Part shown: positions 1-64,000 of the stretch, piece after piece
Numbering within the stretch: position 1 is the stretch's first letter
Layout of the letters: each line of letters starts with the position of its first letter
Made by a program: the position numbers and the translations under genes
Source of the DNA: Phaeacidiphilus oryzae TH49
GTDB taxonomy: Bacteria > Actinomycetota > Actinomycetes > Streptomycetales > Streptomycetaceae
Direction of reading: 5' to 3'
Assembly (NCBI RefSeq): GCF_000744815.1
Contig: NZ_JQMQ01000005.1
Span: forward strand, 6,033,801 to 6,097,800
DNA: 64,000 nucleotides
Notes under the pieces: model-generated
Seen by the model: only the letters and a program-made list of their open reading frames with translations
What the model was told of the DNA's origin: nothing
Database searches by the model: none

Positions 1-446
1 GCCAGCAGCAGCGGGTGTCGGACCGTCAGGCCGAAGGCGAGAACGCCGCACCCCACGATCAGCAGCTGCTGCGCCAGCAGCGCGGCGAAGACCGGCACCG
101 CCTTCCCGACCAGCAGCTCGGCCGCCCGCAGCGGCGCCGCCCGCAACCGGTCCCAGGTGCCGGCCAGCCGCTCGGTGAGGATCGCGCTCCCGGAGATGCT
201 GAGCGCCAGCAGCGAGAAGGTGACCAGCGTCCCGGCGACCGCCTGCTCGGTGCCGGCGCCGGGGCCCTGGGCGGCCAGGTAGAGCGGCCGGAGCAGGGTC
301 AGGAAGACCAGCGGGAGGACCATCCGGCTGAGCACCGGGCCGGGTTCGCGGACCATCAGCAGCAGGTTGTGCCGGATCAGCACCCCGGTCCGCAAGACCG
401 ACTCGAGGACCGGCTCGAGGACCGACTCAGGCAGCGGCGCCATCAT
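1..446 (-). CDS. ABC-2 type exporter permease, partial
   Basis: Membrane subunit of an ABC-2 (DrrB-like) exporter, reading out of the window. Only the first 148 or so residues are present. They show a short polar N-terminus followed by hydrophobic stretches and the sequence ILTERLAGTWDRLRAAPL, which matches the conserved cytoplasmic loop of ABC-2 permeases (E-R-x-x-G-T-x-x-x-L-R-x-x-P). Two adjacent ATG codons (at 446 and 443) are possible starts. Both overlap the end of the upstream ATPase gene, so the pair is translationally coupled. With its ATPase it probably exports a hydrophobic compound; the substrate is unknown. Confidence 0.8.
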   Translation of the reverse strand, partial: MMAPLPESVLEPVLESVLRTGVLIRHNLLLMVREPGPVLSRMVLPLVFLTLLRPLYLAAQGPGAGTEQAVAGTLVTFSLLALSISGSAILTERLAGTWDRLRAAPLRAAELLVGKAVPVFAALLAQQLLIVGCGVLAFGLTVRHPLLL

Positions 447-1320
447 CCGCCCTCTCCTCCTCCCTCTCCTCCTCCAACTGCCGGTAGAGGTCGTCGAGAT
501 CGGGCCGCCGGACGTCCACCGACGCCGGAGTGCGCCCGGTGGCCAGCAGCGCGGCCAGCTCGGCGCCGGGATCCCGGGTCCGCAGGCGGAGTTCGGGCTC
601 GGCCGGGTCGGCGAAGGTCACCCGTAGTTCGCCCGGCAGCTCCCGGGTCAGCTCCTGCTGCGAGCCCCGGGCGATCACCCGCCCGGCCCGGGCGAGCGCC
701 AAGGTGGCGTCCAGATCGACCAGTTCGGGCAGGTAGTGGGTGGTGTACAGGACGGCGGCTCCGGCCCGGGCGCGAGCCCGTACGGCGGCGAGCAGCGCCG
801 AGCGGGTCTCCGGGTCGGCTCCGGCGGTCGGCTCGTCCAACAGCAGGAGCGGCGGCCGGCCGACCATCGCGGTGGCCGCCTGCACCCGGCGCCGCTGACC
901 GCCGGAGAGGAGTCCCACCGGACGGTCGGCGAGCTCGCTGAGCTGCAACTCCTCCAGCACGGCGGCGATCTCGGCGTCCCGCCCTCGTCGTCCTCGCCCG
1001 CCTCCGGTGGACCCCGCCAGCCCGGCGAAGAGCCGGAGGTTCTGGCGTACGGACACGGTGGCGTAGAGGGACGGCTCCTGCGGCGCCACCCCCAGCAGCC
1101 GCCGGGCGGCCCGGCCGTCGCGCAGCGCGTCGACGCCGCCGATCCGGATCCGGCCCGCGTCGGGGCGGACCAGTCCGGTGACGGTCTCCACGAACGTGGT
1201 CTTCCCGGCGCCGTTGTGGCCGATCAGGCCCACGATCTCACCGGGTCGCACGGTCAGGTCGAAGCCGTCCAGAGCGCGCCGCCGGCCGTAGCGCTTGACC
1301 ACTCCTTCGGCGTTGAGCAT
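427..1320 (-). CDS. ABC exporter ATP-binding protein (DrrA-like)
   Basis: Nucleotide-binding subunit of the ABC-2 exporter, 297 residues. Visible motifs: Walker A GHNGAGKTT (about 34-42), Q-loop glutamine in APQEPSLY (about 81), signature LSGGQRRR (138-145), Walker B LLLLDEPTAG (158-167) and the switch histidine in TTHY (195). Length and the Gly/Arg-rich insertion near residue 105-114 fit the drug-exporter subfamily. It precedes and overlaps the permease. A TetR gene starts divergently 78 bp away across three GTATAC repeats, which suggests that the regulator represses the exporter. Substrate not predictable. Confidence 0.9.
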   Translation of the reverse strand: MLNAEGVVKRYGRRRALDGFDLTVRPGEIVGLIGHNGAGKTTFVETVTGLVRPDAGRIRIGGVDALRDGRAARRLLGVAPQEPSLYATVSVRQNLRLFAGLAGSTGGGRGRRGRDAEIAAVLEELQLSELADRPVGLLSGGQRRRVQAATAMVGRPPLLLLDEPTAGADPETRSALLAAVRARARAGAAVLYTTHYLPELVDLDATLALARAGRVIARGSQQELTRELPGELRVTFADPAEPELRLRTRDPGAELAALLATGRTPASVDVRRPDLDDLYRQLEEEREEERADDGAAA

Positions 1321-1366
1321 CGAGCCACCCCCTCAACCCTCTGTGCGAGCCGTTCTGTTCAACCAG

Positions 1367-1396
1367 GTATACGCTGTATACGTCTACACTGTATAC
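1367..1396. promoter_or_regulatory. Operator candidate: three GTATAC repeats
   Basis: The self-complementary hexamer GTATAC occurs at 1367-1372, 1376-1381 and 1391-1396, ending 2 bp before the TetR start codon. Such A/T-containing palindromes stand out in this GC-rich DNA. Their place between divergent ABC-exporter and TetR genes fits a TetR-family operator that controls both directions. That function is inferred. Confidence 0.65.
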
Positions 1397-1398
1397 CC

Positions 1399-2061
1399 AT
1401 GGTGGGACGACGGGAAGAGATCCTGGACGCCGCCCTGGCCGTCGCGGACGAGCAGGGGCTGGACGCGGTCTCCATGCGGGCCGTGGCCGATCGGGTCGGA
1501 GTGACACCGATGGCGCTGTATCGGCATGTCAGCGGGAAGGCCGAGCTGCTGGACGGCATGCTGGGCCGCCTCCTCGCGGCGCTGCTGCCGACCCCGACGA
1601 AGGCCGCGAACGCCGCTGACTCCCCGCCCGCCGGGTGGAAGGGGCGCCTTCGCGCGTTCGCCCTCGCCTTCCGGGAGGTGACGCGGCGACACCCGTGGTC
1701 CGCCCAGTTGCTCTTCTCGCGGCCGGCGGTGACCCCGGACGCGGTACGCGTCGTCGACCTGATCTACACCGCGCTGCTGGAGGCCGGCGTGCCGGAGTGC
1801 GAAGTGCCCCGCCTGGAGCGGATGGTGAGCACTTTCGTGATCGGCTTCACCGCCTCCGAGGCCTCCGGCCGCTTCGGCGCCGGAAGCCTCGACCCGCGCG
1901 GCCGCCGCGGCCGGCTGCCGGAGGGGGAACTCCCCGGCCATGGTGCGCTCGCCCACTGGCTGGACCGGCCCGTCGACTACGCCGCCGAGTTCGACGCCGA
2001 CCTGGCCGACATCACCCGGTTGATCGAGGCGACCGCCCGCCGCGCCGGTCCCGTAGCCTGA
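1399..2061 (+). CDS. TetR/AcrR family transcriptional regulator
   Basis: About 220 residues. The N-terminal 50 residues form the typical TetR helix-turn-helix: GRREEILDAALAVADEQG, then MRAVADRVGVTPMALYRHV, with the classical YRH/YxHF recognition helix. The rest is an all-helical ligand-binding domain of normal length. The ATG at 1399 is chosen because it starts at the usual distance before the first helix; the upstream in-frame extension is not gene-like. It lies divergent to the ABC-2 exporter with the GTATAC array between, so it is likely an autoregulated repressor of that exporter. Inducer unknown. Confidence 0.88.
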   Translation: MVGRREEILDAALAVADEQGLDAVSMRAVADRVGVTPMALYRHVSGKAELLDGMLGRLLAALLPTPTKAANAADSPPAGWKGRLRAFALAFREVTRRHPWSAQLLFSRPAVTPDAVRVVDLIYTALLEAGVPECEVPRLERMVSTFVIGFTASEASGRFGAGSLDPRGRRGRLPEGELPGHGALAHWLDRPVDYAAEFDADLADITRLIEATARRAGPVA

Positions 2062-2098
2062 CGCCGTCAGTCGTCCCGCATACGAGAGGCCGCCCGTC

Positions 2099-2860
2099 TT
2101 GTCCAGCCCGAGATCCGGTCCCGCCGCCGCCCCCACGCTCGCCCTTGCCGTCGCCCAGCCCAAGTGTGTGGCCCATGATGTGGCCGCCAATGCGATCGCC
2201 CATGCCGAGGCGGTGCGCGCGGCGGGGGCCCGGGTGGTGGTCTTTCCCGAGATGTCGCTGACCGGCTACGAGTTGGACGCGGAGCCGGTCGCCCCCGGCG
2301 ACGAGCGGTTGCGCCCGCTGATCACCGCCTGCGCGGAGACCGGCACGCTGGCCCTGGCCGGTGCCCCGGTACTGCCGGGCCCGCGGATCGGCGTCCTCGC
2401 CGTGGACGGCGGCGGGGCACGCGTCGCCTACGGGAAGGTCCACCTCCACGACTCCGAGGCGGTCCGCTTCCGGGCCGGTGGGTACGCGGTGGTCGAGGTC
2501 GACGGCTGGCGCCTCGGCCTGGCCGTCTGCCGGGACACCGGGTTCCCCGAACACGCCGCCGTAACGGCCGCGTTGGGCAACGACGCCGGGGCCGCGGTCC
2601 GCACCGGCATCGACGCCTACGTGGCCGGCGTCGTCCATGCCGAGCACGAGTCCGGGCTGCACGGCGAGCGGGCCCGCCGGGTGGCCGCCGACCACGGCGT
2701 CTGGGCCGCCACCGCCGCCTTCGCCGGGCCCACCGGCGGCGGCTTCGCCCGCACCTCGGGCCGGTCCGGCATCTGGTCCCCCGGGGGCGACCTCGTCGCC
2801 GAGGCCGGGCCGGACGCCGGCGATCTGGCCCGGGCGGTCCTCACCAGGCCGTCGTCCTGA
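2099..2860 (+). CDS. Carbon-nitrogen hydrolase (nitrilase superfamily)
   Basis: Cytosolic amidase/nitrilase-fold enzyme of 253 residues that would hydrolyse a non-peptide C-N bond. The Glu-Lys-Cys triad is readable: E51 in FPEMSLTGYE, K113 in YGKVHLHD and C144 in LAVCRDTGFPEH. The start used is TTG at 2099, because the first strand (LALAVAQ) must be kept and a purine-rich GAGAGG lies about 10 bases upstream; no ATG or GTG serves equally well. It follows the TetR gene by 37 bp but has no obvious link to the exporter. Substrate not predictable; short length argues for an omega-amidase-like or uncharacterised branch. Confidence 0.85.
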   Translation: MSSPRSGPAAAPTLALAVAQPKCVAHDVAANAIAHAEAVRAAGARVVVFPEMSLTGYELDAEPVAPGDERLRPLITACAETGTLALAGAPVLPGPRIGVLAVDGGGARVAYGKVHLHDSEAVRFRAGGYAVVEVDGWRLGLAVCRDTGFPEHAAVTAALGNDAGAAVRTGIDAYVAGVVHAEHESGLHGERARRVAADHGVWAATAAFAGPTGGGFARTSGRSGIWSPGGDLVAEAGPDAGDLARAVLTRPSS

Positions 2861-2899
2861 CCTTCGCGGCCGGCCGGGCTGAGCCGCCGGCTCAGCCGC

Positions 2900-2938
2900 A
2901 GGCCCTCTCCCCGGCTCAGCCGGCCGGGGAGAGGGCCT
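2900..2938. terminator. Bidirectional intrinsic hairpin
   Basis: A perfect 16-bp inverted repeat (2900-2915 with 2923-2938) with a 7-base loop lies between the converging nitrilase and glutaredoxin genes. It overlaps the last codons and stop of the minus-strand gene. No T-tract is present, as is usual for actinomycete terminators. Confidence 0.8.
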
Positions 2939-3188
2939 CCGGGGCGAACTCCCGGACGGTCTCCAGGAGGAGGCGCTTGCTCGGGTTGACGAGTGGCACC
3001 CCCGCCACGGTCACCGTGGGCACCGTCTCGTTCCCGTCGGCGACCGTGCGGACGAAGGCCGCCGCGTCCGGGTTCCTGCGGATGTCCACCTTGGTGTAGC
3101 GCAGCCGGGTGAACTTCAGGCGCAGCAGGAGGTCCAGGCAGAACACGCAGTCCGGCCTCCAGTAGATGACGACGCCGTCCTGTCCCAT
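2916..3188 (-). CDS. Mycoredoxin/glutaredoxin-like protein
   Basis: A 90-residue thioredoxin-fold protein with redox motif CVFC in YWRPDCVFCLDLL near the N-terminus and the conserved cis-Pro motif TVPTV near residue 60. Mycoredoxins reduce mycothiol mixed disulfides in actinobacteria; the W-R-P-x-C-x-x-C context is typical of that group. The ATG at 3188 is preferred over a longer frame from 3254 because GGGGGAGAACG stands just before it. The upstream region contains two copies of a palindrome shared with the divergent Clp-N/HTH regulator, suggesting joint control, perhaps a stress response. Confidence 0.82.
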   Translation of the reverse strand: MGQDGVVIYWRPDCVFCLDLLLRLKFTRLRYTKVDIRRNPDAAAFVRTVADGNETVPTVTVAGVPLVNPSKRLLLETVREFAPEALSPAG

Positions 3189-3249
3189 CGTTCTCCCCCT
3201 CGTGGCGGTGGCCGGTCGCTCGATCATAGGCGCGGGGAGGGAGACAGTC

Positions 3250-3295
3250 GTCAACCGGCGGTTGACGGACCCGGCATCGTCAACCTAAGGTTGAC
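3250..3295. promoter_or_regulatory. Paired operator GTCAACC-N3-GGTTGAC
   Basis: Two copies of the same 17-bp inverted repeat, at 3250-3266 (spacer GGC) and 3279-3295 (spacer TAA), are 29 bp apart. The second ends 2 bp before the ATG of the Clp-N/HTH gene. Conservation of both 7-bp arms with different spacers strongly suggests a protein-binding site; the adjacent regulator is the obvious candidate. Spacing near three helical turns would place both sites on one DNA face. Confidence 0.78.
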
Positions 3296-3297
3296 GC

Positions 3298-4077
3298 ATG
3301 GATCAGTTCCCGGTTTCTCTCGACAACCTCATCGCCTTCGTGCGCGCGATCCACCCGGAGGGCGACCCGCTCGCCCACCTCGGGGACGCGATGCGCGTCT
3401 CCAGCCGCCTCGAGGACCAGGGCGACGCCCTGATCGGCCACTTCGTCGACCAGGCCCGGCGCTCGGGCGCCTCCTGGACCCAGATCGGCGAGAGGATGGG
3501 GGTCTCCAAGCAGGCCGCCCAGAAGCGCTTCGTGGCACGCGCCGACGAGCTCGTCCCCGGGGGTGCGGGGAAGATGTTCGGCCGGTTCGCCCCGCGGGCC
3601 CGCAACGCTCTGGTCGCCGCCCGCCGGATCGCTGCCGGCGACGGCCCGGACTCGCCGGTGCAGCCCCGGCACGTGGTCGCCGGGCTGCTGACCGAGCCCG
3701 AGGGGATCGCCGCCCGTGCGGTCCACCAACTCGGCGTCTCGGAAGGGCAGTTGCTCGACGCCCTGGGCCTCCCGGCGGACGCCGTGACCCGGGGGGCCGA
3801 CACCGCCACGCCGGTGGACATCAGCTCCGCCGCCGTCCACTTCGACACCGAGTCCAAGCAGACCCTCAGCCGGACCCTCAATGTGGCACTGCACTTCGGC
3901 CACAACTACATCGGCACCGAGCATCTGCTCCTCGCGCTGGCCGCCGAGGGATCGGCCAGTGGGCCGCTGCACTCCCTCGGCCTCGACGTCGACCGGCTCC
4001 GCCCGTGGATCACCGCCGAGGTGGAGCGGATCGCCGAGGCGAGGAAGGGGGAGCAGCGCCCGCCGGCCCAGGCCTGA
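3298..4077 (+). CDS. HTH regulator with Clp N-terminal repeat domain
   Basis: A 259-residue protein that joins a DNA-binding helix-turn-helix (about 59-82: SWTQIGERMGVSKQAAQKRF) to two Clp-N repeats (about 96-160 and 184-250, each with the R-H-x-x-x-G-L-L or T-E-H-L-L-L-A-L signature). Clp-N repeats are the substrate/adaptor-binding lobes of ClpA/ClpC ATPases, but no ATPase domain is present. The protein could therefore sense or recruit the Clp machinery, or unfolded proteins, while bound to DNA. A paired palindrome abuts its start codon, implying autoregulation, and is shared with the mycoredoxin-like gene. The exact function of this family is unknown to me. Confidence 0.85.
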   Translation: MDQFPVSLDNLIAFVRAIHPEGDPLAHLGDAMRVSSRLEDQGDALIGHFVDQARRSGASWTQIGERMGVSKQAAQKRFVARADELVPGGAGKMFGRFAPRARNALVAARRIAAGDGPDSPVQPRHVVAGLLTEPEGIAARAVHQLGVSEGQLLDALGLPADAVTRGADTATPVDISSAAVHFDTESKQTLSRTLNVALHFGHNYIGTEHLLLALAAEGSASGPLHSLGLDVDRLRPWITAEVERIAEARKGEQRPPAQA

Positions 4078-4086
4078 GGGTGGGGA

Positions 4087-4130
4087 CCCGAGCGCGGGGA
4101 CCTGAGCGCGGGAGCCTGAGCGCGCGGGAG
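4087..4130. repeat. Short imperfect tandem repeat
   Basis: About three copies of a 14-15 bp unit based on CCTGAGCGCGGGGA lie in the 91-bp gap between the converging Clp-N/HTH and GNAT genes. No function is apparent. Confidence 0.6.
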
Positions 4131-4168
4131 GCGCGCCCGGTCGGCGACAGTCCGCCGGCCGCCGTCGG

Positions 4169-4735
4169 TCAACCGGCCTCGCCGTGCCCCCAGATGAGGC
4201 AGTCGTGGCGGAGGTCCAGCGCCGGGTCCTGGTGGATCCAGGACCGGCAGTGCCGGGGGAGCCGGGTCTCGTAGCGGTAGCCGGCCCTGGCGGCCAGCCG
4301 CTGGGAGGCCGCGTTCTCCGGTGCGATCTCCAGCCACAGCCGGCGGAGCCCCGCCTCCTCGTGGGCCCACCGGGTCAGCGCCCGCACCGCCCGCAGGGCG
4401 ATCCCCTGCCGGCGGCTCTCCGGCCGTACCCAGTAGGCGAGTTCGGCGCCGGTCGGCGGGCCGCCGGGGATCGCGGGCGGGTCCGGCATCAGGCCGATCG
4501 CCGCGAGCAGCCGTCCGTCCTGGACCACGCCGTAGGAGACCTGCCCGCCTGCGGCCGACTCCCATTCCGCCAAGGCGGCCTGAGCTGACGTCAGGTCGTA
4601 CGGCCCGATCGGGCGCGCTCCCCAGAGGGACCGCGCCCGCTCCTGTCCCGTCGCTTCGACCAGGAGAGGGGCGTCCCCGGACCGCAGGGTGCGCAGCCTG
4701 GACCCGCCGAGCGCCAGATCCAGGTCGAGATCCAT
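4169..4735 (-). CDS. GNAT family N-acetyltransferase (RimJ/RimL type)
   Basis: A 188-residue acetyl-CoA-dependent acyltransferase. It begins with the RimJ/RimL-like opening (RLRTLRSGDAPLLVEA), contains the acetyl-CoA pyrophosphate-binding segment ESRRQGIALRAVRAL (about 110-124) and the later motif EIAPENAASQRLAARAGYRYE, both standard for this group. Substrates in the family range from ribosomal protein N-termini to aminoglycosides and other amines, and nothing here decides between them. It is co-directional with the XRE gene 23 bp upstream, possibly in one transcript. Confidence 0.85.
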   Translation of the reverse strand: MDLDLDLALGGSRLRTLRSGDAPLLVEATGQERARSLWGARPIGPYDLTSAQAALAEWESAAGGQVSYGVVQDGRLLAAIGLMPDPPAIPGGPPTGAELAYWVRPESRRQGIALRAVRALTRWAHEEAGLRRLWLEIAPENAASQRLAARAGYRYETRLPRHCRSWIHQDPALDLRHDCLIWGHGEAG

Positions 4736-4758
4736 GGCTCCAGGTTACGAGCCCGGGC

Positions 4759-5040
4759 TCAGGCCGTGAGTGCCGCGTCGCCGCCGGTCCAGTCCGGGGT
4801 CTCCGCGCAGGCCGCGAGCAGCTCGTCCAGGGACAGTCCCAGGGCGGTGGCCAGGGCCGCGATGGTGAAGAAGGCCGGGGTGGGGGCCCGGCCGGTCTCG
4901 ATCTTGCGGAGGGTCTCCGCGGAGACGCCGGCCGCCGCGGCGATCTCGACCATGCTGCGCTCGCCGCGTGCCCGGCGCAGCAGCGCCCCCAGGCGTTCGC
5001 CGCGTCGCCGCTCTTCCGGGGTCAGAGGGGTTCGCACCAT
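4759..5040 (-). CDS. XRE family helix-turn-helix regulator
   Basis: A 93-residue DNA-binding protein. The Xre/Cro helix-turn-helix spans about residues 15-70: LGALLRRARGERSMVEIAAA, AGVSAETLRKIETGRAPTPAFFTIAALATALGLSL. The ATG at 5040 is preferred; a longer frame upstream would run through the promoter palindrome. It is divergent from the methionine aminopeptidase gene, with 64 bp between starts and an ATACCGGTAT palindrome in the gap. It probably controls itself and the peptidase. The C-terminal tail (CAETPDWTGGDAALTA) has no recognised domain. Confidence 0.85.
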   Translation of the reverse strand: MVRTPLTPEERRRGERLGALLRRARGERSMVEIAAAAGVSAETLRKIETGRAPTPAFFTIAALATALGLSLDELLAACAETPDWTGGDAALTA

Positions 5041-5051
5041 GAGCGTGATAC

Positions 5052-5065
5052 TAATACCGGTATAA
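5052..5065. promoter_or_regulatory. Operator candidate ATACCGGTAT
   Basis: A perfect 10-bp palindrome ATACCGGTAT (5054-5063), nearly symmetric over 14 bp (TAATACCGGTATAA), lies between the divergent XRE and methionine aminopeptidase starts, in the only A/T-rich stretch of the gap. It may overlap the -10 regions of both promoters. Assignment to the XRE protein is inferred. Confidence 0.62.
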
Positions 5066-5104
5066 GAATTGGTTCCCTGTGCGGTGGGCTGAGGAGCGGA
5101 AGAC

Positions 5105-5872
5105 ATGGTGGAGATCAAGACCGAACCGGCGCTGGACGCGATGCGGGAGGCCGGGCGTGTCGTGGCCGGTGCGCTGGCGGCGGCGCAGCAGGCGGCCGCC
5201 GTCGGGGTCTCGCTGCGCGAGCTGGACCAGGCCGCCCGGGCCGTCCTGGACGAGGCCGGCGCCCGCTCGCCGTTCCTCGGCTACCGCCCGCACTTCGCCC
5301 CCACCCCCTTCCCCGCGGTGATCTGCGCCTCGGTCAACGACGCCGTCGTCCACGGCATCCCGACCGACTACCGGCTCCGCGACGGCGACCTGGTCAGCAT
5401 CGACTGCGGCGCCGAACTCGACGGCTGGACCGGTGACGCCGCGATCAGCTTCACCGTCGGCACCCCGCGCCCCGCCGACCTGGCGCTGATCGACGCCACC
5501 CGCCGGGCGCTGGAGGCCGGCATCGCCGCCGCCCGGCCCGGAAACCGGATCGGCGACATCTCGCACGCCATCGGCGCCGTCGCCCGCGCCGCCCGGTGCG
5601 GCATGCCCGCCGACTTCGGCGGCCACGGCATCGGCCGCCGGATGCACGAGGACCCCGGCGTGCCCAACCGCGGCCGCCCCGGCCGTGGCCTCCCCCTCCG
5701 CCCCGGGATGGCGCTCGCCATCGAACCGATGCTGATGGCGGGCGGCCGCGACGCCTACCGCACCGACCCGGACGGCTGGACGCTGCGCACCACCGACGGC
5801 AGCCGGGCCGCGCACATCGAGCACACCGTCGCCGTCACCGAGGAAGGGCCGCGCGTCCTCACCCTGCCGTGA
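5105..5872 (+). CDS. map: Type I methionine aminopeptidase
   Basis: Removes the N-terminal methionine from nascent proteins; 255 residues, the usual length for a type Ia/Ib enzyme without an SH3-linker extension. The five metal ligands are all present: D100 (VSIDCG), D111 (TGDAA), H174 ([11 protein letters not shown]), E207 (LAIEPM) and E239 ([12 protein letters not shown]). H83 in VVHGIP also matches. Because it is paired with its own divergent XRE regulator instead of sitting in the secY-adk ribosomal cluster, it is probably an accessory, conditionally expressed copy. The downstream DUF1275 gene follows after 26 bp. Confidence 0.92.
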
Positions 5873-5898
5873 GGCGGCCCGGCACTAGGCTGACCAGG

Positions 5899-6624
5899 GT
5901 GGCGCAGCAGCAGCATCCCGAGACCGCCCCGCAGCCCGGTGTCCGGCCCCCGGCGACGACCCCCCTGCTCGCCGTCGCGCTGGCCTACCTCACCTTCCTC
6001 AGCGGCTTCCTGGACGCCGTCAGCTATCTCGGCCTCGGGCGGGTCTTCACCGCGAACATGACCGGGAACGTGGTGGTCCTGGGGTTCGCCGCCGGGGGAG
6101 CGCCCGGGTTCTCGGTGCCCGGCACGGCGATCTCCGCCGGCGGCTTCCTCCTCGGCGCCGCGCTCGGCGGGCGGCTGGTCAGGCACCGGGGCCCGGCCCC
6201 GCGCTGGATGGACGCGGCGATCGCGGTGGAGGCGGCGGGCACGGCCCTGGGCGGGGCCTTCGAACTCCTCGGCCTCTCCCACTACCTGACCATCCTGGTG
6301 CTGGCCCTCGCGATGGGCTGCCGCAACGCGGCGGTGCGCAGCCTCGGCGTCGCCGACGTGACCACCACCGTGCTGACCGGAACCCTGACCTCCATCGCCG
6401 CCGACTCCCGGCTGGCCGGCGGCGGCAGCACCAGGCTCCCGCGCCGGGTGGGCTCGGTGCTGGCGATGCTGCTCGGCGCCATGGCGGGGGCGTATCTGCT
6501 GCGGACCAGCTCGGTCGCGGTCTGCCTGCTGGCGGCCGCGGCCGCGGACCTCGTTCTGCTGTTCGCGTATATCGCGCGAAACGGATGGCGTCCGGCGGCC
6601 GCGGCTGCCCAGGATGAGCCATGA
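5899..6624 (+). CDS. DUF1275 (YoaK) family membrane protein
   Basis: A 241-residue integral membrane protein with about six hydrophobic segments. The family signatures are visible: AYLTFLSGFLDAVSYLGLGR, then VFTANMTGNVVVLGFA and later LALAMGCRNAAVRSLGVADVTTTVLTGTLT. The family has no established function; a transport role is often assumed. The GTG at 5899 is taken as start because it leaves a short polar N-terminus before the first membrane segment. The stop overlaps the ATG of the next gene by 4 bases, so both are translationally coupled. Confidence 0.85.
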   Translation: MAQQQHPETAPQPGVRPPATTPLLAVALAYLTFLSGFLDAVSYLGLGRVFTANMTGNVVVLGFAAGGAPGFSVPGTAISAGGFLLGAALGGRLVRHRGPAPRWMDAAIAVEAAGTALGGAFELLGLSHYLTILVLALAMGCRNAAVRSLGVADVTTTVLTGTLTSIAADSRLAGGGSTRLPRRVGSVLAMLLGAMAGAYLLRTSSVAVCLLAAAAADLVLLFAYIARNGWRPAAAAAQDEP

Positions 6625-7751
6625 CTGAAGCAAGCACTCAGGGAAATGCCCCCCGTCGGAACCATCTGCTGGTGATCGGAGGCTCGGTCTTCCTGGGCCG
6701 GGCGTTCGCCGCCGAGGCGCTGGCCCGCGGCTGGCAGGTGACCACCTTCAACCGCGGCCGCTCGGCCCCGGACCTGCCGGGCGTGCGGGCGCTGCGCGGG
6801 GACCGCGAGGACGCGGCCGACCTGGACGCGCTGGCCGCCGCCGGCCCGTACGACGCGGTGGTGGACGTCTGCGGCTACACCCCGAGCACGGTGGGGGCCT
6901 CGCTGCGCGCGCTGGGCCCGGTGGCGCCCGCCTACCTCTTCGTCTCCTCGATCAGCGCCTGCCGCGGCTGGCCGGCCGAGACCGTCGACGAGTCCTCGGA
7001 GCGCTGGCCCTGCAAGCCGGACGCGGGCCCCGAGGACGGTGACTACGGGGTGCTCAAGGCGGGCTGCGAGCGCGCGGTGGAGGAGTACTTCCCCGGGAGG
7101 TCGCTGATCCTCGCCCCCGGCCTGATCATCGGCCCGGGCGACCCCACCGGCCGGGCCACCTGGTGGCTCGAACGGGCGGCCCGCGGCGGCCCGTTCCTCG
7201 CGCCCGGTGGGCGGCACCGCCCGATCCAGCTGATCGACGCCCGGGACATCGCGGCCTTCGGCCTGGACCGGATCGCGGACGGCGACGAGGGGCGCTGGCT
7301 GACCACCTCCCAGCAGCAGCGCAGCACCTGGGAGGAGTTCCTGGCCGGCTGCGCCGCCGCGGTGGCGAGCACCGGCCGGGCCCCCGCCGAGCCCGCCCGG
7401 CCGGTCTGGGTCGAGGACGGGTTCCTGCTGGACCACGACGTCGAGGTGTGGAACGAACTGCCGCTGTGGGCGCCGGCCGTCCCCGAGATGGACGGCGTCT
7501 GGAACCCGGACGCCTCGCGGGCGCTGGCGGCCGGGCTGACCCCGCGCCCGCTGGCGGACTCCCTCCGGGACGCCTGGGCCTGGCTGGACGAGCCCTCCGG
7601 CGACAACCGCCGCCTCGTCGCCGAGTACGCCCGCGGCAAGCAGGCCAAGGGCCTCCGCCCGGCCGGGATGGACCCGGAGCGGGAGGAGGCCCTGCTCGCC
7701 GAATGGGCCGGAGCGGCGCCGGTCGCTGGCAGCCGGCGTCAGGAGGCGTAG
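6621..7751 (+). CDS. NAD-dependent epimerase/dehydratase-like protein
   Basis: Extended short-chain dehydrogenase fold, 376 residues. The N-terminal nucleotide-binding motif is IGGSVFLGRAF, a variant of GxxGxxG used by atypical SDRs, followed by NRGRS at the end of strand 2, which suggests NADP(H) preference. A YxxxK pair occurs in DGDYGVLKAGCE. Later motifs (APGLIIGPGDPTGR, RPIQLIDARDIAAF) resemble isoflavone-reductase/epimerase-like proteins of actinomycetes. It overlaps the DUF1275 stop by 4 bases, and its 3' end overlaps the converging glycosidase gene by 13 bases. Substrate unknown. Confidence 0.82.
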   Translation: MTEASTQGNAPRRNHLLVIGGSVFLGRAFAAEALARGWQVTTFNRGRSAPDLPGVRALRGDREDAADLDALAAAGPYDAVVDVCGYTPSTVGASLRALGPVAPAYLFVSSISACRGWPAETVDESSERWPCKPDAGPEDGDYGVLKAGCERAVEEYFPGRSLILAPGLIIGPGDPTGRATWWLERAARGGPFLAPGGRHRPIQLIDARDIAAFGLDRIADGDEGRWLTTSQQQRSTWEEFLAGCAAAVASTGRAPAEPARPVWVEDGFLLDHDVEVWNELPLWAPAVPEMDGVWNPDASRALAAGLTPRPLADSLRDAWAWLDEPSGDNRRLVAEYARGKQAKGLRPAGMDPEREEALLAEWAGAAPVAGSRRQEA

Positions 7752-10093
7752 GCCTGCAGCTCGGAGAGCTGGCCGGCGGGCCAGCCGGTGTTGGCGGTGA
7801 AGGTCAGCCGCAGGTACCGGACGTTCGCCGGGCTGCTCAGCCTGGCCGTCGCGGTGTTACCGCTGGACGGGTCGAAGGTGTAGCCGGCGGACGGGGCGAG
7901 GGTGGTCCAGCTGCTTCCGTCCGTGCTGCCCTGGACGGTCAGCGTCTGGGTTCTGGTCTGCCAGGCGCTGGACGGGGGGAGGTCCATGACGAGCCGTCCG
8001 ACCTGCTCGGTCGCGCCCAGATCGACCTGGAACCACTGCGGGAAGGCGTTGTCGGCCGACTCCCAGTAGCTGTTGGTGTCGCCGTCCACCGCGTTGGCGG
8101 GGACGTAGGTCTGGGTGGAGGCGCTGGCGGTGGCCGGTTTGCCGAGCGCCAGGTTCGGGTTCCCGGTGGGTGTCGGGGTGGGCGTCGGCGTCGGCGTCGG
8201 GGTGCCGGTCGAGCCGCCGCCGGCGGCCGGGGGCAGGCCGACCGGGGCCGGGAAGGCGGTCAGCGTCGGGCTGGTGCTCCAACCGCTGTTCCCCGTACCG
8301 AGGTTGAAGGCGAAGGTGCCCGCCGTGTCGTTCGGGTACCCGTAGTCGTACGCGCCGGCCACCCCCACGCTGCTCGCGGTGAGCCCGCTGACCGGGGCGG
8401 AGCCGGTGGTCTCGGCCTGGAAGACGGTGGTACCGGTCCAGTCCACGGTGTCGTCGCTGAACTCGACGCCGTTGACGGCGTTTCCGCTGCCGCCGCCGGA
8501 GACGATCTCGAAGGCGCTGTACGGGCTGTCGTCCACGGCGTTGCCGTCGACCTTGACCGAGACCCCGCTGAACGCCGAGTCGTAGGAGTCGAGGCGGATG
8601 GCGCCCATCGGGTGGTTCCAGTTGGGGTTCATCGCGCCGGTGCGGACGAGGGTGTTGCCGGAGACCGTGATCGTCCCGGAGAGCGGTGTGAACGGCTGCA
8701 GGAAGGCCTGGTTGGAGACGGCGATCCCGCTGCCCAGGGAGTTGCTGTCGACGATGACGTTGCCCTGGATGGTGTTGTCCGAGCCGCCGTAGTCGGCGAT
8801 CCCGTTGGCCAGGGTGGGCTGGACGACGGTGTTGTCGGTGAAGGAGATCTGCCTGTCGGCCGCCGGGTAGGACCAGATGGCCAGGCCGTCGTCCCCCGTG
8901 TTGCGGAGGAAGTTGTCGTCGACGGTGTCGCCGCTCGCGTTGCCGTTGAAGTTGATGCCGTCGGCGTCGGTGGAGAGGATCTCGCAGTTCTCCACGGTGA
9001 TGCCGGAGTTGTCGTACTGGAGCCACATGCCGACGTTGGTGTCCTGGATCCACAGCCCGTCCACCACCGAGCCGCTGCCCAGCGAACCGTTGATGGCGTT
9101 GGCGGTGGAGTCGTCGTGCCGGCCGACCGTGGAGCCGAGGATGGCGAAGCCGGAGAGGTTGATCGGCCCGGACACCGCGGAGGTGTTGTCGATGAAGGTG
9201 TTGGTCTCGATCTGCGAGTACCAGTCGCCGGCGCCGGCGATGGTCGCCTTCTGCATCTGCAGCGCGCTGCCGACCCTGTAGGTGCCCGGGGGGATCCACA
9301 CCGAGGTGCCGGCCGCATTGGCGGCGCTGACCGCGGAGGCGAACGCGCCGGTGGAGTCGGCGGCGCCGGTCGGGTCGGCGCCCTCGCTGGTCACCGAGAT
9401 CGAGCCGGAGGGCTGGGTGGCGGCGGCCGGGACGTCGTAGAAGTCGGCCACGTCCAGGGTGTAGGGGAGGGCCGAATCGCCCGCGTCCGCCTGGAACCTG
9501 ACGGTGTCCCCGGCCTTCAGCGCGGAGGGCAGCCTCATCCGGGCGTCGTCGTAGAACTTGTGGGTCTTGCTGCCGGTGATGTTCCCGGTGGTGATGTAGC
9601 TGTAGGCCGAGGTGAGGTGGAGCCCGGTGGCGAGCTTGGCCCCGTTCACGTACACCGACAGCGTGCCGGAGGCGCCCTGCGGCAGGGCGTAGTGGAGGTC
9701 CAGGGCGTTCGCCGGGGCGGTCAGGGTGAACTGGACGTACTGGCCCTGGGCGGTGAGCTGCACGGCCTGCCGGCCGGAGGCCTCGGTGGCGAGCTCGCCC
9801 TGGGTGTAGTCCGGGCCGATCGCCTTGCCGGTGGTGGTGGCCTGCGGGCCCTCGGCCTCGTACTCGGTCATGCCGGGGATGCTGGCTCCGGTGCCGTCGG
9901 CGGCGCCGGCGGCGAAGGGGGAGAGGGCGGCCGGGGCGCTGCCCGCGGCCGGGGCGCCGCCCTGCGGGATCGCGGCGCTCGCGGGCCGGGGGAGCGCGAG
10001 GAGCGCCAGTCCGGCGAGGAGAGCGGCGGCCGCCAGTGCCGCCAAGGTCATGTTCCTGACAGGTCTGGAGCGGGTTCCGGTCTGCGTCTGCAT
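7739..10093 (-). CDS. Secreted beta-helix glycoside hydrolase (GH87-like) with discoidin domain
   Basis: A 784-residue exported protein. Signal peptide: residues 1-40 (basic start, long alanine/leucine core, ASA/A cleavage). About 75-210 resembles a CBM35/CBM6-like module (TEYEAEGPQ start, FYDDARMRLP end). About 220-610 is a right-handed parallel beta-helix with acidic motifs STDADGINFNG and NTGDDGLAIWS, the pattern seen in mutanase/mycodextranase (GH87) enzymes. A Pro-Thr linker (about 629-643) leads to an F5/8 type C (discoidin) domain (644-784). It likely hydrolyses an extracellular alpha-1,3-containing glucan. It is divergent from the LacI gene of an alpha-glucoside uptake operon, with a perfect operator between. 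Another polysaccharide is possible. Confidence 0.78.
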   Translation of the reverse strand: MQTQTGTRSRPVRNMTLAALAAAALLAGLALLALPRPASAAIPQGGAPAAGSAPAALSPFAAGAADGTGASIPGMTEYEAEGPQATTTGKAIGPDYTQGELATEASGRQAVQLTAQGQYVQFTLTAPANALDLHYALPQGASGTLSVYVNGAKLATGLHLTSAYSYITTGNITGSKTHKFYDDARMRLPSALKAGDTVRFQADAGDSALPYTLDVADFYDVPAAATQPSGSISVTSEGADPTGAADSTGAFASAVSAANAAGTSVWIPPGTYRVGSALQMQKATIAGAGDWYSQIETNTFIDNTSAVSGPINLSGFAILGSTVGRHDDSTANAINGSLGSGSVVDGLWIQDTNVGMWLQYDNSGITVENCEILSTDADGINFNGNASGDTVDDNFLRNTGDDGLAIWSYPAADRQISFTDNTVVQPTLANGIADYGGSDNTIQGNVIVDSNSLGSGIAVSNQAFLQPFTPLSGTITVSGNTLVRTGAMNPNWNHPMGAIRLDSYDSAFSGVSVKVDGNAVDDSPYSAFEIVSGGGSGNAVNGVEFSDDTVDWTGTTVFQAETTGSAPVSGLTASSVGVAGAYDYGYPNDTAGTFAFNLGTGNSGWSTSPTLTAFPAPVGLPPAAGGGSTGTPTPTPTPTPTPTGNPNLALGKPATASASTQTYVPANAVDGDTNSYWESADNAFPQWFQVDLGATEQVGRLVMDLPPSSAWQTRTQTLTVQGSTDGSSWTTLAPSAGYTFDPSSGNTATARLSSPANVRYLRLTFTANTGWPAGQLSELQAYAS

Positions 10094-10166
10094 GGCTCGG
10101 GACCGTAGTACTCCGTTCAGCGGGCTGCAAGATTCTGCGCAGGACGAGAAAAAAGACGATGGCTCG

Positions 10167-10180
10167 GCAAGTGCACTTGC
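10167..10180. promoter_or_regulatory. LacI-type operator GCAAGTGCACTTGC
   Basis: A perfect 14-bp palindrome between the divergent secreted glycosidase and LacI genes, 22 bp before the LacI start codon. Even-length, CG/GC-centred or TGCA-centred palindromes with CTTGC half-sites are typical for actinomycete LacI sugar regulators (for example MalR-like sites). A related CGCAAG/CTTGCG pair lies ahead of the transporter operon. Confidence 0.8.
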
Positions 10181-10202
10181 GCGGGGGCGTTAGAGTCGGG
10201 CC

Positions 10203-11234
10203 ATGAGTCGACGACTTGCCGATGTGGCGGAGAAGGTGGGGGTCAGCGAGGCCACGGTCTCGCGGGTGCTGAACGGCAAGCCGGGAGTGTCCGAGACGAC
10301 CCGTACCGCCGTCCTCACCGCCCTGGATGTGCTCGGCTACGAGCGGCCGACCCAGCTGCGCGGCGAACGCGCCCGGCTGGTCGGCCTGGTGATGCCCGAG
10401 CTGCAGAACCCGATCTTCCCGGCGCTGGCCGAGGTGGTCGGCGGGGCGCTCACCCAGCAGGGGCTCACCCCCGTGCTGTGCACCGGGACGGTGGGCGGGG
10501 TCTCCGAGCCGGACTACGTGGAGATGCTGCTCCAGCAGCAGGTCTCCGGGGTGGTCTTCTTCGGCGGGCTGTACGCCCAGGCGGACTCCTCGCACGCCCA
10601 CTACGCCCGCCTCGCCGCCCGCGGACTGCCCACCGTGCTGCTGAACGCGGCCGTGGACGGACTGGACTTCCCGCAGGTCTCCACCGACGACGCGGTCGCC
10701 GCCGAGCAGGCTCTGGAGCACCTCCGCCAGCTCGGCCACCGGCGGATCGGGCTGGTGCTCGGCCCGCCCGACCACATGCCTTCGCAGCGGAAGCTGGCCG
10801 CGGCCATGGACTTCGCCGCCCGCGAGGGGCTCGACCTCGTCGACCATCCCGAACTCCGGGTCGGGCACGCGCTGTTCACCATCGAGGGCGGCCAGGCGGT
10901 GGCCGGCCGGCTGGTCCGGGACGGCGCGACGGCGCTGGTCTGCGCCTCCGACCCGCTGGCCCTCGGGGCGGTACGGGCGGTACGCCGGCTGCGCCGCGAG
11001 GTGCCAAGCGACGTCTCCGTCGTCGGCTATGACGACTCGGCGCTGATGACCTGCACCGACCCGCCGCTGACCACCGTCCGGCAGCCGATCGAGGCGATGG
11101 GCCGGGCGGCGGTGGAACTCCTCGCCAAGGCGATCTCCGGGGCCCGGGTCAGCCACGACGAACTCCTCTTCGAACCGGAACTGGTCGTCCGCCGCTCCAC
11201 CGGCCCGGCGCCGGTGAGCCCGCCGGGCGAATAG
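10203..11234 (+). CDS. LacI family sugar-responsive repressor
   Basis: A 343-residue regulator. The N-terminal LacI helix-turn-helix and hinge (RLADVAEKVGVSEATVSRVL, then GKPGVSETTRTAVLTALDVLGYERP) are followed by a periplasmic-binding-protein-like sensor domain (GLVMPELQNPIFPALAEVV, later VVGYDDSALMTCTDPPLTTV). It stands between the divergent GH87-like secreted enzyme and the ABC transporter-alpha-glucosidase genes, so it probably represses both until an alpha-glucooligosaccharide appears. The palindrome at 10167-10180 lies immediately upstream and implies autoregulation. Confidence 0.92.
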   Translation: MSRRLADVAEKVGVSEATVSRVLNGKPGVSETTRTAVLTALDVLGYERPTQLRGERARLVGLVMPELQNPIFPALAEVVGGALTQQGLTPVLCTGTVGGVSEPDYVEMLLQQQVSGVVFFGGLYAQADSSHAHYARLAARGLPTVLLNAAVDGLDFPQVSTDDAVAAEQALEHLRQLGHRRIGLVLGPPDHMPSQRKLAAAMDFAAREGLDLVDHPELRVGHALFTIEGGQAVAGRLVRDGATALVCASDPLALGAVRAVRRLRREVPSDVSVVGYDDSALMTCTDPPLTTVRQPIEAMGRAAVELLAKAISGARVSHDELLFEPELVVRRSTGPAPVSPPGE

Positions 11235-11244
11235 CCGGTGAGCC

Positions 11245-11268
11245 CGCAAGCGCAGTCGTGTTCTTGCG
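11245..11268. promoter_or_regulatory. Possible LacI-type operator before transporter operon
   Basis: CGCAAG (11245-11250) and CTTGCG (11263-11268) form an inverted pair with a 12-bp spacer, about 115 bp upstream of the binding-protein start. The half-sites match those of the perfect palindrome at 10167-10180, so the same regulator may bind here. Confidence 0.45.
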
Positions 11269-11383
11269 AATTCTCGTCGATATCTTGTGATCCTCGGCGG
11301 CAGCTGCTTTAGTGGTCCGCGCCCGGCCCGGTCCTCCCCGACTCGGGCCTCCGCGCGAACTCACCTGTCAACGAGGACATCTG

Positions 11384-12781
11384 ATGACCTTTCAGCACAG
11401 ACGCGGCTCCGCCCGCGAGCGCGCCCTCGCCGCAGCCGCCCTGGCCGCCGCCACCGGGCTCATCCTCACCGCCTGCAGCAGCGGCGGCAGCGGTGGCAGT
11501 GGAAGCGCCGACGCCAACGGCAAGGTGACGATCAGCATCGACTGCCAGCCGCCGACCAGCAAGCCGGCACTGCGCGAGATGTGGAACCAGGACATCGCCG
11601 CCTTCGAGAAGGCCCACCCCGACGTCACCGTCAAGTCCATCGACACCTTCCCCTGCGAGACCCCGGCACTCTTCACCGCGGCCCTCAAGGGCGGCACCGA
11701 GGCCAACGTCTTCTACACCTACTTCACCGACAAGCAGCAGGTGCTGGACGCGGGCCAGGCGGCCGACATCACCAAGTACGTCAACACCACCACCGTCCCG
11801 GCACTGAACGACATCAAGCCGGAAGTGCTCGCCACCCAGAAGGAGAACGGCAAGCTCTACGGTCTGCCCACCAACAACTACACGATGGGCATGATCATCA
11901 ACCGCAGGCTCTTCAAGCAGGCCGGGCTCAACCCCGACCAGCCGCCCACCACCTGGGCCGACGTGGCCAAGGACGCCCAGGCGATCAGCAAGCTCGGCCA
12001 CGGCGCCATCGGCTACGGCGACTACAGCGCCGGCAACAACGGCGGCTGGCACTTCGCCGCCGAACTCGACGCCATGGGCGGCCGGATGACCACCCCGGAC
12101 GGCAGCAGGTCGGCCTTCGACAGCGCCCAGGGCCGGGCCGTCCTGCAGAACCTCCACGACCTCCGGTTCACCGACGGCGTGATGGGCACCACCCAGCTCT
12201 ACAAGTGGGGCGACCTGCAGAAGCTGATGGCGGCCGGCAAGCTCGGGATGTACCTCGCCGCCCCCGACGACATCACCTACATGGTGCAGACCCTCGGCGC
12301 CCACTACAGCGACTTCAGCATGGGCCCGATGCCCGGCCAGAACGGCCCCGGCGCCGGCACCCTGGCCGGCGGCAACGACTACATGTTCAACGTCAAGGAC
12401 ACCCCGGCCCAGATCAAGGCCGGAGTCGAGCTGGTGGACTACATCGGCCTCACCGTCGGCCACGGGCAGCTCTTCGACTACGCGCGGCTGAAGGCCAAGG
12501 ACCAGGCCGTCGGCCTGCCCGAGCCCGCCCTCTTCCAGGGCGCCACCAAGGCCCAGGACGACAAGCTCAAGGCGGCCAACGCCACCATGCCGGTCTCCTA
12601 CTTCTCCTCGTACGCCGACGCCGCCGTCCCAGGCATCCCGGAGCCCCCCAATGCCCAGGCCATCTACAAGATCCTCGACAGCACCATGGCCGCAGTCCTC
12701 ACGAACTCCGGCGCCGACATCGGCGGGCAGCTCCACACCGCCGCGCAGCAGGTCGACCAGGTTCTGGCCAACTCGCAGTGA
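11384..12781 (+). CDS. Sugar ABC transporter substrate-binding lipoprotein
   Basis: Extracellular solute-binding protein (family 1, maltose-binding-protein fold) of about 465 residues. The N-terminus has basic residues, a hydrophobic core and the lipobox LTAC (cysteine at about residue 31), followed by a flexible Gly/Ser stretch, so the mature protein is a lipid-anchored receptor. The body shows typical family segments (WNQDIAAFEKAHPDV, GLPTNNYTMGMIINRRLF). The ATG at 11384 gives a normal signal peptide; the longer upstream frame does not. First gene of the importer next to the LacI gene; alpha-glucooligosaccharides are the likely cargo because of the GH13 and GH87-like neighbours. Confidence 0.9.
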   Translation: MTFQHRRGSARERALAAAALAAATGLILTACSSGGSGGSGSADANGKVTISIDCQPPTSKPALREMWNQDIAAFEKAHPDVTVKSIDTFPCETPALFTAALKGGTEANVFYTYFTDKQQVLDAGQAADITKYVNTTTVPALNDIKPEVLATQKENGKLYGLPTNNYTMGMIINRRLFKQAGLNPDQPPTTWADVAKDAQAISKLGHGAIGYGDYSAGNNGGWHFAAELDAMGGRMTTPDGSRSAFDSAQGRAVLQNLHDLRFTDGVMGTTQLYKWGDLQKLMAAGKLGMYLAAPDDITYMVQTLGAHYSDFSMGPMPGQNGPGAGTLAGGNDYMFNVKDTPAQIKAGVELVDYIGLTVGHGQLFDYARLKAKDQAVGLPEPALFQGATKAQDDKLKAANATMPVSYFSSYADAAVPGIPEPPNAQAIYKILDSTMAAVLTNSGADIGGQLHTAAQQVDQVLANSQ

Positions 12782-12786
12782 GGGCA

Positions 12787-12828
12787 GTGGCCGAGACGGT
12801 GGCCGAGGCAGTGGCCGAGACGGTGGCA
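12787..12828 (+). repeat. 12-bp tandem repeat at permease 5' end
   Basis: Three and a half copies of GTGGCCGAGACG/GTGGCCGAGGCA start at 12787, 12799, 12811 and 12823. Each begins with a possible GTG start codon. The unit is a multiple of three, so copy-number change alone would not shift the frame. Confidence 0.75.
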
Positions 12829-13739
12829 GAGCCGCCGGCAGAGCCGGCGCCCACGGCCGCGGCGCCACCGCCCAGCGGGTCCGGCACCACCTCACCGGGC
12901 ACGCCTTCCTGATCGGCGCCACCCTCTGCTTCGCCCTCTTCTCCTGGTACCCGATGGTCCGCGAGTTCTTCCTCGCCTTCCAGCGCACCAGGACCGGGCG
13001 GACCACCTGGACCGGCTGGCACAACCTCCACCAGATCGTCAACGACCCGACCTTCTGGCAGGCCTGGCGGAACACCGGGCTCTTCACCGGCCTCGCGCTG
13101 GTCCTCGGCTACGCCCTGCCGTTCGCCGTGGCCGTGCTCCTCAACGAGCTCCGGCAGGCCCGCGGCTTCCTGCGGGTGCTGGTCTACCTGCCGGTGATGC
13201 TGCCGCCGGTCTCCGCCCTGGTCCTCTTCCAGTACCTGTACAACCCGGACTACGGCCTGATCGACCACCTCCTCCACGCCCTCCACCTGCCGGCCGTCGC
13301 CTGGCTCCAGGACCAGCGCACCGCCATGCTCTCCGTGGTCATCGCCTCCACCTGGATGAACATGGGCAGTGCCACCCTGATCTACCTGGCCGGACTGCAG
13401 GGCATCCCGGGCGAGCTGTACGAGGCGGCGGAGCTCGACGGGGCAGGGCTCCTCCGCCGGATCCGTCATGTGACGATCCCTCAGATGCGCAACGTGCTGT
13501 CGCTGATGCTGCTGATGCAGATCGTCGCCACCATGCAGGTCTTCGTCGAGCCCTTCGTCCTCACCAACGGGGGCCAGGGCGTCGGCGGGTCCACCATCAC
13601 CGTCGTCTACCTGATCTACCAGTACGCCTTCAACTTCGACAACTACGGCGCCGCCTCGGCGCTCGGCCTGCTGCTGCTCCTGGTGCTGGCCGTGTTCTCC
13701 GCCCTGTACGTCCGCCTCAGCCGGCGCGTCGAGGAGTGA
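12787..13739 (+). CDS. Sugar ABC transporter permease (MalF-type), 5' end frameshifted
   Basis: Integral membrane subunit with about six hydrophobic segments and the EAA loop (EAAELDGAGLLRRIRHVTIP) that contacts the ATPase. The body is intact from RVRHHLTGHAFLIGATLCF to the stop. The start is a problem: no ATG, GTG or TTG occurs in this frame after the binding-protein stop, while the preceding frame offers GTG starts (12787 onward) and a plausible Ala/Pro/Glu-rich N-terminus that ends at a stop at 12912. Joining them needs one extra base between about 12840 and 12880. The alternative in-frame ATG at 12651 would overlap the previous gene by 131 bases. I infer a one-base deletion, real or from assembly. 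Confidence 0.72.
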
Positions 13740-13748
13740 GCCCCTCCG

Positions 13749-14648
13749 ATGGCCAGAACAGCAACCCCCGTACCCGAGACCAGAACGCTGATCTCGCCGG
13801 CCGCGCTGGCCCGCCCGCGCGGCCGGATCATCCACCGGACCGTGCTGGCGGCGGTCCTGGTGGTCTTCACCGCCGCCTTCCTCGGCCCGCTCTACCTGCT
13901 GGTCACCGGCGGCCTGAAGACCACCGCCGAGTCCATCGCCAACCCGCCCACCCTCTACCCCCACCACCTCGCCGCTGGCACCTACGGCACCGCATGGCAT
14001 GAGCTCAACCTGGCCCGGCTGCTGCTGAACACCCTGTGGTACGCCTTCGGCGCGCTCGCCTTCCAGCTGGTGCTGGACACCGCGGCCGCCTACGCCCTCT
14101 CCAAGCTGCGGCCGGTGCTCGGCAACGCGGTGCTGGGCGCGATGCTGGCCACCCTGATGATCCCGGCCACCGTGCTGGTCGTCCCGCAGTACCTCACCGT
14201 CCTGGACCTGCCGGTCCTCCACGCCAACCTGCTCAACTCGCCCTGGGCGATCTGGCTGCCCTCGGTGGCCAACGCCTTCAGCATCTTCCTCCTCAAGAGG
14301 TTCTTCGACTCCATCCCCCAGGAGCTGATCGACGCCGCCTCGATCGACGGCGCCGGGCCGGTGCGCACCCTGGTCTCGCTGGTGCTGCCGATGTCCCGGC
14401 CGATCATCGCGGTGGTCTCGATCTTCGCCCTGGTGAACGTGTGGAAGGACTTCCTCTGGCCGCTGCTGGCCGAACCCGACCCGACCCGGCAGACGCTCAA
14501 CGCGGGGGTGTACTCGCTCTCCAACGGCATCCCGCAGAACGTGCTGATCGCGGCCTCCGCCATCTCCGCCGTCCCGACCGTGCTCTTCTTCCTCGTCTTC
14601 CAGCGCAACATCATGTCCGGCCTGACCGCCGGCGGCCTCAAGGGCTGA
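13749..14648 (+). CDS. Sugar ABC transporter permease (MalG-type)
   Basis: Second membrane subunit, 299 residues, with a long polar N-terminus, six hydrophobic segments and the EAA motif ELIDAASIDGAGPVRTLVSLVLP. The end LVFQRNIMSGLTAGGLKG is characteristic of MalG-type permeases. It follows the first permease by 9 bp. No ATPase gene is in the operon; actinomycetes commonly share one MsiK ATPase encoded elsewhere, which would be needed here. Confidence 0.93.
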   Translation: MARTATPVPETRTLISPAALARPRGRIIHRTVLAAVLVVFTAAFLGPLYLLVTGGLKTTAESIANPPTLYPHHLAAGTYGTAWHELNLARLLLNTLWYAFGALAFQLVLDTAAAYALSKLRPVLGNAVLGAMLATLMIPATVLVVPQYLTVLDLPVLHANLLNSPWAIWLPSVANAFSIFLLKRFFDSIPQELIDAASIDGAGPVRTLVSLVLPMSRPIIAVVSIFALVNVWKDFLWPLLAEPDPTRQTLNAGVYSLSNGIPQNVLIAASAISAVPTVLFFLVFQRNIMSGLTAGGLKG

Positions 14649-14667
14649 CCTCAAGGAGACCCCCGCA

Positions 14668-16356
14668 GTGGCAGTCACCCCTTCACCCGACTCCCCGTCC
14701 GCGGACGCCTGGTGGCGTACCGCCGCGATCTACCAGGTGTATGTCCGCAGCTTCGCCGACGCCAACGGGGACGGCGTCGGCGACCTCGCCGGCGTCCGCG
14801 CCCGCCTTCCGTACCTCGCCGAACTCGGCGTGGACGCCCTCTGGTACACCCCGTGGTACCGGTCGCCGTTCGCCGACGGCGGCTACGACGTGGCCGACTA
14901 CCGGGAGATCGACCCGGCGCTCGGCACCCTCGCCGAGGCCGAGAAGCTCATCGCCGAGGCCGCCGACCTGGGCCTGCGGACCATCGTCGATATCGTCCCC
15001 AACCACGTCTCCAGCGCCCACCGCTGGTTCCGGGCGGCGCTGGCCGCAGGACCCGGCTCGCCCGAGCGGACGCGTTTCTTCTTCCGCCCCGGGCGCGGCG
15101 AGGAGGGCGAACTCCCGCCCAACGACTGGCAGTCCCAGTTCGGCGGCCCGGCCTGGACGCCGACCGGGGACGGCGAGTGGTACCTCCACCGCTTCGCCCC
15201 CGAGCAGCCCGACCTGGACTGGACCCACCCGGACGTCCGCCGCGAGCACGAGGAGGTGCTGCGGTTCTGGTTCGACCGGGGCGCGGCCGGCGTGCGGATC
15301 GACTCGGCGGCCGAGGTGGTCAAGGACCCCGGCCTCCCGGACCTGGCGGGCCGTACCGCCTTCCCGCCCGGCGGCCATCCGTACATCGACCGGGACGGAC
15401 TCCACGAGCTCTACCGCGGATGGCGTGTCATCGCCGACTCCTACCACCCCGAACCCCGGGCGCTGATCGGCGAGCTGTGGCTGCCGGACGCCGACCGCTT
15501 CGCCCACTACCTGCGCCCCGACGAGCTCCACACCGCCTTCAACTTCGACTTCCTCACCTGCCCCTGGGACCCGGACCGGCTGCGCGAGGTGATCGGCGGC
15601 ACCCTGGAGCGGCACGCCCCCGTCGGCGCCCCGCCGACCTGGGTGCTCTCCAACCACGACGTCACCCGGCACGTCACCCGCTACGGCCGCTCCGGCGACA
15701 CCGGCTTCTCCTTCGAGGCCAAGACCCGCCCGGTGCCCGCCACCGACCTCGTCCTCGGCACCCGCCGGGCCCGGGCCGCCGCGCTGCTGGCCCTCGCCCT
15801 GCCCGGGGCGGTCTACCTCTACCAGGGCGAGGAGCTGGGCCTCCCCGAGGTGGAGGACCCGGAGCTGCTGCCGGACTCGGCCCGCCAGGATCCGATGTTC
15901 CACCGCTCCAACGGCTCCGACCCGGGCCGGGACGGCTGCCGCATCCCCCTGCCGTGGAGCGGCGACCGGCCGCCCTACGGCTTCTCCCCGCCGGAGTCCG
16001 CCGCCCCCGCCTGGCTGCCGCAGCCCCCCGGCTGGGGCGGCCACTCGGCCGAGGCGCAGTCCGCGGACGGGTCCTCGATGCTCAACCTCTACCGTGCGGC
16101 CCTGCGGCTGCGCCGCGACCGACCGGCCCTGCGCGGCGAGGAGTTCGCCTGGCTGCCGGAGCAGCCGCCCGGCGTGCTGGCCTTCACCCGGGGCCGGGCC
16201 CGCGCCTTCGCCTGCGTCGTCAACCTCTCCTCGCGGCCGGTCCCGCTGCCGGCGGACGGTACGCTCCTGCTCAGCAGCGAGCCGCTGCCCCCGGGAGAAC
16301 TCCTCCCGGACACAGCGGCCTGGTTGGCGCTGCCGCCGGTCCCGACCGCGGACTGA
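14668..16356 (+). CDS. GH13 alpha-glucosidase / oligo-glucosidase
   Basis: A 562-residue cytoplasmic alpha-amylase-family enzyme without signal peptide. The four conserved regions are readable: VDIVPNHVS, GVRIDSAAEV (nucleophile D212), LIGELWLP (acid/base E269) and LSNHDVTRH (D331). The N-terminus (WWRTAAIYQVYVRSFADANG) and QSQFGGPAW segment are those of the oligo-1,6-glucosidase/alpha-glucosidase/trehalose-6-phosphate hydrolase group. GTG start with AAGGAG upstream. As last gene of the importer operon it would split the imported oligosaccharides to glucose. Exact linkage preference cannot be read from sequence. Confidence 0.92.
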   Translation: MAVTPSPDSPSADAWWRTAAIYQVYVRSFADANGDGVGDLAGVRARLPYLAELGVDALWYTPWYRSPFADGGYDVADYREIDPALGTLAEAEKLIAEAADLGLRTIVDIVPNHVSSAHRWFRAALAAGPGSPERTRFFFRPGRGEEGELPPNDWQSQFGGPAWTPTGDGEWYLHRFAPEQPDLDWTHPDVRREHEEVLRFWFDRGAAGVRIDSAAEVVKDPGLPDLAGRTAFPPGGHPYIDRDGLHELYRGWRVIADSYHPEPRALIGELWLPDADRFAHYLRPDELHTAFNFDFLTCPWDPDRLREVIGGTLERHAPVGAPPTWVLSNHDVTRHVTRYGRSGDTGFSFEAKTRPVPATDLVLGTRRARAAALLALALPGAVYLYQGEELGLPEVEDPELLPDSARQDPMFHRSNGSDPGRDGCRIPLPWSGDRPPYGFSPPESAAPAWLPQPPGWGGHSAEAQSADGSSMLNLYRAALRLRRDRPALRGEEFAWLPEQPPGVLAFTRGRARAFACVVNLSSRPVPLPADGTLLLSSEPLPPGELLPDTAAWLALPPVPTAD

Positions 16357-16363
16357 TCGGCCG

Positions 16364-17149
16364 TCAGACCGCTTTCAGGCCATGCCCGCTGAAGATCCCG
16401 CGCACCCGGGCCACCTCCTCCGGAGTCGGCGAGGGGGTGGCCGCGAGCGGGAACGGCCTCCCCAGCGCCTCCCACTTGGCCTGGCCGAGCTTGTGGAAGG
16501 GGAGGACGTCCACCCGGCTGACGTTGCCCAGCGAGGCGGCGAAACCGGCCACCCCGTCCACGTTGGCCGTGCCGTCCGTCAGCCCCGGCACCAGCACGAA
16601 CCGGACCCAGACCTCCTTGCCGAGATCGGCCAGCCGGCGGGCGAAGGCCAGCGTCGGATCGAGCTGACACCCCGTCAACCTCCGGTACAGCGCCCGGTCC
16701 CAGGACTTGATGTCCAGCAGCACCAGGTCGACGTCGCGCAGCAGCGCGTCGGTGGCCCGGGCGCCCAGGAAACCGGAGGTGTCCAGGGCGGTGTGGTAGC
16801 CGAGCTCGTGCTTGAAGCGGTGGAACAGCTCGCCGCTGAAGACCGGCTGCAGCAGCGGCTCACCGCCGCTGACCGTGGCCCCGCCGCCGGCCGCCCGGAT
16901 GAACCGCCGGTACCCGGCCGCCTCCGCGACCAGCCGGTCGGCGGTCATCCGGCGCCCGTTGCGCATCCGCAGGGTGTCCGGGTTCTGGCAGTACAGGCAC
17001 TCCAGCGGGCAGCCGGCCAGGAAGACGGTGAACCGGGTGCCGGGCCCGTCCACCCCCGTGGACAGGTCCCAGGAGTGGACCGACCCGGTCACCGGAGGCC
17101 GGGTCGCGGCGGCGGGCGTCGCCCCCCGCCCCTCCAGCACTGCGGTCAT
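16364..17149 (-). CDS. pflA: Pyruvate formate-lyase activating enzyme
   Basis: Radical SAM enzyme of 261 residues that installs the glycyl radical on pyruvate formate-lyase. The [4Fe-4S] cysteines are C47, C51 and C54 (CPLECLYC, CxxxCxxC), and later motifs such as VSGGEPLLQP and LDTSGFLG fit the single-domain PflA group without an inserted ferredoxin module. Its ATG overlaps the stop of the lyase gene by 4 bases, so the two are cotranslated. The 3' end lies 7 bp from the end of the converging GH13 gene. Confidence 0.93.
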   Translation of the reverse strand: MTAVLEGRGATPAAATRPPVTGSVHSWDLSTGVDGPGTRFTVFLAGCPLECLYCQNPDTLRMRNGRRMTADRLVAEAAGYRRFIRAAGGGATVSGGEPLLQPVFSGELFHRFKHELGYHTALDTSGFLGARATDALLRDVDLVLLDIKSWDRALYRRLTGCQLDPTLAFARRLADLGKEVWVRFVLVPGLTDGTANVDGVAGFAASLGNVSRVDVLPFHKLGQAKWEALGRPFPLAATPSPTPEEVARVRGIFSGHGLKAV

Positions 17150-19413
17150 CAGAGTGCCCCGTGGAAGGTGCGGTTGACGACGTCCAACTGCTGCTCGCGG
17201 GTCAGCCGGACGAAGTTGACGGCGTAACCGGAGACCCGGATGGTGAGCTGCGGGTAGTTCTCCGGGTGCACCATGGCGTCCTCCAGCGTCGCCCTGTCCA
17301 GCACGTTGACGTTCATGTGGAAGCCGCCGCTCGCCATATAGCCGTCCAGCACCCCGCGGAGGTTGGCCACCCGGTCCTCGGGGCTGCGCCCGAGGGCGTC
17401 CGGGGTGATGGTGTTGGTCAGCGAGATGCCGTCCTCGGCGTCGTCGTACGGCAGTTTGGCGACGGACATCGCGGAGGCGACGTAGCCGTGGAGGTCGCGG
17501 CCGTTCATCGGGTTGGCGCCGGGCGCGAACGGCCCGCCGGCCCGCCGGCCGTCGGGGGTGTTCCCGGTCTTCCTCCCGTACACCACGTTCGAGGTGATGG
17601 TCAGCACCGACTGGGTGTGCCTGGCGTCCCGGTACGTGGGGTGGCGGCGGACCTTCTCCATGAAGTCGTGGACGAGCCGTTCGGCGATGGCGTCCGCGCG
17701 GTCGTCGTTGTTGCCGAAGGCCGGGTACTCCCCGTCGATCTCGTAGTCGACCGCCAGCCCGGTCTCGTCCCTGATCACCCGCACCCTGGCGTACCTGATC
17801 GCGGAGAGCGAGTCGACGGCCACCGAGAGGCCGGCGATCCCGCAGGCCATCGTGCGCAGGACCGTCTCGTCGTGCAGCGCCATCTCAAGGCGCTCGTAGG
17901 CGTACCTGTCGTGCATGTAGTGGATGACGTTCAGCGCGTGGACGTACGTCCTGGCCAGCCAGTCCAGCATGGCGTCGTACTTCGCGGCCACCGTCGCGTA
18001 GTCCAGGTACTCGCCGGCGACCGGCTCGAAGCCCTCGACGACCAGCTTGCCGGTCTTCTCGTCCCGGCCTCCGTTGATCGCGTACAGCAGCGCCTTGGCG
18101 ACGTTCACCCGTGCGCCGAAGAACTGCATCTGCCGCCCGACCGCCATCGCCGAGACGCAGCAGGCGATCGCGGTGTCGTCGCCGTACTTGGGCCGGGTCA
18201 GCTCGTCGTTCTCGAACTGGATGGCCGAGGTCTCGATGGCGGTCCGCGCCGCGAAGTCCTTGAAGCCGCGGGGGAGCCGGGGCGACCAGAGGACGGTGAG
18301 GTTCGGCTCCGGCGCCGGGCCGAGGTTGTGGAGGGTCCGCAGGGCGCGGAAGGCCGTGCGGGTGACCAGCGGCCGGCCGTCCCCGCCCATCCCGGCGAGG
18401 GTCCAGGTGACCCAGGTGGGGTCGCCGCTGTACAGCTCGTTGTACTCGGGGGTGCGGAGGAAGCGGACGACGCGCAGCTTGACGACGAAGTCGTCGATGA
18501 ACTCCTGGGCCTGACTCTCCGTCAGTCGGCCGTCCTCGATGTCCCGTTGGAGGTAGACGTCGAGGAAGGCGTCGATCCGGCCGATCGACATCGCCGCGCC
18601 GTTCTGCTCCTTCACCGCGGCCAGGTAGCCGAAGTAAAGCCACTGCACGGCCTCCCGCCCGGTGGCCGCCGGCCGGCCGATGTCGTAGCCGTAGGACAGC
18701 GCCATCCGCTTGAGCTCGCCCAGCGCCCTGATCTGCTCCGCGAGCTCCTCCCGGTCGCGGATCACGTGCTCGCTCGGCCATTCGGCGTTCAGCCGCGCCC
18801 TGGCCTCCTCCTTGGCCTCGATCAGCCGGTCGACGCCGTAGAGGGCGACGCGGCGGTAGTCGCCGATGATCCGGCCGCGGCCGTAGGCGTCCGGCAGGCC
18901 GGTGATGATCCCGGAGGAGCGGCAGGCCCGGATCTCCGGGGTGTACGCGTCGAAGACGCCGTCGTTGTGGGTCTTCCGGAGGTGGGTGTAGACCTCCTTC
19001 AGCCACGGGTCGGGCTCGTAGCCGTACGCGCGCAGCGCGCTCTCGACCATCCGCCAGCCGCCGTTCGGCATGACCGCCCGCTTCAGCGGGGCGTCGGTCT
19101 GCAGTCCGACGATGAGGTCCTTGCGGTGGTCGATGTAGCCGGGGCGGAACGCGTCGATCCGGGAGGGGGTGCGGACGTCGACGTCGTAGACGCCGCGGGC
19201 GGTCTCCTCGGGGAAGAGCGAGGCGACCTGGGCCCACACCTCGCGGGTGCGTGCGGTCGGCTCCGCGAGGAAGGAGCCGTCGCCCTCGTACGGGGTGTAG
19301 TTCTGCTGGACGAAGTCCCGCACGTCGACGGCGTCCCGCCACCGCCCGCCCTTGAACCCCTCCCAGGGGTTCACTCGTTGCTGCGCCTGCGTCCGCTGAG
19401 GGGCCACGGTCAT
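17149..19413 (-). CDS. pflB: Formate C-acetyltransferase (pyruvate formate-lyase)
   Basis: Glycyl radical enzyme converting pyruvate and CoA to acetyl-CoA and formate; 754 residues against 760 in E. coli. The catalytic adjacent cysteines are in [14 protein letters not shown], and the radical glycine (about G729) is in RVSGYAVNF near the C-terminus. The N-terminus [12 protein letters not shown] fits PflB. The ATG at 19413 is chosen for its GGAAGGTGCGGAG ribosome-binding site; an upstream ATG at 19452 is less likely. Coupled to pflA. The enzyme is oxygen-sensitive and unusual for an aerobic actinomycete, implying fermentation or microaerobic survival. No formate dehydrogenase or formate channel lies in the window. 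Confidence 0.95.
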
Positions 19414-19530
19414 CTCCGCACCTTCCGCTCCGCTCGATCCCGACGCCTCCATTCCACGCTTTGATCGATCATTTCTCCACGCCCGAACGGCCCCGAGGGA
19501 TGGGGCCGGTGGGCCCCGGCGCGGCCCCGT

Positions 19531-19715
19531 GCGCGGCGCCGCAGGCGCAAGCAGGGGGCGTGGGGAACTGCGCGGCTCGCATGCAACGGCGTCGCAGTCG
19601 GCGACGGAGTTCGGGTTGCCGCCCGTTGGCCGTTGCCGCGTGCGGCGCCGTAGATGCTTGGCCGCGCAGTTCCCCGCGCCCCTTTGGTCGCGCCTGCGGC
19701 GCTCCGCCGGGGGCG
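19531..19715. repeat. Nested palindromic repeat element, copy 1
   Basis: About 185 bp nested inverted repeat. Outer arms carry GCGCCGCAGGCGC and GCGCCTGCGGCGC; the strongest arm is GGCGTGGGGAACTGCGCGGC (19557-19576) paired with its near-complement at 19661-19680. An inner arm involves GCAACGG and CCGTTGC. It lies in the 620-bp gene-free gap between the pyruvate formate-lyase start and the thiolase 3' end. No coding sequence is convincing here. Confidence 0.85.
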
Positions 19716-19739
19716 GGGCCGGTGGGCCTCGGCGGCCCG

Positions 19740-19922
19740 GGCGCTGCGCCGGAGGCGCAAGCAGGGGCGCGGGGAACTGCGCGGCTCGCGTGCGGCGGCG
19801 TCGCAGTCGGCGACGGAGTTCGGGTTGCCGCCCGTTGGCCGTTGCCGGCTGCGGCGTCGTAGTCGCTTGTCCGCGCAGTTCCCCGCGCCCCTCGCTCGCG
19901 CCTGCGGCGCTCCGCTCGGGGC
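19740..19922. repeat. Nested palindromic repeat element, copy 2
   Basis: Second copy, directly following the first in the same orientation. Strong arms are 19764-19784 (GGGGCGCGGGGAACTGCGCG) and 19871-19891. The centre (CGACGGAGTTCGGGTTGCCG) is nearly identical to that of copy 1, so this pair looks like a recent tandem duplication. It ends about 110 bp after the thiolase stop codon; nothing else is recognisable between. Confidence 0.85.
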
Positions 19923-20033
19923 GGAAAAAGTCGCCGCCGAAGCGCGTGAGCGCCCAGCCGGTTGCTGTCCAGGTAACCGGCCGCGCGCCGCGCGCCACGG
20001 CGGCGAGATCGAGAAGGCGGGAGGGGCAGCCGA

Positions 20034-21221
20034 TCAGTCCCGATCGGCGAGGACCGCGGTCCCCTGGCCCACCCCCACGCACATCGTGGCCAGCCCCCGC
20101 CGCTTCCCCTCCCGCGCCATCCGATGCAGCAGCGTGGTGAGGATCCGGGCCCCCGACCCGCCCAGCGGATGCCCCAGCGCGATCGCGCCGCCGGTCGGGT
20201 TGACGATCTCCGGGTCCACCCCCAGCTGGTCCACGCAGGCCAGCGCCTGCGCCGCGAACGCCTCGTTGAACTCGGTGGTGTCCAGCGAGTCGATCGTCCG
20301 CCCGGTCCGCGCCAGCACCCGCTGGGTGGCCGGCACCGGGCCGATGCCCATCACGTCCGGGTGGACGCCCGCCGAAGCGCCGCCCGCGTACCGCGCCAGC
20401 GGTTCGAGCCCGAGGTCGCGCAGCGCCTCCTCGCTCACCAGCAGCACGCCCGCCGCCCCGTCGTTCATCGGCGAGGAGTTGCCGGCGGTGACCAGCCCGT
20501 CCTTCTTGAAGACCGGCTTCAGCGAGGCCAGCTTCTCCAGCGAGGTGTCCGGCCGGATCGTCTCGTCCGCCGCCACCACCTCCCCGTCCGGCCGGGTCAC
20601 CGGCACGATCTCCGCGTCGAACGCCCCGTCCTTCGCCGCCGCCGCGGCGGCCTGGTGGGACCGCAGCGCGAACGCGTCCATCCGCTCGCGGGTGATCCCG
20701 TACCGCGCGGCGACCTCCTCCGCGGTCTCGCCCATGGACAGGACGCCGTGGAGGTCCCTCATCCGCGGGTTGACCAGCCGCCAGCCAAGCCGGGTGTCGT
20801 AGGTGGTCATCTTGCCGGGGAAGGCCTGGTCGGGGCGCTCGATGACGAACGGCGCGCGGCTCATCGACTCGGAGCCGCCGGCCAGCACGATGTCGGCCTC
20901 GCCGGCCGCGATGGCCCGGGCGCCGGTGGTGACCGCCTCCAGGCTGGAGGCGCAGAGCCGGTTGAGGGTGGCGCCGGGGACGGTCTCCGGCAGCCCGGCG
21001 AGAAGCAGCGCCATCCGCGCGACGTTCCGGTTGTCCTCCCCGGCCTGGTTGGCGGCGCCCCAGTAGACGTCGTCCACGCGGGCCGGGTCGAGCTGCGGGA
21101 CGGTGTCCAGCAGCCCGCGGAGGACCGTCGCGGCGAGGTCGTCCGGGCGCACGGAGGAGAGGGCGCCCTTCAGGCGGCCGGTGGGCGTCCGGCGGGCGGC
21201 GGCGAAGTACACGGGTCGCAT
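20034..21221 (-). CDS. Acetyl-CoA acyltransferase (thiolase)
   Basis: A 395-residue thiolase that cleaves or forms 3-ketoacyl-CoA. Active-site residues: acyl-accepting cysteine in [10 protein letters not shown] (about C90), [10 protein letters not shown] histidine near 350 and the second cysteine in MCVGVGQG near the end. Motif NEAFAAQ is also present. Sequence style resembles PcaF/PaaJ-type 3-oxoadipyl-CoA thiolases as well as FadA, and I cannot separate these by eye. It is divergent from a TetR gene with an A/T-rich inverted repeat between, indicating regulated expression, for example in fatty-acid or aromatic breakdown. Confidence 0.9.
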
Positions 21222-21259
21222 GGGTGCGGGCCTCCTCGTCGAGGTTCGGCTGGCTGCCG

Positions 21260-21285
21260 GTTAAACTAGCAGTGCAAGTTTTAAC
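21260..21285. promoter_or_regulatory. TetR operator candidate
   Basis: GTTAAACT (21260-21267) and AGTTTTAAC (21277-21285) form an inverted repeat with one bulged base around a 9-bp centre. It is the only A/T-rich site between the divergent thiolase and TetR genes. Confidence 0.6.
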
Positions 21286-21326
21286 GACTCTAACCCACCC
21301 CCGGCCGGCGACGGAAGGTGACGAGG

Positions 21327-21992
21327 ATGGCCCGCCCCCGCAACCCCCTGCTCAGCCGGGAGCGGATCGTCGCCGCCGCCCTCGCCGTGGTCGACGCCGA
21401 GGGCCTGCCGGCCCTCTCCACCCGCCGCCTCGCGGTCGAGCTGGGGGTCTCCGGCCCGTCCCTCTACAACCACTTCGGCTCGATGGACGAGCTGGTGGAC
21501 GCGCTGGTCGACGAGGTCATCGGCCAGGTCGACCTGTCGATGTTCGCGGCGGACCGCCGGGTGCCCTGGCCGGAGGCCCTCCGCGCCTGGGCGCGCTCGT
21601 ACCGGGCGGCGCTGGTCGGCCACCCCCGGCTGGTGCCGGCGCTCGCGCAGGGCCCGAAGCGGCGTCCGCACTGGCTCCACCAGGCGGACGTGATGTTCGG
21701 GGCGCTGGTCGCGGAGGGCTGGCCGCGCGGCCAGGCGACCCGGATCGGCGCCCTGATGCGCTACTACATCACCGGCTCCGCGCTGGGCTCCTTCGCCCTC
21801 TCCTTCACCGAGGACGGCGAGCCGATCGAGAGCGCGGACTACCCCCACCTCGGCGAGGCCCATCTGCTGACGGACCGTCAGCGCGAGATCGACGAGAGCG
21901 CCTTCGAGCTCGGGCTGGACTCGCTGATCGCCGGCCTGACGGCCCGCTACCGGGAGATCGCCGCCCGCCCGCGGCAGCGCCTGGCAGACTGA
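21327..21992 (+). CDS. TetR family transcriptional regulator
   Basis: About 221 residues. N-terminal helix-turn-helix: [16 protein letters not shown] and [20 protein letters not shown]. The C-terminal domain is helical and of normal length, ending in a Leu/Arg-rich helix. The ATG at 21327 has GGAAGG about 9 bases upstream and is preferred to the GTG at 21318. It likely represses the divergent thiolase gene through the inverted repeat at 21260-21285; inducers of such regulators are often acyl-CoAs, but that is not visible here. Confidence 0.88.
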
Positions 21993-22200
21993 CCGCCACC
22001 TCGTCCGGTGCGCCCTCGACGGTCAACTCCCCGGACGGGCGGGGCCCCTGAGGCGCCATGAGGTCGATCGCGATCGCACACGCTTCAACAACGATGTGCG
22101 GGATCGTGATGGTCGGAACCCTTGACACCGCCCCCGGGTGTTGGTGCGATTTGCACGCTCGCGTTTGAATGTGTTTTCTTCACTCCCCCGGGGAGGGGTC

Positions 22201-23502
22201 ATGGCGCAACCGATCGGCAGACGCTCGATACTTCGTGGCGCACTTTTCGGAGCCGGCGCCCTTGCCGCCGGACCCGTCCTCGCAGCCTGCTCCAGCGGCG
22301 GCAGCACCAGCAGTGCCGACGTCAGCAAGGCCTCTGGCACCGTCACCTTCGGCTCGAACGCCGCCGTGCCCGAGCCCAAGGGCGCCTACGAGAAGCTGTT
22401 CGCCCAGGCCAAGCAGGCCACCGGCATCAGCGTCAAGCCCAACTGGGTCGACCACAACACCTTCCAGCAGCAGATCAGCAGCTATCTGCAGTCCAACCCG
22501 GACGACGTCTTCAACTGGTTCGCCGGCGAGCGGATGCAGTACTTCGCCGACCAGGGCCTGGTCAGCGACGTCGGCCAGGTCTGGGACAAGATCGGCGGCT
22601 CCTACACGGCGGCGATGAAGGCCCAGTCCAAGGGCAAGGACGGCAAGTACTACCTGGTGCCGTTCGACTACTACCCCTGGGCCGTCTTCTACAGCAAGAG
22701 CCTGTGGAAGCAGAAGGGCTACACCGCTCCCACCACCTGGGCGCAGTACATCGCGCTGGCCAAGAAGATGAAGGCGGACGGGCTGATCCCGATCGCCTTC
22801 ACCGACAAGGACGGCTGGCCCGCGATGGGCACGTTCGACTACCTCAACATGCGGATCAACGGGTTCGACTTCCACATCAACCTGATGCGCAACGGGGACA
22901 AGTGGAACACCCCGCAGGTCAAGCAGGTCTTCGACACCTGGCGCGAACTGCTGCCGTACTACTCGCCCGGGGCGCTCGGCCTCACCTGGCAGGAGGGCGC
23001 GCAGCAGCTCCTCACCCAGAAGGCCGGGATGATGGTCATCGGCCTCGACCAGATCGGCACCATCTTCACCGGCTCCAAGGCCGACGACCTGGGCTTCTTC
23101 GCCTTCCCCGAGATCGACTCGCAGTACGGGCAGGATGCGGTGGAGGCCCCGATCGACGGCTTCCTCGTCTCCAAGTCGCCGAAGAACAAGGCCGGCGCCT
23201 TCAAGCTGCTGGAGTACCTGGGCACCGCCACCGCGCAGCAGTTCTGGCTGGGCTCCAACCCGGCGGACATCGCCACCGCCAACGGCGTGGACACCTCCAA
23301 GTACACCCAGCCGCAGGCCGACGCGGTGAAGCTGATCACCGGGGCCAAGCAGCTGTCGCAGTTCATGGACCGCGACACCCGGCCGGACTTCGCCGACCCG
23401 GTGCTGCTGCCCGCCATCCAGAAGTTCCTGAACAGCCCCGGCGACGCGGCGTCGATCATCAAGAACATCGACGCGCAGGCCAAGACCATCTTCACCGGCT
23501 GA
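22201..23502 (+). CDS. Sugar ABC transporter substrate-binding lipoprotein (Tat-type signal)
   Basis: Family 1 extracellular solute-binding protein, 433 residues. The N-terminus GRRSILRGALFGAGALAAG with paired arginines and the lipobox LAAC suggests a Tat-exported lipoprotein. The receptor body has the usual periplasmic-binding features (ADQGLVSDVGQVWDKIG, PFDYYPWAVFYSKSLWKQKG). ATG at 22201 has GGGGAGGGG immediately upstream. The 208-bp leader holds a TTGACA box at 22122-22127 that could be a -35 element. First gene of a three-gene importer; the cargo is probably an oligosaccharide or polyol, but is not identified. Confidence 0.9.
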   Translation: MAQPIGRRSILRGALFGAGALAAGPVLAACSSGGSTSSADVSKASGTVTFGSNAAVPEPKGAYEKLFAQAKQATGISVKPNWVDHNTFQQQISSYLQSNPDDVFNWFAGERMQYFADQGLVSDVGQVWDKIGGSYTAAMKAQSKGKDGKYYLVPFDYYPWAVFYSKSLWKQKGYTAPTTWAQYIALAKKMKADGLIPIAFTDKDGWPAMGTFDYLNMRINGFDFHINLMRNGDKWNTPQVKQVFDTWRELLPYYSPGALGLTWQEGAQQLLTQKAGMMVIGLDQIGTIFTGSKADDLGFFAFPEIDSQYGQDAVEAPIDGFLVSKSPKNKAGAFKLLEYLGTATAQQFWLGSNPADIATANGVDTSKYTQPQADAVKLITGAKQLSQFMDRDTRPDFADPVLLPAIQKFLNSPGDAASIIKNIDAQAKTIFTG

Positions 23503-23627
23503 CACCGACGCTCCGTCACGTCGGTCCCCGGACGGCCGTCCCGCCGTGGGCTTCGAGCCTGCGGCGGGACGCGCCCGGATCGGCACACAACAGGACAGGC
23601 CAGAACAGTGCACGACACGAGGACGCG

Positions 23628-24584
23628 ATGACTGTGGTCGAGGGGGCGGTCCGCGGCGCCCCGGAACGCGACGAGGGGCGGGGCCGCCGTCGGCGGGTCC
23701 GGCGGCTGACCGGGCGCGACCGGGTGGTGCTGAGCCTGATGGCGGGCATCCCGACAGTGCTCACGGTCGGGCTGGTCTGGTTGCCGGCACTGGCCTCGAT
23801 CGTGCTGTCGTTCTCCAACTGGTCCGGTTTCGGGGACTTCTCCTCGATTCAGTGGATCGGCACCGAGAACTACAAGAACATCTTCACCATCTATCCGGAG
23901 TTCCCGCCGGCCATCGGGCACAACCTGCTGTGGCTCGCGGTGTTCTTCTGCCTGCCGGCCCCGGTCGGGCTCTTTCTGGCGGTGCAGCTGGACAAGCAGA
24001 TCAAGTTCTCCCGGGTCTACCAGTCGATCCTGTTCATGCCGGTGGTGCTCTCCCTGGCGCTGATCGGCTTCATGACCGAGCTGATCTTCAGCCCCACCCA
24101 GGGCCTCCTCAACAACCTGACCGGGCACGCCGACCACCACGTCATCGACTGGATCGGCAACCCGTCGATCAACATCTACGCGGTGCTGGTGATGGCCTGC
24201 TGGCGGCAGACCGGCTATGTGATGATCCTCTTCCTGGCCGGGCTGAAGTCGGTCGACGCCTCCCTGAAGGAGGCCGCCTCGCTGGACGGCGCCAACGGCT
24301 GGCAGGTCTTCCGGCACGTCACCTGGCCGGCGCTGCGGCCGATCAACGTCGTGGTGCTGGTCGTCACCGTGATCGAGTCGCTGCGCGCCTTCGACATCGT
24401 CTACATCATCAACAAGGGCACCAACGGGCTCCAGCTGCTGTCGGTGCTGGTCACCGACAACATCATCGGCGAGGCCAGCCGGATCGGCTTCGGCTCCGCG
24501 CTGGCCACCATCCTGCTGGTGATCTCGCTGATCTTCATCGTGCCGTACCTGATCAGCATGTTCCGAAGGGATCGAGGCGAATGA
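23628..24584 (+). CDS. Sugar ABC transporter permease (MalF-type)
   Basis: A 318-residue membrane protein: a basic cytoplasmic N-terminus (RGRRRRVRRLTGRDR), six hydrophobic segments and EAA loop KEAASLDGANGWQVFRHVTWP. ATG at 23628 is preceded by ACGAGGACGCG. It begins 125 bp after the binding-protein gene and overlaps the next permease by 4 bases. No ATPase gene follows, so a shared ATPase is expected. Confidence 0.93.
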   Translation: MTVVEGAVRGAPERDEGRGRRRRVRRLTGRDRVVLSLMAGIPTVLTVGLVWLPALASIVLSFSNWSGFGDFSSIQWIGTENYKNIFTIYPEFPPAIGHNLLWLAVFFCLPAPVGLFLAVQLDKQIKFSRVYQSILFMPVVLSLALIGFMTELIFSPTQGLLNNLTGHADHHVIDWIGNPSINIYAVLVMACWRQTGYVMILFLAGLKSVDASLKEAASLDGANGWQVFRHVTWPALRPINVVVLVVTVIESLRAFDIVYIINKGTNGLQLLSVLVTDNIIGEASRIGFGSALATILLVISLIFIVPYLISMFRRDRGE

Positions 24585-25504
24585 CCGCGGCAGCAACAGA
24601 GTTGACGGTCCGTCCGGCGGCGGCGGACGACGGCCGCCCGCCGCGGCGCTCGCCCCGGCCGGCCCGGATCGCCCTCCACGTCTTCCTCGTCGTCACCTGC
24701 GTGATCTGGATCGCGCCGCTGCTCTACGCCCTCTACACGGCGTTCCGGCCGTACGGGGACACGGCGACCCGAGGGTACGTCTCGGTCGGCGGGCACTACG
24801 GCTTCGGCAACTTCACCACCGCCTGGACGCAGGCGCAGCTGCCGCACTACTTCCTCAACTCGATCTACATCACGGTGCCGGCGCTGGTCCTCACCCTGCT
24901 GCTGTCCAGCATGGTCGCGTTCGTCGCCGCCCGCTTCAACTTCAAGATCAACATCGCTCTGCTGGTGCTGTTCACCGCGGGCAACCTGCTGCCCCAGCAG
25001 GCGATCATCACCCCGCTGTTCAAGCTGTACCAGATGATCCCGCTGCCGGAGTGGATGGCCGCCTCCGGCAAGATGGACGACTCCTTCCTCGGCGTCATCC
25101 TGATCAACGTCGCCTTCCAGACCGGCTTCTGCGCCTTCGTCCTCTCCAACTACATGAAGACGATCCCGGAGGAGCTTGGCGAGGCCGCCCTGGTCGACGG
25201 CGCCTCGGCGTGGCGCCAGTACTGGCAGATCATCCTGCCGCTGTGCCGCCCGGTGCTGGCCGCCCTGGCGACCCTCGAGTTCACCTGGATCTACAACGAC
25301 TTCTTCTGGGCCACGGTCCTGATGCAGACCGGCTCCAACCGCCCCATCACCGCGGCCCTCAACAACCTCACCGGCGAGTTCTTCGTCAACAACAACCTCA
25401 TCTCGGCGGCCTCGCTGATCGTCGCCGTCCCCACCCTGGTGGTCTTCTTCACCCTCCAGAAGCAGTTCGTCTCGGGGCTGACCCTGGGCTCGACCAAGGG
25501 GTAG
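24581..25504 (+). CDS. Sugar ABC transporter permease (MalG-type)
   Basis: A 307-residue membrane protein with the MalG-type EAA loop EELGEAALVDGASAWRQYWQIILP and the standard C-terminus QKQFVSGLTLGSTKG. Translationally coupled to the preceding permease (ATGA). Its 3' end is overlapped on the other strand by the read-through tail of the damaged Nudix gene, which supports the view that the latter has lost its normal end. Confidence 0.93.
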   Translation: MTAAATELTVRPAAADDGRPPRRSPRPARIALHVFLVVTCVIWIAPLLYALYTAFRPYGDTATRGYVSVGGHYGFGNFTTAWTQAQLPHYFLNSIYITVPALVLTLLLSSMVAFVAARFNFKINIALLVLFTAGNLLPQQAIITPLFKLYQMIPLPEWMAASGKMDDSFLGVILINVAFQTGFCAFVLSNYMKTIPEELGEAALVDGASAWRQYWQIILPLCRPVLAALATLEFTWIYNDFFWATVLMQTGSNRPITAALNNLTGEFFVNNNLISAASLIVAVPTLVVFFTLQKQFVSGLTLGSTKG

Positions 25505-26222
25505 TCCGCCCCGGGCTCCCGCCCCCGGCGTCCTGGGCCGGGCGTCCGAACGGGCCGGTCAGGGCCGCCCACTGGAGGAGCAGGACCGTCTTGGCGTCGG
25601 TGATGCGGCTGTCCCGGGTCATCGACAGCGCTTCGGGGAAGGGGAGTTCGAGGACCTCGATGTCCTCGCCCTCCTCGGGGAGCCCGCCGCCGGGGCCGGT
25701 GCGGTCGGCGGCGGTGTAGGGGGCCGCGTAGAAGTGGAGGCGCTCCGTCACCGAGCCGGGGCTCATGTACGCGTCGAGGACGTGGGTCAACGGGCCGAGG
25801 GCGACGCCGAGTTCCTCCGCCGCCTCCCGGCGGACGGCGGTGACCGGGTCGTCCTCGTCGAGGAGTCCGGCCGCGGCCTCGATCAGCATGCCGTCCGGGT
25901 GCCCGTTGACCTAGGCGGGGTAGCGGAACTGACGGGTGAGCAGCACGCAGCCGCGCTCCGCGTCGTACGGCAGGACCACCGCGCCGTTGCCGCGGTCGTA
26001 GGTCTCGCGCTGCTGGGTCTCCCAGCGCCCGTCGCGGCGGCGGTAGTCGAAGGTGGTGCGGCGCAGTACGTGCCAGCCCTGGGAGGTGAGCTCGACGTCC
26101 CGGACGACCACGTCCGGGTTGCCGGCCAGCTCGCGCCCGGCGCGGTCGAGGCCGGTGCGGCCGCGGTGGTCGGGGGTGTCGAGGCCCGGGCGGGCGGCCC
26201 GCCCTTCGTGGTGGTCGCTCAT
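25449..26222 (-). pseudogene. NudK-type Nudix hydrolase interrupted by an amber codon
   Basis: ADP-ribose/GDP-mannose pyrophosphatase-like Nudix protein split by TAG at 25911-25913. The N-terminal part (104 codons) ends LTRQFRYPA; the next codons in the same frame continue VNGHPDGMLIEAAAGLLD. In relatives a tyrosine is expected at this point, so a single TAC to TAG change would explain it. The Nudix box after the stop is intact (GLLDEDDPVTAVRREAAEEL). The C-terminus runs on about 26 residues beyond the expected end, antisense to the permease gene. A restart at the ATG at 25889 could give only the catalytic half. Divergent from the DeoR gene. Confidence 0.8.
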
Positions 26223-26271
26223 GCCGGGTTACGATACACGCAGAAACGTGCAGGAACAGGAGAGAATGCGG

Positions 26272-27030
26272 ATGCTGGCTGCTGAGCGGCGCGAACACCT
26301 GCTGGGCCTGCTGGCCCGCGAGGGCAAGGTGGTGGCCAAGGCCGTCGCCGCCGAGCTGGGCATCTCGGAGGACAGCGTCCGCCGCGACCTTCGGGACCTC
26401 GCCGCCGAGGGCCTCTGCCACCGGGTGTACGGCGGCGCGCTGCCGGTCTCGCCGGCCGTGGCCGACTACGCGGCCAGGACCGCCGTCACCCCCGACGGCA
26501 AGCGGAGGGTCGCGGCCAGGGCCGCCGGCCTGGTCCGGCCCGGCGGGGCGGTGATCCTGGACGGCGGGACCACGGCGCTCGCGGTGGCCCGCGCCCTTCC
26601 GCCCGAACTGGACTGCACGGTGATCACCCACAGCCCGACGATCGCCGCCGCCCTCGTGGAGCATCCGCGGGCGGAGGTCTTCGTGCTCGGCGGGCGGCTC
26701 TTCAAGCACTCGGCGGTGGCCTGCGGGGCCGCCGCGGTCGAGGCCGCGCGGAACGTCTCGGCCGACCTCTGCCTCCTCGGCGTCACCGGGGTCCACCCGG
26801 ACGAGGGGCTGACCACCGGCGACGCAGAGGAGGCCGCGATGAAGCGGGCGCTGGCCGCCCGGGCCGCGGACACCTACATCCTCGCCTCCTCGGAGAAGGT
26901 CGGGACCGCCTCGCGGTTCCGGGTGCTGCCCTGGGAGGAGGTCAGCGGGCTGATCACGGACGCCGATCCGCGGGACCCGGCGCTGGAGTGGGTGGCCGCG
27001 CTGGGCGTGGAGGTCCTCGCGGCCGGCTGA
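26272..27030 (+). CDS. DeoR family transcriptional regulator
   Basis: A 252-residue sugar-phosphate-responsive regulator. N-terminal DeoR helix-turn-helix: AERREHLLGLLAREGKVVAK and LGISEDSVRRDLRDLAAEG, followed by the family signature RVYGGALP. The C-terminal DeoRC sensor domain contains ILDGGTTALAVARAL and the LGVTGVHPDEGLTTGDAEEAAMKRAL segment typical for it. ATG at 26272 is preferred over that at 26266 because AGGAG lies 9 bases upstream. It may control the preceding ABC importer and the divergent Nudix gene. A small CACG-N6-CGTG inverted repeat (26237-26250) lies in the 49-bp divergent gap. Confidence 0.9.
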   Translation: MLAAERREHLLGLLAREGKVVAKAVAAELGISEDSVRRDLRDLAAEGLCHRVYGGALPVSPAVADYAARTAVTPDGKRRVAARAAGLVRPGGAVILDGGTTALAVARALPPELDCTVITHSPTIAAALVEHPRAEVFVLGGRLFKHSAVACGAAAVEAARNVSADLCLLGVTGVHPDEGLTTGDAEEAAMKRALAARAADTYILASSEKVGTASRFRVLPWEEVSGLITDADPRDPALEWVAALGVEVLAAG

Positions 27031-27167
27031 CCCGGGGCGCTCGACCCGGGCGGTCGACCTGCGCGGTCGGCGCGTGCGGACGACCCGGGCGCCCGCCGCC
27101 GTGTGAGCAGGGCCGGGCCGGGTAGCGGCCTGTAGAGGCCCGGTTACGGACGAGGAGGCGGTCGAAG

Positions 27168-27559
27168 ATGCCTGAGCACCAGAAACGCGGACCGATCGCG
27201 GCCCTGTGGGACCGGCTGACCGGCCGGTCGCGGCGGAGCGTCGCGCAGCCGGGGGCGGTGGACGATCCCGTGCCGCCGGTGCCGGGGCCGCCGCCCGGGC
27301 CGGGCGGTCCTGAGCCGGGGCCCGCGCCGGCGCCGGTGCCCGAGCCGCTGGGGCCGGACCCCGTGCCCCGCCCCCGCCGGAACCGGGGATCGTCGACCCC
27401 GAGCCGCCCCGCCCGCCCGGTCAGGGCGTCCCGCCGTCCCCCGAGCCGCCGGCCCAGCCGCCGGACCCGCAGCCGCCGGGGACGCGCTCCCCGGGTGGCC
27501 CTGAAGCGCCTGGCGGCCCCGCCATGCCCGGCACCCCCGGGGGCCCGGGAGCCGCTTGA
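27168..27559 (+). pseudogene. Proline-rich small protein, apparent frameshift
   Basis: Starts with MPEHQKRGPIAALWDRLTG after GAGGAGG, then becomes proline-rich (PVPPVPGPPPGPGGPEPGP). After about 27370 this frame turns into an arginine-rich shadow, while the -1 relative frame takes over the Pro/Glu/Gly pattern (EPGIVDPEPPRPPGQGV onward) and stops properly at 27557-27559. That second frame is blocked upstream by TGA at 27311. The switch must lie between 27314 and about 27385, around GCCCCGCCCCCGCC, and fits one missing base in a C-run. Reconstructed protein about 130 residues, soluble, low complexity, function unknown. Confidence 0.6.
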
Positions 27560-27613
27560 GCCGCCGCGCGTCGGAGAGCGGAGAGAGCATTCGCCAGACG
27601 GGAGGCTCAGCCC

Positions 27614-28936
27614 ATGGCACGTCCGCGCATCGTTATCGTCGGGGCCGGCTTCGCCGGGCACCAGGCCGCACGGACCCTCTCCAGGACCGCCCGCGGGCGG
27701 GCCCGGATCACCCTGGTGAACCCCACCGACTACTTCCTCTACGCCCCGCTGCTCCCCGAGGTCGCCACCGGCGTCCTGGAGCCGCGGCGGATCGCCGTCC
27801 CGCTGGCCGGCAGCCTGCCCGGGGTCGAGCTCGTCCTCGGGCAGGCCCGGCGGGTGGACGTGAAGGGGCGTCAGGTCTCGGTCACCGACCCGGAGGGCCG
27901 GGAGCACGAGCTGGGCTACGACCGGCTGATCCTCTCCGTGGGCAGCGTCAACAAGCTGCTGCCGGTGCCCGGGATCACCGAGCACGCCCACGGCTTCCGC
28001 GGCCTGCCGGAGGCGCTCTACCTCCGCGACCACATCACCCGCCAGCTCGAACTGGCCGACACCGCGGAGGATCCCGCGGAGCGCGCGGCCCGCAGCACCT
28101 TCGTGGTGGTCGGCGCCGGCTACACCGGCACCGAGGTCGCCGCCCACGGCGTCCTCTACACCGCCGACCTGGCCCGCCGGCTGCCCCGGCTGCGGCGCGA
28201 GGAGCCGCCGCGCTGGCTCCTGCTGGACGTGGCGGAGCGGGTGCTTCCGGAACTCGACCCGCGGCTCTCCCGCACGGCGGCGAACGTGCTGACCGACCGC
28301 GGTGTGCGGCTGCGCCTCGGCACCTCGGTGGCCGAGGCGACCGCCGACGGCGTCCGGCTGACCGACGGCAGCTCCGTCCCCACCAGATCGCTGATCTGGT
28401 GCGTCGGCGTCCGCCCCGACCCGCTGGTGGACGAGCTCGGGCTGCCCACCGAGCGCGGGCGGCTGCTGGTGGACGAGCACCTCGCGGTGCCCGGCTGCCC
28501 CGGGGTCTTCGCCTGCGGGGACGCCGCCGCCGTGCCGGACCCCAACCGGCCGGGGGAGTACACCCCGATGACCGCGCAGCACGCCGTCCGGCAGGGGCGG
28601 CTGGCCGCCCGGAACGTCGCGGCCAGCTGCGGCCAGGGCGCCATGCGGCCCTACCGGCATCGGGAGCTGGGCTTCGCCGTCGACCTGGGCGGGCCGGACG
28701 CGGCCGCCGATCCGCTGCACATCCCGCTCGCCGGGGCGGCGGCCAAGGCGGTCACCCGCGGTTACCACCTGGCCTCGCTGCCCAGCAACCGGGCGCGGGT
28801 GGCCGCGGACTGGCTGCTGGGCGCCCTGGTGCCCCGGCAGACCGTCCAACTCGGCCTGGTACGGGGCTCGGTGGTGCCCCTGGAGAACACCTCGCCGGAG
28901 ACCCCGGTGCTGCCGCGGAGTCCTGGGGACGGGTGA
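27614..28936 (+). CDS. Type II NADH dehydrogenase (NDH-2-like)
   Basis: A 440-residue FAD-dependent NAD(P)H oxidoreductase. The FAD motif IVGAGFAGHQAARTL is at the N-terminus, the NAD(P) motif VVGAGYTGTEVAAHG near residue 160, and the second FAD motif GVFACGDAAAV near 300, followed by TPMTAQHAVRQGRLAARN. The DYFLYAPLLPEVATG segment is typical of NDH-2. It would feed electrons to menaquinone at the inner membrane face; the C-terminus could form the amphipathic anchor. ATG has GGGAGG upstream. Neighbouring NHEJ genes begin 77 bp later, without evident functional connection. Confidence 0.88.
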   Translation: MARPRIVIVGAGFAGHQAARTLSRTARGRARITLVNPTDYFLYAPLLPEVATGVLEPRRIAVPLAGSLPGVELVLGQARRVDVKGRQVSVTDPEGREHELGYDRLILSVGSVNKLLPVPGITEHAHGFRGLPEALYLRDHITRQLELADTAEDPAERAARSTFVVVGAGYTGTEVAAHGVLYTADLARRLPRLRREEPPRWLLLDVAERVLPELDPRLSRTAANVLTDRGVRLRLGTSVAEATADGVRLTDGSSVPTRSLIWCVGVRPDPLVDELGLPTERGRLLVDEHLAVPGCPGVFACGDAAAVPDPNRPGEYTPMTAQHAVRQGRLAARNVAASCGQGAMRPYRHRELGFAVDLGGPDAAADPLHIPLAGAAAKAVTRGYHLASLPSNRARVAADWLLGALVPRQTVQLGLVRGSVVPLENTSPETPVLPRSPGDG

Positions 28937-29013
28937 CGCCGGTTTCGCCGGGTATGGGCGGAGAAGAGGGGGGTGACCGACAGTACCGAGGTACGGGAGA
29001 GAGGACGTTCGGC

Positions 29014-29640
29014 ATGGCCGGCAAGGGCGCGCTGGCCGAGTACCAGCGCCGACGCGATTTCGCGAGGACCCGCGAGCCGCAGGGCGGCGGCGGGGAGGCG
29101 GGCGACCGCCCGGTCTTCGTGGTGCAGATCCACGACGCCAGCTCACTCCACTTCGACTTCCGGCTGGAGGCCGACGGGGTGCTGAAGTCGTGGGCGGTCC
29201 CCAAGGGCCCGTCCTACGATCCGCAGGACAAGCGCCTGGCCAGCCCCACCGAGGACCATCCGATGGAGTACCGGGGGTTCGAGGGCGTCATCGGCGAGGG
29301 CCAGTACGGCGCGGGCACGGTGATCGTCTGGGACCAGGGCACCTACCGGAACCTCAGCAAGGACAGGAACGGCGAGGAGATCCCGATGGCCGAGGCGCTG
29401 GAACGCGGGCACGCCTCGTTCTGGCTGGACGGCGACAAGCTGCACGGCGGCTACGCGCTGACCCGGATGCGCCGGGGCGGCGGGAGCGGTGGCGGAGGCC
29501 GCGACCGGGAGGCCTGGCTGCTGGTCAAGGAGTCCGACCGGCACGCCGGAAAGGGCCACGGCACCGATCCGCAGCGGGCCCGCTCCGCTCTCAGCGGGCG
29601 CACCCTCGGCCAGGTCGCGGCGGAGGACGAGGAGCGCTGA
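29014..29640 (+). CDS. LigD-type 3'-phosphoesterase domain protein
   Basis: A 208-residue stand-alone version of the phosphoesterase domain of DNA ligase D, which trims 3' ribonucleotides and phosphates at DNA breaks. Signature residues: FVVQIHDASSLHFDFRLE (metal-binding H and D/R pattern), LKSWAVPKGPS and IGEGQYGAGTVIVWDQGTY. ATG at 29014 follows GGGAGAGAGG. Its stop overlaps the start of the ligase gene (TGATG). In mycobacteria this domain is fused between polymerase and ligase; here it is separate. No Ku gene lies in the window. Confidence 0.9.
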   Translation: MAGKGALAEYQRRRDFARTREPQGGGGEAGDRPVFVVQIHDASSLHFDFRLEADGVLKSWAVPKGPSYDPQDKRLASPTEDHPMEYRGFEGVIGEGQYGAGTVIVWDQGTYRNLSKDRNGEEIPMAEALERGHASFWLDGDKLHGGYALTRMRRGGGSGGGGRDREAWLLVKESDRHAGKGHGTDPQRARSALSGRTLGQVAAEDEER

Positions 29641-30791
29641 TGGCCGCACGGGACACGGACGAGGACCCCAGCGAATCCCCCAGCGAACCCCTCGGCGAAC
29701 CCCTCGGCCGGCTGCCGGAGGAGCAGCGACGGCTGCTGCGCCCGGCCGGGGACGGGGGCCCGGGGCAGGCGATGCTGGCCACCCTCAGCGACCGCCGCGA
29801 CTTCGGGCACTCCGGCGGCTCCGGCGGCTCCAACGGCTCCGGCTCCGGTGGGTCCGGTGGCCCGGCTACGGAGGACTGGCTCTTCGAGCGGAAGCTGGAC
29901 GGCGTGCGGCTGCTCGCCGAGCGCCGCGACGGCGGCCCGGTGCACCTCCGCTCGCGCACCGGCAAGCGCCTGGACGGCACCTATCCGGAACTGGTCGACG
30001 CCCTGGCCGCGCAGAGCCGGCAGGACTTCGCCCTGGACGGCGAGGTGGTCGCCCTCGACCGCGGACGCACCGACTTCTCGCTGCTCCAGCAGCGCAGCGG
30101 GCTGACCGACCCGGACGAGGCCAGGGCCAGCGGGGTGGCGGTCACCTACTACCTCTTCGACCTGCTGCGACTTGACGGCCAGGACACCACCCGGCTGCCG
30201 CAGCGCACCCGCAAGGCGCTGCTGCGCGACGCCCTCGACTTCCGCGACCCGCTGCGCTGGACCGCCCACCGCAACCGCAACGGCCACGACCTGCTGGCCG
30301 ACGCCTGCGCACGCGGCTGGGAGGGGCTGATCGCCAAGCGCGGCGACGCCCCGTACCAGCACCGGCGCTCCGGGGACTGGCTGAAGCTGAAATGCGGCGG
30401 CGGGCAGGAGTTCGTCATCGGGGGGTTCACCGAGCCGCAGCGCAGCCGGGTCGGGCTGGGCGCCCTGCTGCTCGGCTACTACCAGGACGGGGAGCTGCGC
30501 TACGCCGGAAAGGTCGGCACCGGTTTCGACACCCGCACCCTGCGCGAACTCCGCTCCCGGCTGGACGAGTTGGCGCTGGGCAGCCCGCCGTTCGCGGACC
30601 GGGTCCGGGAGCGGGCGCCGCACTGGGCGCGCCCGGAACTGGTGGCGCAGATCGGCTTCACCGAGTGGACCCGGGACGGGATGCTGCGCCACCCCCGCTA
30701 CCTCGGGCTCCGGCACGACAAGCCGGCCCGGGAGGTCGTCCGCGAGGTCCCGCGCGAGCGGGCCGGCCGGCAGGAGGAGAGGACTCGATGA
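29640..30791 (+). CDS. ATP-dependent DNA ligase (LigD ligase domain)
   Basis: A 383-residue NHEJ ligase. The adenylated lysine is in the motif ERKLDGVRLL, followed by RSRTGKRLDG, LDGEVVALD, EGLIAKR and WLKLKC, so nucleotidyltransferase motifs I-V are present, and then an OB-fold (FVIGGFTEPQRSRVG). The N-terminal 75 residues are low-complexity, ending in a Gly/Ser linker (SGGSGGSNGSGSGGSGG), perhaps a relic of a linker to the phosphoesterase. Start overlaps the phosphoesterase stop; stop overlaps the polymerase start. Seals breaks, likely together with Ku encoded elsewhere. Confidence 0.93.
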   Translation: MAARDTDEDPSESPSEPLGEPLGRLPEEQRRLLRPAGDGGPGQAMLATLSDRRDFGHSGGSGGSNGSGSGGSGGPATEDWLFERKLDGVRLLAERRDGGPVHLRSRTGKRLDGTYPELVDALAAQSRQDFALDGEVVALDRGRTDFSLLQQRSGLTDPDEARASGVAVTYYLFDLLRLDGQDTTRLPQRTRKALLRDALDFRDPLRWTAHRNRNGHDLLADACARGWEGLIAKRGDAPYQHRRSGDWLKLKCGGGQEFVIGGFTEPQRSRVGLGALLLGYYQDGELRYAGKVGTGFDTRTLRELRSRLDELALGSPPFADRVRERAPHWARPELVAQIGFTEWTRDGMLRHPRYLGLRHDKPAREVVREVPRERAGRQEERTR

Positions 30792-31705
30792 GCGCGAAGA
30801 CGGAGGCCAGGACCTTCCGGGTGAGCGGGCGGAGCGTCGAGCTCAGCCGGGCGGAGAAGGTGCTCTTCCCCGACGACGGGATCACCAAGGCCGACCTGGC
30901 CGAGTACTACCGGGCCGCGTCCGCGCGGATGCTGCCGCAGTTGCGCGGCAGGCCGCTGATGCTGGAACGCCACCCGGACGGCATCGGCGACGCCGGCTTC
31001 ATGCAGAAGGACGTCCCGGACTACTTCCCGGACTGGATCCACCGCGTCGAACTGCCCAAGGAGGGCGGCACGGTGAGCTATCCGCTGGCCGAGGATGCCG
31101 CCGCGCTGGTCTACCTGGTCGGGCAGGGCTGCACCACCCTCCACCGGTTCCTCTCCCGGGCCGACCGGCCCGACGACCCCGACCGGATCGTCTTCGACCT
31201 CGACCCGCCGGGCGACGACTTCGCCCCGGTCCGGGAGGCCGCGCTGCGACTGCGGCCCCTCCTGGAGGAGGAGTTGAGGCTGCCGACCCAGGTGATGACG
31301 ACCGGCTCGCGGGGGCTCCACGTGATCGTGCCGCTGGACGGCAGGTCCTCGTTCGACGAGGCGCGGGAGTTCGCGCGGGGGGTCGCCGAGGTGCTGGCCG
31401 GCCGGTACCCCGAGAGCCTCACCACGGCGCCGCGCAAGCAGGCCCGGAAGGGCCGGCTCTACCTGGACGTCCAGCGCAACGGCTACGGGCAGACGGCGGT
31501 CACCCCGTACGCCGTGCGCGCCCGGCCGGGCGCCCCCATCGCGGCCCCGATCACCTGGGAGGACGTCGAGGACCCCGAGCTGGGCCCGCGCCGCTGGACC
31601 CTCGCCGACGCGGACGCCCTGCTGGCGGACGACCCGTGGTCCCCGTCCCCGCGCGGCCGCTCCCTCGCCGCGGCGGCCCGCCGGCTCTCCGCCCTCGCGG
31701 AGTGA
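30788..31705 (+). CDS. LigD-type polymerase/primase domain protein
   Basis: A 305-residue archaeo-eukaryotic primase-fold polymerase used to fill gaps or add ribonucleotides at NHEJ ends. Motifs: SRAEKVLFPDDGITKADLAEYY at the start, catalytic DxD in IVFDLDPPGDDF (about residues 137-141), SRGLHVIVPLDG with the conserved histidine, and the third-metal region LYLDVQRNGYGQT. ATG at 30788 overlaps the ligase stop by 4 bases. With the two genes upstream it forms a complete LigD equivalent as three polypeptides. Confidence 0.93.
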   Translation: MSAKTEARTFRVSGRSVELSRAEKVLFPDDGITKADLAEYYRAASARMLPQLRGRPLMLERHPDGIGDAGFMQKDVPDYFPDWIHRVELPKEGGTVSYPLAEDAAALVYLVGQGCTTLHRFLSRADRPDDPDRIVFDLDPPGDDFAPVREAALRLRPLLEEELRLPTQVMTTGSRGLHVIVPLDGRSSFDEAREFARGVAEVLAGRYPESLTTAPRKQARKGRLYLDVQRNGYGQTAVTPYAVRARPGAPIAAPITWEDVEDPELGPRRWTLADADALLADDPWSPSPRGRSLAAAARRLSALAE

Positions 31706-31789
31706 GCGAGGGCCGGCCGCCGGAGAATCGGGTGACCGGTCCGGGGTGAGGGTGTCCCGCGGCGGGCGGGCCGGGCGCAGTATGGATCC

Positions 31790-32197
31790 ATGGGATCCGT
31801 CGGAACGGCGAGTGCCGCGACGCTGGGGTTGTTCCTCGGGATCGGCGGAGCGGTCGCCTATCTCGCGGGCGTGCAGGGGCTGCGCGAGGCGCAGCGGCTG
31901 CTGCGGGTGGGGGTGCCGGCGCGTGCGCTGGTGAAGACCGCGGCGGGGGCCGGCGGCGTCCGGCCGCTGCTGCAGTTCACCACGCGGGAGGGGGCGGTGC
32001 TGGAGGTGTACTCCCCGGTCCCGCCATCCCGCGCCCGGCCGCTGGCCGACGGCCAGGAGGTCGACCTCGCCTACGACCCGCTGGACCCCCGGCAGGTGGT
32101 GGTGCGCGGCCGCGCCCGCCTGGGCCTGGAGTACGCGTTCCTGGCCTTGGGCGGCGCCGCGGTGCTGGGCGCGCTGGCGCTGTTCGCGCTGCTGTAG
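31790..32197 (+). CDS. DUF3592 family membrane protein
   Basis: A 135-residue protein with a hydrophobic segment at each end (about 9-29 and 111-134) and an intervening beta-rich domain. The segment PLLQFTTREGAVLEV, then V-D-L-A-Y-D-P-L-D-P-R-Q-V-V, is typical of DUF3592: the extracytoplasmic piece between two membrane helices with a YDPxxP motif. Function unknown. It is followed directly by a palindromic repeat and the converging antiporter gene. Confidence 0.75.
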   Translation: MGSVGTASAATLGLFLGIGGAVAYLAGVQGLREAQRLLRVGVPARALVKTAAGAGGVRPLLQFTTREGAVLEVYSPVPPSRARPLADGQEVDLAYDPLDPRQVVVRGRARLGLEYAFLALGGAAVLGALALFALL

Positions 32198-32204
32198 CGC
32201 TCGG

Positions 32205-32405
32205 CGCCGAGCGCAGCGCCGCAGGCGCGCGCAAGGGGCGCGCAAGGGGCGCGGGGAACTGCGCGCCCAGGCAGCGATGGCGCCGCAGCCGGCAACGGCC
32301 ACCGGGCTGCAACCGGGACTCCGTTGCCGAGGGCGGACCGTAAGCGGCCGGGCGCGCGGTTCCCCGCGCCCCTTGCTTGCGCCCGCGGCGCTGCGCCAGG
32401 GGCGG
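32205..32405. repeat. Nested palindromic repeat element, copy 3
   Basis: Fills the gap between two converging genes (DUF3592 end 32197, antiporter end 32409). Strong arms: 32246-32266 (GGGGCGCGGGGAACTGCGCGC) and 32352-32372; inner arms GCAACGG and CCGTTGC; outer arms GCGCCGCAGGCGC and GCCCGCGGCGC. The left flank also repeats GCAAGGGGCGC twice. Confidence 0.85.
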
Positions 32406-32408
32406 GGC

Positions 32409-33974
32409 TCAGTCGCCGAGGCCCGCCTCCTCGAGGTCGAGGGTGCGCTGGAGGCGGCGGCGGGTCGCGTCGGTGATGCGGTGGGACGCGTAGAGGCGGC
32501 GGAGCTCGGCGGTCTCGGCGGCGATGAGCGCGCGGCGGAGTTCGCGGTGGGCGGACAGCAGGGAGTCGGAGCGGTCGCTCTCGGTGTCCGGGGAGCCCGC
32601 CGCGGCATCCTCTATGCGGGCGGTGAGGCCGCGGCGGAGCTGGTCGACGACGACGTCCGGCGCGGCGTCGAGCTCGGCGAGCTGCTCGAGTTCGGCGAGG
32701 CCGGCCGCGGCCAGCAGCTTCTCCGCATCGGCCTGTTCGCGCGCGGTCGCCTCCGGCTCCAGCGCGATGCCGGAGCGGCGTACCACCGGCGCCAGGCTGA
32801 AGCCCTGGAGGACGAGGGTGAGGACGACCACCCCGGTCGTCATCACCAGCACCAGCGAGCGGTGCGGCAGCGGCAGCCCGTCGCCCGCCGCCAGCGGGAT
32901 GGTCAGCGCGGCGGCCAGCGGCATGACGCCGCGGGTGCCGGCCCAGGTGACCACCATCGGCACCCGCCAGGAGAGGTGCTCCTGCCCCCGCCGGCGGGCC
33001 ATCAGCGCGGTCATCGGGAACACCCACAGCATCCGCAGCGCGATCACCGTCGCCGCGACCGCCAGCACGCCCCAGGCCCAGCCGCGCTCGTCGGGCCTCA
33101 GATCGTGGATGAGGGAGGGCAGTTCGAGGCCGATGACGGCGAAGACCACGCTTTCCAGCAGGAAGACCACCGTGTCGTAGACGGCGTGCACCTGAAGGCG
33201 GATCTGGGCGTTGGTGAGGCGGTGGCCGGTCCCGCCGAGGATCACGCCGGCGACCACCACGCCCATCACCCCGGAGGTGTGGGCGTCCTCCGCCAGCACA
33301 TAGGCCGCGTACGGGGTGACCAGCGCGATCACCGTCTCCAGCACCGGGTCCTCGGTGCGCCGGCGGATCAGCATCACCACGCCGGCGACCGCCGCCCCTA
33401 TCGCCGCCCCGCCGCCGGCCAGCAGCCCGAACTGGCCCACCGCGTGCGGCAGGGAGAAGGCTCCGGCCGCGACCGCGCCCCCGACCGCCACCTTGAAGAG
33501 CACCAGCGAGGTGGCGTCGTTGAAGAGCGACTCGGACTGCACCATGACCTGTATCCGCGGCGGCAGCGACAGCCGGCGGCCCAGCGCGGTCACGGCCACC
33601 GGGTCGGTGGAGGCCAGCACCGCGCCGAGGACGAAGGCCATCCCCCCGCTGAGCGGCGAGACCAGCCGGGCGACCACCGCCACCGCCACCGCGGTGGCCA
33701 GCACAAGGCCGATGGCGAGCACCGTGACCGGCCGCCACACCTGCTTGAGGTCGCGCGCGGAGATCTCCTCCGCGGAGGCGTAGAGCAGCGGAGGCAGCAC
33801 GCCAACGCTGATCACCTCGGGGGAGACGGCGATGTCGGGCACGAAGGGCAGCAGCCCGACCAGCACCCCCACCACCACCAGCACGGACGGTGCCGGCAGG
33901 CTCCAGCGCCGGGCGCCGGTCGCCACCACGGTGGCCAGGGCCACGAGCAGCAGGATGACGGTCAACTCGGACAT
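32409..33974 (-). CDS. Na+/H+ antiporter (CPA1 family)
   Basis: A 521-residue monovalent cation/proton exchanger. About 11-12 hydrophobic segments cover residues 1-390; the ion-binding ND motif is in SESLFNDATSLVLF, with the conserved LASTDPVAVTAL segment before and WAGTRGVMPLAAALT after. The last 130 residues are a charged cytoplasmic tail rich in Glu/Arg helices. ATG at 33974 gives a short start before the first helix. The following 239 bp before the kdp operon contain no gene that I recognise. Confidence 0.9.
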   Translation of the reverse strand: MSELTVILLLVALATVVATGARRWSLPAPSVLVVVGVLVGLLPFVPDIAVSPEVISVGVLPPLLYASAEEISARDLKQVWRPVTVLAIGLVLATAVAVAVVARLVSPLSGGMAFVLGAVLASTDPVAVTALGRRLSLPPRIQVMVQSESLFNDATSLVLFKVAVGGAVAAGAFSLPHAVGQFGLLAGGGAAIGAAVAGVVMLIRRRTEDPVLETVIALVTPYAAYVLAEDAHTSGVMGVVVAGVILGGTGHRLTNAQIRLQVHAVYDTVVFLLESVVFAVIGLELPSLIHDLRPDERGWAWGVLAVAATVIALRMLWVFPMTALMARRRGQEHLSWRVPMVVTWAGTRGVMPLAAALTIPLAAGDGLPLPHRSLVLVMTTGVVVLTLVLQGFSLAPVVRRSGIALEPEATAREQADAEKLLAAAGLAELEQLAELDAAPDVVVDQLRRGLTARIEDAAAGSPDTESDRSDSLLSAHRELRRALIAAETAELRRLYASHRITDATRRRLQRTLDLEEAGLGD

Positions 33975-34213
33975 GGCGGCAGGCCCCCGGGAAGTCGTGA
34001 ACGCGGAAACGGCTGTGGAACTGCCGACCAGACTTCCCGGCGCACCGCCCACCATCCTATTGAGACGGCGGTCTGCGTCAAAGCTTCGTAAACGAGGGCG
34101 GGCGTGGCGCAAGGGACCCGTTAACGGACGTCCCCCACCCGGATGACGTGCGCTTCCCTACCAGTGCCGGGTCCTCCGGCAGTGCGTCCCTTCGACCCCT
34201 GGGGTGGCTACCC

Positions 34214-34297
34214 ATGTCCGACGTCGCCTACATCGGGCTGACGATCCTCGTGTTCGTCGTCCTCGCGCTGATCGTCAAGGGGGTGGAACGGCTGTGA
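34214..34297 (+). CDS. 27-residue single-helix membrane peptide ahead of kdpF
   Basis: A short frame too small for routine gene calling: [21 protein letters not shown] plus KGVERL. It is one transmembrane helix flanked by an acidic start and a basic end, the same design as KdpF. Its stop overlaps the GTG of kdpF by 4 bases, exactly as the other kdp genes overlap, and GGGGTGG stands upstream. I infer that it is translated and part of the operon, possibly a second KdpF-like stabilising peptide. A TGCCGG-N5-CCGGCA hairpin (34165-34181) precedes it. Confidence 0.65.
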
Positions 34298-34383
34298 GCG
34301 CCGACAACCTGATCGGACTGATCGTCTCCGTCGCCCTCGTCGGCTACCTCGTCATCGCCCTCATCCACCCGGAGAAGTTCTAG
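34294..34383 (+). CDS. kdpF: KdpF small subunit
   Basis: A 29-residue peptide, [20 protein letters not shown] plus IALIHPEKF, with a single hydrophobic helix and the L-H-P-E-K-F end characteristic of KdpF. KdpF stabilises the high-affinity KdpABC potassium pump. GTG start overlaps the preceding stop; its own stop (TAG) overlaps the GTG of kdpA by one base. Confidence 0.9.
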
Positions 34384-36043
34384 TGAACCCGACACTCGCG
34401 GGCCTGCTGCAGGCGCTCGCTCTGGTGGCGGCGCTGGCGCTGTCGTACCGCCCGCTGGGCGACTACATGGCGCACACCCTCACCACGCGGAAGCACCTCG
34501 GGCTGGAGAGAGGCGTCTACAAGCTGATCGGCGTGAACGGTGACGCCGAGCAGACCTGGGCCGCCTATGTCCGCAGCGTGCTGGCGTTCTCGGCCGTCTC
34601 GGTGCTCTTCCTGTACCTGCTGCAGCGCCTGCAGAGCCACCTCTTCCTCTCGCTGGGAATGAAGCCGGTCGGCCCCGGCATGTCCTTCAACACCGCGGCC
34701 TCCTTCGTCACCAACACCAACTGGCAGTCGTACTCGGGGGAGTCGACGCTCGGCCACCTGGTGCAGATGGCCGGTCTGGCGGTGCAGAACTTCGTGTCGG
34801 CCGCGGTGGGCATCGCCGTGGTGGCCGCACTGATCCGCGGTTTCACCCGGAAGAAGACCGAGCACGTCGGCAATTTCTGGGTGGATCTGACCCGCGTCAC
34901 CCTGCGGGTGCTGGCTCCGCTGGCGGTGGTCTTCTGCATCGTGCTGATGGCCGGCGGCCTGGTGGAGAACTTCCACGGGATCCAGCAGATCCACACCCTC
35001 AGCGGAGGCACCCAGAACATCCCGGGCGGTCCTGTGGCCTCCCAGGAGGTCATCAAGGAGCTGGGCACCAACGGCGGCGGCTTCTACAACGCCAACTCCG
35101 CCCACCCCTTCGAGAACGCCAACCCGTTCACCAACTGGCTGGAGATCTACCTCCTGCTGGTGATCTCGTTCTCGCTGCCGCGCACCTTCGGCAGGATGGT
35201 CGGCGACAACCGGCAGGGCTACGCCGTCGTCTCGGTGATGGGCCTGTTCTGGACCGCCTCGGCCGCGCTGAACACCTTCTTCGAGTGGCAGCACAGCGGC
35301 ACCGCGCTGCACGCGGCGGGCGCGGCGATGGAGGGCAAGGAGGTCGCCTTCGGCATTCCGGGCTCGGCGCTCTTCGCCACCTCGACGACGCTGACCTCGA
35401 CCGGTGCGGTGGACTCCTTCCACGACTCGTTCAGCCCGGGCGGCGGCGGCCTGACGATCTTCAACATGATGCTCGGTGAGATCGCGCCCGGCGGTACCGG
35501 CTCCGGCCTCTACGGGATGCTGGTGCTGGCGGTCATCACGGTCTTTGTCGCCGGACTGATGGTCGGGCGGACCCCCGAGTACCTGGGGAAGAAGCTCAAC
35601 GGCCAGGTGATGAAGTTCGCCGCGCTCTACATCCTCACCACCCCGGCGCTGGTGCTGGTCGGCACCGGCATCGCGATGAGCTTCACGGGTGAGCGCAACG
35701 CCATGCTCAACAGCGGGGCGCACGGCTTCTCGGAAGTGCTCTACGCCTTCACCTCGGCGGCCAACAACAACGGATCGGCCTTCGCCGGGCTCACGGTGAC
35801 CGGGAACTTCTGGGAGGTCATGCTCGGCCTGGCGATGCTCTTCGGCCGCTTCCTGCCGATGATCTTCATCCTCGCGCTCGCCGGATCGCTGGCCCGCCAG
35901 CAACCCGTGCCCACCGGCACCGGAACCCTGCCCACCCACCGCCCGCTCTTCGTCGGAATGCTCTCCGCCGTGGTGCTGATCGTGGTCGGCCTCACCTACT
36001 TCCCGGCCCTGGCACTCGGGCCGCTCGCGGAAGGTCTCCACTG

Positions 36044-36044
<1 letters not shown>
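34383..36044 (+). CDS. kdpA: Potassium-transporting ATPase subunit A
   Basis: Potassium-channel-like subunit, 553 residues, about ten membrane segments. Selectivity-filter-like loops are visible: [56 protein letters not shown] and [14 protein letters not shown]. It binds and passes K+ while KdpB supplies energy. GTG start, one-base overlap with kdpF, and one-base overlap of its stop with kdpB, so the operon is tightly coupled. Confidence 0.97.
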
Positions 36045-38203
<2,159 letters not shown>

Positions 38204-38220
38204 AAGGGAGTTGATTCGAC

Positions 38221-38841
38221 ATGGCAGTCATGGGCAAGCCGCTTCCCACGCCGGTGCGCAACCACCTCACGGGACTTCGCCTGCTGCTGGTGTTCACGGT
38301 GCTGCTGGGACTCGCGTACCCGCTGCTGATGACCGGCATCGGGCAGGGCGTCTTCCACCACCAGGCCAACGGGTCGCTGGTGAAGGTCGAAGGAAAGGTC
38401 GTCGGGTCTTCGCTGCTGGGCCAGAACTTCGAGCTGAAGAACGGCAAGCCGGACCCCAGGTGGTTCCAGCCGCGGCCGTCCGCGGCGGGGGAGTCCGGGT
38501 ACGACGGGGCCTCGTCGACGGCGTCGAACCTGGGGCCGAACGACCCCGGGCTGACGAAGACCGTCAAGCAGCGGAAGGCGGAGGTCGCGGCGTTCAACGG
38601 CGTCTCGCAGAGCCAGGTCCCGCCGGACGCGGTGACGGCCTCGGGGTCCGGGCTCGACCCCGACATCTCGCCGCAGTACGCCGCGATCCAGGTGGACCGG
38701 GTGGCGAAGGCGCGGGGGGTGGACGCGTCCAAGGTGCGCGCGCTGGTCGCGCGGTACACGCAGGGACGTGACGCGGGGTTCCTCGGGGAGCCGCGGGTGG
38801 ACGTCCTGGAGCTGAACATCGCGCTGCAGAAGCTGAGTTGA
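38221..38841 (+). CDS. kdpC: Potassium-transporting ATPase subunit C
   Basis: A 206-residue subunit with one N-terminal membrane helix (LRLLLVFTVLLGLAYPLLMT) and an extracytoplasmic domain. Family motifs: VGSSLLGQNF, WFQPRPSAAG, SNLGPNDPGL, SGSGLDPDISPQYAAIQ and GEPRVDVLELN. It completes a kdpFABC operon. The sensor kinase/regulator genes kdpDE, often directly downstream, are absent; a palindromic repeat and a converging ABC transporter follow instead. Confidence 0.96.
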   Translation: MAVMGKPLPTPVRNHLTGLRLLLVFTVLLGLAYPLLMTGIGQGVFHHQANGSLVKVEGKVVGSSLLGQNFELKNGKPDPRWFQPRPSAAGESGYDGASSTASNLGPNDPGLTKTVKQRKAEVAAFNGVSQSQVPPDAVTASGSGLDPDISPQYAAIQVDRVAKARGVDASKVRALVARYTQGRDAGFLGEPRVDVLELNIALQKLS

Positions 38842-38883
38842 CGGGGTGCGGGACCGCCCCGGGCCCCGCTGAGTAGCCCCGGA

Positions 38884-39066
38884 CGGAGCGCCGCAGGCGC
38901 GAACCAGGGGCGCGGGGAACTGCGCGCCCGGCCGTCTACGGCGCCGCACCCGGCAACGGGGTCTGGGTTGCAACCCAGTGGTCGTTGCCGGGTGCGGCGC
39001 CGTTGCGCGCGGGCCGCGCGGTTCCCCGCGCCCCTGGAATCGCCCTTCGGGCTTCTTCCGGGGGCG
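38884..39066. repeat. Nested palindromic repeat element, copy 4
   Basis: The most regular copy. Arms at 38907-38927 and 39013-39034; inner CGGCAACG/CGTTGCCG; and a perfect 16-bp tip CTGGGTTGCAACCCAG (38963-38978). It occupies the gap between converging kdpC and ABC transporter genes, ending one base before the transporter stop codon. Confidence 0.88.
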
Positions 39067-39067
39067 G

Positions 39068-40879
39068 CTACGCCGCCGTCGCGACGTCGCTGTCGCGTTC
39101 GACCAGCGCGGCGTACCTGCCGCCGAGGGACATCAGCTTCGCGTGGCTGCCGACCTCGGCGACCTCTCCGTGGTCCAGGACCACGATCTGGTCCGCGTCC
39201 CGGACGGTGGACAACCGGTGGGCGATGGTGATCGTGGTCCGCCCCGCGGACAGCGCGTCGATCGCCGACTGCACCGCCGCCTCGGTGCGGGTGTCGAGCG
39301 CGGACGTCGCCTCGTCCAGGACCAGGACCGGCGGGTCGCGGAGGATGGTCCGCGCGATGGCCAGGCGCTGCTTCTCGCCCCCGGAGAAGCGGTAGCCGCG
39401 CTCGCCGACCAGGGTGTCGTAGCCGTCCGGCAGGCCGGCGATGTGGTCGTGGATCCGCGCCGCCCGCGCCGCCGCGACCAGCTCCTCGTCGGTCGCGTCC
39501 GGCTTGGCGAAGCGGAGGTTGTCGGCGACCGAGGCGTGGAAGAGGTAGGTCTCCTGGGAGACCACCCCGACCGCCGCCGCCAGCGCCTCGAAGGAGAGGT
39601 CCCGGACGTCCGTCCCGTCGATGGTCACCCGCCCGGCGTCGACGTCGTACAGCCGGGGGACGAGGTAGCTGAGGGTGGTCTTGCCGGAGCCGGTCTCGCC
39701 GACCACGGCGAGCGAGCCGCCGGCCGGGATGTCGAGGTCGATGCCGCTGAGGGTGGGCCGCGGCTGCGCCGCCTCGTAGCGGAAGTCGACGTTCTCGAAG
39801 CGGACGTGGCCGGCCGCCCGCCGGTGCGGGGTCAGCGCGTTCGGCCGCTCGGTGATGCCGGGGACCAGGTCCAGGTACTCGAAGATGCGCTGGAAGAGCG
39901 CCAGCGAGGTCTGCACGGAGACGCCGACCTGGAGGAGGGAGACGGTCGGGCGGAACAGATTCTGCTGGAGGGTGGTGAAGGCCACCAGCGTGCCGATGGA
40001 CGCCCCCGCCTGGCCGGCGGTGAGCATCCCGGCGACCCAGTAGATGACCGCGGGCATGCAGGCCATCACGATCTGGATGGTGGACTGCCGCCAGCGGCCG
40101 GCCATGTCGGCGCGGACCTCCAGGTCCGCCAGCGCCTGGGACTCCCGCTCGAAGTCCGCGCTGAGGGCGCGCGAGCGGCCCATGGTCCGGCCGAGGAGGA
40201 TGCCGCTGACGGAGAGGGACTCCTGCATCACCGAGGAGATCACGGCGAGCTGCTTCTGCCGCTGGCCGGCTATCCGGCGCCGCTCGGTGCCGACCCGCCG
40301 GCTGATCCACACGAAGAGCGGGAGGAGCACCAGCGAGACGACGGTCAGCTTCCAGTCCAGCGCGATCATCGCGATGACCGTCGCCACCACGGTGGTGAAG
40401 TTGGACACCAGCGAGGTGGCCGTGGTGGTGACGGTGGACTGCATTCCGCCGATGTCGTTGGCGATCCTGGACTGCACCTCGCCGGTGCGGGTCCGGGTGA
40501 AGAAGGCCAGCGGCATCCGCTGGAGATGGGCGTAGACCGAGGAGCGGAGGTCGTGCATCACCCGCTGGCCCACGGAGGTGCTCAGATAGGTCTGGAGGAC
40601 GGAGAAGACCGAGTTCGCCACGGCGATGACGATCATGCCCAGGGCGAGCAGCGAGAGGAGGCCGGTGCGGCCGTGCGGGATGGCGTCGTCCAGGATCCCG
40701 CGGAGCAGGAACGGGGAGGCGACGGACACCAGGGACGAGGCGCCCACCAGCAGTCCCACCACGAGGAGCTGGACCCGGTAGGGCCGGAAGAGCCGGACGA
40801 TCCGGCGCAGTTGGCGCGGCGGTGCGGATTCCCCCGCCGCGCGCTTCGGCGGGGTCCAGTTGATCTCGGGTGGTTTCAC
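39068..40879 (-). CDS. ABC multidrug/lipid half-transporter (fused membrane and ATPase domains)
   Basis: A 603-residue exporter of the MsbA/LmrA type. Residues 1-330 form the six-helix membrane domain (coupling segment MPLAFFTRTRTGEVQSRIAND). The C-terminal ATPase has Walker A VVGETGSGKTTLS, signature FSGGEKQRLAIA, Walker B VLVLDEATSALD and the switch histidine in IAHRLSTV. It would work as a homodimer and is monocistronic. Its promoter region is unusually A/T-rich. Substrate unknown; multidrug, lipid or peptide export are all possible. Confidence 0.9.
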   Translation of the reverse strand: MKPPEINWTPPKRAAGESAPPRQLRRIVRLFRPYRVQLLVVGLLVGASSLVSVASPFLLRGILDDAIPHGRTGLLSLLALGMIVIAVANSVFSVLQTYLSTSVGQRVMHDLRSSVYAHLQRMPLAFFTRTRTGEVQSRIANDIGGMQSTVTTTATSLVSNFTTVVATVIAMIALDWKLTVVSLVLLPLFVWISRRVGTERRRIAGQRQKQLAVISSVMQESLSVSGILLGRTMGRSRALSADFERESQALADLEVRADMAGRWRQSTIQIVMACMPAVIYWVAGMLTAGQAGASIGTLVAFTTLQQNLFRPTVSLLQVGVSVQTSLALFQRIFEYLDLVPGITERPNALTPHRRAAGHVRFENVDFRYEAAQPRPTLSGIDLDIPAGGSLAVVGETGSGKTTLSYLVPRLYDVDAGRVTIDGTDVRDLSFEALAAAVGVVSQETYLFHASVADNLRFAKPDATDEELVAAARAARIHDHIAGLPDGYDTLVGERGYRFSGGEKQRLAIARTILRDPPVLVLDEATSALDTRTEAAVQSAIDALSAGRTTITIAHRLSTVRDADQIVVLDHGEVAEVGSHAKLMSLGGRYAALVERDSDVATAA

Positions 40880-40934
40880 TATGGGGTGCCTCCAGGGGCC
40901 GGGTTTCGGGACAGGTGAGGGTCTGCGCTCGTCA

Positions 40935-40985
40935 ACTGAGCGTACAGCATAATTGTTCCCGCTAATAGTGAGTATAGCTCTGTAA
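40935..40985 (-). promoter_or_regulatory. A/T-rich promoter/operator region of ABC transporter
   Basis: This stretch, starting about 55 bp upstream of the ABC transporter ATG, is rich in TATA/AATTA words in otherwise GC-rich DNA and contains partial dyads (CTAATAGTG, AGTATAGC, AATTGTT). It probably holds the promoter and a regulator site, but I cannot define a consensus. The neighbouring SDR gene ends at its far edge. Confidence 0.4.
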
Positions 40986-41002
40986 TTTTGGGGGCCGGCC
41001 GT

Positions 41003-41782
41003 TCAGCGCATCACCGTGCCCCCGTCCACGCTGAGGACCTGGCCGTTCACCCAGGACGCCGCGTCCGAGAGGAGGACGGCGGTCATCGCCGCGATGTCCG
41101 CGGGCTCACCGAGGCGCGGGCTCGGGGTGCCGCGCAGCAGCTTCCGCTTGAGCTCCTCGGAGGCGCTCTCGCGGACCCGGTCGGTCAGCACCAGACCGGG
41201 CGCGATGGCGTTGGCGCGGACGCCCTCCCGGCCCCAGCGCGAGGCCACATGCCGGACCAGGGCGTTGATCCCGGCCTTGGTGGCGGCGTAGGCGGGGCGG
41301 GTCGGCTCGCCGACGAAGGCGGCGTCGGAGGAGGTGTGGACGAGCGCGCCGCCGCCGCCCGCCAGCAGCCGCGGCACCACGTGCCGGGCGACCAGCATGT
41401 GGCCGCGGAGGTTGACCGCCATGATGCCGTCCCACACGGCGAGGTCCATGTCGACCACGTCGGTGTCGCCGGGCAGCAACTGCATCGCCCCCGCGTTGAC
41501 GTGGGCGCCGTCCAGGCCGCCGTACGCGTCGACGGCGGTCTCGACCAGGGCGCGCACCGAGGCCTCGTCGGCGATGTCCACCCGCACCGGGACGGCCTGG
41601 CCGCCCTCCCCGATGATGGCCTCGGCGACGGCCTCGGCGCCGGGCAGGTCGATGTCGCCGACCACCACCCTGGCCCCCTCGGCGGCCAGCCGGCGGGCGG
41701 AGGCGGCGCCGATCCCGGTGGCCGCACCGGCGACGATGACGGACTTTCCGGCGAGTCGTTCGGCTTGGGGGGTCTCAGTCAT
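41003..41782 (-). CDS. Short-chain dehydrogenase/reductase
   Basis: A classical SDR of about 259 residues. Cofactor motif AGAATGIGAASARRL, then GDIDLPGAE: aspartate after strand 2 favours NAD(H). NAGAMQL corresponds to the NAG motif (N-A-G); catalytic serine lies in VHTSSDAAF and Y-x-x-x-K in PAYAATKAGIN. C-terminal WVNGQVLSVDGGTVM is standard. ATG at 41782 is chosen to fit the usual short N-terminus. Oxidises or reduces an unknown alcohol or ketone. Single gene between the ABC transporter promoter and a small membrane protein gene. Confidence 0.9.
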   Translation of the reverse strand: MTETPQAERLAGKSVIVAGAATGIGAASARRLAAEGARVVVGDIDLPGAEAVAEAIIGEGGQAVPVRVDIADEASVRALVETAVDAYGGLDGAHVNAGAMQLLPGDTDVVDMDLAVWDGIMAVNLRGHMLVARHVVPRLLAGGGGALVHTSSDAAFVGEPTRPAYAATKAGINALVRHVASRWGREGVRANAIAPGLVLTDRVRESASEELKRKLLRGTPSPRLGEPADIAAMTAVLLSDAASWVNGQVLSVDGGTVMR

Positions 41783-41847
41783 GCGCGCCAGTATGGGAAC
41801 GCCGTTCGCAGGAGGGAAGGGCGTCGCGGGCCGCGCGGCCCCAAGGC

Positions 41848-42210
41848 TCAGAGGTCGGTGAGCTCCTCGGCGTAGACCTGGGACAGCGGCTGCGGGCCCA
41901 CGTACTGCTGGCAGTCGCACTGGCCGGGCTCGAAGCGCAGCGGCTTCCTGTTCTCGTCCCAGGCCGTGGGCACCTCGACGCGCTCGTGGCAGCGGCCGCC
42001 GCGGTCGTGCTTGGCGAGATGGTGGGTGCAGCCGCAGATCGGCTCCGGCGGCCTCCGGGCCGCCTCGACGGCCAGCCGCTCCTCCTTCGCCGCCTCGATC
42101 CTCTGCAGCCTCCGCTCATGGCGGTTGCGCAGCGCGGTGCGGACATTGTCCGTCACCCAGGCGAAGCCGCCCGTCCAGAAGACGATGAGCACCCACCAGA
42201 ACCAGCTCAC
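41848..42210 (-). CDS. Small membrane protein with Cys/His-rich cytoplasmic tail
   Basis: A 120-residue protein: GTG start after GGGGAGGGGG, a Trp-rich membrane segment (WFWWVLIVFWTGGFAWV), a basic/acidic helix (RHERRLQRIEAAKEERLAVE), then a motif ICGCTHHLAKHDRGGRCHE and later GQCDCQQYVGP. The CxC-HH-x3-H-x5-CH arrangement and the CDC element could bind zinc or another metal. Co-directional with the SDR gene after 65 bp. I recognise no named family; the motif looks conserved-type instead of random. Confidence 0.7.
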   Translation of the reverse strand: MSWFWWVLIVFWTGGFAWVTDNVRTALRNRHERRLQRIEAAKEERLAVEAARRPPEPICGCTHHLAKHDRGGRCHERVEVPTAWDENRKPLRFEPGQCDCQQYVGPQPLSQVYAEELTDL

Positions 42211-42269
42211 GGTTTCCCCCTCCCCGTGTCCCCCTGGCAGCCAGCATAGACGGCCGGGGTGACGGCGGG

Positions 42270-43133
42270 TCAGTTCTGCCGGGGAAGCAGCTCCTCGGCG
42301 AAGCGGGCCAGGAACTCCGGGAAGGGGCGGGTGCCGGCGTAGTAGACGACGAACTTGCTGAGGCCGGCGTCGATGTACTCGTCGAGGAGCGCGTGGAGCC
42401 GCGGCCAGTCGGCGGCGGCGAGCCGGCCGGGGTCGGCGCCGGGGCGGCGGTCGCGGGCGGTGGCCACCAGCCGGGGCGGGAGTTCGCCGTCGGCGAGGGT
42501 GAGGCTGATGCCGTAGTGGTCGGCGTCGATGGCGCGGCCGGCCTCGGCGGCGGACTCCTCGATGGCCTCCCGGGCGGCGCGGGCCTCCGGCGGGGTGAGG
42601 AAGCTGCCCAGCCAGCCGTCCCCGTGGCGGCCGACGCGGCGGAGGCCGGCGGGGGCGCTGCCGCCGAGCCAGAGGTCGAGCGGTTTGCCGGGGCCGGAGC
42701 CAGAGCCGGGGCCGAGGTCGCCTCCCGTGAGGGCGGCGCGGAGGTCGCGCAGGGCCTCGTCGAAGGCGTCGCCGCGGCGGACGCCGGCCGGGAGCGGGAA
42801 GTACGCCCGCTCGGCGCGGCGGGCCGGCTGGAGGCCGAAGACCGGCAGGACGCGACCCGGGGTGAGGGCGGCGAGAGACGCCAACTGCTTGGCGACCAGG
42901 GTGGGTTGACGTCCGGGCAGGACCGCGACGGAGGTGCCGGCCTTGAGCCTGCGGGTCCTGGCGAGGACGTGCGCCATGCCGATGAAGGGGTCGGCGGCGG
43001 GGGAGTGGATGTGCTCCGAGAGCCAGAGCGAGTCGATCCCCGCGGCCTCCGCCTGGTCGGCGACGTCCCCGAGCGTCCCCGCGGGCGTCGAGGCCCCGAG
43101 CCCCACCCCGAACCGCACCTTCAGCTTCGCCAT
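42270..43133 (-). CDS. LLM-class (F420-dependent-type) oxidoreductase
   Basis: A 287-residue luciferase-like monooxygenase-fold protein. Motifs: VRFGVGLGA at strand 1, AGIDSLWLSEHIHSP (the conserved D-S-x-W-x-x-E/D-H segment), KAGTSVAVLPGRQPTLVAKQ, and PLDLWLGGSAPAGLRRVGR near residue 165-185. In actinobacteria most such TIGR03854-like proteins use F420 instead of FMN, but this cannot be decided here. ATG at 43133 gives the normal N-terminus. Substrate unknown. Confidence 0.85.
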   Translation of the reverse strand: MAKLKVRFGVGLGASTPAGTLGDVADQAEAAGIDSLWLSEHIHSPAADPFIGMAHVLARTRRLKAGTSVAVLPGRQPTLVAKQLASLAALTPGRVLPVFGLQPARRAERAYFPLPAGVRRGDAFDEALRDLRAALTGGDLGPGSGSGPGKPLDLWLGGSAPAGLRRVGRHGDGWLGSFLTPPEARAAREAIEESAAEAGRAIDADHYGISLTLADGELPPRLVATARDRRPGADPGRLAAADWPRLHALLDEYIDAGLSKFVVYYAGTRPFPEFLARFAEELLPRQN

Positions 43134-43153
43134 GCGCCCGAGGGTAACGCGCG

Positions 43154-43345
43154 CGCCCCGGAGGTAGCGCCGCAGGCGCATCTCGGGGGCGCGGGGAACT
43201 GCGCGCCCGGCCGGCTACGGTCCGCACCCGGCAACGGCTCCCGGGTTGCAACCCCAGCTCCGTTGCCGCTTGCGGCGCCGTTCGCGCCGGGCGCGCAGTT
43301 CCCGCGCCCCTGAGCTGCGCCTGCGGCGCTACCTCCGGGGCGCGC
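43154..43345. repeat. Nested palindromic repeat element, copy 5
   Basis: Between the 3' end of the uroporphyrinogen-synthase-like regulator and the start of the LLM gene, both on the minus strand. Arms 43186-43206 and 43291-43310 (one C shorter than other copies); inner GCAACGG/CCGTTGC and GGGTTGCAACCC; outer GCGCCGCAGGCGC and GCGCCTGCGGCGC. Confidence 0.85.
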
Positions 43346-43352
43346 GGCGGGT

Positions 43353-44558
43353 TCACAGGGGGACGGAGAGGCGGTAGCCGCGCTTGGGGACGGTCTGGAC
43401 GAGGCCGGAGTGCTCGCCGAGGGACGCCCGCAGCCGCGCCACCGCCGCCTCCACCGCGTGCTCGTCCGGCGCCCGGCCGCCCGCCGTCGCACCCGCCCAG
43501 ACGCGGCGGCGCAGCTCGGCGCGGCTGACCACCCAGCCGGGATGCTCGGCGAGCGCCCGCAGCACCGCCGCCGGGATCGGCGCGAGCGCCACGCTCTCGC
43601 CGTCCACCAGCAGCGCGCTGCCCTGCAGCACCAGCCGCCGCCCGGCCACCTCGAACTCGCGCCGGGCCCGGCGCGGCAGCTGCTCGGTGAGCTCGCGGAC
43701 CAGGGAGCCCAGCCGCCCCCTGGCGGGGTGAATGGACGGGATCCCGAGGTCGTCCAGCGGCCGGGCGCAGACCGGGCCCACGCAGACCGCCAGGACGTCC
43801 GAGCGGAGGGCGTCCAGCAGCTCCCTGCGCAGCCCGCGGGCCTCCGCCGCCTCGATCAGGGCGACCGCGGCCGGCGCGCTGGTGAAGGTCAGCGCGTGCA
43901 CCTCGCCGCGCACGGTGAGGTCGACCAGCCGCCGGACCGGCTCCGGGTCGGCCGGCGGCGCCCAGCGGTAGACCGGCACCGGGACCACCTCGGCGCCGCG
44001 CTCGCGCAGCGCCGCGGAGAAGGAGTCCAGCGGCAGCCCGTGCTCCTGGACCGCGATCCGGCGGCCCTTCAGGTCCCGGGCCAGCAGCCAGGTCAGCAGC
44101 TCGTCGGTGCCCTCGGACTGCGGGGAGTACTCCTCGCCCAGTCCGCTGGCCCGGACCGCGCCGGTGGCCTTGGGGCCGCGGCTGAGCACCACCGCCCGCC
44201 GGCAGGCGTCGGCGAGTTCGCCGCCGCGCCCCCACCCCTCGGCGGCGCTCATCCAGCCGCGCCAGCCCACACCGGTGGTCGCCACCACGTAGTCCAGCGG
44301 CGCCGCCAGGCACTCCTCGGTGGCCCGGCGCAGCGCGGCGTCGTCCTCCAGCGGGAGGATCCGCAGCGTGGGCGCCAGCACGACGCGGGCCCCGCGCCGC
44401 CGGAGCAGCGCGCTGAGCTCGTCCCGGCGGCGGGCGGCGGTGACGCCGACGGTGAACCCGGTCAGCGGACCGGGTGTCTCGGCGGGCTCGGCGGCCTCTG
44501 CGGCCTCGGCGGACCCGTCCGGCGCGGGGTCGGAGGAGGCGGCGGTTCGGTGGGACAT
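43353..44558 (-). CDS. nnaR: NnaR-type regulator: uroporphyrinogen-III synthase fold plus winged helix
   Basis: A 401-residue two-part protein. Residues about 35-290 form a HemD-like uroporphyrinogen-III synthase fold (GFTVGVTAARRRDELSALLR, DYVVATTGVGWRGW, LTFTSAPAAVALIEAAEARG). The last 95 residues form an OmpR/PhoB-type winged helix (GWVVSRAELRRRVW ... VQTVPKRGYRLSVPL). This architecture is that of NnaR (S. coelicolor SCO2958), a nitrate-assimilation regulator acting with GlnR. It is divergent from the nitrate reductase operon, as expected for its activator. ATG at 44558 used; GTG at 44564 is possible. Catalytic function is doubtful. Confidence 0.85.
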   Translation of the reverse strand: MSHRTAASSDPAPDGSAEAAEAAEPAETPGPLTGFTVGVTAARRRDELSALLRRRGARVVLAPTLRILPLEDDAALRRATEECLAAPLDYVVATTGVGWRGWMSAAEGWGRGGELADACRRAVVLSRGPKATGAVRASGLGEEYSPQSEGTDELLTWLLARDLKGRRIAVQEHGLPLDSFSAALRERGAEVVPVPVYRWAPPADPEPVRRLVDLTVRGEVHALTFTSAPAAVALIEAAEARGLRRELLDALRSDVLAVCVGPVCARPLDDLGIPSIHPARGRLGSLVRELTEQLPRRARREFEVAGRRLVLQGSALLVDGESVALAPIPAAVLRALAEHPGWVVSRAELRRRVWAGATAGGRAPDEHAVEAAVARLRASLGEHSGLVQTVPKRGYRLSVPL

Positions 44559-44750
44559 GCGCACAAGATTCGAGGTAGGCCGTTCGGAACGGGTTTCCGG
44601 TATGTGACACGGAGGTTAGCAAGGCAGCCCGACGTGTTACCGAAGATATCCTCCGCCCCACCTTGTCCGGGCCGCCGTGTGCGTGACCGTTGCGGTCGCC
44701 GCAACACAGGCGACTCGGACGCGTAACGGGCCCCACGGACGCTCGATGGC
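44559..44750. promoter_or_regulatory. Divergent promoter region of nnaR and nitrate operon
   Basis: 192 bp between divergent starts. GTGAC-N6-GTTAG (44604-44619) resembles half of a GlnR box (gTnAC-N6-GaAAC) and GTTAC occurs at 44636-44640, but spacing to a second half is not canonical. A CGGAA-cggg-TTTCCG inverted repeat lies at about 44585-44599. Presence of GlnR/NnaR sites is inferred from context and only weakly shown. Confidence 0.4.
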
Positions 44751-46925
44751 ATGACAGCGCCCGCCGCCACCCCGATCGCCGCCGGAGGTCCCCCCTCGGA
44801 CCCCGCCGCCACGGCCACCCACTGCCCGTACTGCTCGCTGCAGTGCGGGATGGAGCTGCGGGTGGGCGCGGACGGCGCCGCGGGGGCCCCGGCCGTGGCC
44901 GTGGAGGGCGCCGACTTCCCCGTCAACCGCGGCGCCCTCTGCGGGAAGGGCCAGAGCGCGGCCGAACTGCTGGACCCCGCCGTGCGGTTGACGGTCCCGC
45001 TGATCCGCGAGCCGGGTGCGGACGGCGGCCGGCTGCGGCCCGCCGACTGGGACGAGGCGCTCGACCACGCGGCCCAGGGGCTGCGCCGGATCGCCGAGCG
45101 GTACGGCCCGGAGGCCGTCGGGGTCTTCGGCGGGGGCGGGCTCACCAACGAGAAGGCGTACCTGCTGGGCAAGTTCGCCCGGGTGGTGCTGCGCACCCCG
45201 ATGATCGACTACAACGGCCGGTTCTGCATGTCCTCCGCGGCGGCCGCCCAGCGGAAGGCCTTCGGGCTGGACCGCGGGCTGCCGTTCCCGCTCGCCGACA
45301 TCCCCCGCACCGGCTGCCTGATCCTGGCCGGCGGCAACCCGGCCGAGACGATGCCGCCGTTCGTCCGCTACCTGCGCGAGCTCCGGGAGAACGGCGGGCG
45401 GCTGATCGTCGTCGACCCGCGCCGGACCCGCACCGCCGAGCTGGCCGACCTCCATCTTCAGCCGGCGCCCGGCACCGATCTGGCGCTGGCCCTCGGGCTG
45501 CTGCACCTGCTGATCGCCGAGCGGCTGCTGGACGAGGGTTTCATCGCCGAGCGGACCACCGGCTTCGACGGCGCCCGGGCCGCCGCGATGGCCCACTGGC
45601 CGGAGCGGGTGGAGTCGATCACCGGCGTCCCGGCCCGCCGACTGCTGGACGCGGCACGGATGTTCGGCCGGGCGGAGAGCGGGATGGTGCTCACCGCCCG
45701 GGGGAGCGAGCAGCACAGCAAGGGCACCGACACCGTGGGCGCCTGGATCGACCTCTGCCTGGCCTCCGGCAAGGCCGGCCGGCCGTACTCCGGCTTCGGC
45801 TGCCTCACCGGGCAGGGCAACGGGCAGGGCGGGCGGGAGCACGGCCAGAAGTCCGACCAGCTGCCCGGCTACCGCTCGCTGACCGACCCGGCCGCGCGGG
45901 CGCAGGTCGCCGCGGTGTGGGGGATCGACCCCGCCGAGCTGCCGCAGCCGGGGGTCTCGGCCTACCGGCTGCTGGCGGGGGAGGGCGCCGGCGCCGAAGG
46001 GGTGCGCGGGCTGCTGCTCGCCGGCTCCAACCCGCTGGTGTCCGCGCCGAACGCGGGCCGGGTCGCCCGGCGGCTCAGGAAGCTGGACTTCCTGGTGGTC
46101 AGCGATGTGGTGGCGAGCGAGACCGCCCTCCTGGCCGACGTGGTGCTGCCGGTCGCCCAGTGGGCCGAGGAGACCGGGACGATGACCAACCTGGAGGGCA
46201 GGGTGATCCTCCGCCAGGCCGCCGTCACCCCGCCGCCCGGGGTGCGCAGCGACCTCGCCGTGCTGCGCGGCCTCGCCGAGCGGCTGGGCCGGGAGGGCGC
46301 GGCCAAGGGCTTCCCCGAGGACCCCGAGGAGGCCTTCGCCGAGCTGGCCCGGGCCTCGGCCGGCGGGCCCGCCGACTACTCCGGGATCGGCTACCGCCGG
46401 ATCCGCGAGGAGCAGGGCGTCTTCTGGCCCTGCCCGGACCCCGGCCACCCGGGCACCCCCCGGCTCTTCCTGGACCGCTTCGCCACCGAGGACGGGCGGG
46501 CCCGGTTCGCCGCCGTGGACCACCGTCCGGCGGCCGAGGAGCCGGACGCCGGGTACCCGCTGCGGCTCACCACCGGGCGGGTGCTCTCCCAGTACCAGTC
46601 GGGCGCGCAGACCCGCCGGGTGGACGCGCTGAACGCGGCCGCGCCCGGGCCCTTCGTCGAGCTCCACCCGCGGCTGGCAGCGGAGTTGGGGGTCGCGGAG
46701 GGCGAGACGGTGGCGGTCGCGAGCCGGCGCGGCCGGGTCACCGTGCCCGCTCGGATCACCGACGCGATCCGCCCGGACACCGTCTTCCTCCCCTTCCACT
46801 GGCCCGGCGTCAACGAGCTGACCAACCCGGCGCTCGACCCGGTGTCGGAGATGCCCGAGTTCAAGATCTGCGCCGTCCGCGTGGAGCGGGCGGCGGCCGT
46901 CCCGAACGGGGGTGGGGCCGCATGA
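44751..46925 (+). CDS. nasA: Assimilatory nitrate reductase catalytic subunit
   Basis: Molybdopterin oxidoreductase of 724 residues, cytoplasmic. The [4Fe-4S] site at the N-terminus has cysteines C25, C28 and C32 in HCPYCSLQCGM and the fourth in RGALCGKGQ. Molybdopterin-binding segments include IDYNGRFCMSSAAAA, LAGGNPAETMPP, GLLLAGSNPLVSAP and C-terminal LTTGRVLSQYQSG and FLPFHWPGVNELTNPALDP, the latter typical of NasA/NapA-type enzymes. Reduces nitrate to nitrite for nitrogen supply. Its stop overlaps the next start by 4 bases. No Tat signal, consistent with assimilatory use. Confidence 0.92.
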   Translation: MTAPAATPIAAGGPPSDPAATATHCPYCSLQCGMELRVGADGAAGAPAVAVEGADFPVNRGALCGKGQSAAELLDPAVRLTVPLIREPGADGGRLRPADWDEALDHAAQGLRRIAERYGPEAVGVFGGGGLTNEKAYLLGKFARVVLRTPMIDYNGRFCMSSAAAAQRKAFGLDRGLPFPLADIPRTGCLILAGGNPAETMPPFVRYLRELRENGGRLIVVDPRRTRTAELADLHLQPAPGTDLALALGLLHLLIAERLLDEGFIAERTTGFDGARAAAMAHWPERVESITGVPARRLLDAARMFGRAESGMVLTARGSEQHSKGTDTVGAWIDLCLASGKAGRPYSGFGCLTGQGNGQGGREHGQKSDQLPGYRSLTDPAARAQVAAVWGIDPAELPQPGVSAYRLLAGEGAGAEGVRGLLLAGSNPLVSAPNAGRVARRLRKLDFLVVSDVVASETALLADVVLPVAQWAEETGTMTNLEGRVILRQAAVTPPPGVRSDLAVLRGLAERLGREGAAKGFPEDPEEAFAELARASAGGPADYSGIGYRRIREEQGVFWPCPDPGHPGTPRLFLDRFATEDGRARFAAVDHRPAAEEPDAGYPLRLTTGRVLSQYQSGAQTRRVDALNAAAPGPFVELHPRLAAELGVAEGETVAVASRRGRVTVPARITDAIRPDTVFLPFHWPGVNELTNPALDPVSEMPEFKICAVRVERAAAVPNGGGAA

Positions 46926-48244
46926 CCGGCGCTCCTCCCGCGCGGATCGCGGTGGTCGGCGCCGGCATGGCGGCGGCCCGCTTCGCCCAGCGGTACACCG
47001 CCCTCGGCGGCCGCGGCACGGTGACCCTCTACGGCGCCGAGCCCCACCGCCCCTACAACAGGGTGCTTCTGGCCGACGTCCTCACCGGCCGCTACGACCC
47101 GGACGACCTCACCCTGCCCATGGGCGGCGCCCGGCTCCGGGCCGGCGACGAGGTGATGGCGGTGGACGTGGCCGCCGGCACCCTCACCCTCGCCTCCGGC
47201 CGCTGCGAGTCATGGGACGCGCTGGTGCTCGCCACCGGCGCCAACCCGGTGCTGCCCCCGCTGGGCCGGCTGCCGGAGACCGGCGTCCACTCCTTCCGCG
47301 GTCTCGCCGACTGCGCGGCCCTCGCCGCCGAGGCCGGCCACGCCACCCGCGCGGTGGTGATCGGCGGGGGCGTCCTCGGCGTCAGCGCCGCCCGCGCGCT
47401 GGCCGACCGGCCGCGCTCCGGCGGCCCCCGGCTGCCGGTGGAGATCGTCCACCAGGCCCCGCATCTGATCGAGCGCCATCTGGACGAGGGCGCGGCCGCG
47501 ATGCTCCGCCGCGGACTGGCCGGGCTCGGCGTGGAGACCTACCTGGAGAACCGCGCCCGGGCGGTGCTCGGCGACCGCCGGGTGACCGGGGTGCGGCTGG
47601 CCAACGGCCACGTCCTCGACTGCGACCTGCTGGTCCTGGCCTGCGGGGTGCGTCCGCGCACCGGCCTGGCCCGGGCCGCCGGGGTGACCGTGCGGGACGG
47701 GGTGGTGGTCGACGACCGGCTCGCCGCCTCCGTTCCCGGCGTACCGGACGCCGAGGTGTACGCGATCGGCGACTGCGCCGAGCACCGCGGAGTCGTCCAC
47801 GGCCTCTCCACCCCCGCCTGGGAGCAGGCCGAGATCCTCGCCGCCCGCCTCTCCGGCGCCGAGCCGGAGGCCGCCTGGCCGGGCTGGCTCAGCCCGTACA
47901 CCCGGCTCACGGCCGGGCCGCTGGCCTACGCCTCGCTGGGCGAACTCGTCCCCGGCGGCGCCGGCCCGGACGCGAACACCGGCATCGGCGCCGGTTCCCG
48001 CACCGAGGTCCTGCGGCTGGCCGACGCCACCCGCGGCACCTACCGCTCGCTGCGGCTCCGCGAGGGCCGGCTGGTCGGCGGGGTGCTCTACGGCGACCTC
48101 GACACGGTGGACGCCCTCACCGGCGCGTACCGCCGGGGCGAACCCGTCCCCGAGCAGCCGCTCGAACTCCTGATCCGCCCGGCGGACGGCAGCGCCGCCG
48201 CACCGCACCACACCCCTACCACCCAAGGAGTGCCCAGCACATGA
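46922..48244 (+). CDS. FAD/NAD(P)-dependent oxidoreductase, nitrate reductase electron donor
   Basis: A 440-residue flavoprotein similar to the N-terminal half of NirB. FAD motif VVGAGMAAARFAQRY, NAD(P) motif VVIGGGVLGVSAARAL (near 145), conserved RPYNRVLLADVLTG at residue 45-58 and DAEVYAIGDCAEHRG near 275-289. The position between nitrate reductase and NirB, with ATGA overlaps on both sides, suggests that it passes NAD(P)H electrons to the nitrate reductase, in the manner of NasB/NasC. The C-terminus lacks the [2Fe-2S] BFD domain and sirohaem domains. Confidence 0.85.
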   Translation: MTGAPPARIAVVGAGMAAARFAQRYTALGGRGTVTLYGAEPHRPYNRVLLADVLTGRYDPDDLTLPMGGARLRAGDEVMAVDVAAGTLTLASGRCESWDALVLATGANPVLPPLGRLPETGVHSFRGLADCAALAAEAGHATRAVVIGGGVLGVSAARALADRPRSGGPRLPVEIVHQAPHLIERHLDEGAAAMLRRGLAGLGVETYLENRARAVLGDRRVTGVRLANGHVLDCDLLVLACGVRPRTGLARAAGVTVRDGVVVDDRLAASVPGVPDAEVYAIGDCAEHRGVVHGLSTPAWEQAEILAARLSGAEPEAAWPGWLSPYTRLTAGPLAYASLGELVPGGAGPDANTGIGAGSRTEVLRLADATRGTYRSLRLREGRLVGGVLYGDLDTVDALTGAYRRGEPVPEQPLELLIRPADGSAAAPHHTPTTQGVPST

Positions 48245-50856
48245 CGCACCGTCGACTCGTCCTGGTCGGACACGGGCCCGTCGGCCAGCGATTCCTGGAG
48301 GCCCTCTGCGAAACGGGCCGACCGGAGGAGTGGGACGTCACCGTCCTCTGCGAGGAGCCGCGGCCCGCGTACGACAGGGTGCGGCTCAGCGCCTGGTTCA
48401 GCGGCACCGGGGAGGACGAACTCGCGCTCTGCCCGCCGGAGTTCATCGCCGAGAACGGCATCGACCTGCGGCTCGGCGAGCCGGCCGCGGCCATCGACCG
48501 GGCCGCGCGCACCGTCACCACCGCCTCCGGCGCCGTCGTCCACTACGACAAGCTGGTGCTGGCCACCGGCTCGTACGCGTTCGTGCCGCCGGTCCCCGGG
48601 CATGACGCGCCCGGCTGCCACGTCTACCGCACCCTGGACGACCTGGCCGCGATCCGGGCCGATGCCGAGCGGCCCGGGGTGCGCTCGGCGGCGGTGGTCG
48701 GCGGCGGGCTGCTCGGCCTGGAGGCTGCCGGCGCCATGCGGGCGCTCGGACTGACCACCCACGTGGTGGAGTTCGCTCCCCGGCTGATGGCCATCCAGGT
48801 CGACGACGGCGGCGGGCAGGCACTGCGGCGCCGGATCGAGGAACTGGGCGTCCAGGTCCACACGGGGGCCGGCACGGAGGCCATCGAGACCCTTGAGGGG
48901 GAGGGCGGCGAGCCCGGCCGGGTGAGCCGGATGCGGCTCTCCGACGGCAGCGTCCTCGATGTGGACCTGGTGGTCTTCGCGGCCGGCGTCCGCCCCCGCG
49001 ACCAGCTCGCCCGGGAGGCCGGCCTGGAGGTCGGGCAGCGCGGCGGGATCGCCGTGGACGCGGGCTGCCGCAGCCGCACCGACCCGGACGTCCTGGCCAT
49101 CGGCGAATGCGCGCTGACCGTCGACGGACGGGTGTACGGGCTGGTCGGCCCCGGCTTCGCGATGGCGGAGACCGCCGCCAGGCAACTCACCTCCGGCGAG
49201 GGGGAGTTCACCGGCGCCGACACCTCCACCAAGCTCAAGCTGCTCGGCGTGGACGTGGCCAGCTTCGGCGACGCCCACGGCAGCACCGAGGGCGCCCTGG
49301 ACGTCCTCTACTCCGACACCCGCGGCGGCGTCTACAAGAAGCTGGTGGTCAGCCCGGAGGGGCTGCTGCTGGGCGGGGTGCTGGTCGGCGACGCCGAGGC
49401 CTACGACCTGCTGCGGCCGCTGGCGCTGAGCGGCGCCCCGCTGCCGGCCGAGCCGGAGCAGCTGGTGCTGCCCTCCTCGATCGGCCCGGCCGGCGGGGCG
49501 GTCAAGCTGGAGCTGCCGGACGACGCGGTGGTCTGCTCCTGCCACCACGTCAGCAAGGGCGCCATCCGGACGGCGGTCTCCGAGGGCGGCTGCGGCAGCC
49601 TCGCCGAGGTGAAGAAGTGCACCAAGGCCTCGACCGGCTGCGGCAGCTGCGTCAAGCAGGTCACCAAGATCGTCAACGACGAGCTGGCCGCCCAGGGCAT
49701 CGAGACGGCCACCGGCCTCTGCGAGCACTTCGCCCAGTCCCGCGCCGAGCTCTACGAGATCCTGCTGGTCACCGGGATCGACACGTTCGCGGAACTGGCC
49801 GCCAGGTACGGGAAGGGCGAGGGCTGCGACGTCTGCAAGCCGGCCGTGGGCTCGATCCTGGCCAGCCTGGACCGGCCGGCGCACATCCTGGACGGCGAGA
49901 GCGCCGCGCTCCAGGACACCAACGACCACTTCCTGGCCAACCTCCAGCGGAACGGCTCGTACTCGGTGGTGCCCCGGGTGCCCGGCGGGGAGATCACCCC
50001 GGAGGGCCTGATCACCATCGGCGAGATCGCCCGCGACCACGGCCTCTACACCAAGATCACCGGCGGTCAGCGGATCGACATGTTCGGCGCCACCGTCGAC
50101 CAGCTGCCGGAGATCTGGCGGCGCCTGGTCGAGGCCGGCTTCGAGTCCGGGCACGCCTACGGAAAGGCGCTGCGGACGGTCAAGTCCTGCGTGGGGTCCA
50201 CCTGGTGCCGGTACGGCGTGCAGGACTCGGTGGCCCTGGCCATCGAACTGGAGCTGCGCTACCGCGGGCTGCGCAGCCCGCACAAGCTCAAGTCCGCGGT
50301 CTCCGGCTGCGCCCGCGAGTGCGCGGAGGCGCAGAGCAAGGACTTCGGGGTGATCGCCACCTCCGAGGGCTGGAACCTCTACGTCGGCGGCAACGGCGGG
50401 ATGACCCCGCGGCACGCCGACCTCCTCGCCTCCGACCTGGACAAGGAGACCCTGATCAGGACCATCGACCGGTTCCTGATGTTCTACATCCGCACCGCCG
50501 ACCGCCTGGAGCGCACCGCCCCCTGGCTGGAGCGCCTGGAGGGCGGCCTGGACCACCTGCGGGCGGTCGTGATGGACGACTCGCTCGGCATCGCCGACGA
50601 GCTGGACGCGCTGATGGCCCGTCATGTCGCCGACTACCAGGACGAATGGGCGGCGGTTCTGGAGGACCCGGAGCGGCTCGCCCGCTTCGTCTCCTTCGTC
50701 AACGCGCCCGGGGTGCCGGACGCGACCGTCCGCTTCGTCCCCGAGCGCGGGCAGAAGAAGCCCGCCGAGCCGGACGCCCTGGTGGACGAGCTCTTTTCCG
50801 CATCGAGCCCCGAGCCGGTCCTGGTGGCCGGCCCCGGACTGGAGGTCCGCTCCTGA
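48241..50856 (+). CDS. nirB: Assimilatory nitrite reductase large subunit
   Basis: An 871-residue NAD(P)H nitrite reductase producing ammonium. Domain order: FAD/NAD oxidoreductase (about 1-410; RLVLVGHGPVGQRFLEAL, VVGGGLLGLEAAGAM), BFD-like [2Fe-2S] domain (VVCSCHHVSKGAIRTAVSEG, TGCGSCVKQV), then ferredoxin-like and sirohaem/[4Fe-4S] domains with ligands in SCVGSTWCRYG (CX5C) and SGCARECAEAQSKD (CX3C). Full normal length. Overlaps both neighbours. Requires sirohaem, whose synthesis genes are not in the window. Confidence 0.96.
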   Translation: MTHRRLVLVGHGPVGQRFLEALCETGRPEEWDVTVLCEEPRPAYDRVRLSAWFSGTGEDELALCPPEFIAENGIDLRLGEPAAAIDRAARTVTTASGAVVHYDKLVLATGSYAFVPPVPGHDAPGCHVYRTLDDLAAIRADAERPGVRSAAVVGGGLLGLEAAGAMRALGLTTHVVEFAPRLMAIQVDDGGGQALRRRIEELGVQVHTGAGTEAIETLEGEGGEPGRVSRMRLSDGSVLDVDLVVFAAGVRPRDQLAREAGLEVGQRGGIAVDAGCRSRTDPDVLAIGECALTVDGRVYGLVGPGFAMAETAARQLTSGEGEFTGADTSTKLKLLGVDVASFGDAHGSTEGALDVLYSDTRGGVYKKLVVSPEGLLLGGVLVGDAEAYDLLRPLALSGAPLPAEPEQLVLPSSIGPAGGAVKLELPDDAVVCSCHHVSKGAIRTAVSEGGCGSLAEVKKCTKASTGCGSCVKQVTKIVNDELAAQGIETATGLCEHFAQSRAELYEILLVTGIDTFAELAARYGKGEGCDVCKPAVGSILASLDRPAHILDGESAALQDTNDHFLANLQRNGSYSVVPRVPGGEITPEGLITIGEIARDHGLYTKITGGQRIDMFGATVDQLPEIWRRLVEAGFESGHAYGKALRTVKSCVGSTWCRYGVQDSVALAIELELRYRGLRSPHKLKSAVSGCARECAEAQSKDFGVIATSEGWNLYVGGNGGMTPRHADLLASDLDKETLIRTIDRFLMFYIRTADRLERTAPWLERLEGGLDHLRAVVMDDSLGIADELDALMARHVADYQDEWAAVLEDPERLARFVSFVNAPGVPDATVRFVPERGQKKPAEPDALVDELFSASSPEPVLVAGPGLEVRS

Positions 50857-51305
50857 TGAGCCAGACACTCGGCAGCACGATCGAGCGTGCGCGCGACCGC
50901 GACCGCGAGGAGGGGCCCTGTGCCCAGCAGGTCGTCGAACTCCTCTGGGAGGACGGCTGGTTGGAGGTCTGCCCGGTGGACCGGCTGACCCCCGGGCGGG
51001 GCGTCGCGGTGCTCCTGCCGGACGGCCGGCAGGCGGCGCTCTTCCTCCTCCGCTCGGGAGAGCTCTACGCGGTCGGCAACCGGGACCCGTTCAGCGGGGC
51101 CTGGGTGATGTCCCGCGGGATCACCGGCAGTCGGGGCACCGGCCCTGACGCCGTGCCGACCGTCGCCTCGCCGATGTACAAGCAGGCCTTCGACCTGCGC
51201 AGCGGCGCCTGCCTCGACGAGCCGCTGACGCCGGAGGGCGAGCCGGCCGGGCTCGGCTCCTACCGCGTCCGCGCGGTGCTCGCGCGGCAGGAGGTGTCGG
51301 CGTGA
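50856..51305 (+). CDS. nirD: Nitrite reductase small subunit
   Basis: A 149-residue Rieske-fold partner of NirB. Motifs WLEVCPVDRLTPGRGVAVLL, ELYAVGNRDPFSGAWVMSRG and SPMYKQAFDLRSGACLD match NirD. As is normal for NirD, the C-x-H and C-x-x-H ligands of true Rieske proteins are missing, so no iron-sulfur cluster is expected. An acidic/basic leader (ERARDRDREEG) precedes the fold. Start overlaps the nirB stop and its stop overlaps the transporter start. Confidence 0.93.
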   Translation: MSQTLGSTIERARDRDREEGPCAQQVVELLWEDGWLEVCPVDRLTPGRGVAVLLPDGRQAALFLLRSGELYAVGNRDPFSGAWVMSRGITGSRGTGPDAVPTVASPMYKQAFDLRSGACLDEPLTPEGEPAGLGSYRVRAVLARQEVSA

Positions 51306-52723
51306 GTCCCGCCCCCACCTCTGCCTCCGCCCCTGCCTCCGCCCCTGCTTCCGCCCCGGCCTCCGCCCCCGCGCTCGCCGGGCATCCGTCGACCTCCTTC
51401 TCCCGGCCGCCGATCACCGACTGGCGGCCGGAGGACGAGGGCTTCTGGCGGGCCTTCGGCGCCCGGATCGCCCGCCGCAACCTCATCCAGTCGGTCTTCT
51501 GCGAGCACATCGGCTTCTCGGTGTGGAGCCTGTGGTCGGTGCTGGTGCTCTTCCTCGGGCCCGCGTACCACATCGACCCGGCCGGGAAGTTCGTCCTCAC
51601 CGCGCTGCCGAACGCCCTCGGCGCGGTGCTGCGGGTGCCGTACACCTTCGCGGTGGCCCGGTTCGGCGGGCGGAACTGGACCATCGTCAGCGCGCTGCTG
51701 CTGCTCCTGCCGACGCTGCTGGCCGCCGCGGTGCTCCGGCCCGGCGTCTCCTACGGGCTGCTGCTGGTGGTGGCCTGCACGGCCGGCGTCGGCGGCGGCA
51801 ACTTCGCCTCCTCGATGGCGAACATCAACGCCTTCTACCCGGACCGGCACAAGGGCCGGGCGCTGGGCCTCAACGCGGGCGGCGGAAACGTCGGCGTGGC
51901 CGTGGTGCAGCTGGTCGGCCTCGCCGTGCTGGCCACCGCCGGGGCGGGGCACCCGCGGGTGCTGCTGGCGGTGTACGTGCCGCTGATCGTGCTGGCCGCG
52001 CTGGGGGCGGCACTGCGGATGGACAACCTGGCGCCGGGGACCACCGCGGTCTCCCGCGACCTGGCCCGGCACGCCATGCGGGACGTCTGCCGGGAGCCGC
52101 ACACCTGGGTCATCTCCGCGCTCTACGTCGGCACCTTCGGCTCGTTCATCGGCTTCGGCTTCGCCTTCGGGCAGGTGCTCCAGGTGCAGTTCCACGGGCA
52201 GTTCGGGACGCCGGTACGGGCGGCCGAACTGACCTTCCTGGGGCCGCTGCTGGGCTCGCTGATCCGGCCGGTCGGCGGCTGGCTGGCGGACCGGTTCGGG
52301 GGAGCGGTGGTGACGCTGTGGACCTTCGTCGCGATGGCGGCGGCCACCGGCGTCATCCTCGTCGCCTCGGCGGAGCACTCGCTGCCGCTCTTCATCGCGG
52401 CGTTCACCGTGCTGTTCGCGCTGACGGGGGTGGGCAACGGCGCCACCTACAAGATGATCCCGTCGGTGTTCCGGAGGAAGTACCCGGACGCGCCGGGGGA
52501 GGCGCGGCGCCGCTCCACCGCGCTGATCGGGCTCGCGGCGGCGATCGGCGCCTTCGGCGGCGTCCTGGTCAACCTGGCCTTCCGCGCCTCCTTCCAGTCC
52601 GGCGACCAGGGCCGCAGCGCGTATCTCGCCTTCCTGGCGGCCTATGCGGTCTGCGCGGTCCTGACGGCGACGGTCTACCTCCGCCGCGGCGCGGCCACGA
52701 GGATCGCCGGCAAGGCGGTCTGA
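51302..52723 (+). CDS. narK: Nitrate/nitrite transporter (NarK family)
   Basis: A 473-residue MFS transporter with about 12 hydrophobic segments. Family markers: RRNLIQSVFCEHIGFSVWSL, the glycine-rich nitrate signature ALGLNAGGGNVGVAVVQL and the second nitrate-binding segment YVGTFGSFIGFGFAFGQVLQ. The N-terminal 25 residues are an Ala-Ser-Pro repeat (ASAPASAPASAPASAPA) of unknown use. GTG start overlaps the nirD stop by 4 bases. It imports nitrate for the preceding enzymes and ends the operon, before a palindromic repeat that may terminate transcription. Confidence 0.94.
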   Translation: MSPAPTSASAPASAPASAPASAPALAGHPSTSFSRPPITDWRPEDEGFWRAFGARIARRNLIQSVFCEHIGFSVWSLWSVLVLFLGPAYHIDPAGKFVLTALPNALGAVLRVPYTFAVARFGGRNWTIVSALLLLLPTLLAAAVLRPGVSYGLLLVVACTAGVGGGNFASSMANINAFYPDRHKGRALGLNAGGGNVGVAVVQLVGLAVLATAGAGHPRVLLAVYVPLIVLAALGAALRMDNLAPGTTAVSRDLARHAMRDVCREPHTWVISALYVGTFGSFIGFGFAFGQVLQVQFHGQFGTPVRAAELTFLGPLLGSLIRPVGGWLADRFGGAVVTLWTFVAMAAATGVILVASAEHSLPLFIAAFTVLFALTGVGNGATYKMIPSVFRRKYPDAPGEARRRSTALIGLAAAIGAFGGVLVNLAFRASFQSGDQGRSAYLAFLAAYAVCAVLTATVYLRRGAATRIAGKAV

Positions 52724-52740
52724 CCCGCGCCCTGCCCCGA

Positions 52741-52988
52741 ACGCAGCGCCGTAGGCGCAAGTACTGAGCTTCGCGACGCGATGTCGCTGCGGGCCCCTGG
52801 GGTGTCGCGGCGGAGCCGCAAACCCAGGGGCGCGGGGAACTGCGCGCCCAGCGGCTTACGGCGCGCAGCCGGGTACGGAGTCCGGGTTGCAACCCAGGCG
52901 CCGTGGCCGGGTGCGGCAGCGTGCGGCGCTGGCCGCGCAGTTCCCCGCGCCCCTGAAGCGGCCCTTCGGGCCTGCTTCCGGGGCGCTC
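52741..52988. repeat. Nested palindromic repeat element, copy 6
   Basis: Lies between the converging NarK and HAD genes and ends one base before the HAD stop. Arms 52827-52847 and 52931-52953; inner GGGTTGCAACCC; outer part carries an extra GTACTGAGCTTCGCGACGCG segment (from 52761) not seen in other copies, so it is longer (about 248 bp). Confidence 0.82.
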
Positions 52989-52989
52989 G

Positions 52990-53607
52990 CTACGCGGGCC
53001 TGCGGAGGAAGGCCTCCACCGCCCGGATCGTGGCCGCGGTGTCCTCGAAGAGGTGCGCGCGGAGGCCGCAGGCTCTCGCCGCGATGACGTTCGCCGGCAG
53101 GTCGTCCACGAAGAAGATTTGCTCGGCCGGGAGCGCGAGCCGCTCGCACAGCAGGCGGTAGACCGCCGGATCCGGCTTGCCGACGCCGACCTCGTGCGAG
53201 TAGACGACGTCGTCCACCAGCGAGCACAGCCCGTACGCGGCCTCCTCGCGCTCCCGCGCGCCGACCCTGCTGTTGCTGAGGATCCCGGTCCTGCACCGCC
53301 CGGAGCCCGCCAACTCCCGGACATAGTCGACCAGTTCGCGGTTGAGCACGCCGACGTACTCCCGCCAGTACTCCTCCCGCCAGCGGGCCAGCGCGGCCTC
53401 GTCCAGCCCCAGGCCGCGCCGCACCCCCGCGTACCAGTCGGCCTCGCTCACCGCGCCGACCACCGCGGCCGCCTCCAGGTCGGCGAGGACCGCGTCCACC
53501 GCCTCCTGGGACATCCCCAGCCTGTGCCGCCACTTGGCCCGCACTCCGTGCTCCGGGGTGAACTCGAGCACCCCGCCTATGTCGAAGACCACCGCGCTTC
53601 CCGTCAT
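52990..53607 (-). CDS. HAD superfamily hydrolase (subfamily IA)
   Basis: A 205-residue phosphatase-like protein. Motif I VVFDIGGVLEF has the nucleophile Asp but Gly-Gly in the following positions (DIGGVL, common in the YihX-like group). Motif II serine/threonine lies in GILSNSRVG, lysine in EVGVGKPDPAVYRLL and the acidic motif IV in IFFVDDLPANV. ATG at 53607 starts just before the first strand. Substrate unknown. Divergent from the GntR gene, with that regulator's operator in the 117-bp gap, so co-regulation is possible. Confidence 0.87.
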   Translation of the reverse strand: MTGSAVVFDIGGVLEFTPEHGVRAKWRHRLGMSQEAVDAVLADLEAAAVVGAVSEADWYAGVRRGLGLDEAALARWREEYWREYVGVLNRELVDYVRELAGSGRCRTGILSNSRVGAREREEAAYGLCSLVDDVVYSHEVGVGKPDPAVYRLLCERLALPAEQIFFVDDLPANVIAARACGLRAHLFEDTAATIRAVEAFLRRPA

Positions 53608-53652
53608 GGGCTTCACGGTAGGGGGTGGCAAGGTGTCGCACCGGCCCGCCGG

Positions 53653-53670
53653 GAATCATTATGATGATTC
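53653..53670. promoter_or_regulatory. GntR operator site 1, GAATCATTATGATGATTC
   Basis: An 18-bp near-palindrome 54 bp before the GntR start codon. Its ATCAT/ATGAT half-sites recur at 54442-54453 and 54504-54514, ahead of the FAH hydrolase gene, so this is very likely the autoregulatory operator of the FadR-type repressor. Confidence 0.8.
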
Positions 53671-53724
53671 CTCGGACGCTGTGGCGCGGAGCCGCGGCCG
53701 GTCAAGGGGAGAGGAGGGCGCGCG

Positions 53725-54450
53725 ATGAACCACGTCCGCGACCCGGCCCGCCGCGCCCGCCCCGCGTCGAGCCGGGCCGAGCAGGCGGCGGCCCAACTCG
53801 CCGCGCTCGCCGAGCAGTCCGAGCCCGGGGCCCGGCTCGGCACCAAGGAGGACCTGCGCACCCGCTGCGCGGTCTCGGTCGGCACCTTCAACGAGACCCT
53901 GCGGCTGCTCCAGGCCCGCGGGGTGATCACGGTCCGGCCGGGGCCAGGCGGCGGGATCTTCGCCGCCCAGCAGTCCCCGATGGTCCGGCTGGGCAACTCG
54001 GTGCTCGCCCTGGACTCCGCGCAGACCGACGTGGCCGGGGCGATCCGGATCCGGGACGCCCTGGACCCGCTGCTGATCGAGGACGCCCTCTGGCACGCCT
54101 CGCCCGCGGACATCGCCGCCATGCGGGAGCGCCTGGAGGAGATGCGCGCGGCCGCCGAGGCCGCCGACCCCACCGCCTTCCTCCACGCCAACTGGCGCCT
54201 CCACGCCCGGATCGCCGCCACCAGCCCGGACGAGCTGCTGCGCTCGCTCTACACCAACCTGCTGGACCTGGTCGAGGGCCACACCCTCCGGGTCCTGCCG
54301 ACCGGCGAGGACGGCAGGCCCGTGGACGCGTACATCGCCGGCCGCTACGAGCTGCACCGGGACCTCGTCGACGCGCTGGAGCGCCATGACCGCGAGGAGG
54401 CGCTGCGGCTGATCCGCCGGCACGCCGACACCCCACATAATTCATCATGA
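53725..54450 (+). CDS. GntR family (FadR-type) regulator
   Basis: A 241-residue repressor. The winged helix (about 15-85) contains LGTKEDLRTRCAVSVGTFNE and LRLLQARGVITVRPGPGGGI. The C-terminal FCD domain is helical, with metal-site-like residues in IRDALDPLLIEDA, NWRLHARIA and ELHRDLVDALERHD. It precedes and probably controls the FAH hydrolase, dioxygenase and MFS genes; operator-like sites flank it, and one overlaps its own stop codon. The inducer would be an aromatic acid or ring-cleavage product. Confidence 0.9.
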   Translation: MNHVRDPARRARPASSRAEQAAAQLAALAEQSEPGARLGTKEDLRTRCAVSVGTFNETLRLLQARGVITVRPGPGGGIFAAQQSPMVRLGNSVLALDSAQTDVAGAIRIRDALDPLLIEDALWHASPADIAAMRERLEEMRAAAEAADPTAFLHANWRLHARIAATSPDELLRSLYTNLLDLVEGHTLRVLPTGEDGRPVDAYIAGRYELHRDLVDALERHDREEALRLIRRHADTPHNSS

Positions 54451-54453
54451 TGA
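54442..54453. promoter_or_regulatory. GntR operator site 2, TCATCATGATGA
   Basis: A perfect 12-bp palindrome that includes the TGA stop of the GntR gene (54448-54450). It is 82 bp upstream of the FAH hydrolase GTG and shares half-sites with the other two sites. Confidence 0.78.
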
Positions 54454-54503
54454 TTTACGGGCGAACCCTTGACGCTGCGACTCCGGCGGGGAGAGCATCG
54501 CGG

Positions 54504-54514
54504 TAATCATCATG
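54504..54514. promoter_or_regulatory. GntR operator site 3 (partial), TAATCATCATG
   Basis: A partial match to the same motif, 21 bp before the FAH hydrolase start, close to its ribosome-binding site. The 60-odd bp distance from site 2 allows cooperative repression by looping or blocking of RNA polymerase. Confidence 0.6.
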
Positions 54515-54534
54515 CTCGAATCGAGGAGTGCCCC

Positions 54535-55383
54535 GTGCGCATCGCCAATGTCTCCGGCCGGCTGGCTCTGATCACCGCGGACGGTACCCGGGCCGTGGAC
54601 GTGGAGCGCGCGTCGGACGGCCGCTTCGCCGCCGACCCGCAGGCCGTGTACGAGCACTGGGACGCCTTCCGTGAGTGGGCCGCCGGCGCCGAGCTGCCGG
54701 AGGGTGAGCCCTTCGACGCCGCGGACCTGGGCGCGCCCGTCCCGGCCGCCCGGCAGATCTTCGCGATCGGCCTCAACTACCGTGCCCACGCGGACGAGTC
54801 GGGCTTCGACGCGCCCGAGGGACTGCCCCCCGTCTTCACCAAGTTCGCCACCGCGATCACCGGCCCGGTGACCACCCTGGAGCTGCCCGAGGGCGGGCAC
54901 AACGACTGGGAGGTGGAGCTGGTCGCGGTCATCGGCAAGCGGGCGCGCGAGGTCGCCGAGGCCGACGGCTGGGACTACGTCGCCGGGCTCACCGTCGGCC
55001 AGGACGTCTCCGAGCGGATCGGCCAACTGGCGGGCCCGGCCCCGCAGTTCAGCCTCGGCAAGTCCCACCCGGGCTTCGCGCCGACCGGCCCCTGGGTGGT
55101 CACCACCGACGAGTTCGACAACCCCGACGACCTCGAACTGCGCTGCACCGTCAACGGCGAGGAGATGCAGAAGGGCCGCACCCGCGACCTGATCGTCTCC
55201 GTCCCCGCCCTGGTCGCCCGGCTGTCCCAGGTGCTGCCGCTGCTGCCCGGCGACATCATCTTCACCGGCACCCCGTCCGGCGTCGGCATGGGCCGCAAGC
55301 CGCAGCGCTGGCTGGCCGACGGCGACCTGCTGGTCAGCACCATCGAGGGGATCGGCGAGCTCCGCCAGACCTGTCGCGGCTGA
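54535..55383 (+). CDS. Fumarylacetoacetate hydrolase family protein
   Basis: A 282-residue metal-dependent C-C hydrolase/hydratase. Family core: IFAIGLNYRAHADESG, PPVFTKFATAITGP, metal ligands in NDWEVELVAVIGK (E-x-E pattern) and the following aspartate in GLTVGQDVSER, and PGDIIFTGTPSGVGMGRKP near the C-terminus. GTG at 54535 has GAGGAG upstream. Relatives hydrolyse acylpyruvates or hydrate 2-oxo-pent-4-enoate in meta-cleavage pathways; together with the extradiol dioxygenase next door the latter is plausible. Confidence 0.88.
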   Translation: MRIANVSGRLALITADGTRAVDVERASDGRFAADPQAVYEHWDAFREWAAGAELPEGEPFDAADLGAPVPAARQIFAIGLNYRAHADESGFDAPEGLPPVFTKFATAITGPVTTLELPEGGHNDWEVELVAVIGKRAREVAEADGWDYVAGLTVGQDVSERIGQLAGPAPQFSLGKSHPGFAPTGPWVVTTDEFDNPDDLELRCTVNGEEMQKGRTRDLIVSVPALVARLSQVLPLLPGDIIFTGTPSGVGMGRKPQRWLADGDLLVSTIEGIGELRQTCRG

Positions 55384-55389
55384 CGCGGC

Positions 55390-55468
55390 CCGGCGTTCCG
55401 CCGTTTCCGCCGTACTCGTCGTTCCCGCCGTTCCCGCGTTTCCCGCTGTTCCCGCTGTGCCCGCCGGT
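55390..55468 (+). repeat. Pyrimidine-rich imperfect tandem repeat
   Basis: About nine imperfect copies of a unit around GTTCCCGCC/GTTTCCGCC/CTGTTCCCG fill the gap between the FAH hydrolase and dioxygenase genes. The coding strand is almost all C/T with regular G. It could be a slippage-prone spacer; no gene or hairpin is evident. Confidence 0.65.
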
Positions 55469-55492
55469 CCCAGGATGACGAAGGAGTCAGCC

Positions 55493-56431
55493 ATGGCACT
55501 GCACCGTCTCGCCTCCGTGACCATGGGAGTGCCCCAGCCGGCCGAAACGGCCGCCTACTACACCGAGTTCGGCCTCACCGAGGCCGGCGGCGGCTGGCTG
55601 GCCAGCCGGGACGGCGGCCGGCAGCTGCGGATCGTGCCGGCGCCGACCCGCCGCCTGGTGGAGCTCGGCGTCGGCGTGGACGACCCCGACGACCTGGCCG
55701 CCGCTGCCTCCCGGCTCTCCGCCCTCGGCGTCGGGGCCGACGTCCGGGCCGGGCTGGCGGACGGCCGGCTGGCCGCCGTGGAGCCGGTGACCGGCGTCCG
55801 GGCCGTCCTCCGGGTCGAGCCGCGGATCACCCAGCCGCCGGTCGCCGCCACCCCCTACAACGGCCCCGGCCGGACCGAACGGCCGGACGTCCGCGCCCCG
55901 GCCGTGCTCCGCGAGGACCGGGTGCGGCCGCGCAAGCTCGGCCACGCGGTCCTGGGCACCCCCGACTTCGCCGCCACCACCGCCTTCTTCCGGGACGGCC
56001 TCGGCTTCCGGGTGAGCGACCTGATGGGCGAGGCCGGGGCGTTCCTGCGGTGCTCCACCGACCACCACAACCTGCTGGTGCTGGCCGCCCCGCTGGCCTT
56101 CCTCCACCACACCTCCTGGCAGGTCGAGGACGTCGACGAGATAGGCCGGGGCGCCACGTCGATGCTGGCCGACCACCCGGAGCGGCACGTCTGGGGCCTG
56201 GGCAGGCACCATGCCGGCTCCAACTTCTTCTGGTACCTCAAGGATCCGGCGGGCAACTTCTCCGAGTACTACTCCGACCTGGACTGCATCCTCGACGACC
56301 AGCTGTGGAAGCCGGAGGTCTTCGACGGCGCCCGCGGCCTCTACAACTGGGGCCCGCCGCCGCCCCCGTCCTTCATCAACCCGGACGACCTGGCCGAGCT
56401 GATGGCCGGACTGCACGGCGGACGGGCCTGA
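55493..56431 (+). CDS. Extradiol ring-cleavage dioxygenase (VOC type I)
   Basis: A 312-residue two-domain vicinal-oxygen-chelate enzyme like BphC/MhpB-type catechol 2,3-dioxygenases. The degenerate N-terminal domain (HRLASVTMGVPQPAETAAYY) precedes the catalytic domain, which holds the iron triad: His in RPRKLGHAVLGTPDF, His in LAFLHHTSWQVEDVDE and Glu in PAGNFSEYYSDLD. ATG at 55493 after GAAGGAG. Cleaves a catecholic substrate; the product would go to the FAH-family enzyme. No oxygenase or hydroxylase that makes the catechol is in the window. A hairpin follows directly. Confidence 0.88.
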   Translation: MALHRLASVTMGVPQPAETAAYYTEFGLTEAGGGWLASRDGGRQLRIVPAPTRRLVELGVGVDDPDDLAAAASRLSALGVGADVRAGLADGRLAAVEPVTGVRAVLRVEPRITQPPVAATPYNGPGRTERPDVRAPAVLREDRVRPRKLGHAVLGTPDFAATTAFFRDGLGFRVSDLMGEAGAFLRCSTDHHNLLVLAAPLAFLHHTSWQVEDVDEIGRGATSMLADHPERHVWGLGRHHAGSNFFWYLKDPAGNFSEYYSDLDCILDDQLWKPEVFDGARGLYNWGPPPPPSFINPDDLAELMAGLHGGRA

Positions 56432-56434
56432 GCC

Positions 56435-56462
56435 CGGCCCCCGAACCCCCGTCCGGGGGCCG
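56435..56462 (+). terminator. Intrinsic hairpin after dioxygenase gene
   Basis: CGGCCCCCG (56435-56443) pairs with CGGGGGCCG (56454-56462) around a 10-base loop, 4 bases after the dioxygenase stop. It may terminate or attenuate before the MFS gene 200 bp downstream. Confidence 0.6.
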
Positions 56463-56631
56463 CCGGCCCGGCGTTTACCATGGTCTCTCGGCCGCCGTGG
56501 CGCGGGCCCGCCGGGCGGTCGGTTCCCCTTTCCAGCAGGACTCCGAACGGTGCGGCACGCCCGGGCGCGGCCGGTCCCCGGCACCCGTCGACCGGACTCG
56601 TGATCCCGCCGAGCCTCGGAGCAGCACCCGC

Positions 56632-57879
56632 ATGACGCAGACCCAGACGCCCCCGCGCCGGAACGGCCCGGCAGCCGCCGGCGCGGGCGACGCCCCGGAC
56701 CGCTACGCCCGCAAGGCGGTCCTGGCCTCCGCCCTCGGCTACGGCATGGAGGGCTTCGACCTGCTGGTGCTCTCCTTCGCCCTGTCGGCGATCACGGCGG
56801 GGCTGCACCTCTCCACCGCCCAGGCCGGCTCCCTCACCACCATCACGCTGATCGGCTGCGTGCTGGGCGGCCTGGTCTTCGGCCTCCTCTCCGACCGCTT
56901 CGGCCGGATCCGGGTGCTCACCTGGTCCATCGTCGTCTTCGCGGTCTTCACCGGGCTGACCGCGGTCTCCGGCGGCTACGCCGAGATCGCGGCCTTCCGC
57001 TTCCTGGCCGGCACCGGCATCGGCGGCGAGTTCGGCATCGGCATGGCGCTGGCCGCCGAGGCCTTCCCGAGCAGCCGGCGGGCCCGCGGCACCTCGTATG
57101 TGGGCCTCGGCTGGCAGGCCGGGGTGCTGGTGGCGGCGCTGGTCTCCGGGCCGGTCATCGGGCACTGGGGCTGGCGGGCGCTCTTCGCGCTCGGCGTGCT
57201 GCCGGCCGTGGCGGCCTTCCTCTTCCGCCGGAGGATGGCCGAGCCGGAGGCCTTCGCCCGCGCGGAGGACAGGGGCGCGGCGGCCTCGCTCCGCGAGCTG
57301 GTGGCCACCCCGGCGGCCCGCCGGGCCTCCCTCGGCGTGCTGGTCCTGACGTCCGTTCAGAACTTCGGCTACTACGGCATCATGACCTGGCTGCCGTCCT
57401 ACCTGGCCAAGCAGTTCGGCTACGGCCTCACCAGGTCCGGCGCCTGGACGGCGGTCACGGTGCTCGGGATGGCCCTCGGCATCTGGGTGTTCGGACAGCT
57501 CGCGGACCGGATCGGCCGGCGCCCCACGTTCTGGATCTTCCAGGCCGGCGCGGTGCTCTCGGTGCTCGGCTACTCGCAGCTGAGCTCCTCCGGCGCGCTG
57601 CTGGTCGGCGGCGCGGTGATGGGGGCCTTCGTCAACGGGATGACCGGCGGCTACGGCGCGCTGATCGCCGAGCTCTACCCGACCCATGCCCGGGCCACCG
57701 CGCAGAACGTCCTCTTCAACCTCGGCCGCGGGGTGGGCGGGCTGGCCCCGCTGGTGGTGGCGCTGGTCGCCGGCTCGCTCGGGTTCGCCCGGGCGATCGC
57801 CCTGCTGGCCGTCGTCTACGTGCTGGACATGGCGGCGATGCTGCTGATCCCGGAGCGCCGGGGCGCCGAGCTGGACTGA
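56632..57879 (+). CDS. MFS transporter, aromatic-acid:H+ symporter type
   Basis: A 415-residue permease with about 12 hydrophobic segments. MFS loop 2-3 motif GLLSDRFGRIRVLTWS and its repeat GQLADRIGRRPTFW are clear, as is RFLAGTGIGGEFGIGMALAAE, common to sugar-porter/AAHS-like members. Start ALGYGMEGFDLLVLSFALSAI, with the D in GMEGFDLL, is typical of the aromatic-acid symporter group. Position after the ring-cleavage genes supports import of an aromatic acid. ATG at 56632 chosen; ribosome-binding site weak (CTCGGAGC). Confidence 0.87.
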   Translation: MTQTQTPPRRNGPAAAGAGDAPDRYARKAVLASALGYGMEGFDLLVLSFALSAITAGLHLSTAQAGSLTTITLIGCVLGGLVFGLLSDRFGRIRVLTWSIVVFAVFTGLTAVSGGYAEIAAFRFLAGTGIGGEFGIGMALAAEAFPSSRRARGTSYVGLGWQAGVLVAALVSGPVIGHWGWRALFALGVLPAVAAFLFRRRMAEPEAFARAEDRGAAASLRELVATPAARRASLGVLVLTSVQNFGYYGIMTWLPSYLAKQFGYGLTRSGAWTAVTVLGMALGIWVFGQLADRIGRRPTFWIFQAGAVLSVLGYSQLSSSGALLVGGAVMGAFVNGMTGGYGALIAELYPTHARATAQNVLFNLGRGVGGLAPLVVALVAGSLGFARAIALLAVVYVLDMAAMLLIPERRGAELD

Positions 57880-57887
57880 GCGGACGG

Positions 57888-57914
57888 GCCCCGGCGCCGC
57901 GACGGCGCCGGGGC
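57888..57914. terminator. Bidirectional hairpin between two MFS genes
   Basis: A perfect 12-bp stem (57888-57899 with 57903-57914; GCCCCGGCGCCG) with the 3-base loop CGA lies in the 54-bp gap between converging MFS genes. Confidence 0.82.
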
Positions 57915-57933
57915 GGGCGGAGGTGCGAGGGCG

Positions 57934-59289
57934 TCACTCGGCGGTGGCGGTCGCCGGCGCGGCCGGCGGCTCCTGGGCGCGCTGCTCGACCAGGTTCGCG
58001 GCCGGCGGCGCCGAGGTGTCCCGGTGCGGGATCAGCCACAGCGCGATGGCGGAGCAGACGCAGCAGCCGATGATGTAGACGCTGATCCAGGTGCTCGAAC
58101 CGGTGCCGTCCAGGATCGCCACCGCGATCAGCGGCGCCGGTCCGCCCGCGATCACCGAGGCCAGCTGGTAGCCGAGACCGGCACCGCTGTAGCGGACGTT
58201 GGCCCCGAAGCCCTCCGCGATCAGCGCCGCCTGCGGCCCGTACTGGATGTCGTGGAAGATCAGCGAGACCACGATGGCGAGCAGCGCCATCCCGGTCTTC
58301 TGGGTGTCCAGGAGGCCGAAGTACGGGAAGGTGAAGAGCGCGGTGCAGAGGATGCCGATCCCGTAGATCAGCCGGCGCCCGAACCGGTCCGAGAGGTAGC
58401 CGCAGAACGGCACCGTGAAGAGGCCGACGGCGGCCGCCACCAGGGTGTCGTTGAGCAGCTGGTTGCGGCTGTAGGCGAGGTGCTCGGTGCCGTAGGTGAG
58501 GACGAAGGTGATGAAGATGTAGAACGGCGCCTGCTCCGACATCCGGACGAAGGCGGCGGTGAGGATCTCCCGCGGCTGACGCCGGATCACCTCCCACAGC
58601 GGCTGGCGGACGACCGTGCGCTCCTCCTTGAGCCGGTCGAAGGCGGGGCTCTCCAGCACCCGCAGCCGGACGTAGAGGCCGATCGCCACCAGTACCACAC
58701 TGGCCAGGAACGGGATCCGCCAGCCCCAGTGGACGAAGTTCCCGCCGGTGGCCGAGGACATCCAGCGGACCATCGCGGTGGACACCAGCAGGCCGATGGG
58801 GACCCCGAGTTGGGGCCAGCTCGCCATCAGCCCCCGCCGGCCGCTCTTGCCCCATTCCATGGAGAGGAGCACCGAGCCGCCCCACTCGCCGCCCACGCCG
58901 AGCCCCTGCACGATCCGCAGCACCACCAGCAGGATCGGGGCGCCCAGGCCGATCGAGTCGTAGCCGGGCAGCACCCCCATCAGCGCGGTGCCCAGGCCCA
59001 TCAGCAGCAGGGTGATGATCAGTGTGGACTTCCGGCCGACCCGGTCGCCGAAGTGCCCGAACACCGCGGCACCGAGGGGCCGGGCGGCGAAGCCCACGAA
59101 CTGGGTGGCGAAGGAGGCGAGGACGCCGGTGTACTGCGCGTGCGAGGGAAAGAAGACGTGCGGGAAGACCAGTGCCGCGGCGGTGCCGTAAAGGAAGAAG
59201 TCGTACCACTCGATCGCGGTGCCGACGGTGCTCGCGACCGCTGCGCGCCGACGGTGTCCGGACGCTTGCGGGGGTGACTGCTCGGACAT
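57934..59289 (-). CDS. MFS transporter, metabolite:H+ symporter (MHS) family
   Basis: A 451-residue permease related to ShiA/ProP/KgtP. MHS hallmarks: ASTVGTAIEWYDFFLYGTAA at the first helix, GHFGDRVGRKSTLI loop, VLRIVQGLGVGGEWGGSVLL and GYLSDRFGRRLIYG in the second half. Such proteins import shikimate, dicarboxylates, betaine or aromatic acids. ATG at 59289 is used; an in-frame ATG at 59322 is possible. A GTGATG-TG-CATCAC palindrome in the upstream promoter suggests control by a separate regulator. Confidence 0.9.
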   Translation of the reverse strand: MSEQSPPQASGHRRRAAVASTVGTAIEWYDFFLYGTAAALVFPHVFFPSHAQYTGVLASFATQFVGFAARPLGAAVFGHFGDRVGRKSTLIITLLLMGLGTALMGVLPGYDSIGLGAPILLVVLRIVQGLGVGGEWGGSVLLSMEWGKSGRRGLMASWPQLGVPIGLLVSTAMVRWMSSATGGNFVHWGWRIPFLASVVLVAIGLYVRLRVLESPAFDRLKEERTVVRQPLWEVIRRQPREILTAAFVRMSEQAPFYIFITFVLTYGTEHLAYSRNQLLNDTLVAAAVGLFTVPFCGYLSDRFGRRLIYGIGILCTALFTFPYFGLLDTQKTGMALLAIVVSLIFHDIQYGPQAALIAEGFGANVRYSGAGLGYQLASVIAGGPAPLIAVAILDGTGSSTWISVYIIGCCVCSAIALWLIPHRDTSAPPAANLVEQRAQEPPAAPATATAE

Positions 59290-59348
59290 GGTGGAGGATC
59301 CCCTATCGACAGGATGGACCACTGAGCCTCTTCGGGTCGTCCGAGAGA

Positions 59349-59374
59349 GTGATGTGCATCACAGCCGCTGTCAA
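59349..59374 (-). promoter_or_regulatory. Promoter with GTGATG-TG-CATCAC operator
   Basis: On the minus strand TTGACA (59374-59369) is a good -35 box; CACTCT 17 bp downstream is a weak -10. The spacer holds the inverted repeat GTGATG-N2-CATCAC (59349-59362), 60 bp upstream of the MHS permease start. A bound repressor would block the promoter. Regulator unknown. Confidence 0.5.
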
Positions 59375-59546
59375 GGGTCCGCACAGCGGGACGGCGCCGC
59401 CGAGGCCGAGTCGTGATCTGCTGTCGTCCCATGATGCGGGACGAACTGTCTCTCATCTTGAAATGCCCCTGCTCTGACGGTAGTCAAGAGGGGTGCCAGG
59501 GCGCGGTCATGGGGACGGCGCGCACATCGGGAGGGGGAGGTCTGCG

Positions 59547-60827
59547 ATGACCGGGTCCGATCCGGCGGGTCCGCGGGACATCGGGCGGAGGCGCTGGCTG
59601 ATGCTCGCCCTCGGCCTCGCCTCACAGGCCGCGGCCTGCGTGTTCATCTACGGAGTGCCGTATCTGGTACCGGAGTTGCGGGCGGCCGAGCGGCTCTCCC
59701 TGGCCCAGTCCGGCACGGTGGTCGCGGCCCCGACGGTCGGGCTGGTGGTCGCCCTGATCGCCTGGGGCGCGGCGGCCGACCGGTACGGCGAGCGGGTGGT
59801 GCTGACCGCCGGACTCGGGCTGGCGACGGCGGCGCTGCTGGCCGGCCTGGCGGTGCACGGGGCCGTCCTGCTGTGGGTGGTCTTCTTCCTGGCCGGCGCG
59901 GCCGGGGCGTGCGTCTCCGCGGCCAGCGGGCGGGTGGTGATGGGCTGGTTCTCGGCCCGGGAACGCGGGCTGGCGATGGGCATCCGGCAGACCGCCACCC
60001 CGCTGGGGATGGGCGTCGCCGCCGTCGCCGTACCGCCGCTGGCGGCCGGGCACGGGGTGCACGGGGCGCTGCTCTTCACCGCCGTGCTGACCGCGGCGGT
60101 GACGGTGGCCGTCGGGCTGTGGGTGGTCGACCCGCCGCGGGCGGCGGAGCGGGGGCGGGCGGCCGAGGCGCCCAGGCCCGCCTCCCCCTACCGGAGCACC
60201 CCGGCGCTGTGGCGGATCCACGGGTCCAGCGCGCTGCTGGTCTGGCCGCAGTTCACGGTCAGCGCCTTCGGGCTGGTCTACCTGGTCGACGTGGAGCACT
60301 GGGACGCGGCCGGCGCGGGCCGGCTGATGGCGGTCGGCCAACTGCTGGGCGCGCTGGGGCGGATCGCGGTGGGCAGGTGGTCCGACCGGGTCGGCAGCCG
60401 GCTGCGGCCGATCCGCCGGCTGGCCGTGGCCAACGCGGTGCTGATGGCCGGGCTCGCGGTGTCCGGGCTCGGGCCGTCCTGGCTGTCCATCGGGCTGCTG
60501 GTGGCCGCCTGCGGGCTGACCGCCGGGACCAACGGGCTGGCCTTCACCTCCACCGCCGAGCTGGCCGGTCCGGAGTGGGCGGGGCGGGCGCTCGGGGTCC
60601 AGAACACCGGCCAGAACCTGACCGCCTCGCTGACGCCGCCGCTGGCCGGCGAGCTGATCGGTGCCGCCGGGTATCCGCCGGCCTTCGCCCTGGCGGCGGT
60701 GTTCGCGGCGGCCGCCGCCTTCGTCACCCCGTCCGACCGCGGGCTGCGGCCCGGTTACGGCAGGGTGAGCTGCCAGGAGACGCCGAAGCGGTCGTTCACC
60801 CAGCCGAACCTGCGGCTGAAGCCGTAG
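59547..60827 (+). CDS. MFS transporter
   Basis: A 426-residue permease with about 12 hydrophobic segments. Loop motif AWGAAADRYGERVVL and second-half repeat VGRWSDRVGSRLRP are present; FSARERGLAMGIRQTATPLG is typical of the nitrate/oxalate/monocarboxylate-like branch. ATG at 59547 follows GGGAGGGGGAGG. Its last 24 codons overlap the converging VOC gene by 73 bases; the sequence from about GYGRVSCQETPKRSF on is the antisense of that gene, so the original permease may have ended earlier. Substrate unknown. Confidence 0.83.
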   Translation: MTGSDPAGPRDIGRRRWLMLALGLASQAAACVFIYGVPYLVPELRAAERLSLAQSGTVVAAPTVGLVVALIAWGAAADRYGERVVLTAGLGLATAALLAGLAVHGAVLLWVVFFLAGAAGACVSAASGRVVMGWFSARERGLAMGIRQTATPLGMGVAAVAVPPLAAGHGVHGALLFTAVLTAAVTVAVGLWVVDPPRAAERGRAAEAPRPASPYRSTPALWRIHGSSALLVWPQFTVSAFGLVYLVDVEHWDAAGAGRLMAVGQLLGALGRIAVGRWSDRVGSRLRPIRRLAVANAVLMAGLAVSGLGPSWLSIGLLVAACGLTAGTNGLAFTSTAELAGPEWAGRALGVQNTGQNLTASLTPPLAGELIGAAGYPPAFALAAVFAAAAAFVTPSDRGLRPGYGRVSCQETPKRSFTQPNLRLKP

Positions 60828-61162
60828 GAGCCGATCGGCATCAGCGCCTGGCCGCCCTCGGAGAGGGCCGCGTACAGCCGGTCGATCTCGGCCTCGTCGG
60901 CGCACTCGACCCAGAGCGACATCGACGGGGTGAAGCCGAACTCGTGGTGGACGTGGCTGTCGATGGCCATGAACCGCTGGCCGGCGAGGGCGAAGACGGC
61001 ATGCAGCACGCTGCCCTCGGGGCCGGGTCCCTCGGCGCCGTAGCGGGTGATGTCGATCATCTCGGCGTCCTCGAAGAGCGACAGGTAGAAGGTCATCGCC
61101 TCCTCCGCCCTGCCCTCGAACATCAGGAAGGTGGTGATCTTCTGCGCTGGTGCGGCGGCCAT
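60755..61162 (-). CDS. VOC family protein (PhnB/3-demethylubiquinone methyltransferase-like)
   Basis: A 135-residue single-domain VOC protein. Motifs QKITTFLMFEGRAEEAMTFY and SLFEDAEMIDITRYG, followed by H-A-V-F-A-L-A-G-Q-R-F-M-A-I-D-S, then SMSLWVECADEAEIDRLYAAL and RFGWVNDRFGVSWQL, all match the PhnB group. These lack methyltransferase activity despite their database name; some bind metal or fosfomycin-like compounds. ATG at 61162. Converges with, and overlaps, the MFS gene. Confidence 0.87.
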   Translation of the reverse strand: MAAAPAQKITTFLMFEGRAEEAMTFYLSLFEDAEMIDITRYGAEGPGPEGSVLHAVFALAGQRFMAIDSHVHHEFGFTPSMSLWVECADEAEIDRLYAALSEGGQALMPIGSYGFSRRFGWVNDRFGVSWQLTLP

Positions 61163-61249
61163 CCTGCGGGTGCTCCCTCGGTCCTCGTCCCTGGTGGAGT
61201 GCTCCGCCCGAGGTTAGACCGCCCGCGCCGCCGTCCGGGCGCCGACGCA

Positions 61250-61292
61250 CTGCGGCCCCTGCCGTCGGGGGGATTGCCGGCAGGGGCCGCAG
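61250..61292. terminator. Strong hairpin upstream of the VOC gene
   Basis: CTGCGGCCCCTGCCG (61250-61264) and its perfect complement (61278-61292) form a 15-bp stem with a 13-base loop. It sits between two minus-strand genes, after the 96-residue protein gene (ends 61406), and could terminate that transcript. Confidence 0.75.
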
Positions 61293-61405
61293 CTGGTGCG
61301 TGATCGGTGTCTGGTACCCGATTGCTCCTTCTGCCAGTGTGCGCCCTCGGGACGCATGTGCGCAGGGAAAGTCACGAAAAGGTCTCGACGCACTGCGGCG
61401 GAGGC

Positions 61406-61696
61406 TCACTCGGGCTGCGGTCCGCCGGGCGGGTGGCCGGTGTCGAGGAGGCGGTCGATCTCGTTCTGGTCCACGCCGGCCTGCAGCAGGCGGGCGGACA
61501 GGGCGCGGATCGTCCGCTCGTTGGTCTCCTGGCCGCGGTAGAGATGCTGGGCGGTCTCGAAGGTGTCGGCGGCCGCGACCTCCCGGCCTGCGGCGAGGAC
61601 CTTGTCGACGAACGCCGCCGCGGCGGCCTGGTCCAGGTCCTCGGTGAGGGTCATCAGTTCGTTGGTGAAACGGACCTTGAGATGCGGGGTGGTCAT
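61406..61696 (-). CDS. Small conserved-type protein of unknown function
   Basis: A 96-residue, soluble, mainly helical protein (TPHLKVRFTNELMTLTEDLD ... ERTIRALSARLLQAGVDQNE). Composition is acidic and protein-like, with regular amphipathic helices and good codon bias, so I consider it real. ATG at 61696 has GGGAGG directly adjacent, which is too close; the alternative in-frame ATG at 61714 gives 102 residues. No family recognised. Separate from the PCuAC-like gene upstream by 66 bp. Confidence 0.65.
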   Translation of the reverse strand: MTTPHLKVRFTNELMTLTEDLDQAAAAAFVDKVLAAGREVAAADTFETAQHLYRGQETNERTIRALSARLLQAGVDQNEIDRLLDTGHPPGGPQPE

Positions 61697-61762
61697 CCTC
61701 CCAGAGGAGCGCATGACCGAGCCCCGCGCGACCCGAGCCGCGCCCGGTCGGCGGCGGGGCGC

Positions 61763-62425
61763 TCAGTCGCCGTTCGCCGGCGGGAGTTCGTCCATATGCT
61801 TCATGGCCTCCATGACCGCGTGGACGGTCAGCGAGGAGGCGGGGCCCACCGGGGAGAAGGTGTAGACGGTGCCGGAGGTGGCGAAGGCGAGGTCGATCTG
61901 GACGGTGTCGCCGGGCCGCGGGGTGCGCTTCAGATGGGTGAGGGCCAGGCGGGCCGCGGTGGCCCGGAGGGTGACCGTGGAGTGCGGCGGAATGGTCAGC
62001 CAGGGGCTGCCGCCGGTGCCCTGGACGGCGACCGCGGCGGCCCACGGGGTGGTGGCGTTGACCAGGCGGTCGGCCACACCGCCCTCGTTGCGGATGGTGA
62101 CGTACGCGTAGGCCGGGGCGCCGGGGCGGGCCGGGGCGTCCAGATGGGCCTGGCTGAGCGAGATCACCGGGCGGGTGGCCGCGCTCGGCGGGGTCGCGAC
62201 CGCCGAGGCGGAGGCGTCCGAGCCCGGCAGCCGTCCCCAGACGAGGAGGAGGACGGCGGCCAGGGCCAGCACCGGCGCCTGCCAGAGCAGGGCGCGCCGG
62301 GCCCGGCCCGCGCGGCGGCGGGCCGCCGCCCGCTCCAGCCGCTCGGCCTCCGCCTCCAGCTCGTCGAGGGAGAGGGCCGAGAGGTCGGTCCAGGCTGCCG
62401 AGTCGTCGGGGGACGGCCTGCGCAT
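61763..62425 (-). CDS. Membrane-anchored PCuAC-like domain protein
   Basis: A 220-residue protein: an acidic/basic cytoplasmic helix (DLSALSLDELEAEAERLERA), one membrane helix (LLWQAPVLALAAVLLLVWG) and an extracytoplasmic domain like the copper chaperone PCuAC (AYAYVTIRNEGGVADRLVNA, LTIPPHSTVTLRATAARLAL, THLKRTPRPGDTVQIDLAF). In genuine PCuAC the copper ligands follow H-M and H-x-M patterns; here the HxM position reads RLALTHL and the first H/M pair is missing, so copper binding in the usual way is doubtful. It follows the His-motif protein gene by 7 bp, suggesting a joint role. Confidence 0.75.
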   Translation of the reverse strand: MRRPSPDDSAAWTDLSALSLDELEAEAERLERAAARRRAGRARRALLWQAPVLALAAVLLLVWGRLPGSDASASAVATPPSAATRPVISLSQAHLDAPARPGAPAYAYVTIRNEGGVADRLVNATTPWAAAVAVQGTGGSPWLTIPPHSTVTLRATAARLALTHLKRTPRPGDTVQIDLAFATSGTVYTFSPVGPASSLTVHAVMEAMKHMDELPPANGD

Positions 62426-62432
62426 CAGCGGG

Positions 62433-63200
62433 TCACTCGCCCGAGCCGGACCAGTCGAAGTTCTTGAACGGCATCACCTTGCCGACGTTCAGCTGGATGT
62501 TCTCGTGCGAGGTGAGGGTGATGTCCGACGGGTTCCCGCTGATCTTCTTACCGTTCACATACGCCGTCACGGTGCCCTTGGCCGGCCCGACCTGGCTGCT
62601 GCTCAGCTGCTGGCCCCACACGCCGAAGAAGTCCCCGAGGGTGTACTTCTGCTCGTTCGGCGACTCGATGTGCAGCACGCCGGTCTCGTCGTGGGTGTGG
62701 AGGTAGTAGAACTTGGATCCGCCGCCCACGAAGTAGCTGCTGCCGTTGTTCTGGATCTGGTACGGCGGCACGATGCCCACGCCGTACGGCACCAGCCTCT
62801 GCTGGCCGTTGACGTAGATCTGCAGGTGGGCGTGGATGTGGTAGGCGGTCTGCTCCATGTTGTTGGAGCCGACCCGGCCGTCGATGGTCTGGCCGGTGGC
62901 CTCGTTCTGCGCGGTGGCCAGCAGCTGGCTGCTGACGTCGAAACTCTGCGCGCCCGGCTTCCCGCCGGTCGGCAGGCTGGTGATCTTCGTGCTGCCGCCC
63001 GAGGAGGCCGCCGAGCCGCCGCTGTTGCCGGCCAGCGAGACGCCGAGGACGGCGAGGCCGGCGACCACCACCACGGCGCCGCCGATCGAGGCGATCCGGA
63101 TGTTCCGCTTGCGCTTCGCCTCGGCGGCGCGCTGGGCGGCTATCTTCTCCTGCGCACTGCGGCGGCGCTCCGCCTTGGTGGGCTTCTTCTGCTGCGACAT
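62433..63200 (-). CDS. Membrane-anchored protein with HxHxH and HTH metal-like motifs
   Basis: A 255-residue protein. A Lys/Arg-rich cytoplasmic start (QQKKPTKAERRRSAQEKIAA) leads to a single membrane helix (IRIASIGGAVVVVAGLAVLG), then a Ser/Gly linker and an extracytoplasmic domain with AYHIHAHLQIYVNGQQ, YYLHTHDETGVLHIESPNEQ and KYTLGDFFGVWGQQL. The three histidine clusters (HxHxH, HxH, H) look like a metal site. I know this domain only as conserved and uncharacterised. First gene of a pair with the PCuAC-like protein. Possible roles are metal sensing or delivery to respiratory enzymes. Confidence 0.75.
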   Translation of the reverse strand: MSQQKKPTKAERRRSAQEKIAAQRAAEAKRKRNIRIASIGGAVVVVAGLAVLGVSLAGNSGGSAASSGGSTKITSLPTGGKPGAQSFDVSSQLLATAQNEATGQTIDGRVGSNNMEQTAYHIHAHLQIYVNGQQRLVPYGVGIVPPYQIQNNGSSYFVGGGSKFYYLHTHDETGVLHIESPNEQKYTLGDFFGVWGQQLSSSQVGPAKGTVTAYVNGKKISGNPSDITLTSHENIQLNVGKVMPFKNFDWSGSGE

Positions 63201-63349
63201 GGGTCCTCGTGGGGGAGGGGCGAGTGGATACGCACGGCGACGGCGGTCAGATTAGCCGATTGATCCGTGAACGGATCCATTGATGCGTAAGTGAAACCAA
63301 GCCACGAGGGTGGTGACGGTGGGCGCGGCGCCGGAAAGACCGGGGCAGG

Positions 63350-64000
63350 TCAGTAGCCGGCGGCGATGGCGATGATCTCGGCGACGGTCTTGGGGTGCGA
63401 GAGGAAGGGCGAGTGGCTGGAGTCCGGCAGCTCGTGGACCTGGCCGGCGCGGACCGAGAGCTCGCGCTGCACCGGCGTCGGCGTCGCGTTGTCCCGGCCG
63501 GTCAGCACATACGTCGAGGGGATCGTCCGCCAGGCGACGGCGTTCGGGGACTGGCGGAGCACGGTGGCCGACATCGGCCGCAGATGGCGGACCGCCTCCG
63601 CGGCGGCGGCCGGGTCGAGGTCGGCGCAGAAGAGGGTGGCCGCCCGCTCGGGCTTCACCGTCACCGTGCCGTCCTCGCCGAACTCGAGGTCGGCGGGCGG
63701 ATCGAGGATGTCCGGCCCCGGGTCGGGCACCGCGTAGCCGACCAGTGTCTCGCCCTCGTCGGCCATGTAGGCGCAGACGTAGACGAGGTGGCGGACGGCG
63801 GGGTGGCCGGCCGCGGCCTCGGTCGCGGGGATGCCGCCGTAGGAGTGGGCGACCAGCACGACGTCCCGGTAGGCGTCGAGGGTGCGGCGGATCTCGGCGG
63901 CGTCCGCGTGGAGGTCGCCCAGCGGGGCGCCGTCCGGACCGCTGCGGCAGCTGGGCAGGTCCACGGTGGTGGAGGGGATGCCGTCGCCGTCCAGCTCCTC
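63350..64000 (-). CDS. Alpha/beta hydrolase, 5' part beyond the window
   Basis: At least 216 residues, continuing in frame to the window edge (ELDGDGIPSTTVDLPSCRSG), so the N-terminus is missing and the GTG at 63964 is not the true start. The nucleophile elbow VVLVAHSYGGIPATEA (Ser) and the terminal histidine in LPDSSHSPFLSHP are readable, the acid probably in TGRDNATP. Resembles the EstC/pheophorbidase-like and salicylate-esterase-like group (Abhydrolase_6) common in actinomycetes. Substrate unknown. Confidence 0.85.
   Translation of the reverse strand, partial: EELDGDGIPSTTVDLPSCRSGPDGAPLGDLHADAAEIRRTLDAYRDVVLVAHSYGGIPATEAAAGHPAVRHLVYVCAYMADEGETLVGYAVPDPGPDILDPPADLEFGEDGTVTVKPERAATLFCADLDPAAAAEAVRHLRPMSATVLRQSPNAVAWRTIPSTYVLTGRDNATPTPVQRELSVRAGQVHELPDSSHSPFLSHPKTVAEIIAIAAGY

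What the first reader, a model, noticed from the sequence alone, without database searches (positions are those of the whole stretch)
3188..3298. Clp-N/HTH regulator and mycoredoxin share a paired palindrome
Two identical-arm palindromes (GTCAACC-N3-GGTTGAC, 29 bp apart) sit between a mycoredoxin-like gene and a regulator that joins a helix-turn-helix to two Clp-N repeats without any ATPase. The protein may couple proteolysis or protein damage sensing to redox gene control. I know of no described system of this kind.
Basis: partly seen in the sequence, partly recalled or inferred. Interest (0 to 1): 0.72.

Follow-up and report, generated by a model that had tools for sequence, protein, structure and literature searches.

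The report
ClpC2 self-repressor and its paired operator
The gene looks like a known kind of bacterial self-repressor (ClpC2) that can sense toxins aimed at the cell's main protein-shredding machine; following its DNA tag led to an apparently undescribed two-gene version in the same genome and in related bacteria.

Summary
In detail: two perfect 19-bp palindromes (CGTCAAC-N5-GTTGACG, 29 bp apart) lie directly before a gene with an HTH and two Clp_N repeats. The claim "no described system" is wrong. The protein is an orthologue of mycobacterial ClpC2. The palindromes are the published ClpC2 operator, placed as published over a leaderless promoter. The paired site is present at 58 of 58 clpC2 loci selected by protein score; a mycoredoxin neighbour is at none of them, so the redox link is unsupported.

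Two points go beyond what my paper searches found. (1) This orthologue lacks both C-terminal arginines proposed as DNA contacts, yet keeps perfect operators and the HTH. The solved N-terminal fragment stops just before the recognition helix. (2) The same genome has a split version: an 80-aa HTH protein, then a separate Clp_N protein, behind paired GTCAAC-N4-GTTGAC sites. All 30 split loci examined fit N4 and all 58 fused loci N5. The exact paired N4 site is in 36 of 258 genomes sampled from the class. Together these point to the HTH, not the Clp_N domain, as operator reader. Nothing was tested at the bench.

The parts
2916..3188 (-). mycoredoxin/glutaredoxin-like gene (90 aa, CVFC), divergent neighbour; beside clpC2 only in this genome among the loci examined
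   Evidence: TIGR02200 E=7e-18, below its cut-off; mycoredoxin relative near clpC2 at 0 of 58 unique protein-selected loci
3249..3267 (.). distal ClpC2 operator CGTCAACCGGCGGTTGACG; its right arm supplies the putative -35 of clpC2
   Evidence: exact match; published operator form
3262..3267 (+). putative -35 (TTGACG) of clpC2, inside the distal operator
   Evidence: read from sequence; not called by the strict promoter scan
3278..3296 (.). proximal ClpC2 operator CGTCAACCTAAGGTTGACG, 1 nt before the ATG
   Evidence: exact match; TAnnnT in the proximal spacer at 56 of 58 relatives against 3 of 58 in the distal one
3286..3291 (+). putative -10 (TAAGGT, TAnnnT type), 18 nt after the -35; predicts a leaderless transcript starting at or next to the ATG
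   Evidence: read from sequence; TAnnnT conserved in relatives; not called by the strict scan
3298..4077 (+). clpC2 orthologue (259 aa)
   Evidence: PDB sequence hits: ClpC2 C-terminal domain 8ad9 (2.4e-20), 9p2p (2.3e-22), 8b9o (9.3e-26); Rv2667 N-terminal domain 8ada (4.1e-14); top Foldseek hits 8b9o and 8ad9, ClpC2 C-terminal domains
3475..3531 (+). helix-turn-helix, residues 60-78; recognition helix 71-78 (KQAAQKRF)
   Evidence: AlphaFold2 model, mean pLDDT 96 (61-70) and 87 (71-80); block 43-79 almost invariant in 39 sequences
3574..4011 (+). two Clp_N repeats (residues 93-238), the toxin/substrate-sensing domain by analogy; N195/H199 replace the two arginines proposed as DNA contacts
   Evidence: Pfam, structure search, residue mapping

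Best explanation
The locus is a clpC2 autorepressor unit. ClpC2 dimerises through its N-terminal helices and its HTH reads the two CGTCAAC-N5-GTTGACG palindromes, which cover the -35 and -10 of its own leaderless promoter and keep it off. When the Clp_N domain binds a ClpC1-directed peptide such as cyclomarin, or perhaps unfolded protein, repression is lifted and ClpC2 accumulates as a decoy that spares ClpC1. Shown in mycobacteria by others: autorepression, the operator form, lifting by cyclomarin, sponge effect. Shown here by computation: orthology, the exact operator, its conservation, its overlap with promoter-like elements. The mycoredoxin gene is most likely a chance neighbour in this genome.
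For: Both domains match solved ClpC2 structures by sequence and the C-terminal domain by fold. Published operator: CGTCAAC-n5-GTTGACG, one to two nt upstream of the ORF, often repeated further upstream, overlapping -35 and -10, leaderless (PMC10030653); the window has this form. Paired site at 58 of 58 unique protein-selected loci, each site with at most 2 of 12 arm mismatches, spacing 28 (33), 29 (23) or 23 (2). 28 of 30 loci fetched by the exact motif, one per genome, are clpC2 promoters. Only two exact N5 sites in this genome, so no sign of a wider regulon, though 41 two-mismatch sites were not examined. HTH as reader: block 43-79 almost invariant; both published C-terminal contact residues are absent here (N195, H199; the only one of 84 scored loci that lacks both) while the operators are perfect; an HTH-only paralogue without any Clp_N part stands behind the same half-sites; spacer length follows HTH type, N5 at 58 of 58 fused and N4 at 30 of 30 split loci.
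Against: No binding or expression data for this protein. The published R185A/R189A double mutant bound DNA less efficiently, and the authors place DNA contact in the C-terminal domain. The missing arginines could instead mean that this orthologue binds more weakly. Of the residues near cyclomarin named in print, F96 and F172 are kept (F94, F182) but E181 is S191, so ligand specificity may differ. The strict promoter scan calls no promoter here, and TAnnnT in the proximal spacer reads equally on both strands (56 of 58 each).
Confidence: 0.9

Rival explanations
1. One reading: the regulator couples protein damage sensing to redox control by jointly regulating itself and the divergent mycoredoxin gene through the shared palindromes.
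For: The genes are divergent. A TATGAT -10-like element of the mycoredoxin gene (3228-3223, - strand) has a TTGACG 20 nt upstream that is the left arm of the distal operator (read), so bound ClpC2 might block it.
Against: No mycoredoxin relative near clpC2 at 58 of 58 unique protein-selected loci nor at 28 motif-selected clpC2 loci, some of them the same. 9 of 9 mycoredoxin orthologues elsewhere lack the N5 palindrome. A 20-nt spacer is long for a promoter. A mirror-image promoter inside the operator would need TAnnnT in the distal spacer, found at 3 of 58 loci and not in the window.
Confidence: 0.07
2. Published structural model: the C-terminal Clp_N domain, through the helix with R185 and R189, is the specific DNA reader, and the N-terminal domain only dimerises.
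For: The R185A/R189A protein binds DNA less efficiently, the corresponding M. smegmatis double mutant is 2.0-fold derepressed, and cyclomarin bound nearby hinders DNA binding (PMC10030653). The first arginine is R in 82 of 84 scored fused loci, and in 28 of 30 split Clp_N partners.
Against: R57A (dimerisation) derepressed more, 4.6-fold. ClpC1, with a similar charge pattern, binds with little specificity. The window orthologue lacks both arginines with perfect operators. HTH-only proteins sit behind the same half-sites. Operator spacer follows HTH type. The first arginine is also kept in ClpC1, so its conservation need not mean operator reading. The crystallised N-terminal fragment (4-72) maps to window residues 3-69 and lacks the recognition helix 71-78.
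Confidence: 0.12
3. The palindromes belong to another factor (for example a ClgR- or HspR-type stress regulator) that controls clpC2 from outside.
For: clpC2 is also induced, more mildly, by heat shock (PMC10030653); other regulators of clp genes exist (recalled).
Against: The exact N5 site is limited to clpC2 in this genome; direct binding of ClpC2 to this form is published; the half-sites travel with the HTH gene in split operons.
Confidence: 0.03

Closest known systems
ClpC2 of Mycobacterium (Rv2667 and the M. smegmatis orthologue), PMC10030653
   Same: Domain order (N-terminal helical domain + Clp_N double repeat), no ATPase, operator sequence, doubled operator, 1 nt before the ORF, promoter overlap of leaderless type
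   Different: Both proposed C-terminal DNA-contact arginines are N195/H199 here; E181 near cyclomarin is S191; a longer loop between the repeats; a mycoredoxin gene diverges from it
RelI antitoxin of the RelS-RelI toxin-antitoxin pair (PMC13284704, passages only)
   Same: HTH region related to that of ClpC2 (published HHpred probability 99%); the split HTH profile matches the RelI chain 9sdc at E=7e-9
   Different: RelI pairs with a toxin; no dedicated search for a RelS relative was made here, and the neighbours run against Pfam are of other kinds. Its authors found no evidence of DNA binding and no likely regulatory elements upstream
ClpC1 N-terminal domain
   Same: Clp_N double repeat that binds cyclomarin, rufomycin, ecumicin, lassomycin (PDB titles)
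   Different: ClpC1 is a full AAA+ unfoldase; the window protein has no ATPase modules
ClpC3 (Hoi 2023, not held; known to me only from the review PMC10864484, passages)
   Same: Described there as a small Clp protein that, like ClpC2, shares the ligand site of ClpC1
   Different: Whether ClpC3 corresponds to the split Clp_N partner could not be checked; its sequence and neighbourhood were not seen

Membership tests
ClpC2 | N-terminal domain homologous to Rv2667 residues 4-72 | tested here: met
   phmmer to 8ada, E=4.1e-14, query 3-69
ClpC2 | C-terminal Clp_N double repeat closest to ClpC2, no ATPase | tested here: met
   8b9o, 9p2p and 8ad9 rank above all ClpC1 chains; Foldseek ranks 1-3 are ClpC2 C-terminal domains
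ClpC2 | Operator CGTCAAC-N5-GTTGACG 1-2 nt before the ORF, often doubled | tested here: met
   exact, 1 nt before ATG, doubled; form from PMC10030653
ClpC2 | Conserved C-terminal arginines R185 and R189 (proposed DNA contacts) | tested here: not met
   N195 and H199. A feature proposed for mechanism, not one that defines the family; membership rests on the other rows
ClpC2 | Cyclomarin-contact phenylalanines F96 and F172 | tested here: met
   F94 and F182
ClpC2 | Binds its own promoter; repression lifted by cyclomarin | not testable with these tools
   needs EMSA or reporter assay
ClgR/HspR-type regulon | Regulon of several protease or chaperone genes with the same site | tested here: inconclusive
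   exact N5 sites only at clpC2 in this genome; the 41 two-mismatch sites were not examined
Mycoredoxin regulatory unit | Conserved clpC2-mycoredoxin divergent pair | tested here: not met
   0 of 58 unique protein-selected loci
RelS-RelI toxin-antitoxin | Adjacent RelS-like toxin gene | not tested
   no dedicated search for a RelS homologue; the flanking genes run against Pfam are a carbon-nitrogen hydrolase, a GNAT acetyltransferase, an HTH_31-type protein and a peptidase M24

The most novel reading that the evidence does not exclude
In the split form an HTH protein of roughly 65-90 aa reads paired GTCAAC-N4-GTTGAC sites over a leaderless promoter, and a separate Clp_N double-repeat protein encoded directly downstream is the sensor or decoy for ClpC1-directed toxins. 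The two forms share half-sites but differ by one base in spacer, which would insulate them where both occur, as in this genome. In a minority of loci the same reader stands before other genes (serine hydrolase-like, ABC transporter). It follows that in ClpC2 too the N-terminal HTH, not the Clp_N domain, is the operator reader.
Probability: 0.72. Interest if true: 0.62.

Novelty: new member of a known kind. Interest (0 to 1): 0.42.

Why it matters
For the window locus itself: it removes a false 'new system' and an unsupported redox link, and extends the published ClpC2 operator to this family with base-level conservation (the species named in the published figure legend do not include a Streptomyces or close kin). 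Beyond it: ClpC1 is an anti-tuberculosis drug target and ClpC2 blunts cyclomarin, so knowing which ClpC2 domain reads DNA bears on how that response works. The split operons separate reader and sensor by nature, which makes the question directly testable in harmless laboratory bacteria. Cyclomarin is made by a Streptomyces, and Streptomyces plasmid records carry fused relatives (3 records), so producers and their kin may use such proteins against these peptides (inference).

Tried and rejected
Chance palindromes: rejected. Redox regulon: rejected as a conserved feature (mycoredoxin relatives at E<=1e-12 are in 110 of 297 family genomes). Wider N5 regulon: of 30 loci fetched by the exact motif, one per genome, 28 are clpC2; the other two lie in an ABC-permease-like reading frame (L054) and upstream of an allantoinase-like gene (L073). 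One search lists further orphan sites; three were fetched (L114-L116), none is beside clpC2, and L115, the only one read, lies inside dnaX (gene names are my reading of the translations). Four HTH-side matches in the same genome were fetched (L125-L128): only L125 has the paired sites; L126 has none, L127 gave no meaningful match, L128 no match. Single N4 sites occur in 196 of 297 family genomes, but that short pattern's control also hits at least 30 genomes by my reading of the table, so it is not used as evidence. Genus-level search held only the window's own genome. The scan of named genomes found one relative, Gordonia amarae. Plasmid searches: 7 records for the fused protein, 1 weak partial hit for the split partner. 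Fold search of the split HTH model: no hit below E=0.001; many of the top ones are HTH DNA-binding proteins, so homology rests on profile comparison. The mycoredoxin reference window:2916-3189 was out of frame by one base and gave no family; corrected. Self-resistance in cyclomarin-type clusters: one paper names a ClpX-like ATPase, not ClpC2 (PMC8068612, passages).

Counting limits: family counts (297) include the window's own genome. The 84 loci were found by a pattern that presupposes the HTH form and contain repeats of some loci; 6 of 90 were not scored, two of them without clpC2. The 58 loci are the best-scoring 29 family and 29 class matches other than the window's own, not a random draw; six of the class set belong to the same family. 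One search examined 30 loci (own genome among them) of 67 genomes with a match; one search examined 30 loci (own genome among them) of 36 genomes with a match, and those have the N4 pair by construction. The mycoredoxin test reaches about 1.5 kb to each side. The exact 19-bp motif is in 93 of 297 family genomes; its reversed control hits 13 by my count of the table.

Full report
OBSERVATION. The window holds two exact palindromes at 3250-3266 and 3279-3295. In the 19-bp form CGTCAAC-N5-GTTGACG they are the only two copies in the 7.8-Mb genome, with none in the reversed-pattern control. With up to 2 mismatches in the 14 arm bases there are 41 further sites against 11 in the control; these were not examined. 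Sixty bases separate the distal site from the start of a divergent mycoredoxin-like gene; the proximal one ends 1 nt before the ATG of a 259-aa gene. That gene encodes two Clp_N stretches and an HTH that Pfam sees only weakly but AlphaFold2 shows clearly (helices 60-67 and 71-78; mean pLDDT of the model 90.1).

WHAT IT IS. By sequence the protein matches the solved N-terminal domain of Rv2667 (8ada, query 3-69, E=4e-14) and the solved C-terminal domains of ClpC2 (8b9o, 9p2p, 8ad9) better than any ClpC1 (alignments of the five best). By fold the first three hits are ClpC2 C-terminal domains. It is therefore a ClpC2 orthologue. ClpC2 was described in 2023 (PMC10030653; outline with abstract, sections 7 and 11 in full, other passages). 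It represses its own gene at 'CGTCAAC-n5-GTTGACG' one to two nt upstream of the ORF, often repeated upstream, over the -35 and -10 of a leaderless promoter. Cyclomarin binding lifts repression and ClpC2 then acts as a sponge that protects ClpC1. A 2026 paper (PMC12913811, passages) reports induction by desoxycyclomarin but not by an ecumicin analogue or ilamycin E2.

CONSERVATION. A ClpC2 relative (E<=1e-30) is in 233 of 297 genomes of the family, own genome included, and one at E<=1e-20 in 74 of 246 genomes of the class. The exact 19-bp motif is in 93 of 297 family genomes; at protein-selected loci others have slightly different arms, such as TGTCAAC...GTTGACA. At 58 unique loci chosen by protein score, 58 have the paired site with at most 2 of 12 arm mismatches per site. 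Spacing is 28 bp (33 loci), 29 (23) or 23 (2). TAnnnT lies in the proximal spacer at 56 of 58 and in the distal one at 3 of 58; the counts on the reverse strand are the same, so the direction of the promoter rests on the distal arm's TTGAC upstream of it, not on TAnnnT alone. An ATG follows the proximal arm within 2-3 nt at 56 of 58. In the window this gives TTGACG (3262-3267), 18 nt, TAAGGT (3286-3291) and a start at or beside the ATG. The strict sigma-70 scan does not call it.

THE MYCOREDOXIN NEIGHBOUR. None of the 58 loci has a mycoredoxin relative (tblastn E<=1e-3) within about 1.5 kb. Relatives of this gene (E<=1e-12) exist in 110 of 297 family genomes. Nine of the closest, at 69-74% identity, carry no N5 palindrome with up to 2 mismatches in about 3 kb. 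A -10-like TATGAT for the mycoredoxin gene lies 20 nt from the left arm of the distal operator, so incidental repression in this genome is possible, but no conservation was found.

WHICH DOMAIN READS DNA. The 2023 paper puts DNA contact in the C-terminal domain (R185, R189), with the N-terminal domain as dimeriser. Four observations point to the HTH. First, the crystallised N-terminal fragment (residues 4-72) corresponds to window 3-69 and stops before the recognition helix 71-78. Second, residues 43-79 are almost invariant in 39 sequences. Third, the window protein has N195 and H199 in place of the two arginines, alone among 84 scored loci in lacking both (R/R 73, R/H 7, R/K 2, S/R 1, N/H 1), while its operators are perfect (the scoring pattern presupposes the HTH form and some loci repeat). 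Fourth, the split system below. In print, a 2026 paper noted an HTH region shared by ClpC2 and RelI (PMC13284704, passages); in the passages I saw there is no statement that this HTH reads the clpC2 operator. Against this reading: the R185A/R189A protein did bind DNA less efficiently, and the first arginine is kept in 82 of 84 fused loci and 28 of 30 split partners, although also in ClpC1.

THE SPLIT SYSTEM. Four weak HTH-side matches in the same genome were fetched; one, G000:C5:6292500-6295000 (L125), has the paired sites and three do not. In L125 an 80-aa HTH protein (Pfam HTH_23 above its cut-off) is followed 11 nt later by a separate 193-aa protein with two Clp_N stretches. In front lie GTCAAC-CGGG-GTTGAC and GTCAAC-CTAT-GTTGAC, the same half-sites with a 4-base spacer, ending 3 nt before the ATG. 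Relatives of the Clp_N partner at E<=1e-20 are in 67 of 297 family genomes. Of 30 loci examined (own genome among them), 30 have the HTH gene directly upstream on the same strand (gap 1-11 nt in 29, 68 nt in one) and 30 have two N4 sites with at most one mismatch each. Scored for spacers 3 to 7, fused loci fit N5 best at 58 of 58 and split loci N4 best at 30 of 30. The exact paired N4 pattern is in 36 of 258 class genomes, 23 of 98 genera, own genome included, with no control hit in the table. Of 30 such loci (again with the own genome), 30 have an HTH match starting within 250 nt downstream on the same strand, 29 of them with an ATG 2-5 nt after the site (not L172), and 24 have a Clp_N gene next. 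The rest are followed by serine hydrolase-like genes (L178-L180), an ABC transporter (L172), another gene (L188) and a diverged Clp_N-like ORF (L190) (names other than Clp_N are my reading of the translations). The profile of ClpC2 and that of the small HTH proteins align with 97.5% probability, E=8e-12, over the HTH. The small HTH profile also finds RelI (7e-9), a 'CAP repeat' chain (2e-5), the truncated Rv2667 domain (7e-4) and a phage immunity repressor (1e-3) in the PDB. Its own AlphaFold2 model has helices 51-58 and 62-70; Foldseek with it gives no hit below 0.001. Among 30 split partners, the two cyclomarin phenylalanine positions are F in 26 and in 27. In this genome the exact GTCAAC-N3..6-GTTGAC sites are two N5 at clpC2, two N4 at the split operon, and one lone N4 site before a FAD monooxygenase-like gene, with 2 in the control.

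MECHANISM. Most likely: the HTH dimer holds the promoter shut; ligand bound to the Clp_N part (same chain in ClpC2, partner protein in the split form) opens it; the product soaks up the ligand. For the fused form this is published in mycobacteria except for the reader domain. For the split form it is inference from anatomy, and contact between the two proteins is not shown.

NOVELTY. The window locus is a new member of a known kind. The split operon would be a new variant of that kind. Paper searches that returned no description of it, judged from listings and abstract starts: (open-licence PMC only; Hoi 2023 on ClpC2 and ClpC3 is not held, and could bear on it).

Noticed in passing
L125:1077-1958 (G000:C5:6292500-6295000, same genome, outside the window): Split ClpC2: 80-aa HTH gene and separate Clp_N gene behind paired GTCAAC-N4-GTTGAC sites
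   Followed up: yes
L178, L179, L180, L172, L188: The same kind of HTH gene with paired N4 sites is followed by serine hydrolase-like genes, an ABC transporter or another gene instead of Clp_N, so the reader module seems to be reused
   Followed up: partly
L159 near 1501 (G000:C5:6102666): A lone exact GTCAAC-N4-GTTGAC site before a FAD monooxygenase-like gene, about 5 kb beyond the window end; may be a site of another regulator or chance
   Followed up: no
L119, L120, L121 and L118, L123: Diverged fused paralogues (about 32-35% identity) in other genomes: L119-L121 have paired N5-type sites before the ATG, some arms degenerate; L118 has only loosely similar repeats and L123 a single degenerate site
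   Followed up: partly
G000, 41 places listed: Two-mismatch versions of the palindrome are more frequent (41) than the reversed control (11); composition or real weak sites, not examined
   Followed up: no
window 1367-1396: Three GTATAC repeats between an ABC transporter gene and a divergent TetR-like regulator gene; looks like an ordinary operator
   Followed up: no
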